Assembly (NCBI GenBank): GCA_021775875.1
Contig: JAJFHA010000017.1
Coordinates: 1-64,000, forward strand
Source of the DNA: Hyphomicrobiales bacterium
Lineage (GTDB): Bacteria > Pseudomonadota > Alphaproteobacteria > Rhizobiales > NORP267
DNA: 64,000 nucleotides
Direction of reading: 5' to 3'
Under the pieces are notes generated by a model. The model did no database searches, was not told the origin of the DNA, and saw only the letters and a list, made by a program, of their open reading frames with translations. Positions 1-64,000 of the stretch are shown piece after piece (within the stretch, counting starts at the first letter, position 1; each line of letters opens with the position of its first letter). The translations under genes were made by a program, and so were the position numbers.

Positions 1-2
1 TT

Positions 3-1610
3 ACAGCAACCGGTGCCGTTAGGGGCGGTTTACAAGGCATTCGGGCCATTCAATTCGGCAATGGTGGCGTGACGGTCAATGCTGCATCCGTGACGGGTGA
101 TGCGGATGGAAATGGTATCGGTGAAGGCATTGACGTCGATAATGATGGAATGAGCGCGACCAGCATTACGGCTGTGGGCGCTGTTTCGGGCGCCACCGGC
201 ATTCTCATTCGTGACCGCGGTAACATGATTGCCACTACAATCACCACATATGGCGGGGTGACGGGTTCTAGCGGCACTGCGATTAATTTCCAGGGCGATG
301 GCAATGATGTACTAAATCTCGGTGGGGGGGCATTTATTACCGGCACTGTTGATATGGGCAATGGCAATGACAATATGGGTGGCACCAATCCCAACGACAT
401 TGATACTCTGAATGCACTTCCTGGCTTTAATGGCGTCGTGACGTTTGCTGACAGTTCTGGTGGCGACAGCAATATTCAATCAGCCCCTGAAAAGGTCAGT
501 TCGAACATTCTATTGATCAATGGAGGCACGACGGCAGTTGCTGTTGATCCAACCGGGTTTGCGACCTCCGGCTTGTTTTTGGGAGCTTTAACCAATTCGA
601 TCTTCAACATGATCGACAATAACAGTTCAGCGCCTCATTATAGTGCGTCCAGCCCTAGTGGAACAAGCTCGTATCAATATAGCTCAGGATCCCCCCGGTT
701 GGCTTCCAACTTTGGCGGACTACAGGAGGCCAAAGCAAGATCCAACATCTCTGCGTTCGACCAGTCGTCTGGCGAGGTGGTGTTTGGGGCCGAATGGTGG
801 GCTTCCAGCTTTGGCGGACTCCAGGAGGTCGCAGCAAGTGCCAACATCGCGGAGATCGACCATTCGTTTGGCGGGGTGATGTTTGGGGCCGAGAACGATA
901 TTGGCTATGGAAGGCTCGGCTTCTTCGGCGGCTTTGGTGTCAGCGATCTGGATCTGCAATTCGGTGCCGGTGGAACAGACATCGAGACCTTCTTCGGTGG
1001 GACCTATTGGAAATGGGACCATGGTTCCCACCGCATACACATGGCTTTAGCCGGCGGTTTTGTAAATCATGATTCAACCCGGATCATTGCGGGTGCTCCA
1101 ACGCCCATTGCTAATGGCGACTATAACGGGTGGTTCTTCTCGCCCTCAATAACATTTGCCACTCCCTTACCGATGTTCCCGATTCCTGCAATCACCAGTA
1201 TCAGAGCGAGTTATGCGGGGATGTGGCTGGAGAGCTATACAGAGACAGGAGCGGTTGCAAATTCGCTCACCGTCTCTGACCGGAATGTGCATCTCTTTAA
1301 TGCAAGAGCACAACTGGCGCTTCCAAATACCGTGATCAATGACAATGGTTCACACACGCAAATGGAACTTAGAATAGGTGTAGACGGCCAATGGGACGCA
1401 GGCAGTGATGCTGTAAATGTTGTCACCGGAGGCACAGCTATTATTTTTGATGCCAATTTGGATGACGACATCTCTGGCTTCATAGGTGCTTCTCTCACCC
1501 ATACTAACCCTGACAAGAGCTTCGCCGTTACCCTATCAGGTGAAGTACAGCCCAACTTTGATGGCGGCTTCGGAGCAATCGGTGAACTCAAAGCAACGAT
1601 TAAGTTCTGA
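3..1610 (+). CDS. Autotransporter beta-domain protein, 5'-truncated by window edge
   Basis: Frame open to the window start; low-complexity Gly/Asn/Asp/Thr-rich passenger; C-terminal beta-barrel-like region ending in ELKATIKF (aromatic terminal residue). Confidence 0.8.
   Translation, partial: TATGAVRGGLQGIRAIQFGNGGVTVNAASVTGDADGNGIGEGIDVDNDGMSATSITAVGAVSGATGILIRDRGNMIATTITTYGGVTGSSGTAINFQGDGNDVLNLGGGAFITGTVDMGNGNDNMGGTNPNDIDTLNALPGFNGVVTFADSSGGDSNIQSAPEKVSSNILLINGGTTAVAVDPTGFATSGLFLGALTNSIFNMIDNNSSAPHYSASSPSGTSSYQYSSGSPRLASNFGGLQEAKARSNISAFDQSSGEVVFGAEWWASSFGGLQEVAASANIAEIDHSFGGVMFGAENDIGYGRLGFFGGFGVSDLDLQFGAGGTDIETFFGGTYWKWDHGSHRIHMALAGGFVNHDSTRIIAGAPTPIANGDYNGWFFSPSITFATPLPMFPIPAITSIRASYAGMWLESYTETGAVANSLTVSDRNVHLFNARAQLALPNTVINDNGSHTQMELRIGVDGQWDAGSDAVNVVTGGTAIIFDANLDDDISGFIGASLTHTNPDKSFAVTLSGEVQPNFDGGFGAIGELKATIKF
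701..898 (+). repeat. Two diverged tandem copies of a 99 bp (33 aa) unit inside the autotransporter
   Basis: ASNFGGLQEAKARSNISAFDQSSGEVVFGAEWW followed by ASSFGGLQEVAASANIAEIDHSFGGVMFGAEND. Confidence 0.9.
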
Positions 1611-2029
1611 TATAAGTGTGAATATCTGTTGTCTGTCATATTGCTCAATAATTATCCTTCAAGCCGTCCAGAGTGTGACATGGCCCATTCGGTCACTAAG
1701 GGCTCCGAGTTGCCGTTCGTTGCAAATTAAACCAATGTCTCTTGTTGGCACAAAGCTGCCTTAGTTCGATTGTCGAGGATCGCGCGACACATCATTTGTT
1801 CAATATCCGCTCTGCGCAATGTGGATTTGGCAAACCGCACCTGCAACAAATTCCCGCTTTCCTCCTTGGTTGCCAATCACAGGGTTTTTAGGCCATTTAA
1901 TGGTTCTACATAAGCGAGGTAGCATATGTGATTGCCTTTTCCTGATTCCATCCTCGATGGAACCGACAGGGAACCACAGACTCCAACTGAGCCTGGAACC
2001 ACATATATTTTTACAATTGTAGATAGCAA

Positions 2030-2052
2030 AACAAGCCCCCTAAGGGCCTGTT
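2030..2052 (-). terminator. Hairpin terminator downstream of tRNA-Gly fragment (copy A)
   Basis: Minus strand AACAGGCCC-TTAG-GGGGCTTGTTTT. Confidence 0.6.
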
Positions 2053-2079
2053 ATAACGTTGCTTTTACAACCGGAAATA

Positions 2080-2124
2080 TGGAGCGGGCGATGGGATTCG
2101 AACCCACGACCCCAACCTTGGCAA
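2080..2124 (-). pseudogene. tRNA-Gly(GCC) 3' fragment, att-like
   Basis: Anticodon loop TTGCCAA, T-arm and CCA end present; 5' D-arm/acceptor half absent. Confidence 0.8.
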
Positions 2125-2399
2125 GGGAGAGTTTGCGGTGTTCCGCTAGTGAGGGATATTCGAACATAATTGACGCGATTGAACGAGATTGCCCGAAGTC
2201 GGGACTCGTAATGGGCCGAAGTGGGTGTGTAGGATTTCATTCAATTTAGCGCAATCTCGTCAAAAATCGTGTCGGGGCGTGAGTGGAACCGACGTGGAAC
2301 AGAAAGCAACTTTTTTCCAACTCTACTAATTGGAGGATACTCATTCGGTTAGAGCAACGGGTTCTGTTGATGTCTGCATTGCCGCTGATGTCAGACAGC

Positions 2400-3431
2400 T
2401 CAAGGTGTTTTCCTCTGACTCTGCCGTACCCCTTGCTCTAGCGCTTCCACTGCCTGATCCACCGTTTGTTCGACAATGTCGGCAGCGGACATAACGCCCC
2501 GGACAAGATCTACACCTTCGCCGGTCCAGACAGCGCGGATGGAAACGTCTTCCGGTGAAGTTCCAGAATAACGCTCACCTACAGTGTCTTGGGCGGCCGT
2601 CAGCTCCTCTTCCCGGCCATGCCATTCTTTGAAGAAATCGTTTTTCACCACTCGCCCAGGATAAATCTCCGGCCAGGGCGTGCCTCGGACGATATCGAAT
2701 ACACGGGTCTGTTCGGTGTCGTCGCCTCCTGCGGCTATGACTCGTGTCTTCAACGCATCGTTCCACAATGATTCAGTAGCCGCCGTGAAGCGGGTCCCCA
2801 TCAGGACTCCGGAGGCCCCGAGCGTTATTGCGGCAGCGAGCCCCCGACCGTCGGCAATTCCGCCGGCGGCAACAACTGGGATCGGAGCGACAGCATCCGA
2901 GACCGCCGGAACCAAACCCATCGTACCCCGCATCGTTCCAGAATGACCGCCCGCGTCACGGCCCTGTGCAATGATGATGTCCGCGCCGGCATCCGCCGCC
3001 TGTCGCGCCTGCGACAGGCTCTGAACCTGGCATATGAGTAAGCTACCAGCATCGTGGATCGCGCCGGCGTATGGTGAGGGATCGCCGAACGACAGCATAA
3101 CCACTGGTGGATGAGACGCCAGGGCAACATCGAGTGCTCCTGGATTTTTGTCGAGAGCCCAGAGGATCATACCTATACCAACGCGCGCATTTCCGGCTTC
3201 CGCAAATTCCCTCTTGATTGCATCAACATTGGCGTATCCGGACCCTATTAGCCCCAACCCGCCAGCATGAGTTACGGCAGCGGCAAGCCGACCGCCAGCT
3301 GCCGATCCCATGGGCGCAAGCAGAATCGGATGCTCGATTTCGAGCATTTCGGTCAACGTGGTTGAAATATTGGACAAATTATAAAACCTCCTGTTGTGTG
3401 ACGACACTGCCGACTTTGCCGGTTGCTCCAA
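2400..3431 (-). CDS. Nitronate monooxygenase family (2-nitropropane dioxygenase-like) protein
   Basis: PILLAPMGSAAGGRLAAAVTHAGGLGLIGSGY, GRDAGGHSG, VVAAGGIADGRGLAAAITLGASGVLMGTRF motifs; the true start may be internal (near TTLTEMLEIEHPILLAP). Confidence 0.9.
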   Translation of the reverse strand: MEQPAKSAVSSHNRRFYNLSNISTTLTEMLEIEHPILLAPMGSAAGGRLAAAVTHAGGLGLIGSGYANVDAIKREFAEAGNARVGIGMILWALDKNPGALDVALASHPPVVMLSFGDPSPYAGAIHDAGSLLICQVQSLSQARQAADAGADIIIAQGRDAGGHSGTMRGTMGLVPAVSDAVAPIPVVAAGGIADGRGLAAAITLGASGVLMGTRFTAATESLWNDALKTRVIAAGGDDTEQTRVFDIVRGTPWPEIYPGRVVKNDFFKEWHGREEELTAAQDTVGERYSGTSPEDVSIRAVWTGEGVDLVRGVMSAADIVEQTVDQAVEALEQGVRQSQRKTP

Positions 3432-3522
3432 GGATAAGAATATTCATGTAATTTTTCCTAGTTGTTGTTGATGGTTAGAGGATGGTGGAGCCTCAAGCCC
3501 AATGTCGCGGTGGAAGATCGCC

Positions 3523-3927
3523 CTATGATGGAAATCCCGGATGTGGGTTGATTTGCTCAAGGCCTGATGACCAAGAAGGTTGTTCAGCCGCAAATATTCT
3601 AATCCGTTCGGCGACGTCCGGTTCTCCGTGCAGAGAACCCGCCGGAACAATCACTTTCGATCCATCGTCGCTGGACCAAGGAACGCCCGAACCGCATATC
3701 CGACAGAATGTTTTGGAGATACCCCGTCCCGGCACCTGATAGCTGACGATATCCTCAACGCCGCCGAGCCAGTTGAACCCGTCCGCGCCCACGAAAAGGT
3801 TTGATGCAAACGCGGACCCTGTGATCCGTCGGCATTGATCGCAACTGCAAAAGAACAGCTTGTCGAAGGCCTTGACGACCTCGAACGAGACCGCGCTGCA
3901 CAGGCAACTGCCTTTGATTTTCTGCAT
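3523..3927 (-). CDS. GFA family (glutathione-dependent formaldehyde-activating enzyme/CENP-V fold) protein
   Basis: GSCLCSAVSFEV...CSCDQCRRITGSAFASNLFV...FCRICGSGVPW. Confidence 0.9.
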   Translation of the reverse strand: MQKIKGSCLCSAVSFEVVKAFDKLFFCSCDQCRRITGSAFASNLFVGADGFNWLGGVEDIVSYQVPGRGISKTFCRICGSGVPWSSDDGSKVIVPAGSLHGEPDVAERIRIFAAEQPSWSSGLEQINPHPGFPS

Positions 3928-3931
3928 CGTC

Positions 3932-4918
3932 TCAATCCTCCTCTATTGGGTCAGCAAGCCGCCCGATGCGCCACAAACGATCTTCAGCCTGCGAAATCAT
4001 TCCGTGAAGCGTGTCTTGCGCTGGTTCGATAGCCCGAATGAGATCAGCTGCCTCACCGACAATCACAGCGGCAACATCTGTGTCACCCGCCGCCGAAGCG
4101 GCCTCGAAACGAGCCTGCTCTTCCGAAAGGTTTTGCATGAGGCCGTCCATGTCCGCACTCCATCGCCGTGTGAAGGCATTGCGCATCGCGCGGAGGTTCC
4201 AGCCCGTTGGCCAGTCGAGACCACGCGCAATGTCGAATATGGAACTACGTTCGGTATCGTGACCAGAACCGCTAACGGCTGCTTGTTTGGCGTTGTCATT
4301 GGCGAGGGATTCGTTGCTGGAAAAGAAGGCAGTTCCACACAACACGCCCGAGGCCCCGAGCGCCAGAGCCGCAGCCAACCCACGACCATCGGCGATGCCT
4401 CCTGCCGCTATTACCGGTATTTCCTTCGCGATATCGACCACCGCCGGAACGAAAGGCAATGTCGCTCTGGTGCCGCCGTGTCCGCCCGCCTCGGTGCCCT
4501 GTGCCACAATGGCATCGACTCCAGCGTCGACAGCTTCGCGCGCTTGGTCCAGCGTCTGCACCTGAACGATAAACTTTGCCTGTCCGTCCCTAATTTTAGG
4601 GAGAAACGGCTTGAAATCGCCAAACGAGAGCATCAGTGCTGCAGGAGCACGATCGAGGACAAGATCGAGCAGATGGGACTGACGAGCCAGTGACCAAGTG
4701 ATAAAGCCCACCCCAATCCGCGCATCGCCCGCAGCGTCGAACTCACGTTCGAGCCAGTCGGCGTCACCATAACCGCCGCCGATCAGGCCCAAACCGCCCG
4801 CCCTGCTCACTACCGCCGCAAGCGCTCCGCCGCTGACACCCGCCATTGGTGCCAGCAGGACGGGATGTTCGATGCCGAACAGATCACAGAGAGGCGTGCG
4901 AATGGACATTTTGGTCAA
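3932..4918 (-). CDS. Nitronate monooxygenase family protein, second paralogue
   Basis: HPVLLAPMAGVSGGALAAVVSRAGGLGLIGGGY, GTEAGGHGG, AAGGIADGRGLAAALALGASGVLCGTAF; start TTG 4918 or ATG 4909. Confidence 0.9.
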   Translation of the reverse strand: MTKMSIRTPLCDLFGIEHPVLLAPMAGVSGGALAAVVSRAGGLGLIGGGYGDADWLEREFDAAGDARIGVGFITWSLARQSHLLDLVLDRAPAALMLSFGDFKPFLPKIRDGQAKFIVQVQTLDQAREAVDAGVDAIVAQGTEAGGHGGTRATLPFVPAVVDIAKEIPVIAAGGIADGRGLAAALALGASGVLCGTAFFSSNESLANDNAKQAAVSGSGHDTERSSIFDIARGLDWPTGWNLRAMRNAFTRRWSADMDGLMQNLSEEQARFEAASAAGDTDVAAVIVGEAADLIRAIEPAQDTLHGMISQAEDRLWRIGRLADPIEED

Positions 4919-5121
4919 CTCGCCGCTTCGCGTCGGTACTGTTCAACCGGCAGACCACCGATCCCCCAATCCTCAAGCGCAACTTCGTCGATTACGACAA
5001 AAGTCGTCGCCGGAGACTTGTCGAGAACCCGAACCAGTAAGTCGGTAACGCCGCTGATGAGTTCAGCCTTCTGATCGGAAGTAACGCCCTCCCGCGTTAC
5101 CTTGATGTTTACATAAGGCAT
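4915..5121 (-). CDS. 4-oxalocrotonate tautomerase family protein
   Basis: MPYVNIKVTREGVTSDQKAELISGVTDLL; Pro after the initiator Met. Confidence 0.85.
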   Translation of the reverse strand: MPYVNIKVTREGVTSDQKAELISGVTDLLVRVLDKSPATTFVVIDEVALEDWGIGGLPVEQYRREAAS

Positions 5122-5133
5122 ATCGGTTTCCTT

Positions 5134-5508
5134 TCAGATCTCGCGTTCAGTGATTTGGAAAATCTTGGCCATTATCCGCCATGCGCCATCGGTTCGCACA
5201 AGGGTCAGGAAGTCGATGAAATCCTTCGTACCGATGGAACACCGCACACGGGCAAAGGCGGTGTTCTCACCCGCGAACTCTATGGACTCAATCACGTCAC
5301 GCCGGGGTTCATCGCGCGATGCTGGGGATACGCGCTTCGCCACCACCGGAAAATATTCATCCATCGTGCGATATAGAAGCGGCACCTCATCCGCCGTTGC
5401 GTAGATCGCTTTTGGATGAAACGCGATTTCCAGCTTTTCAATGTCGGCGTGATAGAGACCATCGAAATAGGTCTCCAGCACGCCGGTTACAGCGGCAAAC
5501 TCGTTCAT
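5134..5508 (-). CDS. NTF2-like / putative lumazine-binding family protein
   Basis: MNEFAAVTGVLETYFDGLYHADIEKLEIAFHPKAIY...DGAWRIMAKIFQ; start overlaps the GST stop (ATGA). Confidence 0.75.
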   Translation of the reverse strand: MNEFAAVTGVLETYFDGLYHADIEKLEIAFHPKAIYATADEVPLLYRTMDEYFPVVAKRVSPASRDEPRRDVIESIEFAGENTAFARVRCSIGTKDFIDFLTLVRTDGAWRIMAKIFQITEREI

Positions 5509-6134
5509 GCCACCTGGCCCTGTTCGATGAGTCCTTCTGCGACCATTGCCTTGATCGATGCAGGACGAGCCGCAACACGCGACACGTAAGCACGGGTTTT
5601 CGGCCACGCGTCGAGGCTCACCCCGACAAAACCTGCCCAGTTGAGCACCACGAATGCATAGGCGTCCGCGACGGTGAAAGTGTCGCCGAGAAGAAAGGTG
5701 CGACCGTCTGCGAGACTTCGTTCGATATGCGCGGCGCGACGTCCGACACCGGCCTCGGCCTTCTGCCTTGCGTCACCTTCAAGTTCAGTACCTGAAAAGA
5801 ACGGACCGAAGGATTTATGCAGTTCTGACGATACGAAGTTGAGGGTTTCCTGAAGCCGAGTGCGCCCCAGCGTACCGTTTAGCGGCGCAAGCCCGGCATC
5901 GGGTGACTGATCGGCCAGATACTGCAGCACGGCAGAATTTTCCGTAATGATCTCACCCTCGTCGGTGACCAGAGCTGGAACATAGCCGTTCGGGCTGATT
6001 TTGCGGAAATCCTCGCCCGCTTCGGTCTTGCCCGCCTCGGTATCTGTCTTGTCGAGTTCAAACTGTATGCCGAGCTCGTTCAGGATGATGTGGGATGCCA
6101 TCGAACACGCACCGGTTTTGTAATACAACTTCAT
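5505..6134 (-). CDS. Glutathione S-transferase
   Basis: MKLYYKTGACSMASHIILNELGIQFEL...NGYVPALVTDEGEIITENSAVLQYLAD. Confidence 0.95.
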   Translation of the reverse strand: MKLYYKTGACSMASHIILNELGIQFELDKTDTEAGKTEAGEDFRKISPNGYVPALVTDEGEIITENSAVLQYLADQSPDAGLAPLNGTLGRTRLQETLNFVSSELHKSFGPFFSGTELEGDARQKAEAGVGRRAAHIERSLADGRTFLLGDTFTVADAYAFVVLNWAGFVGVSLDAWPKTRAYVSRVAARPASIKAMVAEGLIEQGQVA

Positions 6135-6173
6135 GAGAATTACCTCCATTCGATTGGTTGGTTCGTTGAACGA

Positions 6174-6223
6174 GAGATAGGATGCAGACTAACTGTTGAC
6201 AACCAAGTTTCCAATAGATACTT
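6174..6223. promoter_or_regulatory. Divergent promoters sharing one -35 palindrome, with imperfect operator palindrome
   Basis: Plus: TTGACA(6196-6201)-N17-TACTTA. Minus: TTGTCA(6202-6197)-N17-TATCTC(6179-6174). Palindrome AAGTTTCC-AAT-AGATACTT 6205-6223. Confidence 0.5.
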
Positions 6224-6260
6224 AAATATCGAGTTACTTCAAAGAAACCTAGTTACCCAC

Positions 6261-6611
6261 ATGCCCCTCAAAGTCCGCAAGAACAGAAGCCCCAACCCAC
6301 CGCCGCCCTGTATGTTGACGCATTGCATGGCTGTGATCTCCGGCGCATGGGCGACCAACGTGATCTGGTCCCTACGCGCTGGCCCCCGCAGGTTTAATGA
6401 ATTGCGCGGTGACATACCCCCGATCTCTGCCAAGGTTCTGTCAACGCGGTTGAGCGAGTTGGAGCAACGCGGTGTGCTGAGCCGGAACGTTCAACCGACA
6501 TCACCGCCATCGGTGGAATACTCTCTGACGCAATTGGGCGCGGAACTCGTACCCGCGCTAGAAGCAATCGTGCAGGTCGGACACAGATTGAAGGCGATCG
6601 GCCATGAATGA
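6261..6611 (+). CDS. HxlR family transcriptional regulator
   Basis: ISGAWATNVIWSLRAGPRRFNELRGDIPPISAKVLSTRLSELEQRGVLSR wHTH signature. Confidence 0.92.
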   Translation: MPLKVRKNRSPNPPPPCMLTHCMAVISGAWATNVIWSLRAGPRRFNELRGDIPPISAKVLSTRLSELEQRGVLSRNVQPTSPPSVEYSLTQLGAELVPALEAIVQVGHRLKAIGHE

Positions 6612-6821
6612 CGGTCGAAATTGATCCCATTATTTGCAATGCTACAGCAAAGCAACCGCTACCATTGGCGTGGGGTTTTTAGGAAAGTCATTTAGTGCTG
6701 AACGCATATTTCCAGACTAAAAGTGTCTGTTCTTTGCGCATTGCAGACGTTCGATCATTGTGTGGTATCGGTCAAAATGGGCTCGAAGTCGCCATTCATT
6801 GTAATTCAAAAAGTAACTGTT

Positions 6822-6916
6822 AATGGCACTTTGAATTGCCCCTAGAATTGTAGACACCTTGTCACCTAAAAATGAGGCAAGGAGAACAACATGGGCAAGC
6901 CACAATTTACAGAAGA
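6822..6916 (+). mobile_element. Candidate IS3-family left-end remnant (terminal region, RBS and first codons of orfA)
   Basis: AATTGCCCCTAGAATTGTAGACACCTTGTCACC..AATGAGGCAAGGAGAACAACATGGGCAAGCCACAATTTACAGAAGAATT resembles an IS3-type leader plus MxKPxFTEE orfA start; no transposase body follows. Confidence 0.45.
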
Positions 6917-7883
6917 ATTGGAACACGCGTTCGTCCGGAGAGCTGTCAATGAAGGTGTATCGGACCTGCACATGATTGAACGGATCATGACAAGTCAGGT
7001 GTCGAAGTCGGTACAGCAGATGTTCGTCGAAAACCAAGATATGCATGGTCGAATGAGGATGCTTCGAAGCATTGCAATTGGCGAGCCTTTGGAGACTCGT
7101 CTCGAAGTTATAGAGCAATCCCGATACGATGAAATATGGGATGATGGCGAATTTCTCAAGACTAGCCATGCGCCACTCGCCATCGGCGATGTGATTGAAA
7201 CCATTGCTGGCGACACCACTCGTCGTTTCATCCTTTTAGGACAGCCTTGCGATCTTGCACTTCGAGGCGACGGCAAGCGTAGTGCACAGATTGGCCAGCT
7301 AGTGTCGTTCAGAAAAATCGCCAACGATCACCTCAAGAAAAGTACGGTCTACGCCGGGCGTAAAATCAATGACCTTCAGATAGGCAAAGGCGGCGGCTAT
7401 TTTCGGTTCGACTATCGTCAAGCTTCACCAGCCCAGTTGGAGGTCCTCGACTTAGCGACTTTCAATGAAGACGGAGTGGTAGCGGTCCAGAATGACCATG
7501 ACTTTAATGCAGCGCTTCTGCCAGGTCAGGCCAAGGGACTTAGAACCGCCAATAAGCTCTTAGAAAGAATCGTAAATGCGCAAAACAATGCTCAGGAAAA
7601 TCCTGATGAACTTAGAAAAGCCGATGCGCGTTGCAAGCTAACGCTAAGCTTCGATGGGCATTTCAAATCTGTCTGCACGCCGACCTTTTCAAAGAATTGC
7701 GAAGTGGCCAAGCTCGACTGGAACTTGAAGCGTACCAAACGACTCCGGTCACCATATGTCGACACCCTTATGGATCAACAGTTGGCTATTCTTAACCGCC
7801 GTGCACTTGAGCTTGGCTACCTCGATGAAACGGAAACGGTTACGGCGGATTGCGGCACCGAGCACCCATCGGCGGTCAACTAA
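6891..7883 (+). CDS. Uncharacterised protein, 330 aa, possibly an IS orfA start fused to the C-terminal part of a larger protein
   Basis: Strong RBS (aaggag); MGKPQFTEE then unrelated sequence with LLGQPCDLALRGDGKR and LDWNLKRTKRLRSPYVDTLMDQQLAILNRRALELGYL. Confidence 0.6.
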   Translation: MGKPQFTEELEHAFVRRAVNEGVSDLHMIERIMTSQVSKSVQQMFVENQDMHGRMRMLRSIAIGEPLETRLEVIEQSRYDEIWDDGEFLKTSHAPLAIGDVIETIAGDTTRRFILLGQPCDLALRGDGKRSAQIGQLVSFRKIANDHLKKSTVYAGRKINDLQIGKGGGYFRFDYRQASPAQLEVLDLATFNEDGVVAVQNDHDFNAALLPGQAKGLRTANKLLERIVNAQNNAQENPDELRKADARCKLTLSFDGHFKSVCTPTFSKNCEVAKLDWNLKRTKRLRSPYVDTLMDQQLAILNRRALELGYLDETETVTADCGTEHPSAVN

Positions 7884-7978
7884 AACATCCATAATACAAA
7901 ACGACTTAGACTGATATTGAGAACACGTCAGCCCATGCTTGCCTTTTCAAATTTCAGCCCTAGCCTCGTGCGGGCAGC

Positions 7979-8266
<288 letters not shown>

Positions 8267-8444
8267 CCAATTAATTTCCAGCTATCTGGCAGCGGCGTTT
8301 TATTGCGCAAAGCGAAGCGCATTGCAACATAAACCGACAGCTTCATGAAGAAAGACTGGTTTTGATGAACGCATGACCCGGATCCCCCTTTGATCTTTCG
8401 CCCCAACAGGCTAAAAGTCGTGGCCGCCAACAAGGAAAAATCTG

Positions 8445-8951
8445 ATGGCTTTGACCCGTGAAAATTTAATGCAGCGCCTGGATGAGCTGGGAATAGAAAG
8501 CGTAACCCGGGATCACGCACCCCTGTTCACGGTTGAAGATTCCAAAAGTCTGCGTGGTGAAATTCCAGGCACGCATTCAAAAAACCTTTTCCTCAAGGAC
8601 AAGAAGGGTGTCCTTTTTCTGGTGGTAGCTGAAGAAGACGCGACGATCAACATGAAACGGTTCCACCAGAAAATCGGCTCGGCACGACTCAGTTTCGGAA
8701 AACCGGATCTGTTGCAGGAAGTGCTGGGCACAACCCCGGGATCTGTTTCGCCCTTCACCCTGATCAACGATACCCATAATCGGGTCATCGTCATTTTGGA
8801 CGCGAACTTGATGGAGAGTGATATTATCAATTTCCACCCCCTCACCAACGAAGCCACCACATCGCTGACACCGCAAGACTTGCTGACATTTATCACCAGC
8901 TGCGGACACGAACCCCGGATCATTCAGGTTGCAGGCGCGGAATCAGTTTGA
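8445..8951 (+). CDS. YbaK/prolyl-tRNA deacylase-associated domain protein (ProXp-ala/PrdX-like)
   Basis: GTHSKNLFLKDKKGVLFLVVAEEDATINMK...GKPDLLQEVLGTTPGSVSPF. Confidence 0.9.
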   Translation: MALTRENLMQRLDELGIESVTRDHAPLFTVEDSKSLRGEIPGTHSKNLFLKDKKGVLFLVVAEEDATINMKRFHQKIGSARLSFGKPDLLQEVLGTTPGSVSPFTLINDTHNRVIVILDANLMESDIINFHPLTNEATTSLTPQDLLTFITSCGHEPRIIQVAGAESV

Positions 8952-9014
8952 TTTTTTTGTTTAAATGACCATCTTGCCGATAATTAAGTACTTCATGGAG
9001 GCGACTAGCCAGAT

Positions 9015-9947
9015 ATGTCCGATAATAATGACCAGATACCGCTTTCCGGCGAGTTGATTTCGCCCCCAAGCAGCGACTTGATTAAAGAATCATCGGAACG
9101 AGAATTCGCAACTGATGTGATCGAACCGTCCCACGACCGCGTTGTGTTGGTGGATTTCTGGGCGCCCTGGTGCGGACCGTGCAAACAATTGACCCCGCTT
9201 CTGGAAAAAGCCGTTCAGGCTGCAAATGGCCGGATCGCTTTGGTCAAAATCAATGTAGATGAGAATCAAGGCATTTCCTCGCAATTGAACATCAAGTCAA
9301 TTCCTGCCGTTTTTGCTTTCAAAGACGGGCAACCGGTCGATGGCTTTATGGGGGCCTTGGGGGAAAGTGAACTGGCTGAATTTATTTCGCGCGTTGCAGG
9401 TGACCCGGAAGCCGACCAGACGATAGAAATGCTCCAGACTGCCAACGCCGCTCTTGAAGCAGGTAACCATGAAGACGCGGCACAGATTTTTGGCGCCCTT
9501 GTTCAAGCGTCTGCCGGACACCCGGACGCAGATGCGGTCGGCGGGTTGGTGCGCTGCTATCTAGCCAGCGGCGATCTGACGGCAGCGGAACAAACTCTGG
9601 CCCTTATGGATGAAACCGATCACGATCACCCGGCGATTTCCGGCGCCCGTGCCGCGCTCGAATTGCTGGCTGATGCCGGACCAGTTGTTGATATTTCTGA
9701 ATTGCAGGCAAAAGTGGATGCTGATGAAAATGATTTTCAGGCCCGTTTCGATCTTGCCATAGGCCTCAATTCCTCAGGCGACCGGGACGGCGCAACTGAT
9801 GCCTTGTGTGAAATTCTGGTAAGAAAAAGAGACTGGAATGAGGAAGCTGCCCGCCATCAATTGTTGAAATTTTTTGAAGCCTGGGGGCAAACCGACGAAG
9901 CAACCATTTCCGGACGACGGAAATTGTCTTCGGTTCTGTTTTCTTAA
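9015..9947 (+). CDS. Thioredoxin-TPR co-chaperone (YbbN/CnoX-like)
   Basis: VLVDFWAPWCGPCKQLTPLLEK plus C-terminal TPR-like region. Confidence 0.9.
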   Translation: MSDNNDQIPLSGELISPPSSDLIKESSEREFATDVIEPSHDRVVLVDFWAPWCGPCKQLTPLLEKAVQAANGRIALVKINVDENQGISSQLNIKSIPAVFAFKDGQPVDGFMGALGESELAEFISRVAGDPEADQTIEMLQTANAALEAGNHEDAAQIFGALVQASAGHPDADAVGGLVRCYLASGDLTAAEQTLALMDETDHDHPAISGARAALELLADAGPVVDISELQAKVDADENDFQARFDLAIGLNSSGDRDGATDALCEILVRKRDWNEEAARHQLLKFFEAWGQTDEATISGRRKLSSVLFS

Positions 9948-9968
9948 ATTTTCGCTGGAACCGACCCG

Positions 9969-10637
9969 ATGAAATTCTCAGACCAATATGGCAGCCCTGG
10001 TGATATCCCCAAGGTCATTCCTGTCTTTCCCCTGTCCGGCGCCTTGTTGTTACCAAGGGGCCAGCTGCCACTAAATATTTTTGAACCGCGCTATCTCGCC
10101 ATGGTCGATGACGCCATGCGCGGTAATCGATTGATCGGCATGATCCAGCCAAAAACCAAAGATGCCAATGACGGTGTCCCGGAGTTGGAAAATACCGGAA
10201 CCCTCGGTCGCATCACCACCTGGGCTGAAACCGGCGATGATCGTCTCTTGGTCACCCTGGCCGGAATCACGCGTTTTCACGTTGTTGAAGAAGTGCCCGG
10301 CAATAATCCATATAGAAGCATAAAAGCCAGTTACGAAGCCTTCGCGGATGATTTTTTGCTTGAGAGCGATTCCGGCCCTGTCAACCGGGACCAGTTGATT
10401 GCAACCCTGAAGGATTTTGTCGACGCCCAGGATCTGAGTGTCGATTGGGAAGATATCATGGACGCGTCCGATGAAGCCCTGGTCAATGGCCTCTCAATGC
10501 TCAGCCCTTATGGCCCTGAAGAAAAACAGGCCCTGCTCGAAGTTCACGATGTCGGTGCACGGGCCGAACTGTTGATCGCTTTGACCGAATTATTTTTGCA
10601 TCGCGAATGCGAAGACATGCCCGGCCAATTACAATAA
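9969..10637 (+). CDS. LON peptidase substrate-binding domain protein
   Basis: IPVFPLSGALLLPRGQLPLNIFEPRYLAMVDDAMRGNRLIGMIQP. Confidence 0.92.
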   Translation: MKFSDQYGSPGDIPKVIPVFPLSGALLLPRGQLPLNIFEPRYLAMVDDAMRGNRLIGMIQPKTKDANDGVPELENTGTLGRITTWAETGDDRLLVTLAGITRFHVVEEVPGNNPYRSIKASYEAFADDFLLESDSGPVNRDQLIATLKDFVDAQDLSVDWEDIMDASDEALVNGLSMLSPYGPEEKQALLEVHDVGARAELLIALTELFLHRECEDMPGQLQ

Positions 10638-10670
10638 GTTGAGTTGCCACGAGAACAAGGAACTATACCG

Positions 10671-10868
10671 ATGGCAAAAAACGAAAAAGCCAGTGCAGGT
10701 GTTGACCCCAAGCTACTTGAATTGCTTGTCTGTCCGGTGACAAAAACCACATTGCACTATGACGCTGAAGCGGGCGAACTGATCAGCGAAGCCGCCAAGC
10801 TCGCTTATCCCATCCGTGATGGCATTCCGATCATGTTGCCGGAAGAAGCCCGTAAACTTGAAGGTTGA
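10671..10868 (+). CDS. Trm112 family protein
   Basis: [17 protein letters not shown]...[18 protein letters not shown]. Confidence 0.93.
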
Positions 10869-10875
10869 TTTGGCG

Positions 10876-12159
10876 TCAAACGTCGCCGACCCGCATCAAC
10901 GCAGGCACCCGCCCGGTTTCCCCTGCGGCTTCCCGGGTTAGCAAATTTTTGAGCGGAAGAAACCGGTCCACAAGTCCAAGCCCCACGTCGCGCAATTGTT
11001 TCAGACCGGATATCCGGTTGGAAAAGATCCGGTTGATCCCATCCATCGCCATGGCGTTTGAGACCACGTCGAACCGTCGCCAGGTTTGATAACGCTCCAG
11101 CACGGTCAGACTGGCAAAATCTTCGCCCACCCGCTGGGCTTCGATCAATGTATCGCCCAGCGCCGCCACATCCTTAAATCCAAGATTGGCGCCCTGTCCG
11201 GCAAGCGGGTGCAGCCGGTGCGCCGCGTCTCCGATAACCACAATTCCGGGCGCGACAAAATCCCGCGCCAACGTCATGCCAAGTGGAAACGCCTGGGGTC
11301 CAGAGATCATTCGCGCCTCGCCAAACTGGTGTCCCAAGCGCAATTGCAGGGCTTCAAGAAATCCTGCTTCATCCAAATCCATTAAACGCCGGGCTTCCCG
11401 TCTTTCTTCAGACCAGACCAGCGATCCGCGATGCGCATATTCACTGTTCCCCACAAGGGGCAACATGGCGAACGGACCGGCGGGAAGAAAATGCTGGATC
11501 GCCCGACCCTTATGTGGCCGGTCAAGCGCGATAGTCGCGACAATGCCGGTCTGGCCATAATCCCAATCCGTAGTTTTTATCCCCGCCATGCGGCGGATGC
11601 TGGATTTGGCACCATCGGCGGCTACAACAAGCCGGGTTGAAAGAGAGCCGTTCTTTTCAAGCGTGACATTGACGATACCGCCGTTGCGCTCGACACCCGT
11701 TACCCGGTCAGGAGCGATGACACTGATCCGTTTGTCCTGTTTCACCCGCGCCTTCAGGACAGCGAGCAGATAATGACTTTCAACAATCGCCGCTGCTTCC
11801 TTGCCATCTTCCGAACTATCTTCCGTTGGCAATTCCAGCAGGGGCGGGCGCACCATTTGATCAAGTTCACCGTCGCTGATCAGCATTTTTGATACCGGCT
11901 GCGCATACGGCGCGACTTTGTCCCAAACCCCGAGCCGCGCCAGCATCCGCCGACTGGCCGCTGTGATCGCAAAAGAGCGCAAATCCCTGGCTGCATCGTT
12001 TCGGGTGAACACCACCTTGTCGACCAGAACAATGTTCCCGGCTCCGGTTTCAGCAAGCGCCGCCAATGCAAGCGCCTGCGCCATACCCACCAGCCCACCG
12101 CCGACAATCAGGACAGGACATTTGATCGAGTTATTTGATGTCTGGCTCTTACGCATCAT
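10876..12159 (-). CDS. UbiH/UbiF/COQ6 family FAD-dependent hydroxylase
   Basis: VLIVGGGLVGMAQALALA...VVIGDAAHRLHPLAGQGANLGFKDVAAL. Confidence 0.93.
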   Translation of the reverse strand: MMRKSQTSNNSIKCPVLIVGGGLVGMAQALALAALAETGAGNIVLVDKVVFTRNDAARDLRSFAITAASRRMLARLGVWDKVAPYAQPVSKMLISDGELDQMVRPPLLELPTEDSSEDGKEAAAIVESHYLLAVLKARVKQDKRISVIAPDRVTGVERNGGIVNVTLEKNGSLSTRLVVAADGAKSSIRRMAGIKTTDWDYGQTGIVATIALDRPHKGRAIQHFLPAGPFAMLPLVGNSEYAHRGSLVWSEERREARRLMDLDEAGFLEALQLRLGHQFGEARMISGPQAFPLGMTLARDFVAPGIVVIGDAAHRLHPLAGQGANLGFKDVAALGDTLIEAQRVGEDFASLTVLERYQTWRRFDVVSNAMAMDGINRIFSNRISGLKQLRDVGLGLVDRFLPLKNLLTREAAGETGRVPALMRVGDV

Positions 12160-12252
12160 GATGACCCATTCAGGAAAATGTGGAAATCAGTACTTCTCGT
12201 ATCCGCAGTTTGGATTATATTGCACACAACCTGCAACCAGGAAAATTTTTCC

Positions 12253-13128
12253 ATGACCGATCCCGTAAAAGAATTGCTCGATACCCTTGATCTTGAGCCG
12301 CTTGAAAAAAATCTGTTTCGCGGCCTCAGCCCGCAGGTCGGGTGGCAACGGGTTTTTGGCGGCCAAGTGATTGGGCAAGCGCTGGTTGCAGTTCGCCGCA
12401 CCGTTGAAGATCGTGCCGCCCATTCCCTGCATGGCTATTTTATGCGCCCGGGCGATCCCTCCGTGCCGATCATTTATGAAGTTGACCGGATCAGGGACGG
12501 GCGCAGTTTCACCACCCGCCGGGTCGTCGCGATCCAGCATGGCAAAGCAATTTTTTCCATGTCGGCCTCGTTTCACAATAACGAGGACAGTCTGGACCAT
12601 CAATTTACAATGCCTGATGTTCCGATGCCCGAAGACCTGGCAAGTGAAGCTGAGCTTCGCGACATGTTTATCGACAAGATGCCGGAAAGCGCACGACGCT
12701 ATTGGGAACGCGCCCGCCCGATTGAAATGCGCCCGGTCGATCTGACCCATTTTGTCTCAGACAAAATTCTCGATCCGATCCAGAATGTCTGGTTCAAAGC
12801 GACCAGTCCGTTGCCAGACGATGTAGCGATCCATGAATGCGTGCTCGCATACGCCTCCGACATGACGCTTCTGGACACATCTCTTTTTGCCCATGGTCGT
12901 AGTTTTTTTAACCGGGATCTGCAATTAGCCAGCCTGGATCATGCCATGTGGTTCCATCGGCCTTTTCGCGCCGACGAATGGCTGCTCTATCACCAGGATA
13001 GTCCTTCAACCAGCGGCGCACGAGGTTTTAATCGTGGCTCCGTTTATACCCGCGACGGGGTCCTTGTGGCATCCGTCACCCAGGAAGGTCTGATCAGAGT
13101 CATCCAAAAAGAAAAACAAGGTCACTGA
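12253..13128 (+). CDS. tesB: Acyl-CoA thioesterase II
   Basis: FRGLSPQVGWQRVFGGQVIGQALVAV...SLDHAMWFHRPFRADEWLLYHQDSPS. Confidence 0.93.
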   Translation: MTDPVKELLDTLDLEPLEKNLFRGLSPQVGWQRVFGGQVIGQALVAVRRTVEDRAAHSLHGYFMRPGDPSVPIIYEVDRIRDGRSFTTRRVVAIQHGKAIFSMSASFHNNEDSLDHQFTMPDVPMPEDLASEAELRDMFIDKMPESARRYWERARPIEMRPVDLTHFVSDKILDPIQNVWFKATSPLPDDVAIHECVLAYASDMTLLDTSLFAHGRSFFNRDLQLASLDHAMWFHRPFRADEWLLYHQDSPSTSGARGFNRGSVYTRDGVLVASVTQEGLIRVIQKEKQGH

Positions 13129-13255
13129 TTAAAAATTAATCTCTTAAAATAAACTGCTTAAATTTTAGGCATATTTGTTTTTTTGTGACCGAATATTCTC
13201 AGATTTGCTCCTATAATTCTTTTTATAACAATAGCTTATGACTTTTTCCAACCAA

Positions 13256-13272
13256 TTGGCACAAGGCTTGAA
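13256..13272 (+). promoter_or_regulatory. Candidate sigma54 promoter of the glnK-amtB locus
   Basis: TTGGCAC-AAGGC-TTGAA, near the -24/-12 consensus TGGCAC-N5-TTGC. Confidence 0.6.
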
Positions 13273-13335
13273 TATCCCTTGTTGAGTCGCCCGGTATGTT
13301 TCCGGTCATGTGATGATTAAAAACAGGGGACAAGC

Positions 13336-13399
13336 ATGAAATTGATCATAACGATCATCAAACCCTTCAAGCTTGATGCCGAACGCGGACGCACTTTAG
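13336..13399 (+). pseudogene. glnK: P-II protein GlnK remnant: N-terminus MKLIITIIKPFKLD joined to a C-terminal ...NADAL-stop remnant in another frame
   Basis: ATG AAA TTG ATC ATA ACG ATC ATC AAA CCC TTC AAG CTT GAT followed at once by AAC GCG GAC GCA CTT TAG in a shifted frame; about 110-residue body missing. Confidence 0.8.
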
Positions 13400-13420
13400 T
13401 GATCGCACAGGAGTAGTTTC

Positions 13421-14740
13421 ATGAGCAAGACAAGTCTTTTTCTAAAAACCGGTCTGGGCGCATTGTTGCTCCTTTCCGGACCTGCCATGGCGCAGGAAAC
13501 GCCTGAATTCGCCAAGGCGATGGACACCACCTTTATCTTCAACACGCTGTTATTTCTGATCTGCGGCTTTCTCGTTATGTGGATGGCTGCTGGTTTCGCC
13601 ATGCTCGAAGCTGGCATGGTCCGCACCAAAAACGTTTCCATGCAATGCCTGAAAAATATCGGGCTGTTTTCTATCGCCGGACTGGCCTATTGGCTGGTCG
13701 GCTACAACCTGATGTATGATGGCGTCGATGGTGGTTATATGGGATCGTTCTCGATGTTCACGACCCCTGATCCGTCCGAAGACGCTGGCAGTTACGCTGC
13801 CGGGTCCGACTGGTTCTTCCAGATGGTATTCTGCGCCACCGCCGCATCCATTGTTTCAGGCACAATTGCTGAACGTATCAAAATCTGGCCGTTCTTTATT
13901 TTCACCGCACTCCTGACCGGGTTTCTCTACCCAATTACAGGTGCCTGGAAATGGGGCGCAGGCTGGCTTCAAGTAGCCAATTTTCAGGATTTCGCTGGTT
14001 CAACCCTGGTGCATTCTGTTGGCGGATGGGCTGCCTTGGCTGGCGCTGTCATTCTCGGTGCCCGGGTCGGCAAATACAATAAACAAGGTCAAGTTATGCC
14101 AATGCCCGGTTCCAACATGCCGCTGGCAACGCTTGGTACTTTCATTTTGTGGCTCGGCTGGTTCGGCTTTAATGGCGGTTCTCAATTGGCGCTTGGCACG
14201 ATTGCTGATGCGTCTGCAGTGGCCCGTATTTTTGTCAACACCAACATCGCCGCAGCTGCAGGTGTTGTCGCCGCAATCACCCTCACCCAGTTGATGTACA
14301 AGAAGATCGACCTGACTATGGCGCTCAACGGTGCTTTGGCTGGTCTGGTTTCGATCACCGCTGAACCGCTGACACCCAGCATGCCAGCCGCTGCCTTTAT
14401 CGGCGCCGTTGGTGGCGTGATCGTCGTCTTCGCCGTTCCCATGTTGGACCGGTTGAAAATCGATGACGTGGTCGGTGCGATTCCCGTTCATTTGTTGGCC
14501 GGTATCTGGGGAACCCTGATTGTGCCATTCACCAATGGCGGCGCGACTTATGGCGCCCAAATTATCGGGATCGTGGCAATCGGCGCGTTCACCCTGACCG
14601 CCAGCACGATTCTATGGTATGCGCTGAAACTTACCATCGGAATCCGCCCGAGCCTGGAAGACGAAGTGGCTGGACTGGATACGGCGGAAGTCGGGTTGGA
14701 GGCCTATCCGGAATTCGGTCAGGGCAGTCAACGGATATAA
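13421..14740 (+). CDS. amtB: Ammonium transporter
   Basis: AGFAMLEAGMVRTKN, STLVHSVGGWAALAGAVILGARVGKY, VHLLAGIWGTL. Confidence 0.97.
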   Translation: MSKTSLFLKTGLGALLLLSGPAMAQETPEFAKAMDTTFIFNTLLFLICGFLVMWMAAGFAMLEAGMVRTKNVSMQCLKNIGLFSIAGLAYWLVGYNLMYDGVDGGYMGSFSMFTTPDPSEDAGSYAAGSDWFFQMVFCATAASIVSGTIAERIKIWPFFIFTALLTGFLYPITGAWKWGAGWLQVANFQDFAGSTLVHSVGGWAALAGAVILGARVGKYNKQGQVMPMPGSNMPLATLGTFILWLGWFGFNGGSQLALGTIADASAVARIFVNTNIAAAAGVVAAITLTQLMYKKIDLTMALNGALAGLVSITAEPLTPSMPAAAFIGAVGGVIVVFAVPMLDRLKIDDVVGAIPVHLLAGIWGTLIVPFTNGGATYGAQIIGIVAIGAFTLTASTILWYALKLTIGIRPSLEDEVAGLDTAEVGLEAYPEFGQGSQRI

Positions 14741-14776
14741 TATCCCGGCCTGAATATTCCAAAACAATCAAGCCAG

Positions 14777-14808
14777 AAGGACCCACTATAAAATGTGGGT
14801 CCTTTTTG
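14777..14808 (+). terminator. Rho-independent terminator after amtB
   Basis: AAGGACCCAC-TATAAAAT-GTGGGTCCTTTTT. Confidence 0.9.
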
Positions 14809-14834
14809 TTTACAAAAATGCCTTCGCTTTAAGC

Positions 14835-14849
14835 TTAATCCACACTTAA
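14835..14849 (+). promoter_or_regulatory. CtrA-type box upstream of ftsK
   Basis: TTAA-TCCACAC-TTAA(CC), matching TTAA-N7-TTAAC. Confidence 0.4.
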
Positions 14850-14916
14850 CCAACACCGGCTAAAGTTATGCCATGCACCGGGTCATCACCGAACCATCCG
14901 GGGTTGGGACCGTCCT

Positions 14917-17610
14917 TTGGGACGATTTCGTTCAGTATCAAGTCAGTGTGGAGTATTCGGTTTGGGTCTTATCGCCAATTCTGTCCCTATAGACACCCTC
15001 GTTCCCGAAAACATCCGGCACGCCGTTGGCCGCCGGGCATATCTGTTTTCCGGCCTTACCATGGTCCTGTTTGGGAGCGCCATCGCTCTTGCGCTCGCCA
15101 CCTGGTCGATCAGCGATCCAAGCCTCAACCATGCCGTGACTGGTGACATCAACAACGCTCTTGGTCGGCCCGGCGCCATTATCGCCGACTTGTTGATGCA
15201 ATTATTCGGTCTGATTTCGATATTTTTGGTGGCATTCTTCACATTTTGGGGCGTTCGACTTCTGCGCAAACAACAAATGCCAACACCTGCTCGGCGCTTC
15301 ATCCTGAGCCTTTTGGCATTGGCCGCTGGTGCTACAGCCATTGCCGCCCTGCCAACGCCTGGATCCTGGCCGTTACCAACCGCTTTGGGTGGGTTTCTCG
15401 GAGATTTTTTATACCAGTCGATTGGCAGCATTACCGGCAGCCAAATGGGGTTCTTTACAAACCTGTTGGTTTTTCTGGCCGCTTCCGCATGTTTCACATT
15501 GCTGGCGCTACGGGCTCTTGATCTGTCGCTGAAATCCTTTTCTTCGCCAGAAGAAACCGCCACACCCGAGATTGTCGAACAGGAATTTGAGGACGATTAT
15601 GAAGACTATTTTGACGATGATGAAACAGACAATAATGCCTGGTTAGGCGCAGCCGGTCATATAGGTTTGAGCCTGCGCGCCCGTATCCGGCGGCTGTTTC
15701 GCCGCACGCCTCAAGCGATCCCGACCATTCAAGAGGAACAGACGAGAGCTCATGAAGGCTTGTTCATGAAGATGGTCCGCTGGGGTTTTGCCCGGTTGAG
15801 AGGTACCCAGGATTCCAGCTACGATTACGAGTCTGCGGATTTCATCCGCTCCCCCGACAATGGCGACAGGGTCGAACCAATATTCAACGAAAGTGCGCCT
15901 GCATATTCCGCTCCGTTCGTACAGGCGACCGAACAATCTGATACTGGCAATTATGCTGATTATGAAGATTTCCAGGACAACGCGATTGACGGGGAAATGT
16001 ATCCTGAACATGTTTATGAGATGCCGCGGGTAGAAGCCCCCACTGCCCGACCGAAACAAGGGAAACGCATCAGCCGCGAAGCCCAGCCTTCGCTGCTGCC
16101 ATCCCGCGATTTTGTTTTACCGCCGTTGCGCCTTCTCTCGAAACCGACAAAAATTTCACCGCAAAAGGCGACAAATCTCGAGTCTCTTGAACAAAATGCC
16201 CGCATGCTCGAAAGCGTTCTTGAAGATTACGGCATCAAGGGTGAAATCATCAAGGTCCGTCCCGGCCCGGTCGTCACCCTGTACGAACTGGAACCGGCAC
16301 CCGGCATCAAATCCGCCCGCGTGATCGGGCTGGCCGATGATATTGCCCGCTCAATGAGCGCCATTTCGGCGCGTATCGCGGTTATCCCGGGGCGCAACGC
16401 CATCGGCATCGAATTGCCGAATTCCGAACGGGAAACCGTATTTTTACGCGAGGTTCTGGGTTCCGAGACTTTCGAGAAGAGCAAATCCAAACTTCCTCTG
16501 GTGTTGGGCAAAACAATTGGCGGTGAACCTGTAATCGCCGATCTCGCCCGCATGCCGCATCTTCTGATCGCAGGCACCACCGGTTCGGGTAAATCAGTTG
16601 GCATCAATGCCATGATCCTGTCCCTGCTGTACCGGTTGCCGCCGGACAAATGCAAGCTGATCATGATCGATCCAAAAATGCTTGAATTGTCGGTTTATGA
16701 CGGTATCCCGCATCTGCTGTCGCCGGTTGTCACCGACCCAAAAAAGGCTGTCGTTGCCCTCAAATGGACCGTGCGCGAAATGGAAGAGCGCTACAAGAAA
16801 ATGTCCAAGCTTGGGGTCCGCAATATCGACGGCTTCAACCAGCGTGTCGTCGATGCCCGCGAAAAGGGCGAAGTAGTTTCCCGCACTGTCCAGACCGGGT
16901 TCGATAAGGAAACCGGCAAGGCGGTTTACGAGACCGAGGAAATGAGCCTTGATGAAATGCCGTTCATTGTCGTCATCGTCGATGAGATGGCCGATTTGAT
17001 GATGGTAGCTGGCAAGGATATTGAAGGCACCATCCAGCGTCTCGCCCAGATGGCCCGCGCCGCCGGCATTCATATCGTCACCGCCACCCAGCGCCCGAGT
17101 GTCGACGTTATCACTGGCACCATCAAAGCCAATTTCCCAACCCGGATTTCGTTCCAGGTCACTTCAAAAATCGATTCCCGCACCATCCTTGGCGAACAAG
17201 GAGCCGAACAATTGCTCGGCCAGGGAGATATGTTGCACATGGCAGGTGGTGGACGCATCAGCCGCGTCCATGGTGCATTCGTATCCGATGACGAAGTAGA
17301 GAGGGTCGTCAATCACCTCAAAAAACAGGGCGTGCCTGAATATCTTGATGTGGTCACCGAGGATTCAGAAGAATCCGATATTGATGCGTCAACCGGGATG
17401 CCTGTAAACAGCGACGGCGACGATCTTTATAATCGCGCCGTGAATATCGTGCTCCATGACCGCAAAGCATCCACCAGCTATATCCAGCGCCGTCTGTCGA
17501 TCGGCTATAACCGCGCTGCCACCATCATCGAGCAGATGGAAGCGGAAGGTGTCATCAGCGGCGCCAATCATGCCGGGAAACGTGATATTCTGGTCGGCGA
17601 AGACGCCTGA
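14917..17610 (+). CDS. ftsK: DNA translocase FtsK
   Basis: N-terminal TM region; [25 protein letters not shown] Walker A; C-terminal gamma wHTH; start may be downstream. Confidence 0.97.
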
Positions 17611-17767
17611 CCCGACGCCAGAAATTACCGGAAAATTAACCACGTTTGATCAAGTTCACATAAGATGGCCGCAACAGATTTTGTGGTCCAACCGATCTTT
17701 TGCCACATTGATCCCGTTAGGTTCCGGCAATTGATCACCCGTCTTGCAGCAAGGAATATTCGATCAA

Positions 17768-18421
17768 ATGCCAGGCCTGAAACAACTTATCCCGGTTCTG
17801 CTCGCCGCTTTCACACTCATTCTTGGCGGCCTGGTGACGGCATCCAGTGCCCAACAACCCGTTTTAAGTCCTGAAGCCGAGAGAGCCGCCATCATTGATC
17901 GGGTCAACGGCTATTTCAATGCCCTGCAGCATCTCCACGGCCGGTTCAGCCAGATCGGCCCCAACGGCGAATTTTCCGAAGGTGTGTTTTATCTGGAACG
18001 ACCTGGAAAAATCCGGTTTGAATATGCCCTCCCCAACCCGCTTCTCGTTGTCGCTGATGGTTTCTGGGTCGGGATTGAAGACCGCAATATGAAAACCACA
18101 GACAAATACCCTCTCGCTGCAACACCCCTAAGCCTGTTGCTTGAGGAACGCGTCGACCTTAACGAGGAAGCAAGCATTATTGATGCCCGTGAGGAAGAGG
18201 GATTTATAAGCGTTACATTCGAAGACAGTGGAGGGGCGGCACCGGGACAACTAACCTTGGTATTTGGCAGCGAAGACCTGATGCTACGCCAATGGATTGT
18301 ACTTGATGCGCAAGGATTGCGGACCGAAGTATCTGTCTTTGATCTGGTTGTTGGCACGCCGGTAGATCCAACCCTGTTCTGGATCGCTGACAACGCAACT
18401 TATGATGTTGGCGATCGATAG
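17768..18421 (+). CDS. lolA: Outer-membrane lipoprotein carrier protein LolA
   Basis: LHGRFSQIGPNGEFSEGVFYLERPGKIRFEYALPNPLLVVADGFWV. Confidence 0.9.
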   Translation: MPGLKQLIPVLLAAFTLILGGLVTASSAQQPVLSPEAERAAIIDRVNGYFNALQHLHGRFSQIGPNGEFSEGVFYLERPGKIRFEYALPNPLLVVADGFWVGIEDRNMKTTDKYPLAATPLSLLLEERVDLNEEASIIDAREEEGFISVTFEDSGGAAPGQLTLVFGSEDLMLRQWIVLDAQGLRTEVSVFDLVVGTPVDPTLFWIADNATYDVGDR

Positions 18422-18548
18422 TGATTCGAGTGTCGGCTTTTCTCGGGCTCCAGAAATACACTTTCACGTGATCACATTATAACTGCTTGCAAAATCGACT
18501 TGCTCTCCTATCTCTTTTATATATGCAGGCCTGAAGCATTTATCGGTT

Positions 18549-18660
18549 GTGCCCCCCGTCTAGCCGGCTGAAGGCCCTGCTGGCACCGGTTCATACCAGG
18601 TGCGCCGTGCATACGGCAGAAGCGCCTGATCTCCACCCCAGGGATCAGGCGCTTCTATTA
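18549..18660 (+). ncRNA. Candidate structured RNA, class unknown; orientation uncertain
   Basis: Consecutive hairpins GCCGGC/GCTGGC, GCACCGG-TTCATA-CC.GGTGC, GCCGT-GCAT-ACGGC, and 14 bp AGAAGCGCCTGATC...GATCAGGCGCTTCT. Confidence 0.4.
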
Positions 18661-18748
18661 TTTCCCTATTCCCCTTGCATCAGGCTCTTGACCTTACCTG
18701 TGAAATAGGACTGACTCTCGGTTTAAAATTTCCGGGCAAAGGCAAATC

Positions 18749-19573
18749 ATGACGCAATCAAATTCAGCTTCTATCGTTACATGGAATATCAATTCGGTTC
18801 GCTTCAGGATCGATCTGGTTGCGCGTTTCATCGAAATATACAAACCGGATGTTTTGTGTTTGCAGGAGACAAAATGCATTGATGACAGTTTCCCTTTGAA
18901 CGCATTTCACAAGCTTGGTTATCCCCATATCGCCCTGAAAGGCCAAAAGGCCTATCACGGGGTTGCCACCATTTCCCGCTGGCCGATTGCTGAAACAAAT
19001 CGCATGGAGTTTTGCGGCAAACAGGATGCCCGCCACATCGCAACCCGGTTTGCTGATGACGCCCATCCAGCTCTTGCAGGCGTCGATCTTCATAATTTTT
19101 ATGTCCCTGCTGGCGGCGATGTCCCGGACCGTGAGCAAAACGACAAATTTGGGCACAAACTTGATTTTCTGAGTGAAATGACAAGTTGGTCGAAAGGTTT
19201 GAGCGGCAAAGATACTATGCTGGTCGGGGACCTGAATATCGCTCCGCTGGAAACCGATGTCTGGTCGCACAAACAATTACTCAAGGTGGTCAGCCATACC
19301 CCGATTGAAGTTGATGGTCTGAACGGTATCCAGCAGGCAGGTAATTGGGTGGATGTAATTCGTAGTCATATACCACCAGAGGATAAATGCTACACGTGGT
19401 GGAGTTATCGCTCTCCAAATTGGTCAAATTCCAACAAAGGCCGCCGGCTCGATCATATCTGGGCCAATGCCGGTCTCGCGGCCCGGACCATTTCGGTTGA
19501 AGTGTTGCGGGATGTGCGGGGTTGGGACAAGCCGTCCGATCACGCACCGGTCATCACCCATATCAAAGTCTGA
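18749..19573 (+). CDS. xth: Exodeoxyribonuclease III
   Basis: TWNINSVRFRIDLV..KPDVLCLQETK, GRRLDHIWA, SDHAPV. Confidence 0.96.
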   Translation: MTQSNSASIVTWNINSVRFRIDLVARFIEIYKPDVLCLQETKCIDDSFPLNAFHKLGYPHIALKGQKAYHGVATISRWPIAETNRMEFCGKQDARHIATRFADDAHPALAGVDLHNFYVPAGGDVPDREQNDKFGHKLDFLSEMTSWSKGLSGKDTMLVGDLNIAPLETDVWSHKQLLKVVSHTPIEVDGLNGIQQAGNWVDVIRSHIPPEDKCYTWWSYRSPNWSNSNKGRRLDHIWANAGLAARTISVEVLRDVRGWDKPSDHAPVITHIKV

Positions 19574-19585
19574 AGGCATTTGTGC

Positions 19586-20059
19586 CTAAAGCTTGCCGTC
19601 CACATTGTCATCAAGTTGTGGGAGAATGCCGGTCAGGTCACCCATGGCATTTTTTAACCTGTCCCCCAAAAACCGGTGGATTTGCGCGGCAGTATCGGGA
19701 AATTCGTTCAAGACGCGGCGGAACAGCTGCCGGGAAATAATAAACACCTCGCTTAATACCAAAGCGCGGGCGGTTACCGCCCGGTTGATATTGGTGATCA
19801 TTGACAATTCGCCAATCATCTTGCCTGCGACGAGGGTGTCTTCTTCCACCATTCCATCTTCATATCGCCGCTCAAGGGCTATTTCCCCTGACACAATGAT
19901 GACGGCACCAGAGCCTGAGCTGCCTTCTTCGAACAATGTTTCGCCTGCACGGAACCGGCGCATTTCGCCGTTAAAAGCCAGAAGCTGTAATTGCTCATTA
20001 TTCAGGATCGCAAACAAAGGAAATTGTTGCAAAAGCGCTATATTCTGCTCAAGGCTCAT
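19586..20059 (-). CDS. Cyclic nucleotide-binding domain protein
   Basis: FRAGETLFEEGSSGSGAVIIVSGEIAL..KMIGELSMITNINRAVTARAL. Confidence 0.88.
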   Translation of the reverse strand: MSLEQNIALLQQFPLFAILNNEQLQLLAFNGEMRRFRAGETLFEEGSSGSGAVIIVSGEIALERRYEDGMVEEDTLVAGKMIGELSMITNINRAVTARALVLSEVFIISRQLFRRVLNEFPDTAAQIHRFLGDRLKNAMGDLTGILPQLDDNVDGKL

Positions 20060-20103
20060 AGGTCCGTTCCGGGTATTACCTGACCGTAAACTGGCACGGA
20101 TGC

Positions 20104-20790
20104 CTACGGCACAAGCTTATAGCCACCACCTTCGGTTACAAGCAATTCGGCGTTTGCAGGATCAAGCTCAATTTTTTGGCGCAGCCGGTAAATATGGGTT
20201 TCCAGCGTATGGGTCGTAACCCCGGCATTGTACCCCCACACTTCATGCAGGAGTACCTCGCGGGTTACAACCTTCTCGCCAGAGCGATACAGGAATTTGA
20301 GGATAGAGGTTTCTTTCTCCGTCAGCCGAATTTTGCGGTCATCCTCGGTTGTCAGCGATTTCGCACTCGGGCGGAATGTATAGGGACCGACCGAGAAAAC
20401 GGCATCTTCGCTCTGTTCGTGTTGGCGCATCTGGGCACGAATGCGCGCCAGCAAAATCGCAAACCGAAATGGTTTTGATACATAATCATTGGCACCCGAT
20501 TCCAGTCCGAGAATGGTATCGGATTCTGAATCCTGCGCCGTCAGCATAATGACCGGGCTTCTGAACCCGCTCTTGCGCATGATCTTGCAAGCTTCCCGCC
20601 CGTCAATATCCGGCAGGCCCACATCGAGAATGACCAGGTCGGTATGTTCGGCTTTCACGGTCTTTATGCCTTCTGTTGCCGTGCCAACGGTTAAACATTC
20701 AAATTCCTCATGAAAATCCAGTTGCTCAGCAAGAGATTCCCGGAGGTCTTCATCATCATCGACGATCAGGATTTTACAGACATTGCTCAT
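20104..20790 (-). CDS. OmpR-family response regulator
   Basis: ILIVDDDEDLRESL..VILDVGLPDIDG..KPFRFAILLARI; C-terminal wHTH THTLETHIYRLRQKIE. Confidence 0.95.
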   Translation of the reverse strand: MSNVCKILIVDDDEDLRESLAEQLDFHEEFECLTVGTATEGIKTVKAEHTDLVILDVGLPDIDGREACKIMRKSGFRSPVIMLTAQDSESDTILGLESGANDYVSKPFRFAILLARIRAQMRQHEQSEDAVFSVGPYTFRPSAKSLTTEDDRKIRLTEKETSILKFLYRSGEKVVTREVLLHEVWGYNAGVTTHTLETHIYRLRQKIELDPANAELLVTEGGGYKLVP

Positions 20791-20892
20791 TTTCGGCCCC
20801 GTTTACCCGGATAATTCAAAGCTTGATTCGCCGTTGTGCAAATCACTATATGAGTATTTATACTGGAATGACACGGTTTCAAGAATACACAT

Positions 20893-21480
20893 TTGATCAG
20901 TATGGGTTGCAATTTCGTGATCGGATTGAAAAGCATCGTGAACAAACCCCTTATCCGGCCCCTTATCCGGCCCCTCATCCGGGTTGCCACAAGGAGGGCG
21001 GTAGCTACGCAGGGCCAACTTGTCCTGTCCGGTGTCAGCTTTCGTTGCGCTTTGGGACGGAGCGGTATCCGGCAAAAAAAACGCGAGGGCGACGGCGCGA
21101 CACCCCGCGGTATCCATAAAATCCGCCGCCTTTTTTTCAGACCTGACCGCGTAGCCAGACCTGCAACTGCGCTTGCAACGTATCCGTTAAATCAAAAACT
21201 TGGCTGGTGCGATGATCCGGCACACAGCGCGTATAACCGTCTGGTCGATCTGCCATTTCCCGGAACCCACGAAAAAATGTGGCGCCAGGACCACCTTTAT
21301 GACGTGGTGATCGAGCTCGGATACAATGACGATCCGCCAATCCCCCGACGCGGCAGCGCCATATTTCTGCACATTGCCGCTGAACATTATGCACCAACCG
21401 AAGGCTGTATCGCCATATCACTGGAAGATATGCAGCACCTTTTAGCTCATCTCAATCCAGGCGATCGAATCATAATCTGA
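20893..21480 (+). CDS. L,D-transpeptidase catalytic domain (YkuD-like) protein
   Basis: GDGATPRGIHKIRRLFFRPDR...IFLHIAAEHYAPTEGCIAISLEDM; start uncertain. Confidence 0.85.
   Translation: MISMGCNFVIGLKSIVNKPLIRPLIRPLIRVATRRAVATQGQLVLSGVSFRCALGRSGIRQKKREGDGATPRGIHKIRRLFFRPDRVARPATALATYPLNQKLGWCDDPAHSAYNRLVDLPFPGTHEKMWRQDHLYDVVIELGYNDDPPIPRRGSAIFLHIAAEHYAPTEGCIAISLEDMQHLLAHLNPGDRIII
20947..20982 (+). repeat. Three tandem copies of a 12 bp unit (CCCCTTATCCGG)
   Basis: ccccttatccgg ccccttatccgg cccctcatccgg, encoding PLIRPLIRPLIR. Confidence 0.95.
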
Positions 21481-21481
21481 T

Positions 21482-22165
21482 TTACGAATAGTCTCGCGGA
21501 CCAAAAATAGCAGTGCCGACCCGCACATGGGTCGCTCCATAAGCAATTGCTTTTTCATAATCCGCGCTCATGCCCATACTTAGAACTGGTAGGTTACATT
21601 TTTCTGCAATTTTTTTCAGCAAGGCAAAATGCAGAGCCGCTTCTTCCTCTATGGGTGGAATACACATCAGACCCTGTATATCGAGGTTAAATTCAGAGCG
21701 GCATTTTTCCACAAATTCAGCTGCCTTTGTCGGATCGATACCGGCCTTTTGCGGCTCCATCCCAGTATTGACCTGAACCAGACAGCGCAATATTTTGTTT
21801 TGAGATTCCATCTCGCGGGCGACGGCGGAAGCTATTTTTTCCCGGTCTATTGTATGAATCCAATCGAACAATGTTACCGCATCACGCGCCTTGTTGGATT
21901 GCAATGGGCCAATTAAATGTAGTTCGGTATCTGGAAAATCTTCTCTGATCGCAGGCCATTTCGTCTGGGCTTCTTGGACCCTGTTTTCTCCAAATATTTT
22001 TTGTCCGGCTTCAAGCACCGAACGGATTTCTTCAAAATCTCGGGTTTTAGAAACGGCGATCAGGGTAATATCGTGTGGGTCGCGGCCTGCCGTCTCAGCG
22101 GCTTTGCCGATGGCCTCTTTCACAATTTGCAGGCGTCCGCCAGCATTATCCATATTTGCATCCAT
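21482..22165 (-). CDS. YggS family PLP-dependent enzyme
   Basis: [15 protein letters not shown]...[13 protein letters not shown]...[28 protein letters not shown]. Confidence 0.95.
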
Positions 22166-22294
22166 AACAATCGCTCGTTTTCGGCTAAACCCGACGCCCG
22201 GCCATACCAGGCATTTTCCTATCAGGGCTTTTATTTCATACCGGCAATGGATAAACCATGGCGAACAATTTCCGGAGCCGAAAAGTCAAAACTA

Positions 22295-24919
22295 ATGTCC
22301 ATAGAACGTATGTCCGTAGAAAGATACAATCCCGGGGCCTGTGAAACCAAATGGCAGCAGACCTGGACAGATCACGGCACCTTCCAGACCAGGGACGATG
22401 ATCCCGGCGAAAAATATTATGTGCTGGAGATGTTTCCCTACCCGTCTGGCCGCGTCCATATGGGCCATGTGCGCAATTATACCATGGGCGACGTGGTTGC
22501 CCGGTTCAAACGCGCCCGGGGATTTAATGTACTTCATCCGATGGGGTGGGACGCCTTTGGCATGCCGGCGGAAAACGCTGCGATGGCCAACAACATTCAT
22601 CCCCGTGAATGGACCTACGACAATATCGCGACCATGCGCGACCAGCTCAAATCAATGGGGCTGTCGCTCGACTGGAGCCGTGAATTTGCCACCTGCGATG
22701 TGGAATATTATACCCGTCAGCAACAATTGTTTCTGGATTTTCTGGACGCCGGTCTGGCCTACCGGCGCAAATCCACCGTGAACTGGGACCCGGTCGACCA
22801 TACCGTCCTGGCCAACGAGCAGGTGATTGACGGCAAGGGATGGCGCTCGGGCGCAATTGTCGAGCAACGCGACCTGACCCAATGGTTTTTCCGCATCACA
22901 GCTTATAATGATGATTTGTTGGCAAGCCTCGATAAGCTGGACCGCTGGCCGGAAAAAGTCCGCCTGATGCAGCAAAACTGGATCGGGCGCTCCGAAGGCA
23001 TGACCTTCGATTTTGATCTGGTCGGAGACAATGACGCAGCGACCGACCAAAAGCTCACCGTTTTCACCACCCGTCAGGATACAATTTTCGGTGCAACATT
23101 TTGTGCGATCGCACCCGATCACCCAATGGCTAAGGCGGCGGCCGAACAATCCCCGGAAGCTGCTGAATTCATCGCTGCCTGCCAGCAATCCGGTACCAGC
23201 GAAGAAGAATTACAAACCGGAGAAAAACGCGGCTTCAAACTTGACCTGCGCGCCGTTCACCCATTTCTGGAGGGTCAAACACTACCGGTCTATATCGCCA
23301 ATTTCGTCCTGATGGGCTATGGCGAAGGCGCAATTTTCGGCTGCCCCGGTCATGACCAGCGCGATCTGGAATTTGCCCGCAAATACAATATCGACGTGAT
23401 CCCGGTTGTTGTTCCCGAGAACGAAGACCCGGCGGAATTCGAAATCAGTGATGATGCCTATGTCGGTCCGGGGCGGATTGCCAATTCACAATTTCTCGAT
23501 GGAAAAACCATCGAAGATGCCAAGGAAGATATTGCCGGACGCATGGAAGCAGGGAATTTTGGCAAACGCACCGTCAATTACCGGTTGCGTGATTGGGGCA
23601 TTTCCCGCCAGCGTTATTGGGGCTGCCCGATTCCGATCATCCACTGCGATTCCTGCGGCATCGTCCCGGTCCCACGCGCCAACCTGCCGGTCAGCCTGCC
23701 CGATGATGTGACATTTGATGTGCCGGGCAACCCGCTCGATCATCACCCTACATGGGCAAATGTGCAATGCCCGACCTGCCAGGGTGAGGCGCGGCGCGAA
23801 ACCGATACGATGGATACATTTGTAGATTCGTCATGGTATTTTGCCCGCTTCACCGCGCCCCATGCCGACGCACCAACTGTCCCCGAAATTGCGAATCAAT
23901 GGCTGCCAGTGGATCAATATATCGGCGGTATCGAACATGCCATTTTGCATCTTCTTTATTCGCGCTTTTTCACCCGCGCTATGAAAGCCACCGGCCATCT
24001 TGATCTGGACGAGCCGTTTGCCGGTCTCTTCACCCAGGGCATGGTGATCCATGAAACCTATCGCAAATTGGACGGCACATGGGCGACCCCTGACGAGGTT
24101 TCGATTACTGAATCGGATAATGTTCGCACTGCGACACTGATCGAGACCGACGAAAAGGTTGAAATCGGCAACGTGGAGAAAATGTCGAAATCCCGACGCA
24201 ACACCGTCGACCCATCCGACATTCTAGAAACCTATGGTGCCGATACCGCGCGCTGGTTCATGCTGTCGGATTCGCCGCCCGAACGCGATATCATCTGGAC
24301 CGAAGCCGGGATCGAAGGTGCTTGGCGCTTTGTCCAGCGGCTTTGGCGTCTGGTACATGATGCCAAAGAGCAATCTTCCAATGATCCAATTTCTGGTAAC
24401 CTGGATGGCCCGGCGCTTGGCTTGCGCAAAATCGCCCATCGCTCGCTGGCAGCTGTTGCAACCGATATCGAGAGCCTGCGGTTCAACCGTGCGGTTGCGC
24501 ATATTTATGAATTTGCCAATGCCCTGTCGGCATCCCTGCCGACAGGTGATAACCCGGCCAGCGCGACGCCTGAAATGAAGTCCGTTATTGGGGAAGCACT
24601 TCAATTCCTGATCCAGGGTTTTGGTGCCATGATGCCGCATCTTGGCGAAGAATGTTGGCAGGCGATTGGTAGCGAAGGCTTGTTGGTTGATAGGCCATGG
24701 CCTAAAATTGACCAAAGTCTTTTGCAGGATGATACCGTTACCATCGCCGTGCAGGTCAACGGTAAACGTCGTGATGAATTGACAATTGCCCGGGATATGG
24801 CGAAACAAGATATTGAGAAAGCCGCGCTCGCCCTCGACAACGTGATCCGGGATATTGGCGACCGGCCTGTCAGGAAAATTATTGTGGTACCAAACAGGAT
24901 CGTCAATGTCGTTGCTTAA
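22295..24919 (+). CDS. leuS: Leucine--tRNA ligase
   Basis: [37 protein letters not shown]. Confidence 0.98.
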
Positions 24920-25430
24920 CCGCGTCTCTCGCCGCTCATTCACGGCCCTGATCTGCCTTTCAGCGAGCCTGGTCCTGACTGGTTGCTTTCGCCCGATGTT
25001 GGCCGAGCGCAGCAATGGGTCTTCGGTATCAGGCGATCTATCCCAAATTTACGTTGAGGTTATGGACACCCGGGTTGGACAGGTAATCCGCAACGATCTG
25101 ATTTATGATTTCGGCAGCAATAGCAGCGGATCAACCTATCAATTATCTATTTCGCTTGATGTCAAAGAAACCGGCGCACTGGTTCAGCCCAGTACGCGGG
25201 TACGCGGAAAGACCATTTCGATCAACGCGGTCTATACCCTGACAGACAATTCCACCGGCGAAGTTGTCCATGGTGGGACGGCCTTTTCGCGGGCATCTTA
25301 TGATTCGTCCCGGGCTTTATTTGCCAATGAGCGCGCCGAACTGGATGCGGAGAACCGGGCGGCCGGTGTTATAGCTGATGATATAAAGACCAGAATATCA
25401 GCCTGGTTTGCCGCCAATCCATCTTCCTGA
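24906..25430 (+). CDS. lptE: LPS assembly lipoprotein LptE
   Basis: Lipobox [10 protein letters not shown]; position leuS-lptE-holA. Confidence 0.88.
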
Positions 25431-25452
25431 CACTTATCCACCGGGGTCGGCC

Positions 25453-26499
25453 ATGACCGCCATCACAGCCAACCGGGTAAATGCGTTTCTCAACAACCCG
25501 CCTGAAAATTTCCGCGCCATCCTGATCCATGGCAGCGACCGTGGCCTCGTCAACGAGCGCGCCGGGGCGCTCGCCAATAAATTCATCGGTCAAAGCGACA
25601 ATGAATTGTCAATTACCCGCCTGATATCGGGCGACCTTGAACTTGATCCAGGACGGCTATCTGATGAAGCCACATCGATTGGATTGTTTGGCGGCAAGCG
25701 GGCTGTCCGCGTGCGCCCGGAAAAAATCCAGATTGCAGACCAAATTGACAATATACTGGAGCGGATTCCCGACGACATTCTGGTTATCGTTGAAGCCGGT
25801 CAGCTGACGCCTTCTTCCAAATTGCGGAAAATGTTTGAAGCCTCGACCGCCTGTGCCGCGTTACCTTGCTATTCCGATGGGGCGGGCGACTTAAACCAGA
25901 TCATTGTCGAGCATTTGCAAAAGTCCGGACTGGCCATTGATAGCGAAGCCATTGCCGCGCTCAGCGCCCAACTTGGCAGCGACCGTCAGGCCACACGCTC
26001 CGAGCTGGACAAGCTCGCGCTTTATTGTTCCGGTCGAGATCATGTAAGTCTTGCTGATATCGCAGAAATTATCAGCGATTCCTCCATGCTTAATATTGAC
26101 GATTTATGCGATTCGTCCGGCCTCGGGCAATTACAAGAGAGTGATTTATTGCTACAACGACTGTTGCAAAGCAACGTGGCACCGGACCGGATTTTGGCCG
26201 GGATCAACCGACACTATATGCTTTTGCATGAATTACGGAGCAGCGCTGATACTGGTGGCCGCCCGGACGATCTGGTTGCCCGCTACCGTCCACCAATTTT
26301 CTTCAAGCGAAAAGCTGCTGTCATCAATCAATGCCGTATCTGGCGGTTGCCGGATTTGAACCGGGCACTTGAAATTATAGGCAGAGCTGAATGGCAAATC
26401 CGCCAGGGCGATGGCCTGGCCGGTGAAATAATTTCAACCGCAATCCTTACAATTTGCGCCAAAGCTGGTTCGATCGTCGGCCGCAGCCGCGCCTCGTAA
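25453..26499 (+). CDS. holA: DNA polymerase III subunit delta
   Basis: FRAILIHGSDRGLVNERAGAL...SLFGGKRAVRV-like region; synteny. Confidence 0.92.
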   Translation: MTAITANRVNAFLNNPPENFRAILIHGSDRGLVNERAGALANKFIGQSDNELSITRLISGDLELDPGRLSDEATSIGLFGGKRAVRVRPEKIQIADQIDNILERIPDDILVIVEAGQLTPSSKLRKMFEASTACAALPCYSDGAGDLNQIIVEHLQKSGLAIDSEAIAALSAQLGSDRQATRSELDKLALYCSGRDHVSLADIAEIISDSSMLNIDDLCDSSGLGQLQESDLLLQRLLQSNVAPDRILAGINRHYMLLHELRSSADTGGRPDDLVARYRPPIFFKRKAAVINQCRIWRLPDLNRALEIIGRAEWQIRQGDGLAGEIISTAILTICAKAGSIVGRSRAS

Positions 26500-26511
26500 C
26501 CTGCCTAAAAT

Positions 26512-27438
26512 TTAATTTTCGCGGATACCCTGCAAACGTCGGCACACATGATCCAGCTGCTCAAGATCATTATAGGCAATGGTGATTTCACCCTTGCCGC
26601 CAGCACCATGGCGAATCTTTACCCGGTACCCCAAAGCACTGCACAGGGTTTCTTCCAATGCTCTTGTATCGGCATCCAGCACCGGCACTTCGGCTAACGT
26701 TGATACCCGGCTTTTTCCGGGCACATCCCCTGCCCGGCGCGCCAGGGCTTCGGCCTGTCGCACATTCAACCCGTCCCGGACAATAACCTGGGCCAGCGAC
26801 AAGGGGTCATCATGGCCAACCAGAATTTTCGCGTGCCCTGCGGTCAACACGCCGGATGCCAGCATATCGCGCACTGCATCAGGCAACTTCAAAAGTCGTA
26901 ACATGTTGGCTACGTGCGATCGGCTTTTCCCGATTGCCTCGCCAAGGGACGCCTGGGTATATTCATGTTCGTTCATGAGCTGCTCATAGCCGAGCGCTTC
27001 CTCCAGTGCGTTTAGGTCGGTCCGCTGGATATTTTCAACGAGCGCAATTTCCATTGCTTCGCGATCTTCCAGTTCACGAATCACAACTGGAATTTCATGA
27101 AGGTTTGCTCGCTGGGCTGCCCGCCAACGCCGCTCACCGGCAACAATTTCATACTCATCCGGAATCCCCGGTGCCGGACGCACAATGATCGGTTGAACAA
27201 CCCCGCGCCGCTCAATCGAGCTGGCAAGATCAACCAAATCGCTTTCATCAAATTCCTTGCGCGGATTACGCGGATTAGCCCGGATCAAGGCGATTGGAAT
27301 TTTGCGCACGCCTTCCAGCAACGCAGTTTCCCCATCCCCGCTATCGTCATGAATATCACCGATCAATGCTGCAAGGCCACGCCCCAGCCGCCTGCCACCG
27401 ATTTCGTTTGAAGAGGGTTTTTCGCTATTGTCAGTCAT
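26512..27438 (-). CDS. parB: Chromosome partitioning protein ParB
   Basis: GRGLAALIGD; YEIVAGERRWRAAQRANLHEIPVVI; ALVENIQRTDLNALEEA. Confidence 0.97.
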   Translation of the reverse strand: MTDNSEKPSSNEIGGRRLGRGLAALIGDIHDDSGDGETALLEGVRKIPIALIRANPRNPRKEFDESDLVDLASSIERRGVVQPIIVRPAPGIPDEYEIVAGERRWRAAQRANLHEIPVVIRELEDREAMEIALVENIQRTDLNALEEALGYEQLMNEHEYTQASLGEAIGKSRSHVANMLRLLKLPDAVRDMLASGVLTAGHAKILVGHDDPLSLAQVIVRDGLNVRQAEALARRAGDVPGKSRVSTLAEVPVLDADTRALEETLCSALGYRVKIRHGAGGKGEITIAYNDLEQLDHVCRRLQGIREN

Positions 27439-27474
27439 GATTGTTCCGGTTCCGAATCGATTTCATATTGTATT

Positions 27475-28326
27475 TCAGGATTGAAGCTCTGCGACCTGTC
27501 CGGTCAATTGCCGTTCGCGTTGAATAATTTCTGAAGCCAGCTTGATATAAGCCTGACTGCCGGCGCAATGATAATCATACAGCAATACCGGTTTGCCATG
27601 AGACGGCGCTTCCGACACCCGCACATTACGCGGGATCACAGTTTCATAAACCTTCGCCCCAAGAAATGCCCGTACATCATCCACCACCTGATTGGCCAGA
27701 TTGTTGCGGGCGTCAAACATGGTCATCACGACCCCCTGGATTTCAATTTCCGGGTTGATGGTCTGCTTCACTTCTTCGACTGTCTTCAAAAGCTGGCTCA
27801 GGCCTTCAAGCGCAAAAAACTCACATTGCAGCGGCACCAAAACCGCGTCACACGCTGCCATTGCATTGATGGTCAACAGATTAAGTGACGGCGGACAATC
27901 GAACAGAATATAGGTGTAAATCGGCGCGGCCCCTTTGTTAGCCGAATTCCGGTAACCCTGTGTCTCCAAAAGGTTACGCATCAATAAAGCCCGGTCGCGC
28001 TTTTGCGATACTTCAAGTTCAAACCCGAGCAGGTCCATAGTAGATGGCACAACAAATAATCGTGGGATCGCCGTTTCCTGAACGGCGGACGCAAGATCGG
28101 CATTCCCAACCAAAATATCATAGCTCGAAAATGGCCGTTGCTCCCGATCAATCCCTAATCCGGTACTCGCATTGCCCTGCGGGTCCAGATCAATAATCAG
28201 AACCCGTTCTCCTGTGGCTGCAAGCGCAGTGCCCAGATTGATCGCCGTCGTGGTCTTGCCAACGCCGCCTTTCTGATTGGCCAGCGCTAGAATACGCGGT
28301 GTCTCTCTGTTGAAATTCATTACCAT
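27475..28326 (-). CDS. parA: Chromosome partitioning ATPase ParA
   Basis: RILALANQKGGVGKTTTAINLGTALA; DLDPQGNASTGLG. Confidence 0.97.
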   Translation of the reverse strand: MVMNFNRETPRILALANQKGGVGKTTTAINLGTALAATGERVLIIDLDPQGNASTGLGIDREQRPFSSYDILVGNADLASAVQETAIPRLFVVPSTMDLLGFELEVSQKRDRALLMRNLLETQGYRNSANKGAAPIYTYILFDCPPSLNLLTINAMAACDAVLVPLQCEFFALEGLSQLLKTVEEVKQTINPEIEIQGVVMTMFDARNNLANQVVDDVRAFLGAKVYETVIPRNVRVSEAPSHGKPVLLYDYHCAGSQAYIKLASEIIQRERQLTGQVAELQS

Positions 28327-28346
28327 TTCACGCCACTTGAAATTTG

Positions 28347-29036
28347 TTACACATTGTCACCACGAACAGCCAAATCTTTGCGCCGGGGTTCAGAAATCAT
28401 CAATATCCGACCATGGGGGTCGGTCAAGCTCTCATACCGGTTTTCTTTGAAATCCCAATATCTGGTAGCTTCTTCCAGTTCTTCTACCATATGAAGACCT
28501 TTTGGAAATATAAATTGTGTATAAGCGCTGCCCAATGGTGTCGCCAGATCGAGCAACTTGTTCAGGCTTGCTAATGCCCGCGCTGAAATAATATCAGGCA
28601 CAACGGAGCCTTGCGTCTGAAGCGCTTCGATCCGGCAATTGTGAACCACCGCACTCACCCCGGCTTCCCGACAAACCGTTTGCAGAAATGCCGCTTTGCG
28701 GCTGGTGGATTCCACCAGATGCATCTCAATATCCTGGCGCAGGATCGCAACCACCAACCCCGGAAACCCGGCGCCAGAACCAAGGTCCATCCAAACCCGG
28801 GCTTTGGGAGCCAACAACGCCAATTGGGCACTGTCAGCAAAATGCCGTGACCAGAGATCAGGAATGGATTTCTGCGACACAAGGTTGGTTGTCTTCTGCC
28901 AATGACACAAAAGATCATGCATTCTCTGCAATCGCGCCATGGTTTCACGTGAAACATTGAACGCAGCCTGAAAAGAATCCGCCCCGGAAATAGCGCGAAC
29001 CTGAGCTGGGTCAAGCAGATTTTGCAAAATTACCAC
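28347..29036 (-). CDS. rsmG: 16S rRNA (guanine527-N7)-methyltransferase
   Basis: [19 protein letters not shown]; synteny with mnmG. Confidence 0.95.
28941..28956. promoter_or_regulatory. parS-like site inside rsmG
   Basis: GGTTTCACGTGAAACA, 15/16 to TGTTTCACGTGAAACA. Confidence 0.85.
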
Positions 29037-30903
29037 GCTTCAAATAGGCCAGCAAAAGGGTCAGGGCAGCAGGCGTCACCCCGTCGATCCGGCTCGCCTG
29101 GCCGAGGGTTTCCGGATTTACAGCTTTAAGTTTTTCCCGGACCTCACCGGACAGGCCCGGAATCGCATCAAAATCCAGGCTCGCAGGAAATTTGAGATTC
29201 TCGTCCCGTTTGAACGCCGCAATATCTGCGGTCTGCCGGTCGAGATAAACCGCATACAGGGCTTCGATTTCCAATTGACGAACCTGATCTGCGTTCAATT
29301 CAGCCAGTTCTGGCCAGATCACTTTCAGCCGATCCACGTCAATATCCGGGTAGGCGAGGAGGTCATAAACCGACCGTTTAACCCCATCCGGATTGACCTT
29401 GAGACCGGCCCGGTTCGCTTCAGTCGGACTAATCATCAAAGACCGCGCAAGAACAATGGCCCCGTCAACCTCCTTGCGCCGTTTTTCAAATACAATCCAG
29501 CGATCAGAAGACACGCACCCCGCGTCCATGCCGACCGGGGTCAGCCGCAAGTCTGCATTGTCTGCCCGCAAAGTCAGTCGATATTCGGTGCGCGATGTAA
29601 ACATCCGATAAGGCTCGGTAATCCCCTTTGTGACCAGATCATCGATCATGACACCCAAATACCCGTCAGACCTCGAAAATATAACCGGGGTCTGCCCACC
29701 GGTCGCCCGGGCCGCATTCAGACCCGCCACCAACCCTTGAGCCCCGGCCTCCTCATACCCGGTGGTGCCGTTGATTTGCCCGGCAAGGAAAAGACCCGGC
29801 CATTTTCTGGTCTCAAGAGCCGCTGTAAGTGCCCGTGGATCGACAAAATCATATTCTATCGCATATCCCGGTTGAATGATCCGGACCTCTTCCAGCCCCT
29901 TGATGGTGACGAGAAAGGCCTTTTGCACATCTTCCGGCAGAGATGTGGAAATTCCGTTTGGATAAACCGTGAAATCATCCAGACCTTCTGGCTCCAGAAA
30001 AATCTGATGGCTGTCGCGATCACCAAACCGAACGATTTTATCTTCGATCGACGGGCAATAGCGTGGGCCTCGACTTTCAATCTGCCCGGAATATAACGGT
30101 GACTGTTGGATATTTTCATCAATCACTCGATGGGTAGTCCCATTGGTATGGGTGATATGACAAGGTGTCTGCGGTACTGAAATTTCCCTGGTCATACGGG
30201 AGAAAGGCACTGGTGTCTCATCACCGTGCTGGACCTGCAGACCGGAATAATCAATCGTGCGCCCATCGAGCCGGGGCGGTGTCCCGGTTTTTAGCCGCCC
30301 CATAGGAAATCCGGCCTCATAAAGCCGGGCCGACAGGGCATTGGCCGGCGCTTCACCGGTCCGTCCGGCGGGAATGATTTTTTTGCCCAGATGCATAACA
30401 CCACGCAAAAAAGTACCGGTCGTGATAACCACCGCGCCGCTTTTCAATGTGCCTCCATCACCAAGGCAAACACCCACAACCCGGTCGCCATCGAACAGAA
30501 GATCGTCAACCGACCCTTCATGAACTGTCAGACCCGGTGTGGCGGCAATCTCGGCCTGCATGGCATTTCGATAGAGTTTACGATCGATCTGGGCCCGCGG
30601 CCCCTGCACCGCTGGTCCCTTGCTCTGGTTCAAGACACGGAACTGGATCCCGGACAGATCAGCGATCCGGCCCATAACGCCGTCAAGCGCGTCTATTTCG
30701 CGTACCAGATGTCCTTTTCCCAACCCGCCAATGGCCGGGTTGCAGGACATTTCGCCAATTGTGTCGCGCCGATGGGTTACCAGACAAACGGTTGCCCCGA
30801 CGCGCGCAGCTGCGGTTGCGGCCTCGCAACCCGCATGACCGCCGCCAACAACGATCACATCGAACCGTTGAATATCCCCTGAATTGGTATTGCTAGCGTC
30901 CAT
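29011..30903 (-). CDS. mnmG: tRNA uridine-5-carboxymethylaminomethyl modification enzyme MnmG
   Basis: [47 protein letters not shown]. Confidence 0.98.
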
Positions 30904-31017
30904 CGGAAATACCCGGTCAAACTGGAAATCGGCAACCTATCTTGCCGACTAAATATGTTGCGCCTTCTCTATCCCGACCCGACAGGCACGTCAAAGAGTC
31001 TGGACCGGATTCAGACA

Positions 31018-31033
31018 TGTTTCACGTGAAACA
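31018..31033. promoter_or_regulatory. parS site, perfect palindrome
   Basis: TGTTTCACGTGAAACA. Confidence 0.95.
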
Positions 31034-31047
31034 TCCCCGACACGGCT

Positions 31048-32403
31048 CTATTTGCCGATACAGAGCTTGGAAAAAACAACATCCAGCAAATCCTCCACAT
31101 CCACGCGCCCGGTAATCCGACCCAGCTGCAGGGCTGCCTGACGCAGATTCTCCGCAGAAATTTCCATTGGCTGAAGAGGGTTTTCCAAGAATTCTCGCAG
31201 CCCATCAAGTGATGCCTGCAGCGATTCTCTGTGACGGGCTTGCGTTATGCCAGCACTTTCGCCCTGTCCACACAATCTGGCCGCCGCTGCACACAACCAG
31301 TTTTCCAGCGCCTCGATATTCCAGTCATTGTGAATTGAAAGACGCAAATTTTCCCGACCATCCACCTTGAAAACGCTGCCCGGTGCAGTTTTGTCCACCA
31401 GATCACATTTGCTGTGAACAATGAGATGATCTGCACAACCAGATATTTCGTTTGGAATTCTGCCGGTCGCGAGAGCAGCATCTTCGAGATACAAAACAAT
31501 GTCCGCGCCCGAAATTGCTTTTTCGGCGCGGCGAATGCCCTCTTGCTCTATTTCCTCTTCCGTATCCCCAAGCCCCGCCGTATCCACCAGTGTTACCGGA
31601 TACCCCCCCAAATCCAAATCAACCTGGATGATATCCCGCGTGGTTCCGGCAAGATTTGAAACAATAGCTGCGTCTCGCTTGGCAAGGGCATTCAACAAAG
31701 TAGATTTCCCCGCATTCGGTGACCCCGCAATTACCACCCGCACACCGTCCCGCAACCGTTCGCCACGATTTTTATCATCAAGATGGGCTGCAAATTCTGC
31801 GGCAAGGCTCTTCACTTGACCCACAATTTCGGGAACCAGATCATGGTCCGCTACATCGTCTTCCTCAGGAAAATCAAGCGCGGCTTCCATCATCGCCAAA
31901 GCATGCAGAAGGCGGCTTCGCCAAGAATCATAAAGTCGCGACTGTTCGCCGCCCATTTGCCGCACCGCCTGGCGTCGCTGAAATTCCGTTTCCGCATCCA
32001 CCAGATCGGCAATTCCCTCAATTTCAGCAAGATCCAGCTTGCCGGCATGAAAGGCCCGCCTGGCAAATTCCCCGGCCAATGCCGGTCGGCATTCCGAAAA
32101 TGTCGCCAAAATATCTAACAGACGATTACCCACAGCCACACTGCCATGGATATGCAGTTCCGCTACATCCTCCCCTGTAAAACTGGCCGGTCCCGGATGC
32201 CATAAAACAACTGCCTGATCGAGAATATCCCCGTCCTTTGGGTCGCGCAGGGTTCGAAGGCTGGCTCTTTGTGGTTTCGGCAAAACCCCGATCAAAGCAG
32301 TCAAAATATCTTTCGCCTTTGGCCCCGAAAGACGATAAACCGCAATCCCGGCCCGGCCCGGCCCACTGGCCAGTGCGTAAATTGTTTCACGTGAATCATT
32401 CAT
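31048..32403 (-). CDS. mnmE: tRNA modification GTPase MnmE
   Basis: YALASGPGRAGIAVYRLSG; GSPNAGKSTLLNALAKRDAAIVS; C-terminal CIGK. Confidence 0.98.
   Translation of the reverse strand: MNDSRETIYALASGPGRAGIAVYRLSGPKAKDILTALIGVLPKPQRASLRTLRDPKDGDILDQAVVLWHPGPASFTGEDVAELHIHGSVAVGNRLLDILATFSECRPALAGEFARRAFHAGKLDLAEIEGIADLVDAETEFQRRQAVRQMGGEQSRLYDSWRSRLLHALAMMEAALDFPEEDDVADHDLVPEIVGQVKSLAAEFAAHLDDKNRGERLRDGVRVVIAGSPNAGKSTLLNALAKRDAAIVSNLAGTTRDIIQVDLDLGGYPVTLVDTAGLGDTEEEIEQEGIRRAEKAISGADIVLYLEDAALATGRIPNEISGCADHLIVHSKCDLVDKTAPGSVFKVDGRENLRLSIHNDWNIEALENWLCAAAARLCGQGESAGITQARHRESLQASLDGLREFLENPLQPMEISAENLRQAALQLGRITGRVDVEDLLDVVFSKLCIGK
32383..32398. promoter_or_regulatory. parS-like site inside the mnmE start region
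   Basis: TGTTTCACGTGAATCA, 15/16 to consensus. Confidence 0.8.
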
Positions 32404-32480
32404 GGCAAAATATAAGAATATTTCTAAATTGACGGCGATTTTGTAGGCTCATAACCCAACAAGCGGGAAACGAAAAGTTT

Positions 32481-34523
32481 ATGCAAAAATCAATAAATCT
32501 TCTAGGCGAAGAAACAAGTCCTTATCTGCTTCAACATCGCGACAACCCTGTCCATTGGCGCGCCTGGAACGATGCTTCCTTAGCTGAAGCAAGGGAATTG
32601 AACAAACCTATTCTCCTGTCAATCGGATATGCTGCCTGCCACTGGTGTCATGTTATGGCGCACGAGAGTTTTGAAGACCGGGAAACCGCTGATGTCATGA
32701 ACAAATTGTTCGTAAACATCAAGGTGGATCGCGAAGAACGCCCGGACGTGGACGCCATCTACATGGCGGCATTGCACCAGTTAGGCGAGCAGGGTGGCTG
32801 GCCCCTGACTATGTTTTTAACACCCGACGCTGCGCCTTTCTGGGGTGGAACCTATTTTCCCAAAGAACCCAATTATGGCCGACCCGGCTTTATCCATGTC
32901 ATGACGGGAATTGCCCGAATTTTTCATGAAGAACCTGAAAAAATTGAGCAAAATCTCCAGGCTGTACGCGAACGCCTGAATCATCAAAACGCCGCACGCC
33001 CGCAAGCCGAGATCGACAATGATCTATTTCTCCTAACTGGCGAAAAAATCCTGTCAATCTGGGACCCGGTGAATGGCGGAGTACAGGGCGCACCCAAATT
33101 TCCCCAAACCAATATGATCGAAATATTGTGGCGGTGCGGTCAACAAAACGGCAATTCAAAATATAACAGCCAGACATTGTTCGCGCTGGAGCGCATGGCC
33201 TTTGGCGGCATCTACGATCATTTGGCCGGTGGCTTTGCCCGCTACACGGTCGATGAAAGATGGCTTGTCCCCCATTTTGAAAAAATGTTGTACGACAATG
33301 CAATGATTCTAAATCAAATGGTCGCCCAATGGCTGGAAACCAAATCCCCGATCCTCGAAAAAACCATTGCAGAAACCATCGAATGGCTGAGACGAGATAT
33401 GCAAATGGACGGGGGCGGACTGGCTTCAAGCTACGATGCCGATTCCGAAGGTGAGGAGGGTCGTTTCTATGTCTGGACCCTGGCAGAAATAGAGAGCATC
33501 CTGGGCCCAAATGACGGGGCCTTCTTTGCTCATCATTACGACATCAAATCCGTTGGAAATTGGGAAGGAAAATCCATCCCAAACCGGCTCCATTCAAAAG
33601 CACTTGAAGATCTGGATACGGAAACGCGACTTGGTGAAATGCGCAATATCCTTCTTGAAAACCGTAGACAACGCGTATGGCCGGGATTAGACGATAAAAT
33701 CCTGGCGGATTGGAACGGCCTGGCTATTACAGCTATCATTCGAGCGTCGCGCGCTTTTGAACGAAGCGATTGGTATGAGTTTGCAGAAGGGGTGTTTCGT
33801 TTCGTTTCCGAATCAATGTCTGAAAATAACGTGCTTGTTCATAGTTTCTGCGCAGGAAAAACAAATGGCCAGGGCATGCTCGCAGACTATGCCAATATGA
33901 TCGAAGCGGCCCTTGAAATGTACCAGACCAGTCTGGACGAAAAATACATCTCATTTGCAAAAGACTGGGCAGACACTGTAAACCGGCATTTTTTAGCAAA
34001 AGATGGTGGATATTACATGACACCCGATACCAGCAACGATTTGATTTTGCGTCCACGCAATGGCGCAGATGACGCAACACCCAACGGCAATCCAACCATG
34101 ATGCGGAATTTCACCGTCCTCGGAGCTATCACCGGGAATGTCGGCTACGATGCGACCGTTCGCAAAATACTCTCGGCTTTTTCCGGCGACATTAAAGAGA
34201 ACCCGCATGCTCATGTAGGGTTTCTCAACGCGTTCGATCAAGCCAACCGGCAGATCCAGGTACTAACCAACAAAGCCGGGGTAAATAAAAGCAGTCTGGA
34301 AGAGAAAATTTCGGCAGCGAAATTTCCTTATCCTATTGTTTTAACAAATGAAACAGGGTCTGGTACAATTCCAGAAAACCTCGCAGCTGAGGCTATATCC
34401 AAAATGCCGGACGGCATTCATGTCTGTATCCCGGGTGCCTGCTTGCCACCAGCAATGAATGAAGAAGATCTTGTTCAGCGCCTGAGCGAAGCCCGCACCA
34501 CAATGCCGTCTGCCAAAGATTAA
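32481..34523 (+). CDS. Thioredoxin domain-containing protein, YyaL/DUF255 family
   Basis: NLLGEETSPYLLQHRDNPVHWRAWN..SIGYAACHWCHVMAHESFED. Confidence 0.96.
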   Translation: MQKSINLLGEETSPYLLQHRDNPVHWRAWNDASLAEARELNKPILLSIGYAACHWCHVMAHESFEDRETADVMNKLFVNIKVDREERPDVDAIYMAALHQLGEQGGWPLTMFLTPDAAPFWGGTYFPKEPNYGRPGFIHVMTGIARIFHEEPEKIEQNLQAVRERLNHQNAARPQAEIDNDLFLLTGEKILSIWDPVNGGVQGAPKFPQTNMIEILWRCGQQNGNSKYNSQTLFALERMAFGGIYDHLAGGFARYTVDERWLVPHFEKMLYDNAMILNQMVAQWLETKSPILEKTIAETIEWLRRDMQMDGGGLASSYDADSEGEEGRFYVWTLAEIESILGPNDGAFFAHHYDIKSVGNWEGKSIPNRLHSKALEDLDTETRLGEMRNILLENRRQRVWPGLDDKILADWNGLAITAIIRASRAFERSDWYEFAEGVFRFVSESMSENNVLVHSFCAGKTNGQGMLADYANMIEAALEMYQTSLDEKYISFAKDWADTVNRHFLAKDGGYYMTPDTSNDLILRPRNGADDATPNGNPTMMRNFTVLGAITGNVGYDATVRKILSAFSGDIKENPHAHVGFLNAFDQANRQIQVLTNKAGVNKSSLEEKISAAKFPYPIVLTNETGSGTIPENLAAEAISKMPDGIHVCIPGACLPPAMNEEDLVQRLSEARTTMPSAKD

Positions 34524-34543
34524 AGATCTTTATATCAACAGGG

Positions 34544-35809
34544 TCAGGTATTCATAGAATCGAAAAATTCTGCGTTGCTTTTCGTTTGGCGCAATTTATC
34601 GAGCAAAAATTCGATCGCATCCACAGTCCCCATAGGGTTGAGGATACGGCGAAGCACATACATTTTCTTGAGATCGTCTTTCCCGACAATAAGTTCTTCC
34701 TTGCGCGTACCAGAGCGCAAAATATCCATCGACGGGAAGATGCGTTTGTCTGCAACTTTACGATCAAGAATAATCTCCGAATTACCAGTACCCTTGAATT
34801 CTTCAAAAATCACTTCGTCCATCCGGCTCCCGGTCTCGATCAATGCTGTCGCGATAATTGATAAAGACCCACCTTCTTCAATATTCCGCGCGGCACCGAA
34901 AAACCGTTTCGGTCGCTGCAGCGCATTAGCATCAACGCCACCGGTCAAAACTTTACCCGAAGATGGCACAACGGTATTATAGGCTCGTCCAAGACGTGTG
35001 ATAGAATCAAGCAGGATCACCACATCCCGGCCATGTTCGACCAATCGCTTGGCCTTTTCGATCACCATTTCCGCAACCTGCACATGCCTCGTTGCCGGTT
35101 CGTCAAAGGTCGATGAAACAACCTCACCAATCACCGTTCGCTGCATGTCGGTAACTTCTTCCGGGCGCTCATCGATCAACAGAACGATCAGGTAGCATTC
35201 CGGGTGATTGGCAGAAATTGATTTTGCAATATTCTGGAGCAACACGGTTTTACCGGTCCGCGGTGGCGCCACGATCAGCGCGCGCTGGCCTTTACCCAGG
35301 GGCGCAACGATATCAATGACACGGGCGCTTCTGTCTTTGATCTCCTGATCCAGAACTTCCATATTCAGGCGCTCATCTGGATAGAGCGGTGTCAGATTAT
35401 CAAAATGAACCGTATGTTTTGCCGTCTCAGGATCACTGAAATTTATCGTGCTGACCTTGAGAAGGGCAAAATACCGCTCCCCGTCTTTGGGGCTACGAAT
35501 ATGCCCCTCAACCGTATCGCCGGTGCGAAGACTGAAACGCCGAATCTGGCTGGGGCTGATATAAATATCATCCGGACCTGACAGGTAATTGGCATCCGGT
35601 GAGCGGAGAAACCCAAACCCGTCCTGCAAAACCTCTACAACGCCCTCACCAATTATATCTATATCATCCAAAGCGAGCTGCTTGAGAATGGCAAACATCT
35701 GTTCTTGTTTCCGGAGCGTGCTCGCGCCTTCCACTTCCAATTCTTCGGCAAAAGCCAACAATTCAGTTGGTGATTTACCTTTAAGCTCGCGCAGTTTGAT
35801 TTCCTGCAT
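34544..35809 (-). CDS. rho: Transcription termination factor Rho
   Basis: [47 protein letters not shown]. Confidence 0.98.
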
Positions 35810-36014
35810 TTTTTACTCCGGAGATTGAATTGGATATTTGGAAGTTGGTCGGGTGTCTGGTTTTTAATAAAATCAACCAGAACACAAAACTTAAGGGAGG
35901 AATGGCCCGGGAATGGGACTTAACATCTGAACGAATATCAGGATCGCCCAAATTTACCAGAACTATTTTTGGCAAAAAAACAAAACCTAATAAGAATAAC
36001 CAAAATCACACCAT

Positions 36015-36452
36015 TCAAAAAGGTTTAATAACAACCATCAATACGATAAAAATCATCAACAATGTAGGTACTTCATTGACCACACGGTAAAAACGGCCGG
36101 TTCTCGTGTTTCTTTCTCCGGCAAAGTCCATTTGCCTTCGCGTCAGAAAAAAATGAAACCATGTCATGGTAATCACAGCTGTAAATTTGGCATAAAACCA
36201 AAAATCCGCAGAAAATATCCCAAATCCATAAAGATTCCAGAACAGCCCTAACCCGGTTACCCATGAAACCAACATAGCTGGCATCATGATAATTCTAAGA
36301 AGCTTCACTTCCATTATCTGGAATATCCGATCCGCTTCCCCGCCCGGCTCCACATCAACATGGTAGACAAAAATCCGGGGTAAATAGAGAAGTCCCGCCA
36401 TCCAGGAAATCACAGCGATAAAATGAAGTGCCTTGAAAAGTAAATACGTCAT
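36015..36452 (-). CDS. hemJ: HemJ/UPF0093 family membrane protein
   Basis: KALHFIAVISWMAGLLYLPRIFVYHV; adjacent to hemE. Confidence 0.92.
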   Translation of the reverse strand: MTYLLFKALHFIAVISWMAGLLYLPRIFVYHVDVEPGGEADRIFQIMEVKLLRIIMMPAMLVSWVTGLGLFWNLYGFGIFSADFWFYAKFTAVITMTWFHFFLTRRQMDFAGERNTRTGRFYRVVNEVPTLLMIFIVLMVVIKPF

Positions 36453-36453
36453 T

Positions 36454-37503
36454 TCAAGCGCCTCTGGTCGCTTTTGAATAAGCCCGCACCTTTGCAACCA
36501 AATATTCTACATGGGCAATCGGGGTTTCAGGCAAAATTCCGTGTCCCAGATTGAAAATAAACGCGGTTTCGCCAAAACCTTCCAGAATTCGGTCAATCCC
36601 TTCATCAAGAGCATCTCCACCTGCCAGAAGCGCCAGTGGATCCAGGTTTCCCTGTATGGTTTTCTTACCCGACAAAGTTTCACGCGCAAAATCGATATCG
36701 CTCGCTGTATCAATTCCAACCCCTTCAATATCAGCGATTTTCGCCATTTCCTGATAAACCAGCGGTGCACCGCGTAAAAACCCGATTATCGGGATTTCTG
36801 GATGGGCTTCCTTGATTGCCCGGGAAATTTTCCGGAGTGGTTCCAGACACCATTTTTCACGTTCGTTTTCGGCTAAAGACCCGGCCCATGAATCAAATAT
36901 CTGGACAACGTCAACGCCGGCTTCAATCTGACCTTTCAAATAAATAATTGAGGCCTCCGTCAGAATATCTATCAGGCGAGAAAAAGCTTGCTCATCCTGG
37001 TAAGCCCAAAGTCTGGCTGGTGCCTGCTCCTTGGTACCTTCCCCTGCCACCATATACGTAGCAACCGTCCAGGGCGCTCCGCAAAAACCGATCAGGGCCT
37101 TATTGTCTTCCAGACCATCTTTTACCCGTGATACAGTTTCAAATACCGGCGCCAGGTGTGAGTTAATTTTCCCAATATCAAGCCCACTGAAATCATTTTG
37201 ATCCAAAGGTTCCAGCTTTGGACCCTCACCAGTTACAAACCAGACTCTTTGTCCGAGCGCGTCAGGGACAACCAAAATATCTGAAAACAAAATAGCCGCA
37301 TCAAAATCAAATCTCCTGATTGGCTGCAAGGTAACCTCGGCTGCCAACGATGGTGAATAACAGAGCGAGAGAAAATCACCTGCTTCCGCACGGAGCTTTT
37401 TATATTCGGGCAGATACCGTCCCGCCTGACGCATCATCCAGAGAGGAATTTGGCAATCACTTTTCCCTTGGAGAGCCTGAACAAGAGGTTTTTTCACAGT
37501 CAT
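36454..37503 (-). CDS. hemE: Uroporphyrinogen decarboxylase
   Basis: PLWMMRQAGRYLPEYKKLRAEAGDFLSLC. Confidence 0.98.
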   Translation of the reverse strand: MTVKKPLVQALQGKSDCQIPLWMMRQAGRYLPEYKKLRAEAGDFLSLCYSPSLAAEVTLQPIRRFDFDAAILFSDILVVPDALGQRVWFVTGEGPKLEPLDQNDFSGLDIGKINSHLAPVFETVSRVKDGLEDNKALIGFCGAPWTVATYMVAGEGTKEQAPARLWAYQDEQAFSRLIDILTEASIIYLKGQIEAGVDVVQIFDSWAGSLAENEREKWCLEPLRKISRAIKEAHPEIPIIGFLRGAPLVYQEMAKIADIEGVGIDTASDIDFARETLSGKKTIQGNLDPLALLAGGDALDEGIDRILEGFGETAFIFNLGHGILPETPIAHVEYLVAKVRAYSKATRGA

Positions 37504-37918
37504 TACGGCGGCTCTTCTTCCTATAAATATAAAGATTCTAGATTGTTGATTATTCTTTATGACACAGGCGTTGGTCGAATTAAGATTCAGTTAACCAATT
37601 ATCCACACAAACGGAATTTTAAAAGTGGGGTTTTAATTAAAATACGATATTTCCAACCAAAATCATTTTTCAAATTAATATCATTATTTATCAACATGTT
37701 AGAAATTTATCTGTACCAAAATTTTTATTCATCCTATGAAATTTTATTGGAAAACCTGTTAAGAACACTCTTCTTGCCATTCGAACATCAGACTCTTGGA
37801 TAATCCCGTCCACAGACTGTATCATGTGGATAAAATCACTGGATAACCCTGTTTGAAAGGCGAGTTATCCCACAAGCTGGATAAAGCGTCTGTTTTTCCA
37901 CAATTCACCCACAACGGA
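37504..37918. other. oriC: Putative chromosomal replication origin (oriC)
   Basis: AT-rich; between hemE and the PPRP gene as in Caulobacter; DnaA boxes at 37599-37607 (TTATCCACA) and 37825-37833 (TGTGGATAA), near-boxes at 37794, 37838, 37865 and 37876; IHF consensus TATCAACATGTTA 37689-37701. Confidence 0.85.
37580..37594 (+). promoter_or_regulatory. CtrA-type box in oriC
   Basis: TTAA-GATTCAG-TTAA(CC), 4 bp from the DnaA box at 37599. Confidence 0.55.
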
Positions 37919-38758
37919 TCAACATTGCCCAAGACCAAAAATTTTTTTCACGTTCACCTGATTTCGGACGCGACCGGTGAAACCCTGCACGCAGTGGCGC
38001 GTGCGGCGGCTGCACAATATGCAAATGTTCGCGCTATTGAACATACCTATCCGCTAATCCGGTCGCGAGATCAACTCGACAAAGCCATCGGTAACATTGA
38101 AGCGTCGCCCGGCATTGTGCTTTGCACATTGGTAGATGTGGAACTCGCTGAACATCTAAAAACCAAATGCCAGGAATTTGGTTTACCATGCGTGTCGATT
38201 CTTGATCCGGTTCTGACTGTATATCGTTCTTATCTTGGAACCGAGCAGACACCAAAAATCGGTGGGCAATATATCCTGAATGCCGAATATTTTCGCCGCA
38301 TCGATGCTCTCAATTACACCATTATCCATGATGATGGCCAACACCCGGAAGGTTTGGACAATGCGGACATCATTCTCTTGGGAATCAGCCGCACGTCAAA
38401 AACACCGACCAGCATGTATCTGGCAAACCGGGGTATAAAAACCGCGAATGTACCACTCGTCCCCAACGTTCCAGTACCGGTTGAACTTGGTCAGACGACA
38501 AAACCGCTGATTGTCGCTTTGATATCTTCACCTGAACGGATCATGCAGGTGCGGCGAAACCGGCTATTGTCTTTAAAAGTTGAAAACGACACCGATTATG
38601 TGGACCGCCGCGCCATCGCCGCTGAAATCACCGAGACCAAAAAATTATGCGCTCGCAACAATTGGCCGGTAATAGATGTGACCAGGCGTTCGATTGAAGA
38701 AACTGCAGCCGGAATCTTGTCGCTTTATAATGAACGAAAAGCAGCAGACGAAATATGA
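37853..38758 (+). CDS. Pyruvate, water dikinase regulatory protein (PPRP, DUF299)
   Basis: FHVHLISDATGETLHAVARAAAAQY; LLGISRTSKTPTSMYLANRGIKTANVPLVP; likely start at an alternative codon near 37920. Confidence 0.93.
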   Translation: MKGELSHKLDKASVFPQFTHNGSTLPKTKNFFHVHLISDATGETLHAVARAAAAQYANVRAIEHTYPLIRSRDQLDKAIGNIEASPGIVLCTLVDVELAEHLKTKCQEFGLPCVSILDPVLTVYRSYLGTEQTPKIGGQYILNAEYFRRIDALNYTIIHDDGQHPEGLDNADIILLGISRTSKTPTSMYLANRGIKTANVPLVPNVPVPVELGQTTKPLIVALISSPERIMQVRRNRLLSLKVENDTDYVDRRAIAAEITETKKLCARNNWPVIDVTRRSIEETAAGILSLYNERKAADEI

Positions 38759-39375
38759 CCGAAACAACCGAGCAAAACCCGATTATTCTGGCTTCTGCCA
38801 GCATTGTCCGAAGCAACCTGCTTCGTGCCGCGGGTGTCGAAATTTCAGTTCAAGCGTCAGACATTGATGAAGTCGCGGTGCGTCAGGTTCTTGATATTTC
38901 CGACGCTCCGATGCCGCCGGCTGATGTGGGCCTGGTCCTGGCTGAAGCAAAAGCCCGTTCGGTTGCGGCTCTCAATCCGGGCACGATTGTGATCGGCGCG
39001 GATCAGATTTTGGCGCTCGACAACGAGATATTTTCGAAACCCGATTCGATCGCTGTGGCCCACCGCCAGCTAAAGCAATTGCGAGGCCGGACCCATGAGC
39101 TTCACGCTGGAATTTGTTGCGTGCGCGATGATCAAACCCTGTTTCGCTATACCGATAGCGCCAGTTTGACCGTGCGGGATTTTTCAGATGACTTTCTGCA
39201 AAATTATCTGAATCAGGAAGGCGAAGATGTTTGCACCAGCGTTGGCGCCTATAAACTCGAAGGCCGGGGCGTTCAGCTTTTCAGCAAGATCGAAGGCGAT
39301 TATTTCACAATCCTTGGGTTGCCGCTGGTGCCGCTTCTGGAGTTTTTGCGTAGCCAAAAGGTCATTGCGCAATGA
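38755..39375 (+). CDS. Maf-like nucleotide pyrophosphatase
   Basis: IILASASIVRSNLLRAAGVEI; VIGADQILALDNEIFSKP. Confidence 0.93.
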   Translation: MTETTEQNPIILASASIVRSNLLRAAGVEISVQASDIDEVAVRQVLDISDAPMPPADVGLVLAEAKARSVAALNPGTIVIGADQILALDNEIFSKPDSIAVAHRQLKQLRGRTHELHAGICCVRDDQTLFRYTDSASLTVRDFSDDFLQNYLNQEGEDVCTSVGAYKLEGRGVQLFSKIEGDYFTILGLPLVPLLEFLRSQKVIAQ

Positions 39376-40232
39376 TATCCACAGCTACACCAGCCACCAA
39401 AGCTTTTGTCGTCGGATGGCCAATATCTCATTCCCGGTCACCGTTGGTGCATAATTACTGGCTCAAGAAACTTGGAATCAACGGGTCATATCAGGCAGTG
39501 GCGATCGAGCCGGAACGAATCGAATCGTTTCTCAATGGGCTTGGCAAAGACAACGAATTTGTCGGTGGCAATGTCACTATCCCTCATAAAGAAGCAACGT
39601 ATCTTTGTTGCTCTCATCATACAGACCAGGCCCGGCGCTTAAAGGCAGTCAATACAATCTGGCTGCAAGATGGCGAGCTTCACGGTGACAATAGTGATGG
39701 CCACGGATTTGTTGCCAACATGGATGATCAGGCACCAAACTGGGACAAAGCAGATCGGATAGCGGTAATTTTTGGTGCTGGCGGTGCCGCCCGTGCCATT
39801 TTGCTGGCCCTCGAAGGGCGTGGTTTCAAGACTATCAGGATTATCAATCGCACCCCTGTCCGCGCCACCCGGATGGTGTCGGAACTGGGTGTTTCAGCAG
39901 AGATTTTCCCCGCAGATAAATTGCAAGCGGCGATTTCAGGCGCCGGAATATTTATCAATACAACTTCGCTTGGCATGACCGGGCAGCCGCCGCTGGAGAT
40001 AGATCTGTCTGTCCTTGCGCCCGATGCTATTGTCAGCGATATCGTTTATTCACCGCTTGAAACAAGGCTCCTTGCTTCGGCCCGGAAATCAGGTTTCACA
40101 CCCGTTGACGGGTTGGGAATGTTGCTGCATCAGGCTGTGCCCGGGTTTGAACGCTGGTTCGGGCAAAGGCCAATTGTCAGCAAAGCTCTGCGCGAACTTG
40201 TTGTCCAGGATCTTGGAGCCAAAAAATGCTGA
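39372..40232 (+). CDS. aroE: Shikimate dehydrogenase
   Basis: [33 protein letters not shown]. Confidence 0.96.
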
Positions 40233-40834
40233 TCATCGGTTTGACCGGTTCAATCGGGACCGGGAAAAGCACCATCGCAAAAATGTTCGGGGCTCTCGGT
40301 ATCCCGGTTTATGACGCAGATGCCGCCGTCCACGCACTTTATAATGGCGGTGCGGCGGTGGCAGCTGTTGAAAAAGAATTCCCCGGCACAAGCGTCGACG
40401 GGGTGATCGACCGTCAAAAATTATCGGCTCAAGTTTTAGGCGATCAGGAAAAACTCAAAAAACTGGAAACCATCGTTCACCCGCTGGTTCACAAATCAGA
40501 GCGCGCTTTTATCGCCGGCGCGCGAGCGGCGGGTCATCGCCAGGTGGTTCTGGAAATTCCGCTTTTGTTTGAAACCAAAGGCACCAACCGCTGCGACATA
40601 TTGGTTGTGACCAGCGTCGCCCCAGATATACAGCGTGAGCGCGTATTGGCGCGGTCCGGCATGACTTCAGACAAATTCGAAGCCATTTTGGGGAAACAAA
40701 TGCCGGATATCGAAAAGCGCCGACGCGCCCATTTCATTGTGAATACCGGCACCGGAATGGAAGCTTCCAGCAAGCAGGTATCTGACATTGTACGGGCATT
40801 ATACGCGGTTCGCTCAAATCGGACGAACGAATAG
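40226..40834 (+). CDS. coaE: Dephospho-CoA kinase
   Basis: [36 protein letters not shown]. Confidence 0.97.
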
Positions 40835-40869
40835 ACCCGCCAACAAAATAGCGGGCAGGGAGATAAAAA

Positions 40870-41565
40870 TTGCGAGAGATTGTTCTTGATACCGAGACGA
40901 CCGGTTTTGATCACGATAACGGTGACCGGATCGTGGAGATCGGTTGCGTAGAATTATTCAACCATATCGCAACCGGTAAAACCTGGCATACCTATCTCAA
41001 CCCGGAACGGGACATGCCCCACGGCGCATTTCAGGTTCATGGTCTCTCGGAAGAGTTTTTGTCCGACAAACCTTTGTTTGGTGATGTTATCGACGGTTTT
41101 CTTGAATTTATCGGTGAAGCCGATTTGATCATCCATAACGCATCATTTGATATCGGGTTTCTCAATATGGAAATTGAGGGCGTCTCCGCAACCAAATTAT
41201 CCATGTCCCGGGTCATCGATACACTTTCTATGGCGCGTCGGAAAAACCCTGCCGGGCCCAACAGCCTCGATGCCTTGTGCCGACGCTTCGGGATCGACAA
41301 TTCCGGGCGCACGCTCCATGGCGCGTTGCTTGATGCAGAGCTTTTGGCCGAAGTTTATCTGGAATTGAAAGGGGGCCGTCAGGCCGGGCTGACATTTGAT
41401 TCGATAGCACCTGTCGCCCAGGTCGGCGAGGCTGACGCCGATAAATTTGCCGGGGCGCGGTCCACACCCTTGCCGTCACGCCAAACCGCCGCCGCCCAAG
41501 CCGCACATAAAGAAGCCGTTGCCCGGCTCGGAGACGACGCAATATGGAAAAAATACGAAGCTTGA
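40870..41565 (+). CDS. dnaQ: DNA polymerase III subunit epsilon
   Basis: MREIVLDTETTGFDHDNGDRIVEIGCVEL. Confidence 0.97.
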   Translation: MREIVLDTETTGFDHDNGDRIVEIGCVELFNHIATGKTWHTYLNPERDMPHGAFQVHGLSEEFLSDKPLFGDVIDGFLEFIGEADLIIHNASFDIGFLNMEIEGVSATKLSMSRVIDTLSMARRKNPAGPNSLDALCRRFGIDNSGRTLHGALLDAELLAEVYLELKGGRQAGLTFDSIAPVAQVGEADADKFAGARSTPLPSRQTAAAQAAHKEAVARLGDDAIWKKYEA

Positions 41566-41570
41566 CCGGT

Positions 41571-42125
41571 TTAGCTAACCGGTGCGTTCTGCTGCGAAGC
41601 CCCTTTTTGCTGAAACAAGGCCATGAAATCGATCGGCTCCAGCAATAAAGGCGGATAGCCACCATTGCGGGTTGCTTCAGCAATGATTTGACGAGCGAAA
41701 GGAAACAGAATGCGAGGGCATTCGACCAGAACAATTGCTTGAAGATTTTGTTCAGGAACATTTTGTAGTCGCATCATGCCCGCATAGACGAGAGAAACCT
41801 TGAAGACCACTTTTTCGTCTTCTATAGCTTCCGCGTCCAGGTCCAGCTCAACTTCATATTCGGTCTCGCCGATTTTCTTCGCGTTGACGTTGATTTGAAT
41901 CTGGATTTGCGGGTTTTTCGGACCTGCCGCCAGAGATTCCGGCGCATTGGGATTCTCGAATGACAAATCTTTTACATATTGCGCGAGCACATTCAGCGAG
42001 GGCGCCGCGCCATTTCCACCCGGTCCTACGCCTGGTGCGGGAGCTGCGCCGGTTGGTGCATTTGCTGCTGCGGCAGCGCTTTTCTTCTTCGGGCTTTTCG
42101 CCATCAAATTAACTCGCTTTTTCAA
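41571..42125 (-). CDS. secB: Protein-export chaperone SecB
   Basis: LAQYVKDLSFENPNAP; VECPRILFPFARQIIAEATRNGGYPPLLLEPIDF. Confidence 0.97.
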   Translation of the reverse strand: MKKRVNLMAKSPKKKSAAAAANAPTGAAPAPGVGPGGNGAAPSLNVLAQYVKDLSFENPNAPESLAAGPKNPQIQIQINVNAKKIGETEYEVELDLDAEAIEDEKVVFKVSLVYAGMMRLQNVPEQNLQAIVLVECPRILFPFARQIIAEATRNGGYPPLLLEPIDFMALFQQKGASQQNAPVS

Positions 42126-42225
42126 ATTTTGCTTAGCCTCAAGGGGCGGAACCCGAGGGGCGGAAAGTGGCTATCATGCTTTCGCAAGCTTAACAAGAGA
42201 ACCCGCGCCGCTTCTAACCATATAG

Positions 42226-42774
42226 CTAATGATTGCGCCATGGCGAAGCGGCACGCGGGCTGCCCTGAGATGAACCCGGTTCATCATGATCAGGCGACGC
42301 ATCATTTTGTTGTTGATTTTCGTCGTCGATAATTTCCCCGTCAATTACTGGGCCATTGGAAAAACCGCCCGGCCCATGCTGATTCCCACCGCGCGTCCGG
42401 ACGTCGATTTTTCCTGAAGCGGCCAGTTTTTGCCAGATCGCGCGCCCAATCCGGTGGCGCAAACCTGGGATGAATAACAGAAAGCCGATAAAGTCAGTTA
42501 AAAACCCCGGCGTTAAAAGCAAAATACCGGCGATTAGCAGAAAAATACCGTCGGCAACCGATTCAACCGGCAATTGCCCACTTTCCATGGCGTTCCGCGC
42601 GTTGGCGAGGGCACCCGCGCCCTGCATGCGAAGCATCGAGGTTCCGGCGATGGCGGTGGCGATCACAATAATAATCGTCCAGAGAACGCCGATCCGGTCG
42701 CCGACAATGACAAACAGGGCAATTTCGATCAGCGGAATGCCGATAAATATGAGAGGTAGCACCAATCGGTTCAT
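42226..42774 (-). CDS. FxsA family membrane protein
   Basis: PLIFIGIPLIEIALFVIVGDRIGVLWTI; LLLTPGFLTDFIGFLLFIP. Confidence 0.92.
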   Translation of the reverse strand: MNRLVLPLIFIGIPLIEIALFVIVGDRIGVLWTIIIVIATAIAGTSMLRMQGAGALANARNAMESGQLPVESVADGIFLLIAGILLLTPGFLTDFIGFLLFIPGLRHRIGRAIWQKLAASGKIDVRTRGGNQHGPGGFSNGPVIDGEIIDDENQQQNDASPDHDEPGSSQGSPRAASPWRNH

Positions 42775-42903
42775 TTATTTTGGTTCCATTTGGGTCTTCG
42801 GCCCTTAACTAGGGTCAAATATCAGGTTAATGCTATTATATATAGGTGCGATCCTGATACTATGCAGGAACAACCTGTTTTGAATTTCACTTGCAGAGGT
42901 TCC

Positions 42904-43632
42904 ATGCCTGAGTTTTTTGATATCTACACACTGATTTATCTGGTGATTGCCGTTGTTGTTTTACTACGCTTGCGGCGGTCTCTTGGACAGCGTACCGGGA
43001 ATGAAAAACAGCACCCGCAGGATCGTTTTGGTGGCTCGGAAAAAGCCGACAATAGCGCAACACCGGAACCTGCCAATGACGATAAGGTCGTGACTTTGCC
43101 GGGATCGGGGCGGCGCACCGCTGCCGCCCGAAATGCGGCCCGCCCGGCAGCGCGGGATTGGGGCGATTTTGCAAAACCACGCTCAAACCGCGCCAAGACT
43201 TTCAACTCAATCGTTGAAATTGACGGTAATTTTGATCCTGCTGAATTTGTCCAAGGCGCCCGTGCCGCGTATGAGATGATTGTCACGGGGTTTGCCGAAG
43301 GCGACCGCGATACGTTGCAATCTTTACTGAGCCCGGAAGTATATGGCGAATTTCTGGAAGCGATTTCAGCACGTACCAAACGCGAAGAGCGGATCGAATC
43401 GAGTTTTGTCAGTATCGATAAAATCGATATCAAGGATGCCCAGCTGAAAGGGTCCACTGCCCATATGGTTGTCAGTTTTGTCAGCCAGATGATTACCGCG
43501 ACCCTTGATAAAGCCGGCGATGTGATTGATGGCGATCCAAACACGGTAATTCAAGTGAATGATGTCTGGACTTTTGCCCGCGACTTGAATGCGTCAAATC
43601 CTAATTGGAAACTTGTAGCGACAGGATCTTGA
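42904..43632 (+). CDS. Tim44/TimA family lipid-binding domain protein
   Basis: MPEFFDIYTLIYLVIAVVVLLRLRRSLGQRTG; C-terminal Tim44-like domain. Confidence 0.9.
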   Translation: MPEFFDIYTLIYLVIAVVVLLRLRRSLGQRTGNEKQHPQDRFGGSEKADNSATPEPANDDKVVTLPGSGRRTAAARNAARPAARDWGDFAKPRSNRAKTFNSIVEIDGNFDPAEFVQGARAAYEMIVTGFAEGDRDTLQSLLSPEVYGEFLEAISARTKREERIESSFVSIDKIDIKDAQLKGSTAHMVVSFVSQMITATLDKAGDVIDGDPNTVIQVNDVWTFARDLNASNPNWKLVATGS

Positions 43633-44900
43633 GGCGGATCATAGAACAACAAAGTGTCGTCCATATTCCGGACCATAATCTGTATCGGCGGGTTTGCCGG
43701 GTGGCGGCAGAAATCGTTGCGGCGTTCCGCAATCGATCCCTGTTCACCTTGGTGTTTGCAACAACATTTGTCGCAGGAGGGTGCTCAGGCGTGAATTCTG
43801 ATTTGCAAACCGGCATGACCCAGGCTTCCGCCGCCCCGAGCGTCCAGCAAATTGCTATCGCGGATTTACCGGGTTGGACCGGCGATGATCCGGTGGGTGC
43901 ACTGGAAGCGTTTCGTCGATCTTGCACCAAAATCAATCGTAACGCCTGGGCAACAGCGTGCGAAGCATCGCGTTCAACGGCACCGGATGGGCGTTCTGCC
44001 CGGCATTTTTTTGAAGTTAATTTCGAAGCTTATCAGGTAAATCCGGGTGGCAATGAGCGCGGATTTCTCACCGGATATTTTGAACCGGCGGCGCGCGGTT
44101 CCAGAATTCGCGCACCGGGTTTCGAAGTTCCCTTTTACGCCCGGCCTGATGATCTGGTTGTATCCTCAGAACGCGCCAATGCGACTCAAGCTGACAAACG
44201 TCTCGAAGCCATGCGTCGCACGTCAAACGGACAATTGGTGCCTTATTATACCCGCGCTGAAATCGAATCCGGGGCGTTGGCGAACAGAGGCCTTGAACTG
44301 GTCTGGCTGGCAGATCCGGTAGATGTGTTTTTTATCCACGTACAAGGCTCGGCCAGAATCGAATTAACCGACGGCAGCACCATGCGGCTCGCTTTTGCCG
44401 CCAAAAATGGTCACCCATACACATCCATTGGCGGCGTCCTGGTAAACCGTGGTGAAATTCCCCGGCCTGACGTTTCCATGCAATCGATCCGCGCCTGGTT
44501 TGTGCAAAATCCTTCACGGGTTTCAGAAATTACCGACGAAAACAAATCCTTCATTTTTTTTCGCGAACTGACAGGTCGGGATAATTCTCTTGGCCCCGAA
44601 GGAGCGCAGGGGATTCCCTTGACGCCAATGCGCAGCCTTGCTGTAGATCGTAATTTTCATCTGCTCGGCACACCGATCTGGTTGGCCGGAACACTTCCCG
44701 GTGACAATGGTAGCGACCGGCCCCTTCACCAGCTAATGATCGCTCAGGATACCGGGTCCGCTATTTTGGGCGCGGCACGCGGCGATGTGTTTTTTGGTCC
44801 GGGTGATGGTGCTGGCAGACGCGCAGGCTTGACCCAGCACCGCGCGGATTTTTTCATGTTGCTGCCGAAAGGCGCGACCCTACCCCGATGGGCGCGTTGA
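43605..44900 (+). CDS. mltA: Membrane-bound lytic murein transglycosylase A
   Basis: FLTGYFEPAARGSR..; HVQGSARIELTDGSTMRLAFAAKNGHPYTSIG; AQDTGSAILGAARGDVFFG; start uncertain. Confidence 0.93.
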   Translation: METCSDRILRRIIEQQSVVHIPDHNLYRRVCRVAAEIVAAFRNRSLFTLVFATTFVAGGCSGVNSDLQTGMTQASAAPSVQQIAIADLPGWTGDDPVGALEAFRRSCTKINRNAWATACEASRSTAPDGRSARHFFEVNFEAYQVNPGGNERGFLTGYFEPAARGSRIRAPGFEVPFYARPDDLVVSSERANATQADKRLEAMRRTSNGQLVPYYTRAEIESGALANRGLELVWLADPVDVFFIHVQGSARIELTDGSTMRLAFAAKNGHPYTSIGGVLVNRGEIPRPDVSMQSIRAWFVQNPSRVSEITDENKSFIFFRELTGRDNSLGPEGAQGIPLTPMRSLAVDRNFHLLGTPIWLAGTLPGDNGSDRPLHQLMIAQDTGSAILGAARGDVFFGPGDGAGRRAGLTQHRADFFMLLPKGATLPRWAR

Positions 44901-44909
44901 GTTGGAACG

Positions 44910-45497
44910 ATGGCGGGGGACAGACGAAAACCAGGACTGGATAAAGAGGATGAAAATCTCTGGGAGCAAGTTACCGAAAATTTGACGCCGCTTTCAAAAA
45001 AATCCCGCAATATCCAGCGGGAAGACGCCGCCGATCCTGGTAGCGATACATTTGCCGGGAAAAAATCCCGACCCAGGAAAGCGACTTTACCGGCTTCACC
45101 GCCCCCTGCACCAACCCCATATGTGCCGCCCCGCTCAAACCCCGGACAAATGGAAACCAAGCGCGTTCGTCGCTTGGGTCGCGGAAACCTGTCATTTGAC
45201 GCGCAGATCGATCTGCACGGCATGTACCAGAAAGAAGCTCATTCCAGATTGCTGATGTTTTTGCGTGAAGCCCGCGCGCGCGGATACCGCAACGTCCTCG
45301 TCATTACTGGTAAGGGCCGGGCAGGAGATACGACAAATGAGCCGGGCCGTGAAGCGCCGGGCGTGATCCGCCGCAATATCCGCCATTGGTTGAACGAACC
45401 GGAATTTTCAGAAATTGTATCCGCACTTTCCTCAGCCCGGCCAAATCATGGTGGCGATGGGGCGCTGTATTTGCAAATCCGCCGAGCGCGAGAATAA
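44910..45497 (+). CDS. Smr/MutS2 C-terminal domain protein
   Basis: DAQIDLHGMYQKEAHSRLLMFLREARARGYRNVLVITGKGR. Confidence 0.95.
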   Translation: MAGDRRKPGLDKEDENLWEQVTENLTPLSKKSRNIQREDAADPGSDTFAGKKSRPRKATLPASPPPAPTPYVPPRSNPGQMETKRVRRLGRGNLSFDAQIDLHGMYQKEAHSRLLMFLREARARGYRNVLVITGKGRAGDTTNEPGREAPGVIRRNIRHWLNEPEFSEIVSALSSARPNHGGDGALYLQIRRARE

Positions 45498-45499
45498 AA

Positions 45500-47953
45500 T
45501 TATCTTCGCATTTTTTCCCCGGTCGGATCATAAAAAGGTGTCAAGCTGGCCTTAACTGGCACCCGTTTCCAGGCAATTTCGATTTCAAAATCCCCGTTGG
45601 CTATAAAAGCTTCATCAACCCCTTCTGAACAAGAGACATATCCTATGCCAATCGATTGTTCGATCCGGTGGCCATACGCACCAGATGTAATCGCCCCAAC
45701 AATTTCGCCGTTTCGCCAAATTGGTTCTTCGTGAAACAGACGGAGATCAGGATTTTGAAGCGCAAAATAAACAAGGCGTCTGGTCTGTGGTTTTTCTATT
45801 CTTTCCAGCAGCGCATCCCGGCCAATAAACCCACCCGGTTTATTCCACGCGACTGCAAATCCGAGACCGGCTTCAAGGGGTGTATCGCTGACGCCAATAT
45901 CATGGCCCCAATGGCAATAACCCTTTTCAAGCCGCATCGCGTTCATTGAATGCATTCCTGCAAAGGTCAGTCCGGAATCAGCGCCCGCTTTGACGATCTC
46001 ATCAAACACCGGCAATGCGGATTCGGTCGGGATCAATAATTCATAGCCTTGTTCGCCCACATAAGAAATACGGGTCGCGCGGGCTTGGCTCTGGCCAATG
46101 TCGATGCGCCTGGAGTCCCGGAACGAAAAAGCCTCTTTGGAAAAATCCGTGTGCGGCGATAGCAGTTGTAACAAGGCCCACGTTTTCGGTCCCATCAACC
46201 CGATCAAAGTATAGCCTGAGGTCACATCGGTAATTGTAGCCTGCAAATCATCCCGTACATTTTGCCGGAACCAGGCCAGATCACGGGTCTGGCTGGTTGC
46301 CCCGGTGATGATCATAAATTCATGTTCGCCAAGCCGGGTAATTGTAAGGTCAGCTTCGATTCCGCCCCGCTCGTTGAGCCATTGGGTATAAACCGCCCGA
46401 CCGGGTTTCACGTCTATATTATTGGCCGAGATCAAATTCAGTGCTGTTGCAGCGTCAGGCCCTTGTATCAGAAATTTGGCAAAACTTGTCTGGTCAAACA
46501 GCGCGACCTTATCACGTGCAGCGAGACATTCACGTGCGCAAGCTTCAAACCAGTTTTCCTTGCCCCAGCCATATTCGTAAACAGCGTCCTGGTCTTTGGC
46601 CGCAAACCAGTTGGGCCGCTCCCACCCGGCGGCTTCTCCCATGCAGGCATTTGCCGCCACAAACCGGTCGTGGAATGGTGACCGTCTAACTCCGCGCGCG
46701 GTTTCATATTGGCGATGCGGCCAATGCATGTCGTAGAGGAGGCCGAGGGTCTCAACTGTCCGGTCATGGAGAAATGCGCGGTTTGATTGAAACGATAAAA
46801 CCCGCTTCACATCCACATCCACAAGATCCATCGGTGGATGGCGATCCCTGATCCAATCGGCCAACACTTTGCCGACCCCACCGGACGATTGGATGCCGAT
46901 CGAATTAAACCCGGTTGCTACAAACAGATCACGTATCTCTGCCGTCTCACCGAGATAATAACGATTGTCAGGCGTAAAACTTTCCGGTCCGTTGAACCAG
47001 GTCTGGATCCCGGTCCGGCCAAGTACGGGTATCCGGTTGCAGGCCATTTCGACAATTGGCCCGAAATGATCCAGATCATCGGGCAGGGAATCAAACGAAA
47101 AGTCCGCCGGTATCCCGTCCATCCCCCAGGGTTTGGCGATCAGCTCAAACCCGCCCACCATCAGTTTGCCAGCATCTTCCTTGATATAGGCCTGCTCGTC
47201 AGGCACCCGAACCACAGGGAGATTGCGGGCAAGCCCGTCAATCGCTTCGCTTACGACATAGAAATGCTCAGCGGCATGAAGCGGTAAATTGACGCCAATC
47301 TCAACAGCCATATCCCGCGACCACATGCCGCCCGCAATCACAATTGTATTGGCCCGGATCAAATGATTATCGGCAACAACAATCCCCGTGGCCCGCCCAG
47401 CTTCGACAACAATTCGCTCAACCAGGCAATTTTCAATAATCCGCGCCCCACCAGCTTTCGCGCCCTTGGCGTAAGCCGCGTTGGTATCCACAGGGTTGGT
47501 CTGGCCATCGCCCGGCAGAAAAACGCCGCCAAGCACAGAATCCAGATTGATCCCTGGCCAGCGTTCGCCAATGTCACCGGCGCCAATCACCTGTACTTCA
47601 AGTCCGAAACTGCGGGCCATCGATGCGCCGCGTTTCAATTCTTCCAGCCGACCCTCGTGGAGCGCGACCGCGATCGAACCATTTTGTTTAAAGCCGGTTT
47701 CCTGGCCGGTTTCAGCACCAAGCCGGGTCAGCAGGTCTGATGTGTATTTTGCCAGTTCGGTCAGATTTCGGGTGGCGCGCAATTGTCCCACCAGCCCGGC
47801 AGCGTGCCAGGTCGTGCCGCATCCAAGTTGTTTGCGCTCAACGAGGGTGACGTCGTTAATACCGATTTTTGTAAGATGGTACGCAATTGAACATCCGGCG
47901 ATGCCGCCACCGACAATTACAACATCTGTATGGTCTGGCAGATTGTCTGTCAT
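45500..47953 (-). CDS. FAD-dependent oxidoreductase with GcvT domain (dimethylglycine/sarcosine dehydrogenase-like)
   Basis: [42 protein letters not shown]-terminal GcvT-like region. Confidence 0.9.
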
Positions 47954-48019
47954 AAAATTTCCCTTCAACAAGGGAAGTTGACGCGGCATCATGGGACCGG
48001 TCAAGCACCGGTTCCAATA

Positions 48020-49327
48020 TTAGAGAATAAACCGCGATAGATCTGTATCTTTGGCCAGATCACCGATCTGATCCTCAACAAATCTGGCGTCGATTTTGAC
48101 GGTCTCGCCGCCCCGGTCGGTCGCTGTGAAGCTGATATCATCGAGCACCCGTTCCATCACGGTCTGTAGCCGCCGTGCGCCGATATTTTCAACACTTGAA
48201 TTAATATCGGCGGCGATGCCAGCAATCGCATCGATGGCATCATCGGTAAAGTCTAGCGTCACTTCTTCGGTCGCCAATAATGCCACATATTGCTTGATCA
48301 GGCTGGCTTCGGTCTCGGTCAGAATGCGTTTGAAATCGTCTTTGGTGAGAGCCCGCAATTCAACCCGGATCGGCAATCGCCCCTGTAATTCAGGCAACAG
48401 GTCAGATGGTTTGGCGATATGAAAAGCGCCCGACGCAATGAACAGAATATGGTCAGTTTTCACCGTCCCGTATTTGGTGGCCACATTGGTGCCTTCCAGC
48501 AACGGCAACAAATCGCGCTGCACGCCTTCACGGCTGACATCGCCGCCAGCGCGATCCGAACGCACGGTGATTTTATCAATCTCATCGAGAAACACTATGC
48601 CGTCATTTTCCACGCTCGATATTGCTTCCTGGGTGATCTGGTCCTGATCCAGTAATTTGTCGGATTCTTCCGCGATCAACACTTCGTAGCTTTCAGAAAC
48701 TTTCATTTTGCGGGATTTTGTCCGCCCGCCCATCGCTTTGCCGAGCATATCGTTGAGGTTGATCATGCCGATTTGACCACCGGGCATACCTGGAATATCA
48801 AAGCCGGGCGCACCCCCGCCGGTATCCGCAACTTCAACTTCAATCTCGCTGTCATCAAGTTCGCCGGACCGGAGTTTTTTGCGGAAATGTTCCCGCGTAG
48901 TGGTGCCCGCTTTGTCCCCGGCAAGGGCATCTATAACACGTTCTTCGGCGGCACCATGGGCAATGGTTTTTACCTCTTCGCGCCGCCGTTCCCGCACCAG
49001 GGTCATCCCCACTTCCACCAGATCGCGGACGATCTGTTCAACATCCCGCCCCACATAACCAACCTCGGTAAATTTGGTGGCTTCAATCTTGATGAAAGGT
49101 GCTTGCGCCAGTTTGGCCAGACGGCGGGAAATTTCGGTCTTGCCAACCCCGGTCGGGCCGATCATCAGAATATTTTTCGGCAGCACCTCTTCTTTCAAAG
49201 GCCCTTCGATTTGCATCCGACGCCAGCGATTACGCAGTGCAATGGCGACCGCACGCTTGGCATCCTTCTGACCGATAATGTAGCGGTCCAGTTCGGAAAC
49301 GATTTCGCGGGGAGAGAAATTGGTCAT
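48020..49327 (-). CDS. hslU: HslUV protease ATPase subunit
   Basis: [54 protein letters not shown]. Confidence 0.98.
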
Positions 49328-49367
49328 AGATCAGTATTTACCCGGTTCGGATTTAAAACAGGAAATG

Positions 49368-49919
49368 TCATTCGGCATCAAGCGTTTCCACAACAAGATT
49401 TTCGTTGGTGAAAATACAAATTTCAGCGGCAATCGCCATGGCTTTTCGTGCCAGAGCTTCGGCATCGAGATCGGTATCGGCCAGTGCTTTGGCGGCTGCA
49501 AGCGCGTAATTACCACCTGATCCGATCGCCATGATACCGTGTTCCGGTTCCAGCACATCGCCATTGCCGGTCAGCGCCAGGGAAACCTGGGCATCTGCCA
49601 CAAGCATCATCGCTTCAAGGCGGCGTAAATAGCGATCCGTGCGCCAATCCTTGGCAAGTTCGACGCAGGCTCGGGTCAATTGTCCGGGATATTGTTCAAG
49701 TTTTGATTCAAGCCGCTCGAACAAGGTCAACGCATCCGCAGTCGCGCCTGCAAATCCGGCAATCACCCTGCCTTCGGAAAGTGTGCGCACCTTGCGTGCA
49801 TTATGTTTGATCACGGTATTACCAAGACTGACCTGGCCATCGCCAGCCACCACCACCTTGCCGCCTTTGCGCACAGTGAGGATTGTCGTTGCATACATCT
49901 GGTCCGGCGATTTGGTCAT
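49368..49919 (-). CDS. hslV: HslUV protease peptidase subunit
   Basis: [36 protein letters not shown]. Confidence 0.98.
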
Positions 49920-50100
49920 TGAAAATCCTGTGTCTTAGTCACGGGCCTTTAATTCAGTCCCTAATGTAGGAATTACTAACGATTCTGCAAATCCGAGACT
50001 GACCTCATCCTTAACTGCTATTTCGGTTGAAGGTGGAATAATTTGTTCCATCCTGTTAAACCCGCCCCATAAATTTCAGTTAAAGAACGGATCTTCTGCC

Positions 50101-50700
50101 ATGCGTACGGCAAAAACAGCTCGCAAGACCCGGGAAACCGATATCCAGGTCTCCGTCAAACTGGACGGTACCGGTGTCAATGATATTGCCACAGGGGTCG
50201 GTTTTTTCGACCATATGCTCGAACAATTGGCGAAACATGGCCAGATTGATCTGGATGTGAAAGCTGTGGGGGATCTTCATATTGATGATCATCACACGGT
50301 TGAAGATACCGGAATTGCGCTCGGGCAGGCTGTAAAAAAGGCGCTTGGCGATATGGCCGGGATCCGGCGCTACGCGTCTGCTTATCTTCCCATGGATGAA
50401 ACCTTGAGCCGGGTTGTTGTGGATATATCGGGTCGTCCGTTTCTGGTCTGGAATGTGGAATTTAGGTCAGAAAAAATTGGTACCTTCGATACTGAATTAG
50501 TGCGCGAATTTTTTCAGGCCTTTGCCCAGCATGCCGGCATAACTCTTCATGTGGAAACACTTTACGGGGTGAATAGCCACCATATCGCAGAATCCTGTTT
50601 CAAGGGTCTGGCCCGTGCGTTATATAGCGCAATTGAAATCGACCCGCGTCAGACTGGTATCATTCCCTCCACCAAAGGCGCGCTCGGCGATTCTGACTAG
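50101..50700 (+). CDS. hisB: Imidazoleglycerol-phosphate dehydratase
   Basis: [36 protein letters not shown]. Confidence 0.98.
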
Positions 50701-50718
50701 TCGTGGATTCTTGAACCA

Positions 50719-51210
50719 ATGGCAATTTATACGGTGCATGAACCTGCCGGACAAAAAGCAGCTGAGCAGGCTGTATTTGTGCGCGACAAATTTTCCTGGC
50801 CGGGCTTTTTTTTCGGGCCATTTTGGTTGTTGGCAAAAGGCATGTGGCTGGTCCTGATCGGCTATCTGGTTCTGGCCGCAATGTTTGTTTCTGCGCTTGT
50901 TTATTTATTGCCTGCCAGTCTCGTAATATTACCTCTGGTTATTTTTTTGACCCATTTGCTGTTTGGTTTTGAAGCACCGAATTTGTGCGCCTGGACCATT
51001 GCGCGTCGGGGTTATTCCTTGAAAACGGTGATATCCGGTCATGATCTGGATGATTGCGAACGACGCTATTTTGCAAACCGGATTAACCGCGATGCGATCC
51101 CGGAACCAATTGCACCGTTACCACCGGGACCTGAAATTTTTCACCCGGGCTCAAACGTGCCGGGCTCAAACGTGATTGGCATTTTCCCCAGGCCCGGGGG
51201 TGACGGATGA
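50719..51210 (+). CDS. DUF2628 family membrane protein
   Basis: [31 protein letters not shown]. Confidence 0.85.
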
Positions 51211-51857
51211 CCATCGCCATCATCGATTACGGATCGGGGAATTTACGTTCGGCAGCGAAAGCGTTTGAGCGTGCTGTACAAACCATTGCCAGCAACCAAA
51301 ATGTGCTTGTCACAAGCGACCCGGGAATTGTTGCCAGCGCCGACCGCATTGTGCTGCCGGGTGTTGGTGCGTTCCGCGACTGCAAACAGGGTTTTTACGC
51401 GATTGATGGCATGGTTGATTCTCTGGAAGAAGCGGTGCGGACAAAAGGCCGTCCATTTTTTGGTATCTGTGTCGGGATGCAACTCATGGCCACAAGAGGT
51501 CTGGAACATGGTGCTGAGCCAGGGCTGGATTGGGTTCCGGGCGACGTGACAAGGATCGAGCCCAGCGACCCAGATTTGAAAATTCCGCATATGGGATGGA
51601 ACACGCTTGGCGTTTTAAACGATCATCCGATGCTGGCAGATATCGAAACCGGGACCGATGGCCTGCACGCTTATTTCGTGCATTCTTATGCGATGCAGGT
51701 TGAGAATTCTGACCACCTTGTTGCGACCGCTGATTATGGTGGGCCGATAACGGCAATCGTCGCCCGGGATAATATGATCGGCACCCAGTTTCATCCGGAA
51801 AAAAGCCAGGCGCTCGGCTTGAAACTCATCGCCAATTTTATTGAATGGTCGCCATGA
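51207..51857 (+). CDS. hisH: Imidazole glycerol phosphate synthase subunit HisH
   Basis: [40 protein letters not shown]. Confidence 0.98.
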
Positions 51858-52598
51858 TTTTGTTCCCCGCAATCGATCTGAAATCAGGCCAATGCGTCCG
51901 CCTTGTGCGTGGCGACATGGACCAGGCGACCGTCTTTAATGATGATCCGGCGGCCCAGGCTAAAAATTTTGAAGACCAGGGTTTTGAATATCTCCATATG
52001 GTCGATCTGGATGGTGCTTTTGCCGGCAAATCACAAAATGGTGCAGCGGTGGAGCGGGTGCTTGAAACGGTCTCGATCCCGGTCCAGCTTGGCGGCGGTA
52101 TCCGCACGCTGCATGATATCGACGCCTGGATCGATAAAGGCCTGGCCCGGGTCATTCTAGGCACGATTGCCGTGCGTGATCCAGATCTGGTCAAGAGGGC
52201 GTGTCAAAAATATCCCGGCAAAATCGCCGTTGGGATCGACGCCCGCGATGGTTTTGTCGCGGTCGAAGGCTGGGCCGAAACATCTCAATTGACCGCCAGC
52301 GATCTGGCCGCACAATTCGCCGATTGCGGCGTCGCTGCGATCATCTATACCGATATTTCCCGCGATGGCATGTTGCAGGGGATTAATTGGCAAGGCACCA
52401 TTGAGCTTGGTAAATCGACCAATATACCGGTCATTGCTTCGGGAGGTCTTGCATCCATGACCGATATCGAAATGCTTGCGTCCCCCGCCGCGAACCATCT
52501 TGAAGGTGCCATTGCGGGGCGCGCTCTTTATGATGGCCGGGTGGATGTCGATCAGGCGCTTGCCCTGATCAAGGAAGCAAAAAAGGCGGCGAAGGCCG

Positions 52599-52606
<8 letters not shown>
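51854..52606 (+). CDS. hisA: HisA isomerase
   Basis: [32 protein letters not shown]. Confidence 0.98.
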
Positions 52607-53375
<769 letters not shown>

Positions 53376-53460
53376 CCATGATCCATATTGCCAATTTGAC
53401 TTTTCGCCTGGTGGGTTCGTATATGCTCGTCCAGATTAGTTCCAGTGAGGGAAACCGGCA

Positions 53461-53784
53461 TTGAGCGATTTTAGTATCGAACAATTGGCGGAGATAATTC
53501 GCGCCCGTCGCGCCGCAACCGGGGATACATCATATACCCGGCAATTGCTTGATCGTGGCGTCGCGCATATCTCCCGCAAGCTTGGCGAAGAATCTACCGA
53601 AACTGTCATCGCGGCGCTTTCCGAAGATAAAGATGCCCTGCGTGACGAAGCCGCTGACCTGATCTACCATCTGCTGGTTTTGCTGGAGGCGCGGGATATA
53701 AAAATCGAAGATGTTGTCGGTGAGCTGGAGCGCCGCACGAAAACTTCAGGTCTTGAAGAAAAAGCCGCCCGCTCGCCCGCCTAA
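53461..53784 (+). CDS. hisE: Phosphoribosyl-ATP diphosphatase
   Basis: SYTRQLLDRGVAHISRKLGEESTETVIAAL. Confidence 0.96.
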   Translation: MSDFSIEQLAEIIRARRAATGDTSYTRQLLDRGVAHISRKLGEESTETVIAALSEDKDALRDEAADLIYHLLVLLEARDIKIEDVVGELERRTKTSGLEEKAARSPA

Positions 53785-53822
53785 GAGCCAGATTGAGTAT
53801 TTTCAACCGGTAAACGAAAAAT

Positions 53823-54779
53823 ATGGATAAGCTTTCCTCCCAATCGGTTTCGCCGTTCAAGGTTTTTACCCGCAAGCAATGGGCTGAATTGCGCGCGGGC
53901 GAACCCATGACCCTGACGGGAGAAGAGTTGCGCCAGTTGCAGGGGATCAACGAGCGGGTCTCTGCCAAGGAAGTCGAGCAGATTCATTTGCCGCTTTCCC
54001 GGTTGCTGGATTTTTATGTTGTGGCAGCCAGAGACCTTCATACCGCGACCGAGCGGTTTTTAGGCGGCAACAATCATGCCAAAATGCCGTTTGTTATCGG
54101 GCTGGCGGGTTCTGTCGCTGTCGGTAAATCAACCACCGCCCGTATCCTGCAGGCTTTGCTGGGGCGCTGGCCGGGAAACCCGAAGGTGGCGCTGGTGCCA
54201 ACCGACGGATTTTTGCTCCCCAACGCGGTTTTGGAAAAAGAAGGACTGATGGAGAAAAAAGGCTTTCCAGGGAGCTTCGATCTGCCAGCTTTGTTGCAAT
54301 TTCTGACCGATATCAAAGCCGGTGAAGCGAAAGTCAAAGCACCGGTATATTCGCATTTTTCTTATGACGTCATGCCCAGCCAGTTTATCGAAGTTGACCG
54401 CCCGGATATTCTGATCGTGGAAGGGTTAAACGTATTGCAGCCCGCACGCTTACCCAAAGATGGGTCGGAAATTCCGTTTGTGTCGGATTTTTTTGATTTT
54501 TCGATTTATGTGGATGCTGATGAACAAGTGATCGAGCGCTGGTATGTGGAACGTTTTATGGAACTGCGCAAAACTGCATTCCGCGACCCGGCTTCATATT
54601 TTCATCGTTACAGCCAGATTTCTGACTCTGAAGCCCATGAGACGGCCAATGATATCTGGCGGCAGATCAATTTACGGAACTTGCGCGAAAATATTTTGCC
54701 CACCCGCCAACGCGCTGATTTGATCCTGCACAAAGGTGCAAATCACCAGGTCGATAAAGTGGCGCTTAGAAAGCTCTGA
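53823..54779 (+). CDS. coaA: Type I pantothenate kinase
   Basis: [48 protein letters not shown]. Confidence 0.98.
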
Positions 54780-54797
54780 TTTTTCAAAGGGCCGTTT

Positions 54798-55790
54798 TCA
54801 AACCAATCTGTCGGATTTCGCAAGATCCATCAGGGACGTTTCCGGGCGTGCTCCCATATGGCTGATCACTTCCGCCGCGGCCATGGCACCAAGCCGGGCG
54901 CAATCAAGCCATGGCAGCTTTCGGGAAAGACCATACAGAAATCCAGCAGCAAACAAATCCCCCGCCCCGGTGGTATCGACAACCTGTTCGACGTGTTTTG
55001 CTGGCACCTGGCTGATCTTGTCTTTGGACGTGATTACCGCCCCGTCTGCACTTCTGGTAAGGACACCAAGCGGGCAGTCGCGGCGCACCTTTTCACATGC
55101 CTCATCAAACGATGAGACTTCATAAAGCGAAATAATTTCGGCTTCGTTGGCGAACAGAATATCAACTTCGTCGTTTACAAGAACCCGGAATTCTTCCCGG
55201 TGACGATCCACACAAAATGAATCGGATAGCGTTAGCGCCACCCGGCCACCATGTTTGTGGGTAAGGCGGGCGGCCTTGTAAAAGGCTTCCTTGGCGGGGG
55301 CCGGATCAAACAGATAGCCTTCCAGATAGACGATATCGGCCTTCGCGATATCGTCTTCATTGACATCACCGGGCCCTAGCGTCTGGCTGGCACCAAGAAA
55401 TGTATTCATGGTGCGCTCCCCGTCCGGTGTCACCAAAATCAGACACCGCGCAGTTGGGTCGCCCTCGGTACGCGCGGGCGTTACATAATCCACCCCAAGC
55501 GCACTGATATCATGGCGAAATACTTTGCCAAGCTGATCAGATTGAACGGTGCCGATAAACCCGGTTTCAGCACCAAACGAAGCTAGCCCGGAAATTGTAT
55601 TGGCAGCCGAACCGCCAGATATTTCAATCCCCGGCCCCATAGCGGCATAGAGGTTTTCGGCCTCCACCGCATCGATCAATTGCATGCCGCCTTTGGCAAG
55701 ACCGCGTCCTTTGAGAAATTCATCATCAGCACGCGTTAAAACGTCGACAATCGCGTTACCGATTCCAAGCACATCATATTTATCAGCCAT
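54798..55790 (-). CDS. Adenosine kinase (PfkB family)
   Basis: GNAIVDVLTRADDEFL; VVDTTGAGDLFAAGFLYGL. Confidence 0.94.
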   Translation of the reverse strand: MADKYDVLGIGNAIVDVLTRADDEFLKGRGLAKGGMQLIDAVEAENLYAAMGPGIEISGGSAANTISGLASFGAETGFIGTVQSDQLGKVFRHDISALGVDYVTPARTEGDPTARCLILVTPDGERTMNTFLGASQTLGPGDVNEDDIAKADIVYLEGYLFDPAPAKEAFYKAARLTHKHGGRVALTLSDSFCVDRHREEFRVLVNDEVDILFANEAEIISLYEVSSFDEACEKVRRDCPLGVLTRSADGAVITSKDKISQVPAKHVEQVVDTTGAGDLFAAGFLYGLSRKLPWLDCARLGAMAAAEVISHMGARPETSLMDLAKSDRLV

Positions 55791-55984
55791 GGGGCGTCCT
55801 GTTTCAGGTTTTCTGCGAAGCTATGATTCTGCGCTGGATTATAGAGTCAGGCCTCTCTAATTCCAGTCAAATCTATGGTCCATTGGCTGGCCTGGAAAAA
55901 GCTCTTTGGCCCTTGTTCCTGCGCCGGCAAACAACTATCTGAAGTGGCGGGTAATTCCTTGTTTTAATTTATCTGGAAACGTAA

Positions 55985-56677
55985 ATGCTTGATGCTGCCC
56001 TGACATCCTTTCGCCAGGTTTTAACGCCGCCATTTCGCTCTGTGCTGTGGCGTTCGCTTGGAATAACCATTGCCGGTCTGGTCGTGATCTGGTTCGGAAT
56101 CCAGGCATTATTCGGTTATTTTATAGTAATCCCGTGGCCCTGGGTCGAGACCATGCTGGCGATTGTCGCAGGCCTTGGGATGGTGATCGGCATGACCTTT
56201 CTGATCGCCCCGGTCTCATCCATCGTTGCCGGGCTGTTTCTCGATGAAATCGCCGATCAGGTAGAAGCAGAGCATTACCCGAACGATGTTCCGGGCACCG
56301 CCCTGCCGGTCGTAAAGGCAACATTGCTGGCATCCAAATTTGCCGGATTGGTAATCCTGGTAAATATCATGGCGCTACTTTTGCTGCTCATTCCGGGCAT
56401 CAACCTGATCGCTTTTTTTGGCGCCAACGGCTATCTGCTCGGCCGGGAATTTTTCGAACTGGCCGGCCTGCGCCACCGTTCCCATGAACAGGTAACGGCG
56501 TTGCGAAAAGCCAATCAGATCCGGGTCTTTATGGCCGGTCTGATCATTGTCGGCTTGCTGGCGATCCCGATCCTCAATCTGCTGACGCCTATATTCGCCA
56601 CCACCTTCATGGTACATATCTACAAGCAGGCCGAAGCGCGTCAGCCAAGGGGTGTTCCTGAACAGCGATTGCGCTAA
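55985..56677 (+). CDS. EI24/CysZ-like membrane protein
   Basis: Four-TM architecture; NGYLLGREFFELAGLRH. Confidence 0.85.
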   Translation: MLDAALTSFRQVLTPPFRSVLWRSLGITIAGLVVIWFGIQALFGYFIVIPWPWVETMLAIVAGLGMVIGMTFLIAPVSSIVAGLFLDEIADQVEAEHYPNDVPGTALPVVKATLLASKFAGLVILVNIMALLLLLIPGINLIAFFGANGYLLGREFFELAGLRHRSHEQVTALRKANQIRVFMAGLIIVGLLAIPILNLLTPIFATTFMVHIYKQAEARQPRGVPEQRLR

Positions 56678-56689
56678 AGTCTGCGGGTC

Positions 56690-59600
56690 ATGAGCCTTTT
56701 CAACAAACGCATACTCAAAAAATCTATTGGCAATCCAGCGCCGATCCCGTCTGCCCATTTGGAAATTCTTTCAAACTGGGCACGCACCATAAATGATCGC
56801 AGTATCTTTTCCGAAAACGAAACCCAGATCGAAGGTGATTTCAAATCCCGCATAATCGAGGCCGTACTTGGCTATATTCCGGCCGGGCTGGAGGCACCGC
56901 AAACGGTTGCGGTGCAGGAATTGATCGCGGGTGGCCGGGTTGATCTGGCGCTCGGATCGTTTGGTGATGACCGCCGGATCATCGCCCCGTTCGAATTAAA
57001 GGGCGCGAAAACCCGCGACCTTGACGCCCCAATATCGGGACGCCGGGAGACCCCGGTCGAACAGGCATGGCGCTATGCCCGGAAAAACAGCGGGACAAAA
57101 TGGGTTCTGGTATCGAATTATCTTGAAATCAGGCTCTATTCCTACGCGCTTGGCGAGCAGGAATATGAGGCTTTTTTCCTCAAAGACCTGACCGACCCGG
57201 ATGAATATGCCCGGTTTAGGCTTTTGTTGTCGGCGGAAAATTTGCTGTCCGGCAACACCCAAACCCTGCTCGATGAAAGCGGGCGCGCCGATAAGGAAAT
57301 CGGCGAAGCCCTGTACCGCGAATACCGCACCCTGCGCGAAACCCTGATCGCTGTGATCCCGGTAAAAAATTCAAGCATCGATGCCGTGACGGCGGTGGGT
57401 GCCGCCCAGAAAATCCTCGACCGGATTCTTTTTGTGGCTTTTGCCGAAGATACCGGGTTGCTGCCGGCACGCTCCCTTGAGCAGGCCTATCAACATGCCG
57501 ATCCGTATAATCCCCGGCCCGTTTGGCAAAATTTTCTCAGCCTGTTCCGCGCCGTGGATGAGGGCAACAAGGGTCTGAATATTCCGAAATATAATGGTGG
57601 CCTGTTTCAGCCTGACCCGGCGGTCGATGAAATCGAGCTGCCCGACGAGATTTGCGAAGGCTTCAAGCGGATCGGGTCTTATGATTTCGAAACCGAAGTC
57701 GGCGTCACCATTCTGGGGCGCATTTTCGAACAATCGGTCTCGGACCTTGAGCGCCTTCTGGCCCGCGCCCGGGGGGATGCTGAAGACGATTCGGACAAGA
57801 CCGGGGCAACCGGGCGGCGCAAGCGCGACGGCATCGTCTACACGCCTGATTATATCGCCCGCTTCATCGTCGAGCGTACTTTGGGCACCCACATCAACGA
57901 AATATTCCGTGCCACCATGGCGAAACATGCCAGAGGCGATGCCGACGATTATGACAATTTGCAATTCGCGCAAAATTCAGAACGCGGCAAAGCCACATGG
58001 AACAAGCGCGAACTGGAGGCCTGGACAGAATTCAGGTTTAAACTGCAAACCCTGCGGGTTGTTGATCCGGCCTGCGGGTCGGGGGTGTTTCTGGTCACCG
58101 CTTTTGACTATCTGAAAAGCGAATATGACAAGGTCAACGCCAAAATGGCGGAATTGCGCGGTAGCCCGGACCTGTTCGATCCCGACGCCGAAATTCTCAG
58201 CCAAAATCTCTACGGCGTTGATGTCAATGCCGAGAGCGTCGAGATCACCAAATTATCGCTCTGGCTGAAAACCGCCAAAAAAGGCAAGGAACTGGCCAGC
58301 CTTGACCACACCATCCGGGTTGGCGACAGCCTGATCGAAGATTCAAATTTCGCCTATCTGGAACACGGCTTCACCTGGCAAAAAGCGTTCCCCGAAGTGT
58401 TCGCCAATGGCGGCTTCGATGTGGTGCTTGGTAACCCGCCTTATGTCAGGCAGGAATTATTGTCGCCCCTGAAACCGTATTTGCAAAAGCGCTTTGAGGT
58501 TTATCACGGCGTCGCCGACCTCTATTGTTATTTCTTCGAGCGCGGCCTGCGTTTGCTGAAACCCGGTGGACGGCTGGGCTATATTTCTTCCAGCACTTTT
58601 TTCAAGACCAATTCCGGCAAGCCGTTGCGGGCCTATCTGCCAAATGCGGCGACGTTAGAGACCATCACGGATTTTGGTGATCTGCAAATTTTTGACGGTG
58701 TCACCACCTACCCGGCAATCCTCACCATGCAGCGCCGGGAGATGCCGAAAGACCATGCTTTACATTTCTGGAAGCTGGATGAAATCCCCCGCGAAAATTT
58801 CTCGAAAAGCTTTGACGCGCACGCGGAAAATTTCCCGCAAGACGCATTGACGCAGGCAAGTTGGCAACTGGAAAACCCTGCGCTCCGGGCCTTGCGCACC
58901 AAAATTGTTGAGGGAAAACAGACTCTGAAACAGGTCTATGGTTCACCATATCGCGGCGTCCTGACCGGTCGCAACGAAGCCTTCGTTATCGACCGGCAAG
59001 TGCGCGACCGGCTGGTAACGGAGGACCCGAAATCAGAAGAAATTCTGAAACCCGTATTAAAGGGAAACGAGTTGAAAAGGTGGCGAATCGAACCTGAAGA
59101 CCTTTGGCTTATATTGTTTCCGAAAGGTTGGACCGGACAAAATGTAATGACTGATAATGAAGAAACGGCTTGGAATTGGTTGACTGAACAATACCCTGCG
59201 ATTGCTGGTTGGCTTTTACCTTTCGCCGCAGTTTGCCGAAAAAGAACCGATAAGGGTAATTTTTGGTGGGAATTACGAGCGTGTGATTATTATGAGCAAT
59301 TCAAAAAACCAAAAATCTCTTATATAGAAATTTGCTCTTGGGCACCGTTTTCGTTCGATGATAAACAAAGATATCAGGAAGCCACAACTTTTTTTATTCC
59401 AGCAGCTGATCGTTTTTTGTTAGCTCTTTTGAATTCCAATCCGATATGGTTTTTTTGGGCAGCCACCACGTCATTTCTTCGGGGTGGTTATCAGCGCATG
59501 AAGAATCAATATGTTGAACCAGTCCCCATCCCCCCGGCCTTCGACACCGATAAAGCCGCGCTCGCCCGCCTCGCCGAAGCTTGCCAATTGGCGGCGGAAG

Positions 59601-59926
59601 CGCGCTACGAAAAGCAGGAGGCTTTGCGCCGCCGCATTCCTGATCTGTGCCCGCCGGACCGCGACCCAAAGCTCAATACAAAACTCAAAAACTGGTGGGT
59701 GCTGGATGATTTTAGGGTCTTCCGGGCCGAAGTGAAAAAGCACTTCAAGGCCGATATCCCCTTGGCCGAGCGCACCGACTGGGAAACCTGGTTCACCCGC
59801 GAAAGGGGAGAGATTGCCCGCCTGTCTTCAGAAATCGCCCGCTTTGAGGCCGATATCAACAAAATCGTCTACCGCCTGTTTGACTTGACCTCAGACGAAA
59901 TCACCTTGCTGGAAGCAAATATCTGA
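56690..59926 (+). CDS. Single-chain type IIG-like restriction-modification enzyme (Eco57I-like methylase domain)
   Basis: N-terminal RVDLALGSFGDDRRIIAPFELKGAK (PD-(D/E)XK-like); DPACGSGVFLVTA motif I; NPPYVRQ motif IV; C-terminal recognition region. Confidence 0.88.
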   Translation: MSLFNKRILKKSIGNPAPIPSAHLEILSNWARTINDRSIFSENETQIEGDFKSRIIEAVLGYIPAGLEAPQTVAVQELIAGGRVDLALGSFGDDRRIIAPFELKGAKTRDLDAPISGRRETPVEQAWRYARKNSGTKWVLVSNYLEIRLYSYALGEQEYEAFFLKDLTDPDEYARFRLLLSAENLLSGNTQTLLDESGRADKEIGEALYREYRTLRETLIAVIPVKNSSIDAVTAVGAAQKILDRILFVAFAEDTGLLPARSLEQAYQHADPYNPRPVWQNFLSLFRAVDEGNKGLNIPKYNGGLFQPDPAVDEIELPDEICEGFKRIGSYDFETEVGVTILGRIFEQSVSDLERLLARARGDAEDDSDKTGATGRRKRDGIVYTPDYIARFIVERTLGTHINEIFRATMAKHARGDADDYDNLQFAQNSERGKATWNKRELEAWTEFRFKLQTLRVVDPACGSGVFLVTAFDYLKSEYDKVNAKMAELRGSPDLFDPDAEILSQNLYGVDVNAESVEITKLSLWLKTAKKGKELASLDHTIRVGDSLIEDSNFAYLEHGFTWQKAFPEVFANGGFDVVLGNPPYVRQELLSPLKPYLQKRFEVYHGVADLYCYFFERGLRLLKPGGRLGYISSSTFFKTNSGKPLRAYLPNAATLETITDFGDLQIFDGVTTYPAILTMQRREMPKDHALHFWKLDEIPRENFSKSFDAHAENFPQDALTQASWQLENPALRALRTKIVEGKQTLKQVYGSPYRGVLTGRNEAFVIDRQVRDRLVTEDPKSEEILKPVLKGNELKRWRIEPEDLWLILFPKGWTGQNVMTDNEETAWNWLTEQYPAIAGWLLPFAAVCRKRTDKGNFWWELRACDYYEQFKKPKISYIEICSWAPFSFDDKQRYQEATTFFIPAADRFLLALLNSNPIWFFWAATTSFLRGGYQRMKNQYVEPVPIPPAFDTDKAALARLAEACQLAAEARYEKQEALRRRIPDLCPPDRDPKLNTKLKNWWVLDDFRVFRAEVKKHFKADIPLAERTDWETWFTRERGEIARLSSEIARFEADINKIVYRLFDLTSDEITLLEANI

Positions 59927-59970
59927 CGCCTTCATTCTGGTATTCACCGGAATTTCGATGAGGATGGCAA

Positions 59971-60021
59971 CCCCTCACCCTGTCCCTCTCCCACCGGGGA
60001 GAGGGGACGGAGACGGCGAGG
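59971..60021. repeat. Palindromic intergenic repeat
   Basis: GTCCCTCTCCC-ACCG-GGGAGAGGGGAC. Confidence 0.75.
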
Positions 60022-60057
60022 TTAATGTTTGTTGAAATTCCCGAACCAAGCGGCCAC

Positions 60058-60194
60058 CTCGTCATCCCGGACAAGCAGCGGCCGGGATGGTTTACATGCC
60101 TCGATGCTGACCCGCCGCGCGATCCGGGATCCAGTCTAGCGATTTCGCTATGGCAACATTGCTCTGGATTCCGGCTTATCGCCGGAATGACGAA
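60058..60194. repeat. Intergenic element with terminal inverted repeats CGTCATCCCGG/CCGGAATGACG
   Basis: CTCGTCATCCCGGACAAGC...GATCCGGGATCCAG...CTGGATTCCGGCTTATCGCCGGAATGACGA. Confidence 0.75.
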
Positions 60195-60209
60195 TGAGGG
60201 AAACCCCGC

Positions 60210-60938
60210 CTAAAGCATATCGGTCTTGTCTTCAAAAAGGCAGAGATCGGAAATCAGACATGCCGGGCAATCGGGTTTACGCGCTTTGCACACATAGCGC
60301 CCGTGCAGGATCAGCCAGTGATGGGCATGGAGCCCGAATTCTTCAGGCACATTGGCATCAAGCGCTTTTTCAACTGCCAGCACATCTTTGCCGGGTGCCA
60401 GACCGGTGCGGTTCGAGATGCGGAAAATATGGGTGTCCACCGCCATGGTCGGGTGCCCGAAAGCGATATTGAGGACCACATTGGCGGTCTTGCGGCCAAC
60501 GCCGGGTAAGGAAACAAGGGCGTCGCGGTCTTCGGGAATTTTGCCGTCAAATTCAGCAATCAGTTTTTCGGAAAGGCCAATGACATTTTTCGCCTTGTTG
60601 CGAAACAGACCGATAGTGCGGATATGGTCCCGGACTTGATCTTCGCCAAGCGCCAGCATCTTCTGTGGCGTATCGGCAATCTCGAATAAAGCTTTGGTCG
60701 CCTTGTTGACACCGGCATCGGTCGCTTGGGCTGATAATACCACTGCCACCAGCAGGGTAAAATGATTGATATAATCAAGTTCGCCCTTCGGGTGCGGATC
60801 ATTATCCCGGAACCGCTTGAAAATCTCGAACCGGGCTGGTTCGTCAAGCGGTTTTGATAATCCGGGCGCCGGTTTTTTCGCCTGTACTGGTTTTTTCGCC
60901 CGCGCTGGTTTTTTCGTATGTGTCTTGGATTTAGCCAT
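60210..60938 (-). CDS. nth: Endonuclease III
   Basis: LPGVGRKTANVVLNIAFGHPTMAVDTHIFRISNRTGLAPGK; C-terminal Fe-S Cys cluster CKARKPDCPACLISDLC. Confidence 0.97.
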   Translation of the reverse strand: MAKSKTHTKKPARAKKPVQAKKPAPGLSKPLDEPARFEIFKRFRDNDPHPKGELDYINHFTLLVAVVLSAQATDAGVNKATKALFEIADTPQKMLALGEDQVRDHIRTIGLFRNKAKNVIGLSEKLIAEFDGKIPEDRDALVSLPGVGRKTANVVLNIAFGHPTMAVDTHIFRISNRTGLAPGKDVLAVEKALDANVPEEFGLHAHHWLILHGRYVCKARKPDCPACLISDLCLFEDKTDML

Positions 60939-61145
60939 GGCTGACCTATACTCGGGGTCTGCGCGGCCCCGCAACCCGATTCCTGTTTTTATTCCGGAGC
61001 TTCGCCATGGCCGGGGAAAAACCTGAAACCTGATCAGGAAACGGGTGGCGGAAGGGATCAGGAATACCAATAATGAGGCTGAAGATAATAACCAAGGACA
61101 TGTCCCATGTTGCTCGATCCAGTCGCCCCGCAAGGAGGGCATAAA

Positions 61146-62039
61146 ATGGCTCCGATAAATTCAAGCCCGGCGGATGATTATGATGCGGTGCGCCGGTCGG
61201 TCGAATATCTGATCGACAATTGGCGCAACCAGCCGCCTCTGGGGGCGGTCGCGAAGCATGTGGGATTGAACGAGACCCGGTTTCAGAAATTGTTCAAGCG
61301 CTGGGCCGGGATCTCACCCAAGGATTTTGTCCAGGCCCTGACCATCGATCATGCCCGGTATCTGTTGCGCGATTCAGCGTCTATTCTGGATGCGGCCTAT
61401 GAGGTCGGCCTGTCCGGGCCGGGCCGGTTGCATGACCTATTCGTGACCCACGAGGCCATGACACCCGGCGAATATAAGGCCGGTGGTGCGGGGCTTGAAA
61501 TGATCTACGGGTTTCATGATTGCCCGTTTGGTGAAGCTCTGGTCATGGCGACTTCACGAGGCTTGTCCGGGCTTGCTTTTTGCAATGATATCCGGGGCCG
61601 GGCACCGACGCTTGCCGATATGATCCGACGCTGGCCCAACGCGACTTTCCGGGAAGACCCCGATGCCACGGCTCACTATGCCGCCCGGATTTTCGACCCT
61701 GAACAATGGCGCAGCGAAGAACCCTTACGGGTCGTCATGATAGGCACGGATTTCGAGATCCGGGTCTGGGAAAAATTGCTACGCATTCCTGTCGGTGCAG
61801 CCACCACATATGGCGATCTGGCGGCGGCGTTAGGCAAACCAAAAGCCGCCCGCGCGGTCGGCTCTGCAGTTGGCCGCAATCCGGTTTCTTTCGTGGTGCC
61901 ATGCCACCGGGTGCTGGGCAAAACCGGCAGCGTCACCGGCTATCATTGGGGCGTGACGCGCAAGCACGCCATCATTGGCTGGGAGACCGGGCTGATCAAT
62001 AAATCTTCAGAATCCCTCTCCCTCGGGGATTTTGGGTAA
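61146..62039 (+). CDS. Ada-like protein: AraC-type HTH plus methylated-DNA-protein-cysteine methyltransferase
   Basis: HTH HVGLNETRFQKLFKRWAGISPKDFVQAL; VVPCHRVLGKTGSVTGYHWG. Confidence 0.95.
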   Translation: MAPINSSPADDYDAVRRSVEYLIDNWRNQPPLGAVAKHVGLNETRFQKLFKRWAGISPKDFVQALTIDHARYLLRDSASILDAAYEVGLSGPGRLHDLFVTHEAMTPGEYKAGGAGLEMIYGFHDCPFGEALVMATSRGLSGLAFCNDIRGRAPTLADMIRRWPNATFREDPDATAHYAARIFDPEQWRSEEPLRVVMIGTDFEIRVWEKLLRIPVGAATTYGDLAAALGKPKAARAVGSAVGRNPVSFVVPCHRVLGKTGSVTGYHWGVTRKHAIIGWETGLINKSSESLSLGDFG

Positions 62040-62360
62040 TTCACAACCATTTTGTTCCGCGAGATCAGATAACACCAAATTTCGTCGAACAATGGCGTCT
62101 TGTTCGCTTTCTATTGAATTTGACGCATCGATCATCAAAGGCGACATCAATAGAAAGCCAATATTATTGGCAAGCCGCGTCTGCTTTTCACTGTCAAGAT
62201 CAGCGATTCGCCTCAGATTAAACTCGTATTCTGCGGAAATGTGATTGCAGGATAAATTCATATCGCTAGACCGGGTTTCAGTTACTTCATTCGCCACCCG
62301 ACCGCCGCAACCGGTTACACATACAACAATTAGCAACGTGAAAATGAATCTAACGTGCAA
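62007..62360 (-). CDS. Small predicted lipoprotein, uncharacterised (probable TTG start)
   Basis: LHVRFIFTLLIVVCVTGCGG signal/lipobox. Confidence 0.6.
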   Translation of the reverse strand: MHVRFIFTLLIVVCVTGCGGRVANEVTETRSSDMNLSCNHISAEYEFNLRRIADLDSEKQTRLANNIGFLLMSPLMIDASNSIESEQDAIVRRNLVLSDLAEQNGCELPKIPEGEGF

Positions 62361-62448
62361 ATTTGTAATCCCCGATGTATGATTTACTTTGATTTTTCTG
62401 TAAGCGAGTCTATTCGTTATTTCGGTTTTGTGTGGAGATATATTTAAA

Positions 62449-62988
62449 ATGAATTTTCGTCTTGTGTTTCTGGTATGTACGGCCTTCCTTCTTGCAGGCT
62501 GTGCATCCGGCGCACGTCCTGGCGCCATGACTACAGGAATAACAAATAATATTGTAATTACTGAAAATTCAAAATTACACAAATCTATTTCATTGATCGA
62601 AACTACCGGTGGTCGGGAGACCAATCCACTCTGGACATCGCAAGTTTCTTCGTCTGATTTTGAAGCGGCTCTTAAGCAATCACTTGCTCTCAACGCCATG
62701 CTTGCAGATGCCGACCCAAAATTTGAACTGAAAGCCGAGTTGTTGGGTCTCGATCAACCGGTAATCGGATTTGATTTTACGGTCACGGCAAGAGTGCATT
62801 ATGTCCTTATCGAGAAAGAAAATGGAAATGTGGTTTTTGAACAGGATATTGTTTCACCTTATACCGCAGATTTCTCTGACTCACTTGTTGCAGTTGAGCG
62901 TCTTCGGTTGGCGAATGAAGGTGCGGTAAAGGCGAATATCGAAATGTTCATTCAATCATTGCAACAAACGCCAGCATTGCGAAATTAA
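62449..62988 (+). CDS. Predicted lipoprotein, uncharacterised
   Basis: MNFRLVFLVCTAFLLAGCASG lipobox. Confidence 0.8.
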   Translation: MNFRLVFLVCTAFLLAGCASGARPGAMTTGITNNIVITENSKLHKSISLIETTGGRETNPLWTSQVSSSDFEAALKQSLALNAMLADADPKFELKAELLGLDQPVIGFDFTVTARVHYVLIEKENGNVVFEQDIVSPYTADFSDSLVAVERLRLANEGAVKANIEMFIQSLQQTPALRN

Positions 62989-62994
62989 CCTGTT

Positions 62995-63615
62995 TCAGGC
63001 TTCGAGAATACGCTTCTCCAGAACCCTGGTATCGTCTCCGAGACGATAAACCAGCGGTACGCCGGTGCCGAGATTGACGCCTGTAATTTCATCCCGGCCC
63101 AGTCCTTCAAGCACCATGACAAGGGCACGCAGGGAATTTCCATGGGCGGCGACAATGACTCTTTTCCCGGCCATCACATCGGGCAGGATTTTGGTCAGGT
63201 AATAGGGCAGCACCCGCGCTGCGGTATCCTTGAGGCTTTCACCACCGGGTGGCGGAATATCATAAGACCGGCGCCAGATATGGACCTGTTCGTCGCCCCA
63301 TTTTTTCCGCGCATCATCCTTGTTGAGGCCAACGAGGTCACCGTAATCGCGCTCATTCAGTGCTTCATCCTCGATGGTTTCAAGATCAGGCTGGCCGATC
63401 TCATCAAGGATCAACTCAAGTGTCTTTTGCGCCCGCTCCAGTTTGCTCGTATAGGCTAGGTCAAACTGCATCTCTTCGCCTGCCATCCGAACCCCGGCGG
63501 CTTTGGCCTCAATGATGCCTTTTTCCGTGAGGCTGACATCCTTCCAGCCGGTGAACAGGTTTTTGAGGTTCCATTCGCTCTGGCCGTGGCGCACAAGCAC
63601 TAAAAGTCGTTCCAT
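62995..63615 (-). CDS. gpmA: 2,3-bisphosphoglycerate-dependent phosphoglycerate mutase
   Basis: [54 protein letters not shown]. Confidence 0.97.
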
Positions 63616-63664
63616 AAATATCTCCATCAGGCAAATCAGGGATCGAGCCGAAAAGGTTCAGGGG

Positions 63665-64000
63665 TTACAGCCCCAACACGTCCGTCATGGTGTAAATTCC
63701 GGGCTTTTGGTCTTTGCCCCAAAGCAACGCGGCTACCGCACCACGGGCAAATACCGAGCGGTCTTCGGCCCGGTGGGTCAGTTCGATCCGCTCATGAGGC
63801 CCTGCCAAAAACACGCTATGGTCGCCAACAACCGAACCACCACGCAGCGTCGCAAACCCGATATCTCCCGGGTTTCGCGGGCCCGTATGGCCATCGCGGG
63901 CGCGAACAGACTTTGCTTCCAGATTGATATCGCGCCCTGCCGCCGCCGCCTTGCCGAGCAAATAGGCGGTTCCTGAAGGTGCATCCACCTTGTGACGATG
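63665..64000 (-). CDS. dapB: 4-hydroxy-tetrahydrodipicolinate reductase, N-terminus beyond window
   Basis: [19 protein letters not shown]...[29 protein letters not shown]. Confidence 0.95.

Follow-up and report, generated by a model that had tools for sequence, protein, structure and literature searches.

A glnK gene reduced to its two ends ahead of an intact marine-subtype ammonium transporter gene in a Hyphomicrobiales bacterium

Ammonium transporters can be plugged by GlnK, a small P-II protein. The glnK-amtB operon is a conserved pairing of a P-II gene with an ammonium transporter gene (Thomas et al. 2000, as cited in PMC4274968). In the 64,000-nucleotide stretch of Hyphomicrobiales DNA analysed here (the window), the position of glnK ahead of such a transporter gene is occupied by little more than a P-II start and a P-II end, which raises the question of whether glnK has truly been lost and what has become of the control of the transporter. 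At positions 13336-13399 (on the forward strand, as are all window features given below) a GlnK-type P-II gene is represented by its first approximately 15 codons joined straight to its last few codons. The remnant opens with an ATG at 13336-13338 that has a good Shine-Dalgarno sequence upstream, and MKLIITIIKPFKLDA is a canonical P-II start. It runs at once into G-AAC-GCG-GAC-GCA-CTT-TAG, which reads NADAL* in a different frame with its TAG at 13397-13399; the letters joined to MKLIITIIKPFKLDA, GAACGCGGACGCACTTTAG, supply this GlnK end out of register with the ATG. The first-pass annotation had described precisely this arrangement, a canonical P-II start followed by NADAL-stop in a shifted frame, and the letters agree with it. 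A PF00543 profile search of the genome returned no match at the remnant, and the 26-aa open reading frame (ORF) now present does not have the chain of about 112 residues, with T-loop, B- and C-loops, that characterizes P-II/GlnK proteins.

Comparison with relatives, a check proposed in the first-pass annotation, found glnK intact at the same locus in both congeners. In G002, the closest genome compared, an intact 112-aa GlnK is encoded between the tesB-like thioesterase gene and the transporter gene (L034 1141-1479), and in G001 an intact glnK of the same 112 aa lies in the same tesB-glnK-amt order. The flanks of the window locus share 82% and 88% nucleotide identity with G002 over 1.2 and 1.8 kb, and the transporters are 95% identical. 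Because both flanks align with the intact G002 locus, the remnant is not a chance resemblance, and because both congeners are intact, the window locus represents a derived deletion. The conserved upstream neighbor is an ORF for a tesB-like acyl-CoA thioesterase (12178-13128; Pfam PF02551/PF20789/PF13622) that is syntenic in many relatives; the true translation start is probably internal to this ORF, near 12253. With an intact glnK of 339 nt at this place in the sister species G002, the window must have lost 275 nt, a number that is not a multiple of 3, and the loss is therefore out of frame. The alignment confirms the earlier claim of a glnK reduced to two ends ahead of an intact amtB-type gene; the accompanying figure of about 110 lost codons proved slightly high, as about 92 are missing. 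The gap to the transporter had been called normal, and indeed 21 nt separate the former glnK stop and the transporter ATG both in the window and in the sister species. Judging from the alignment to G002 and G001 and the shared synteny, the remnant (M1 to about A15, then NADAL*) descends from an intact glnK at this same locus, and of the three P-II paralogues the window glnK is the one that has become a pseudogene.

The gene behind the remnant (13421-14740) encodes an intact 439-aa ammonium transporter. It belongs to the NCBIfam marine subtype TIGR03644 (619.9 bits, cut-off 514) and is not a canonical AmtB, scoring below threshold against the E. coli-type model NF007947 (139 bits, cut-off 657). 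Comparison with G002 gave a dN/dS of 0.049, indicative of strong constraint, with four branch-assignable amino-acid changes on the window branch and eight on that of the sister. This constraint may be mostly older than the deletion, and it shows an absence of decay rather than proving selection after the loss of glnK. A Shine-Dalgarno-like CAGGAG at approximately 13408-13413 is identical in G002. Further upstream, TGGCACAAGGCTTGA at 13257-13271 fits the -24/-12 consensus TGGCAC-N5-TTGC/A of a putative sigma-54 type promoter (here TGGCAC-N5-TTGA) and has a counterpart at the corresponding place in G001 and G002. The window locus occupies the same position as a glnK-amtB operon and keeps its sigma-54 type promoter motif, its ribosome-binding site and the transporter behind them, but differs in that glnK is cut to its ends, so that no intact glnK adjoins the transporter, and in that the transporter is of the marine subtype. 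The promoter, ribosome-binding site and transporter appear untouched by the deletion, and induction of the transporter under nitrogen limitation is consequently still predicted, from a promoter that would now in effect transcribe the transporter alone. Upstream of the promoter lies a dyad, TGCTTAAATTTTAGGCA (13154-13170), that may be an activator site of the NtrC type. Similar TGCCTAA-N3-TTAGGCA-like dyads recur upstream of sigma-54 promoters at L037, L146, L039, L049, L148, L195 and L196 and possibly represent a nitrogen activator site in the order.

A search of the genome for another glnK or glnB, likewise proposed at the outset, found exactly two full P-II genes (PF00543), whereas each of the two congeners has three. 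The two encode GlnB (C3; 97% identical to that of G002) and GlnK2 (C18; 96%). Relocation of the window glnK (glnK1) to another part of the genome was ruled out, as only glnB and glnK2 orthologues were found. On another contig, the glnK2 gene follows a second Amt gene after a gap of 11 nt, and the two form a P-II/Amt pair in reversed order (L208, G000:C18, 3333-4900); a simple scan found no sigma-54 core motif just upstream of this pair. The C18 Amt passes the general model TIGR00836 and scores 425 against NF007947, below the E. coli-type cut-off of 657, and is closer to canonical AmtB than is the window transporter. In G001, the match to this second Amt (C64:4121-5314) contains one TAA according to the search, which may mark a pseudogene or may stem from overrun of the alignment. 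The earlier claim that AmtB had been left without its dedicated partner consequently holds in part: the window glnK is destroyed, but its neighbor is the marine-type transporter, and the canonical-type Amt retains a GlnK of its own in a complete pair. In E. coli GlnK, residues Arg47, Tyr51, Gln39 and Lys58 have been discussed with respect to AmtB blocking, modification and effector-driven switching (PMC4274968). Both GlnB and GlnK2 keep all four residues, and GlnD is intact in the genome. This retention of T-loop residues makes regulation of the window transporter in trans by GlnK2 or GlnB possible. After an ammonium upshift, the transporter would either be blocked in trans by one of these paralogues or have lost its fast post-translational gate.

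We consider it highly probable that one deletion of about 275 bp disabled the glnK paired with this marine-subtype transporter and left promoter and transporter intact, with the gate either supplied in trans or lost. What the analysis shows is the deletion, the intact sister locus, two P-II paralogues elsewhere in the genome, a promoter motif and a transporter that have been retained, and the recurrence described below. As to its meaning, the most likely reading is that one of three P-II paralogues was lost, either neutrally or with mild adaptive benefit, and that nitrogen-controlled expression was kept while the fast gate was handed to a paralogue or abandoned.

The frequency of such losses was evaluated in 150 Hyphomicrobiales genomes drawn at a completeness of at least 90%, 83 of which carry this transporter. 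The loci read also numbered 83, since G030 was brought in and G141, which has no upstream sequence, was left out. A sigma-54 motif precedes the transporter locus in 78 of the 83, and glnK lies upstream of the transporter in 76. The seven loci without it comprise one rearranged cluster (G020), where a P-II gene still stands at the head, before another Amt, and six losses: G000 (the window genome), the congeners G011 and G060, and G030, G028 and G087. A maximum-likelihood transporter tree requires five changes to account for these six genomes, equivalent to five independent losses. At all six glnK-less loci a sigma-54 motif directly precedes the transporter, at 80-164 nt. The window locus is like the other five in this and in having no glnK between motif and transporter. 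It differs in that both glnK ends are still readable, while no readable remnant was found in the other five, so that the window locus captures an earlier step of a process that has run to completion elsewhere.

L037 (G011) and L146 (G060), from two species of one genus, each consist of a sigma-54 motif and a marine-type amt with no glnK; a single P-II gene is present in G060, and none was found in G011 (94% complete) though GlnD is present. The congeners G087 (L197) and G054 (L199) share an identical sigma-54 core, TGGCATCAATCTTGA; in G054 glnK lies between core and transporter, and in G087, for which only one P-II gene was found, the transporter begins 80 nt downstream of the core. Apart from these loci, G004, a 1.4-Mb genome of the same family that is 99% complete, lacks both P-II and GlnD and has nothing matching this transporter, which suggests that P-II nitrogen control was lost altogether.

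This recurrence bears on why glnK was lost. It could be proposed that loss of the paired glnK, in the window and four other lineages, is adaptive and releases a high-affinity ammonium transporter from being shut off by ammonium shock, a proposal compatible with the above explanation of what happened. In its favor are the five independent losses seen on the transporter tree, all with sigma-54 motif and transporter retained, and the single P-II gene in at least two glnK-less genomes (G060 and G087); however, loss at about 7% of loci is also expected from occasional neutral loss among redundant P-II paralogues, and we regard the adaptive explanation as rather unlikely. We are similarly doubtful of the broader proposition that marine-subtype transporters of Hyphomicrobiales repeatedly shed their paired GlnK and keep nitrogen-controlled transcription, as a shut-off escape or a P-II hand-over favored in some habitats, with the window genome caught in mid-change. 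Given at least four further losses of this gene among related bacteria, the window event is real but fairly ordinary gene decay, its modest twist being that the repeated losses all lie before one type of transporter and spare the promoter motif. Natural losses that retain promoter and transporter, with intact sister species at hand, could show whether the marine subtype needs its gate or whether another P-II protein substitutes.

The remaining readings concern the deletion itself. The left breakpoint region in G002 reads GCC-GTACGCG, and the sequence across the window junction is GCC-GAACGCG-GACGC. Had the ancestral right end been GAACGCGGACGC, the two ends would have carried imperfect 7-bp direct repeats (GTACGCG / GAACGCG), a configuration that fits slippage; GAACGCGGACGC presumes an Asn codon at this point, like the one in the matching position of GEQNLEAL in G001. 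Slippage at these repeats is the probable route by which a single internal deletion of about 275 bp inactivated glnK. A two-step deletion via the 9-bp repeat GCCGTACGC is possible but disfavored, as it requires an extra loss of 23 nt and is therefore less parsimonious. Like other pseudogenes formed by deletion between short repeats, the window glnK has lost an internal segment out of frame, probably at the imperfect 7-bp repeats, and has intact flanks and neighbors, with nothing special except the gene affected; a literature search judged by titles found no relevant case of a glnK pseudogene.

An intact glnK hidden by an assembly or consensus artefact might be suspected, as the genome is a 28-contig draft and the only one for its species. 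The two ends of an intact glnK share no exact repeat longer than 9 bp, far under assembler word length, and the 9-bp repeat lies off the junction, so that repeat-induced collapse is unlikely. There are no ambiguous bases, and the same gene is cleanly absent inside contigs of five other genomes, so such loss does occur. We therefore judge an artefact to be very improbable.

The out-of-frame deletion also created a 26-codon ORF, MKLIITIIKPFKLDAERGRTLVIAQE (13336-13416, stop TAG at 13414-13416), for which Pfam and NCBIfam searches found no family match. That it is a functional leader peptide governing translation or activity of the transporter, the alternative raised in the first-pass annotation, seems the least likely possibility and scarcely credible: it has a plausible Shine-Dalgarno sequence (AGGGGAC), a stop only 4 nt (TTTC) before the transporter ATG at 13421, compatible with translational coupling, and a precedent in the 61-aa small protein that mediates GlnK1-AmtB1 interaction in Methanosarcina mazei (PMC10714827), but it is an accidental outcome of the deletion without a T-loop, its stop sits in ancestral intergenic sequence also found in G002 (CACAGGAGTAGTTTCATG), and in none of the five other glnK-less genomes does a P-II-derived peptide precede the transporter, which rules out a conserved leader. 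At most, the 26-codon ORF may be translated ahead of the transporter to no use.
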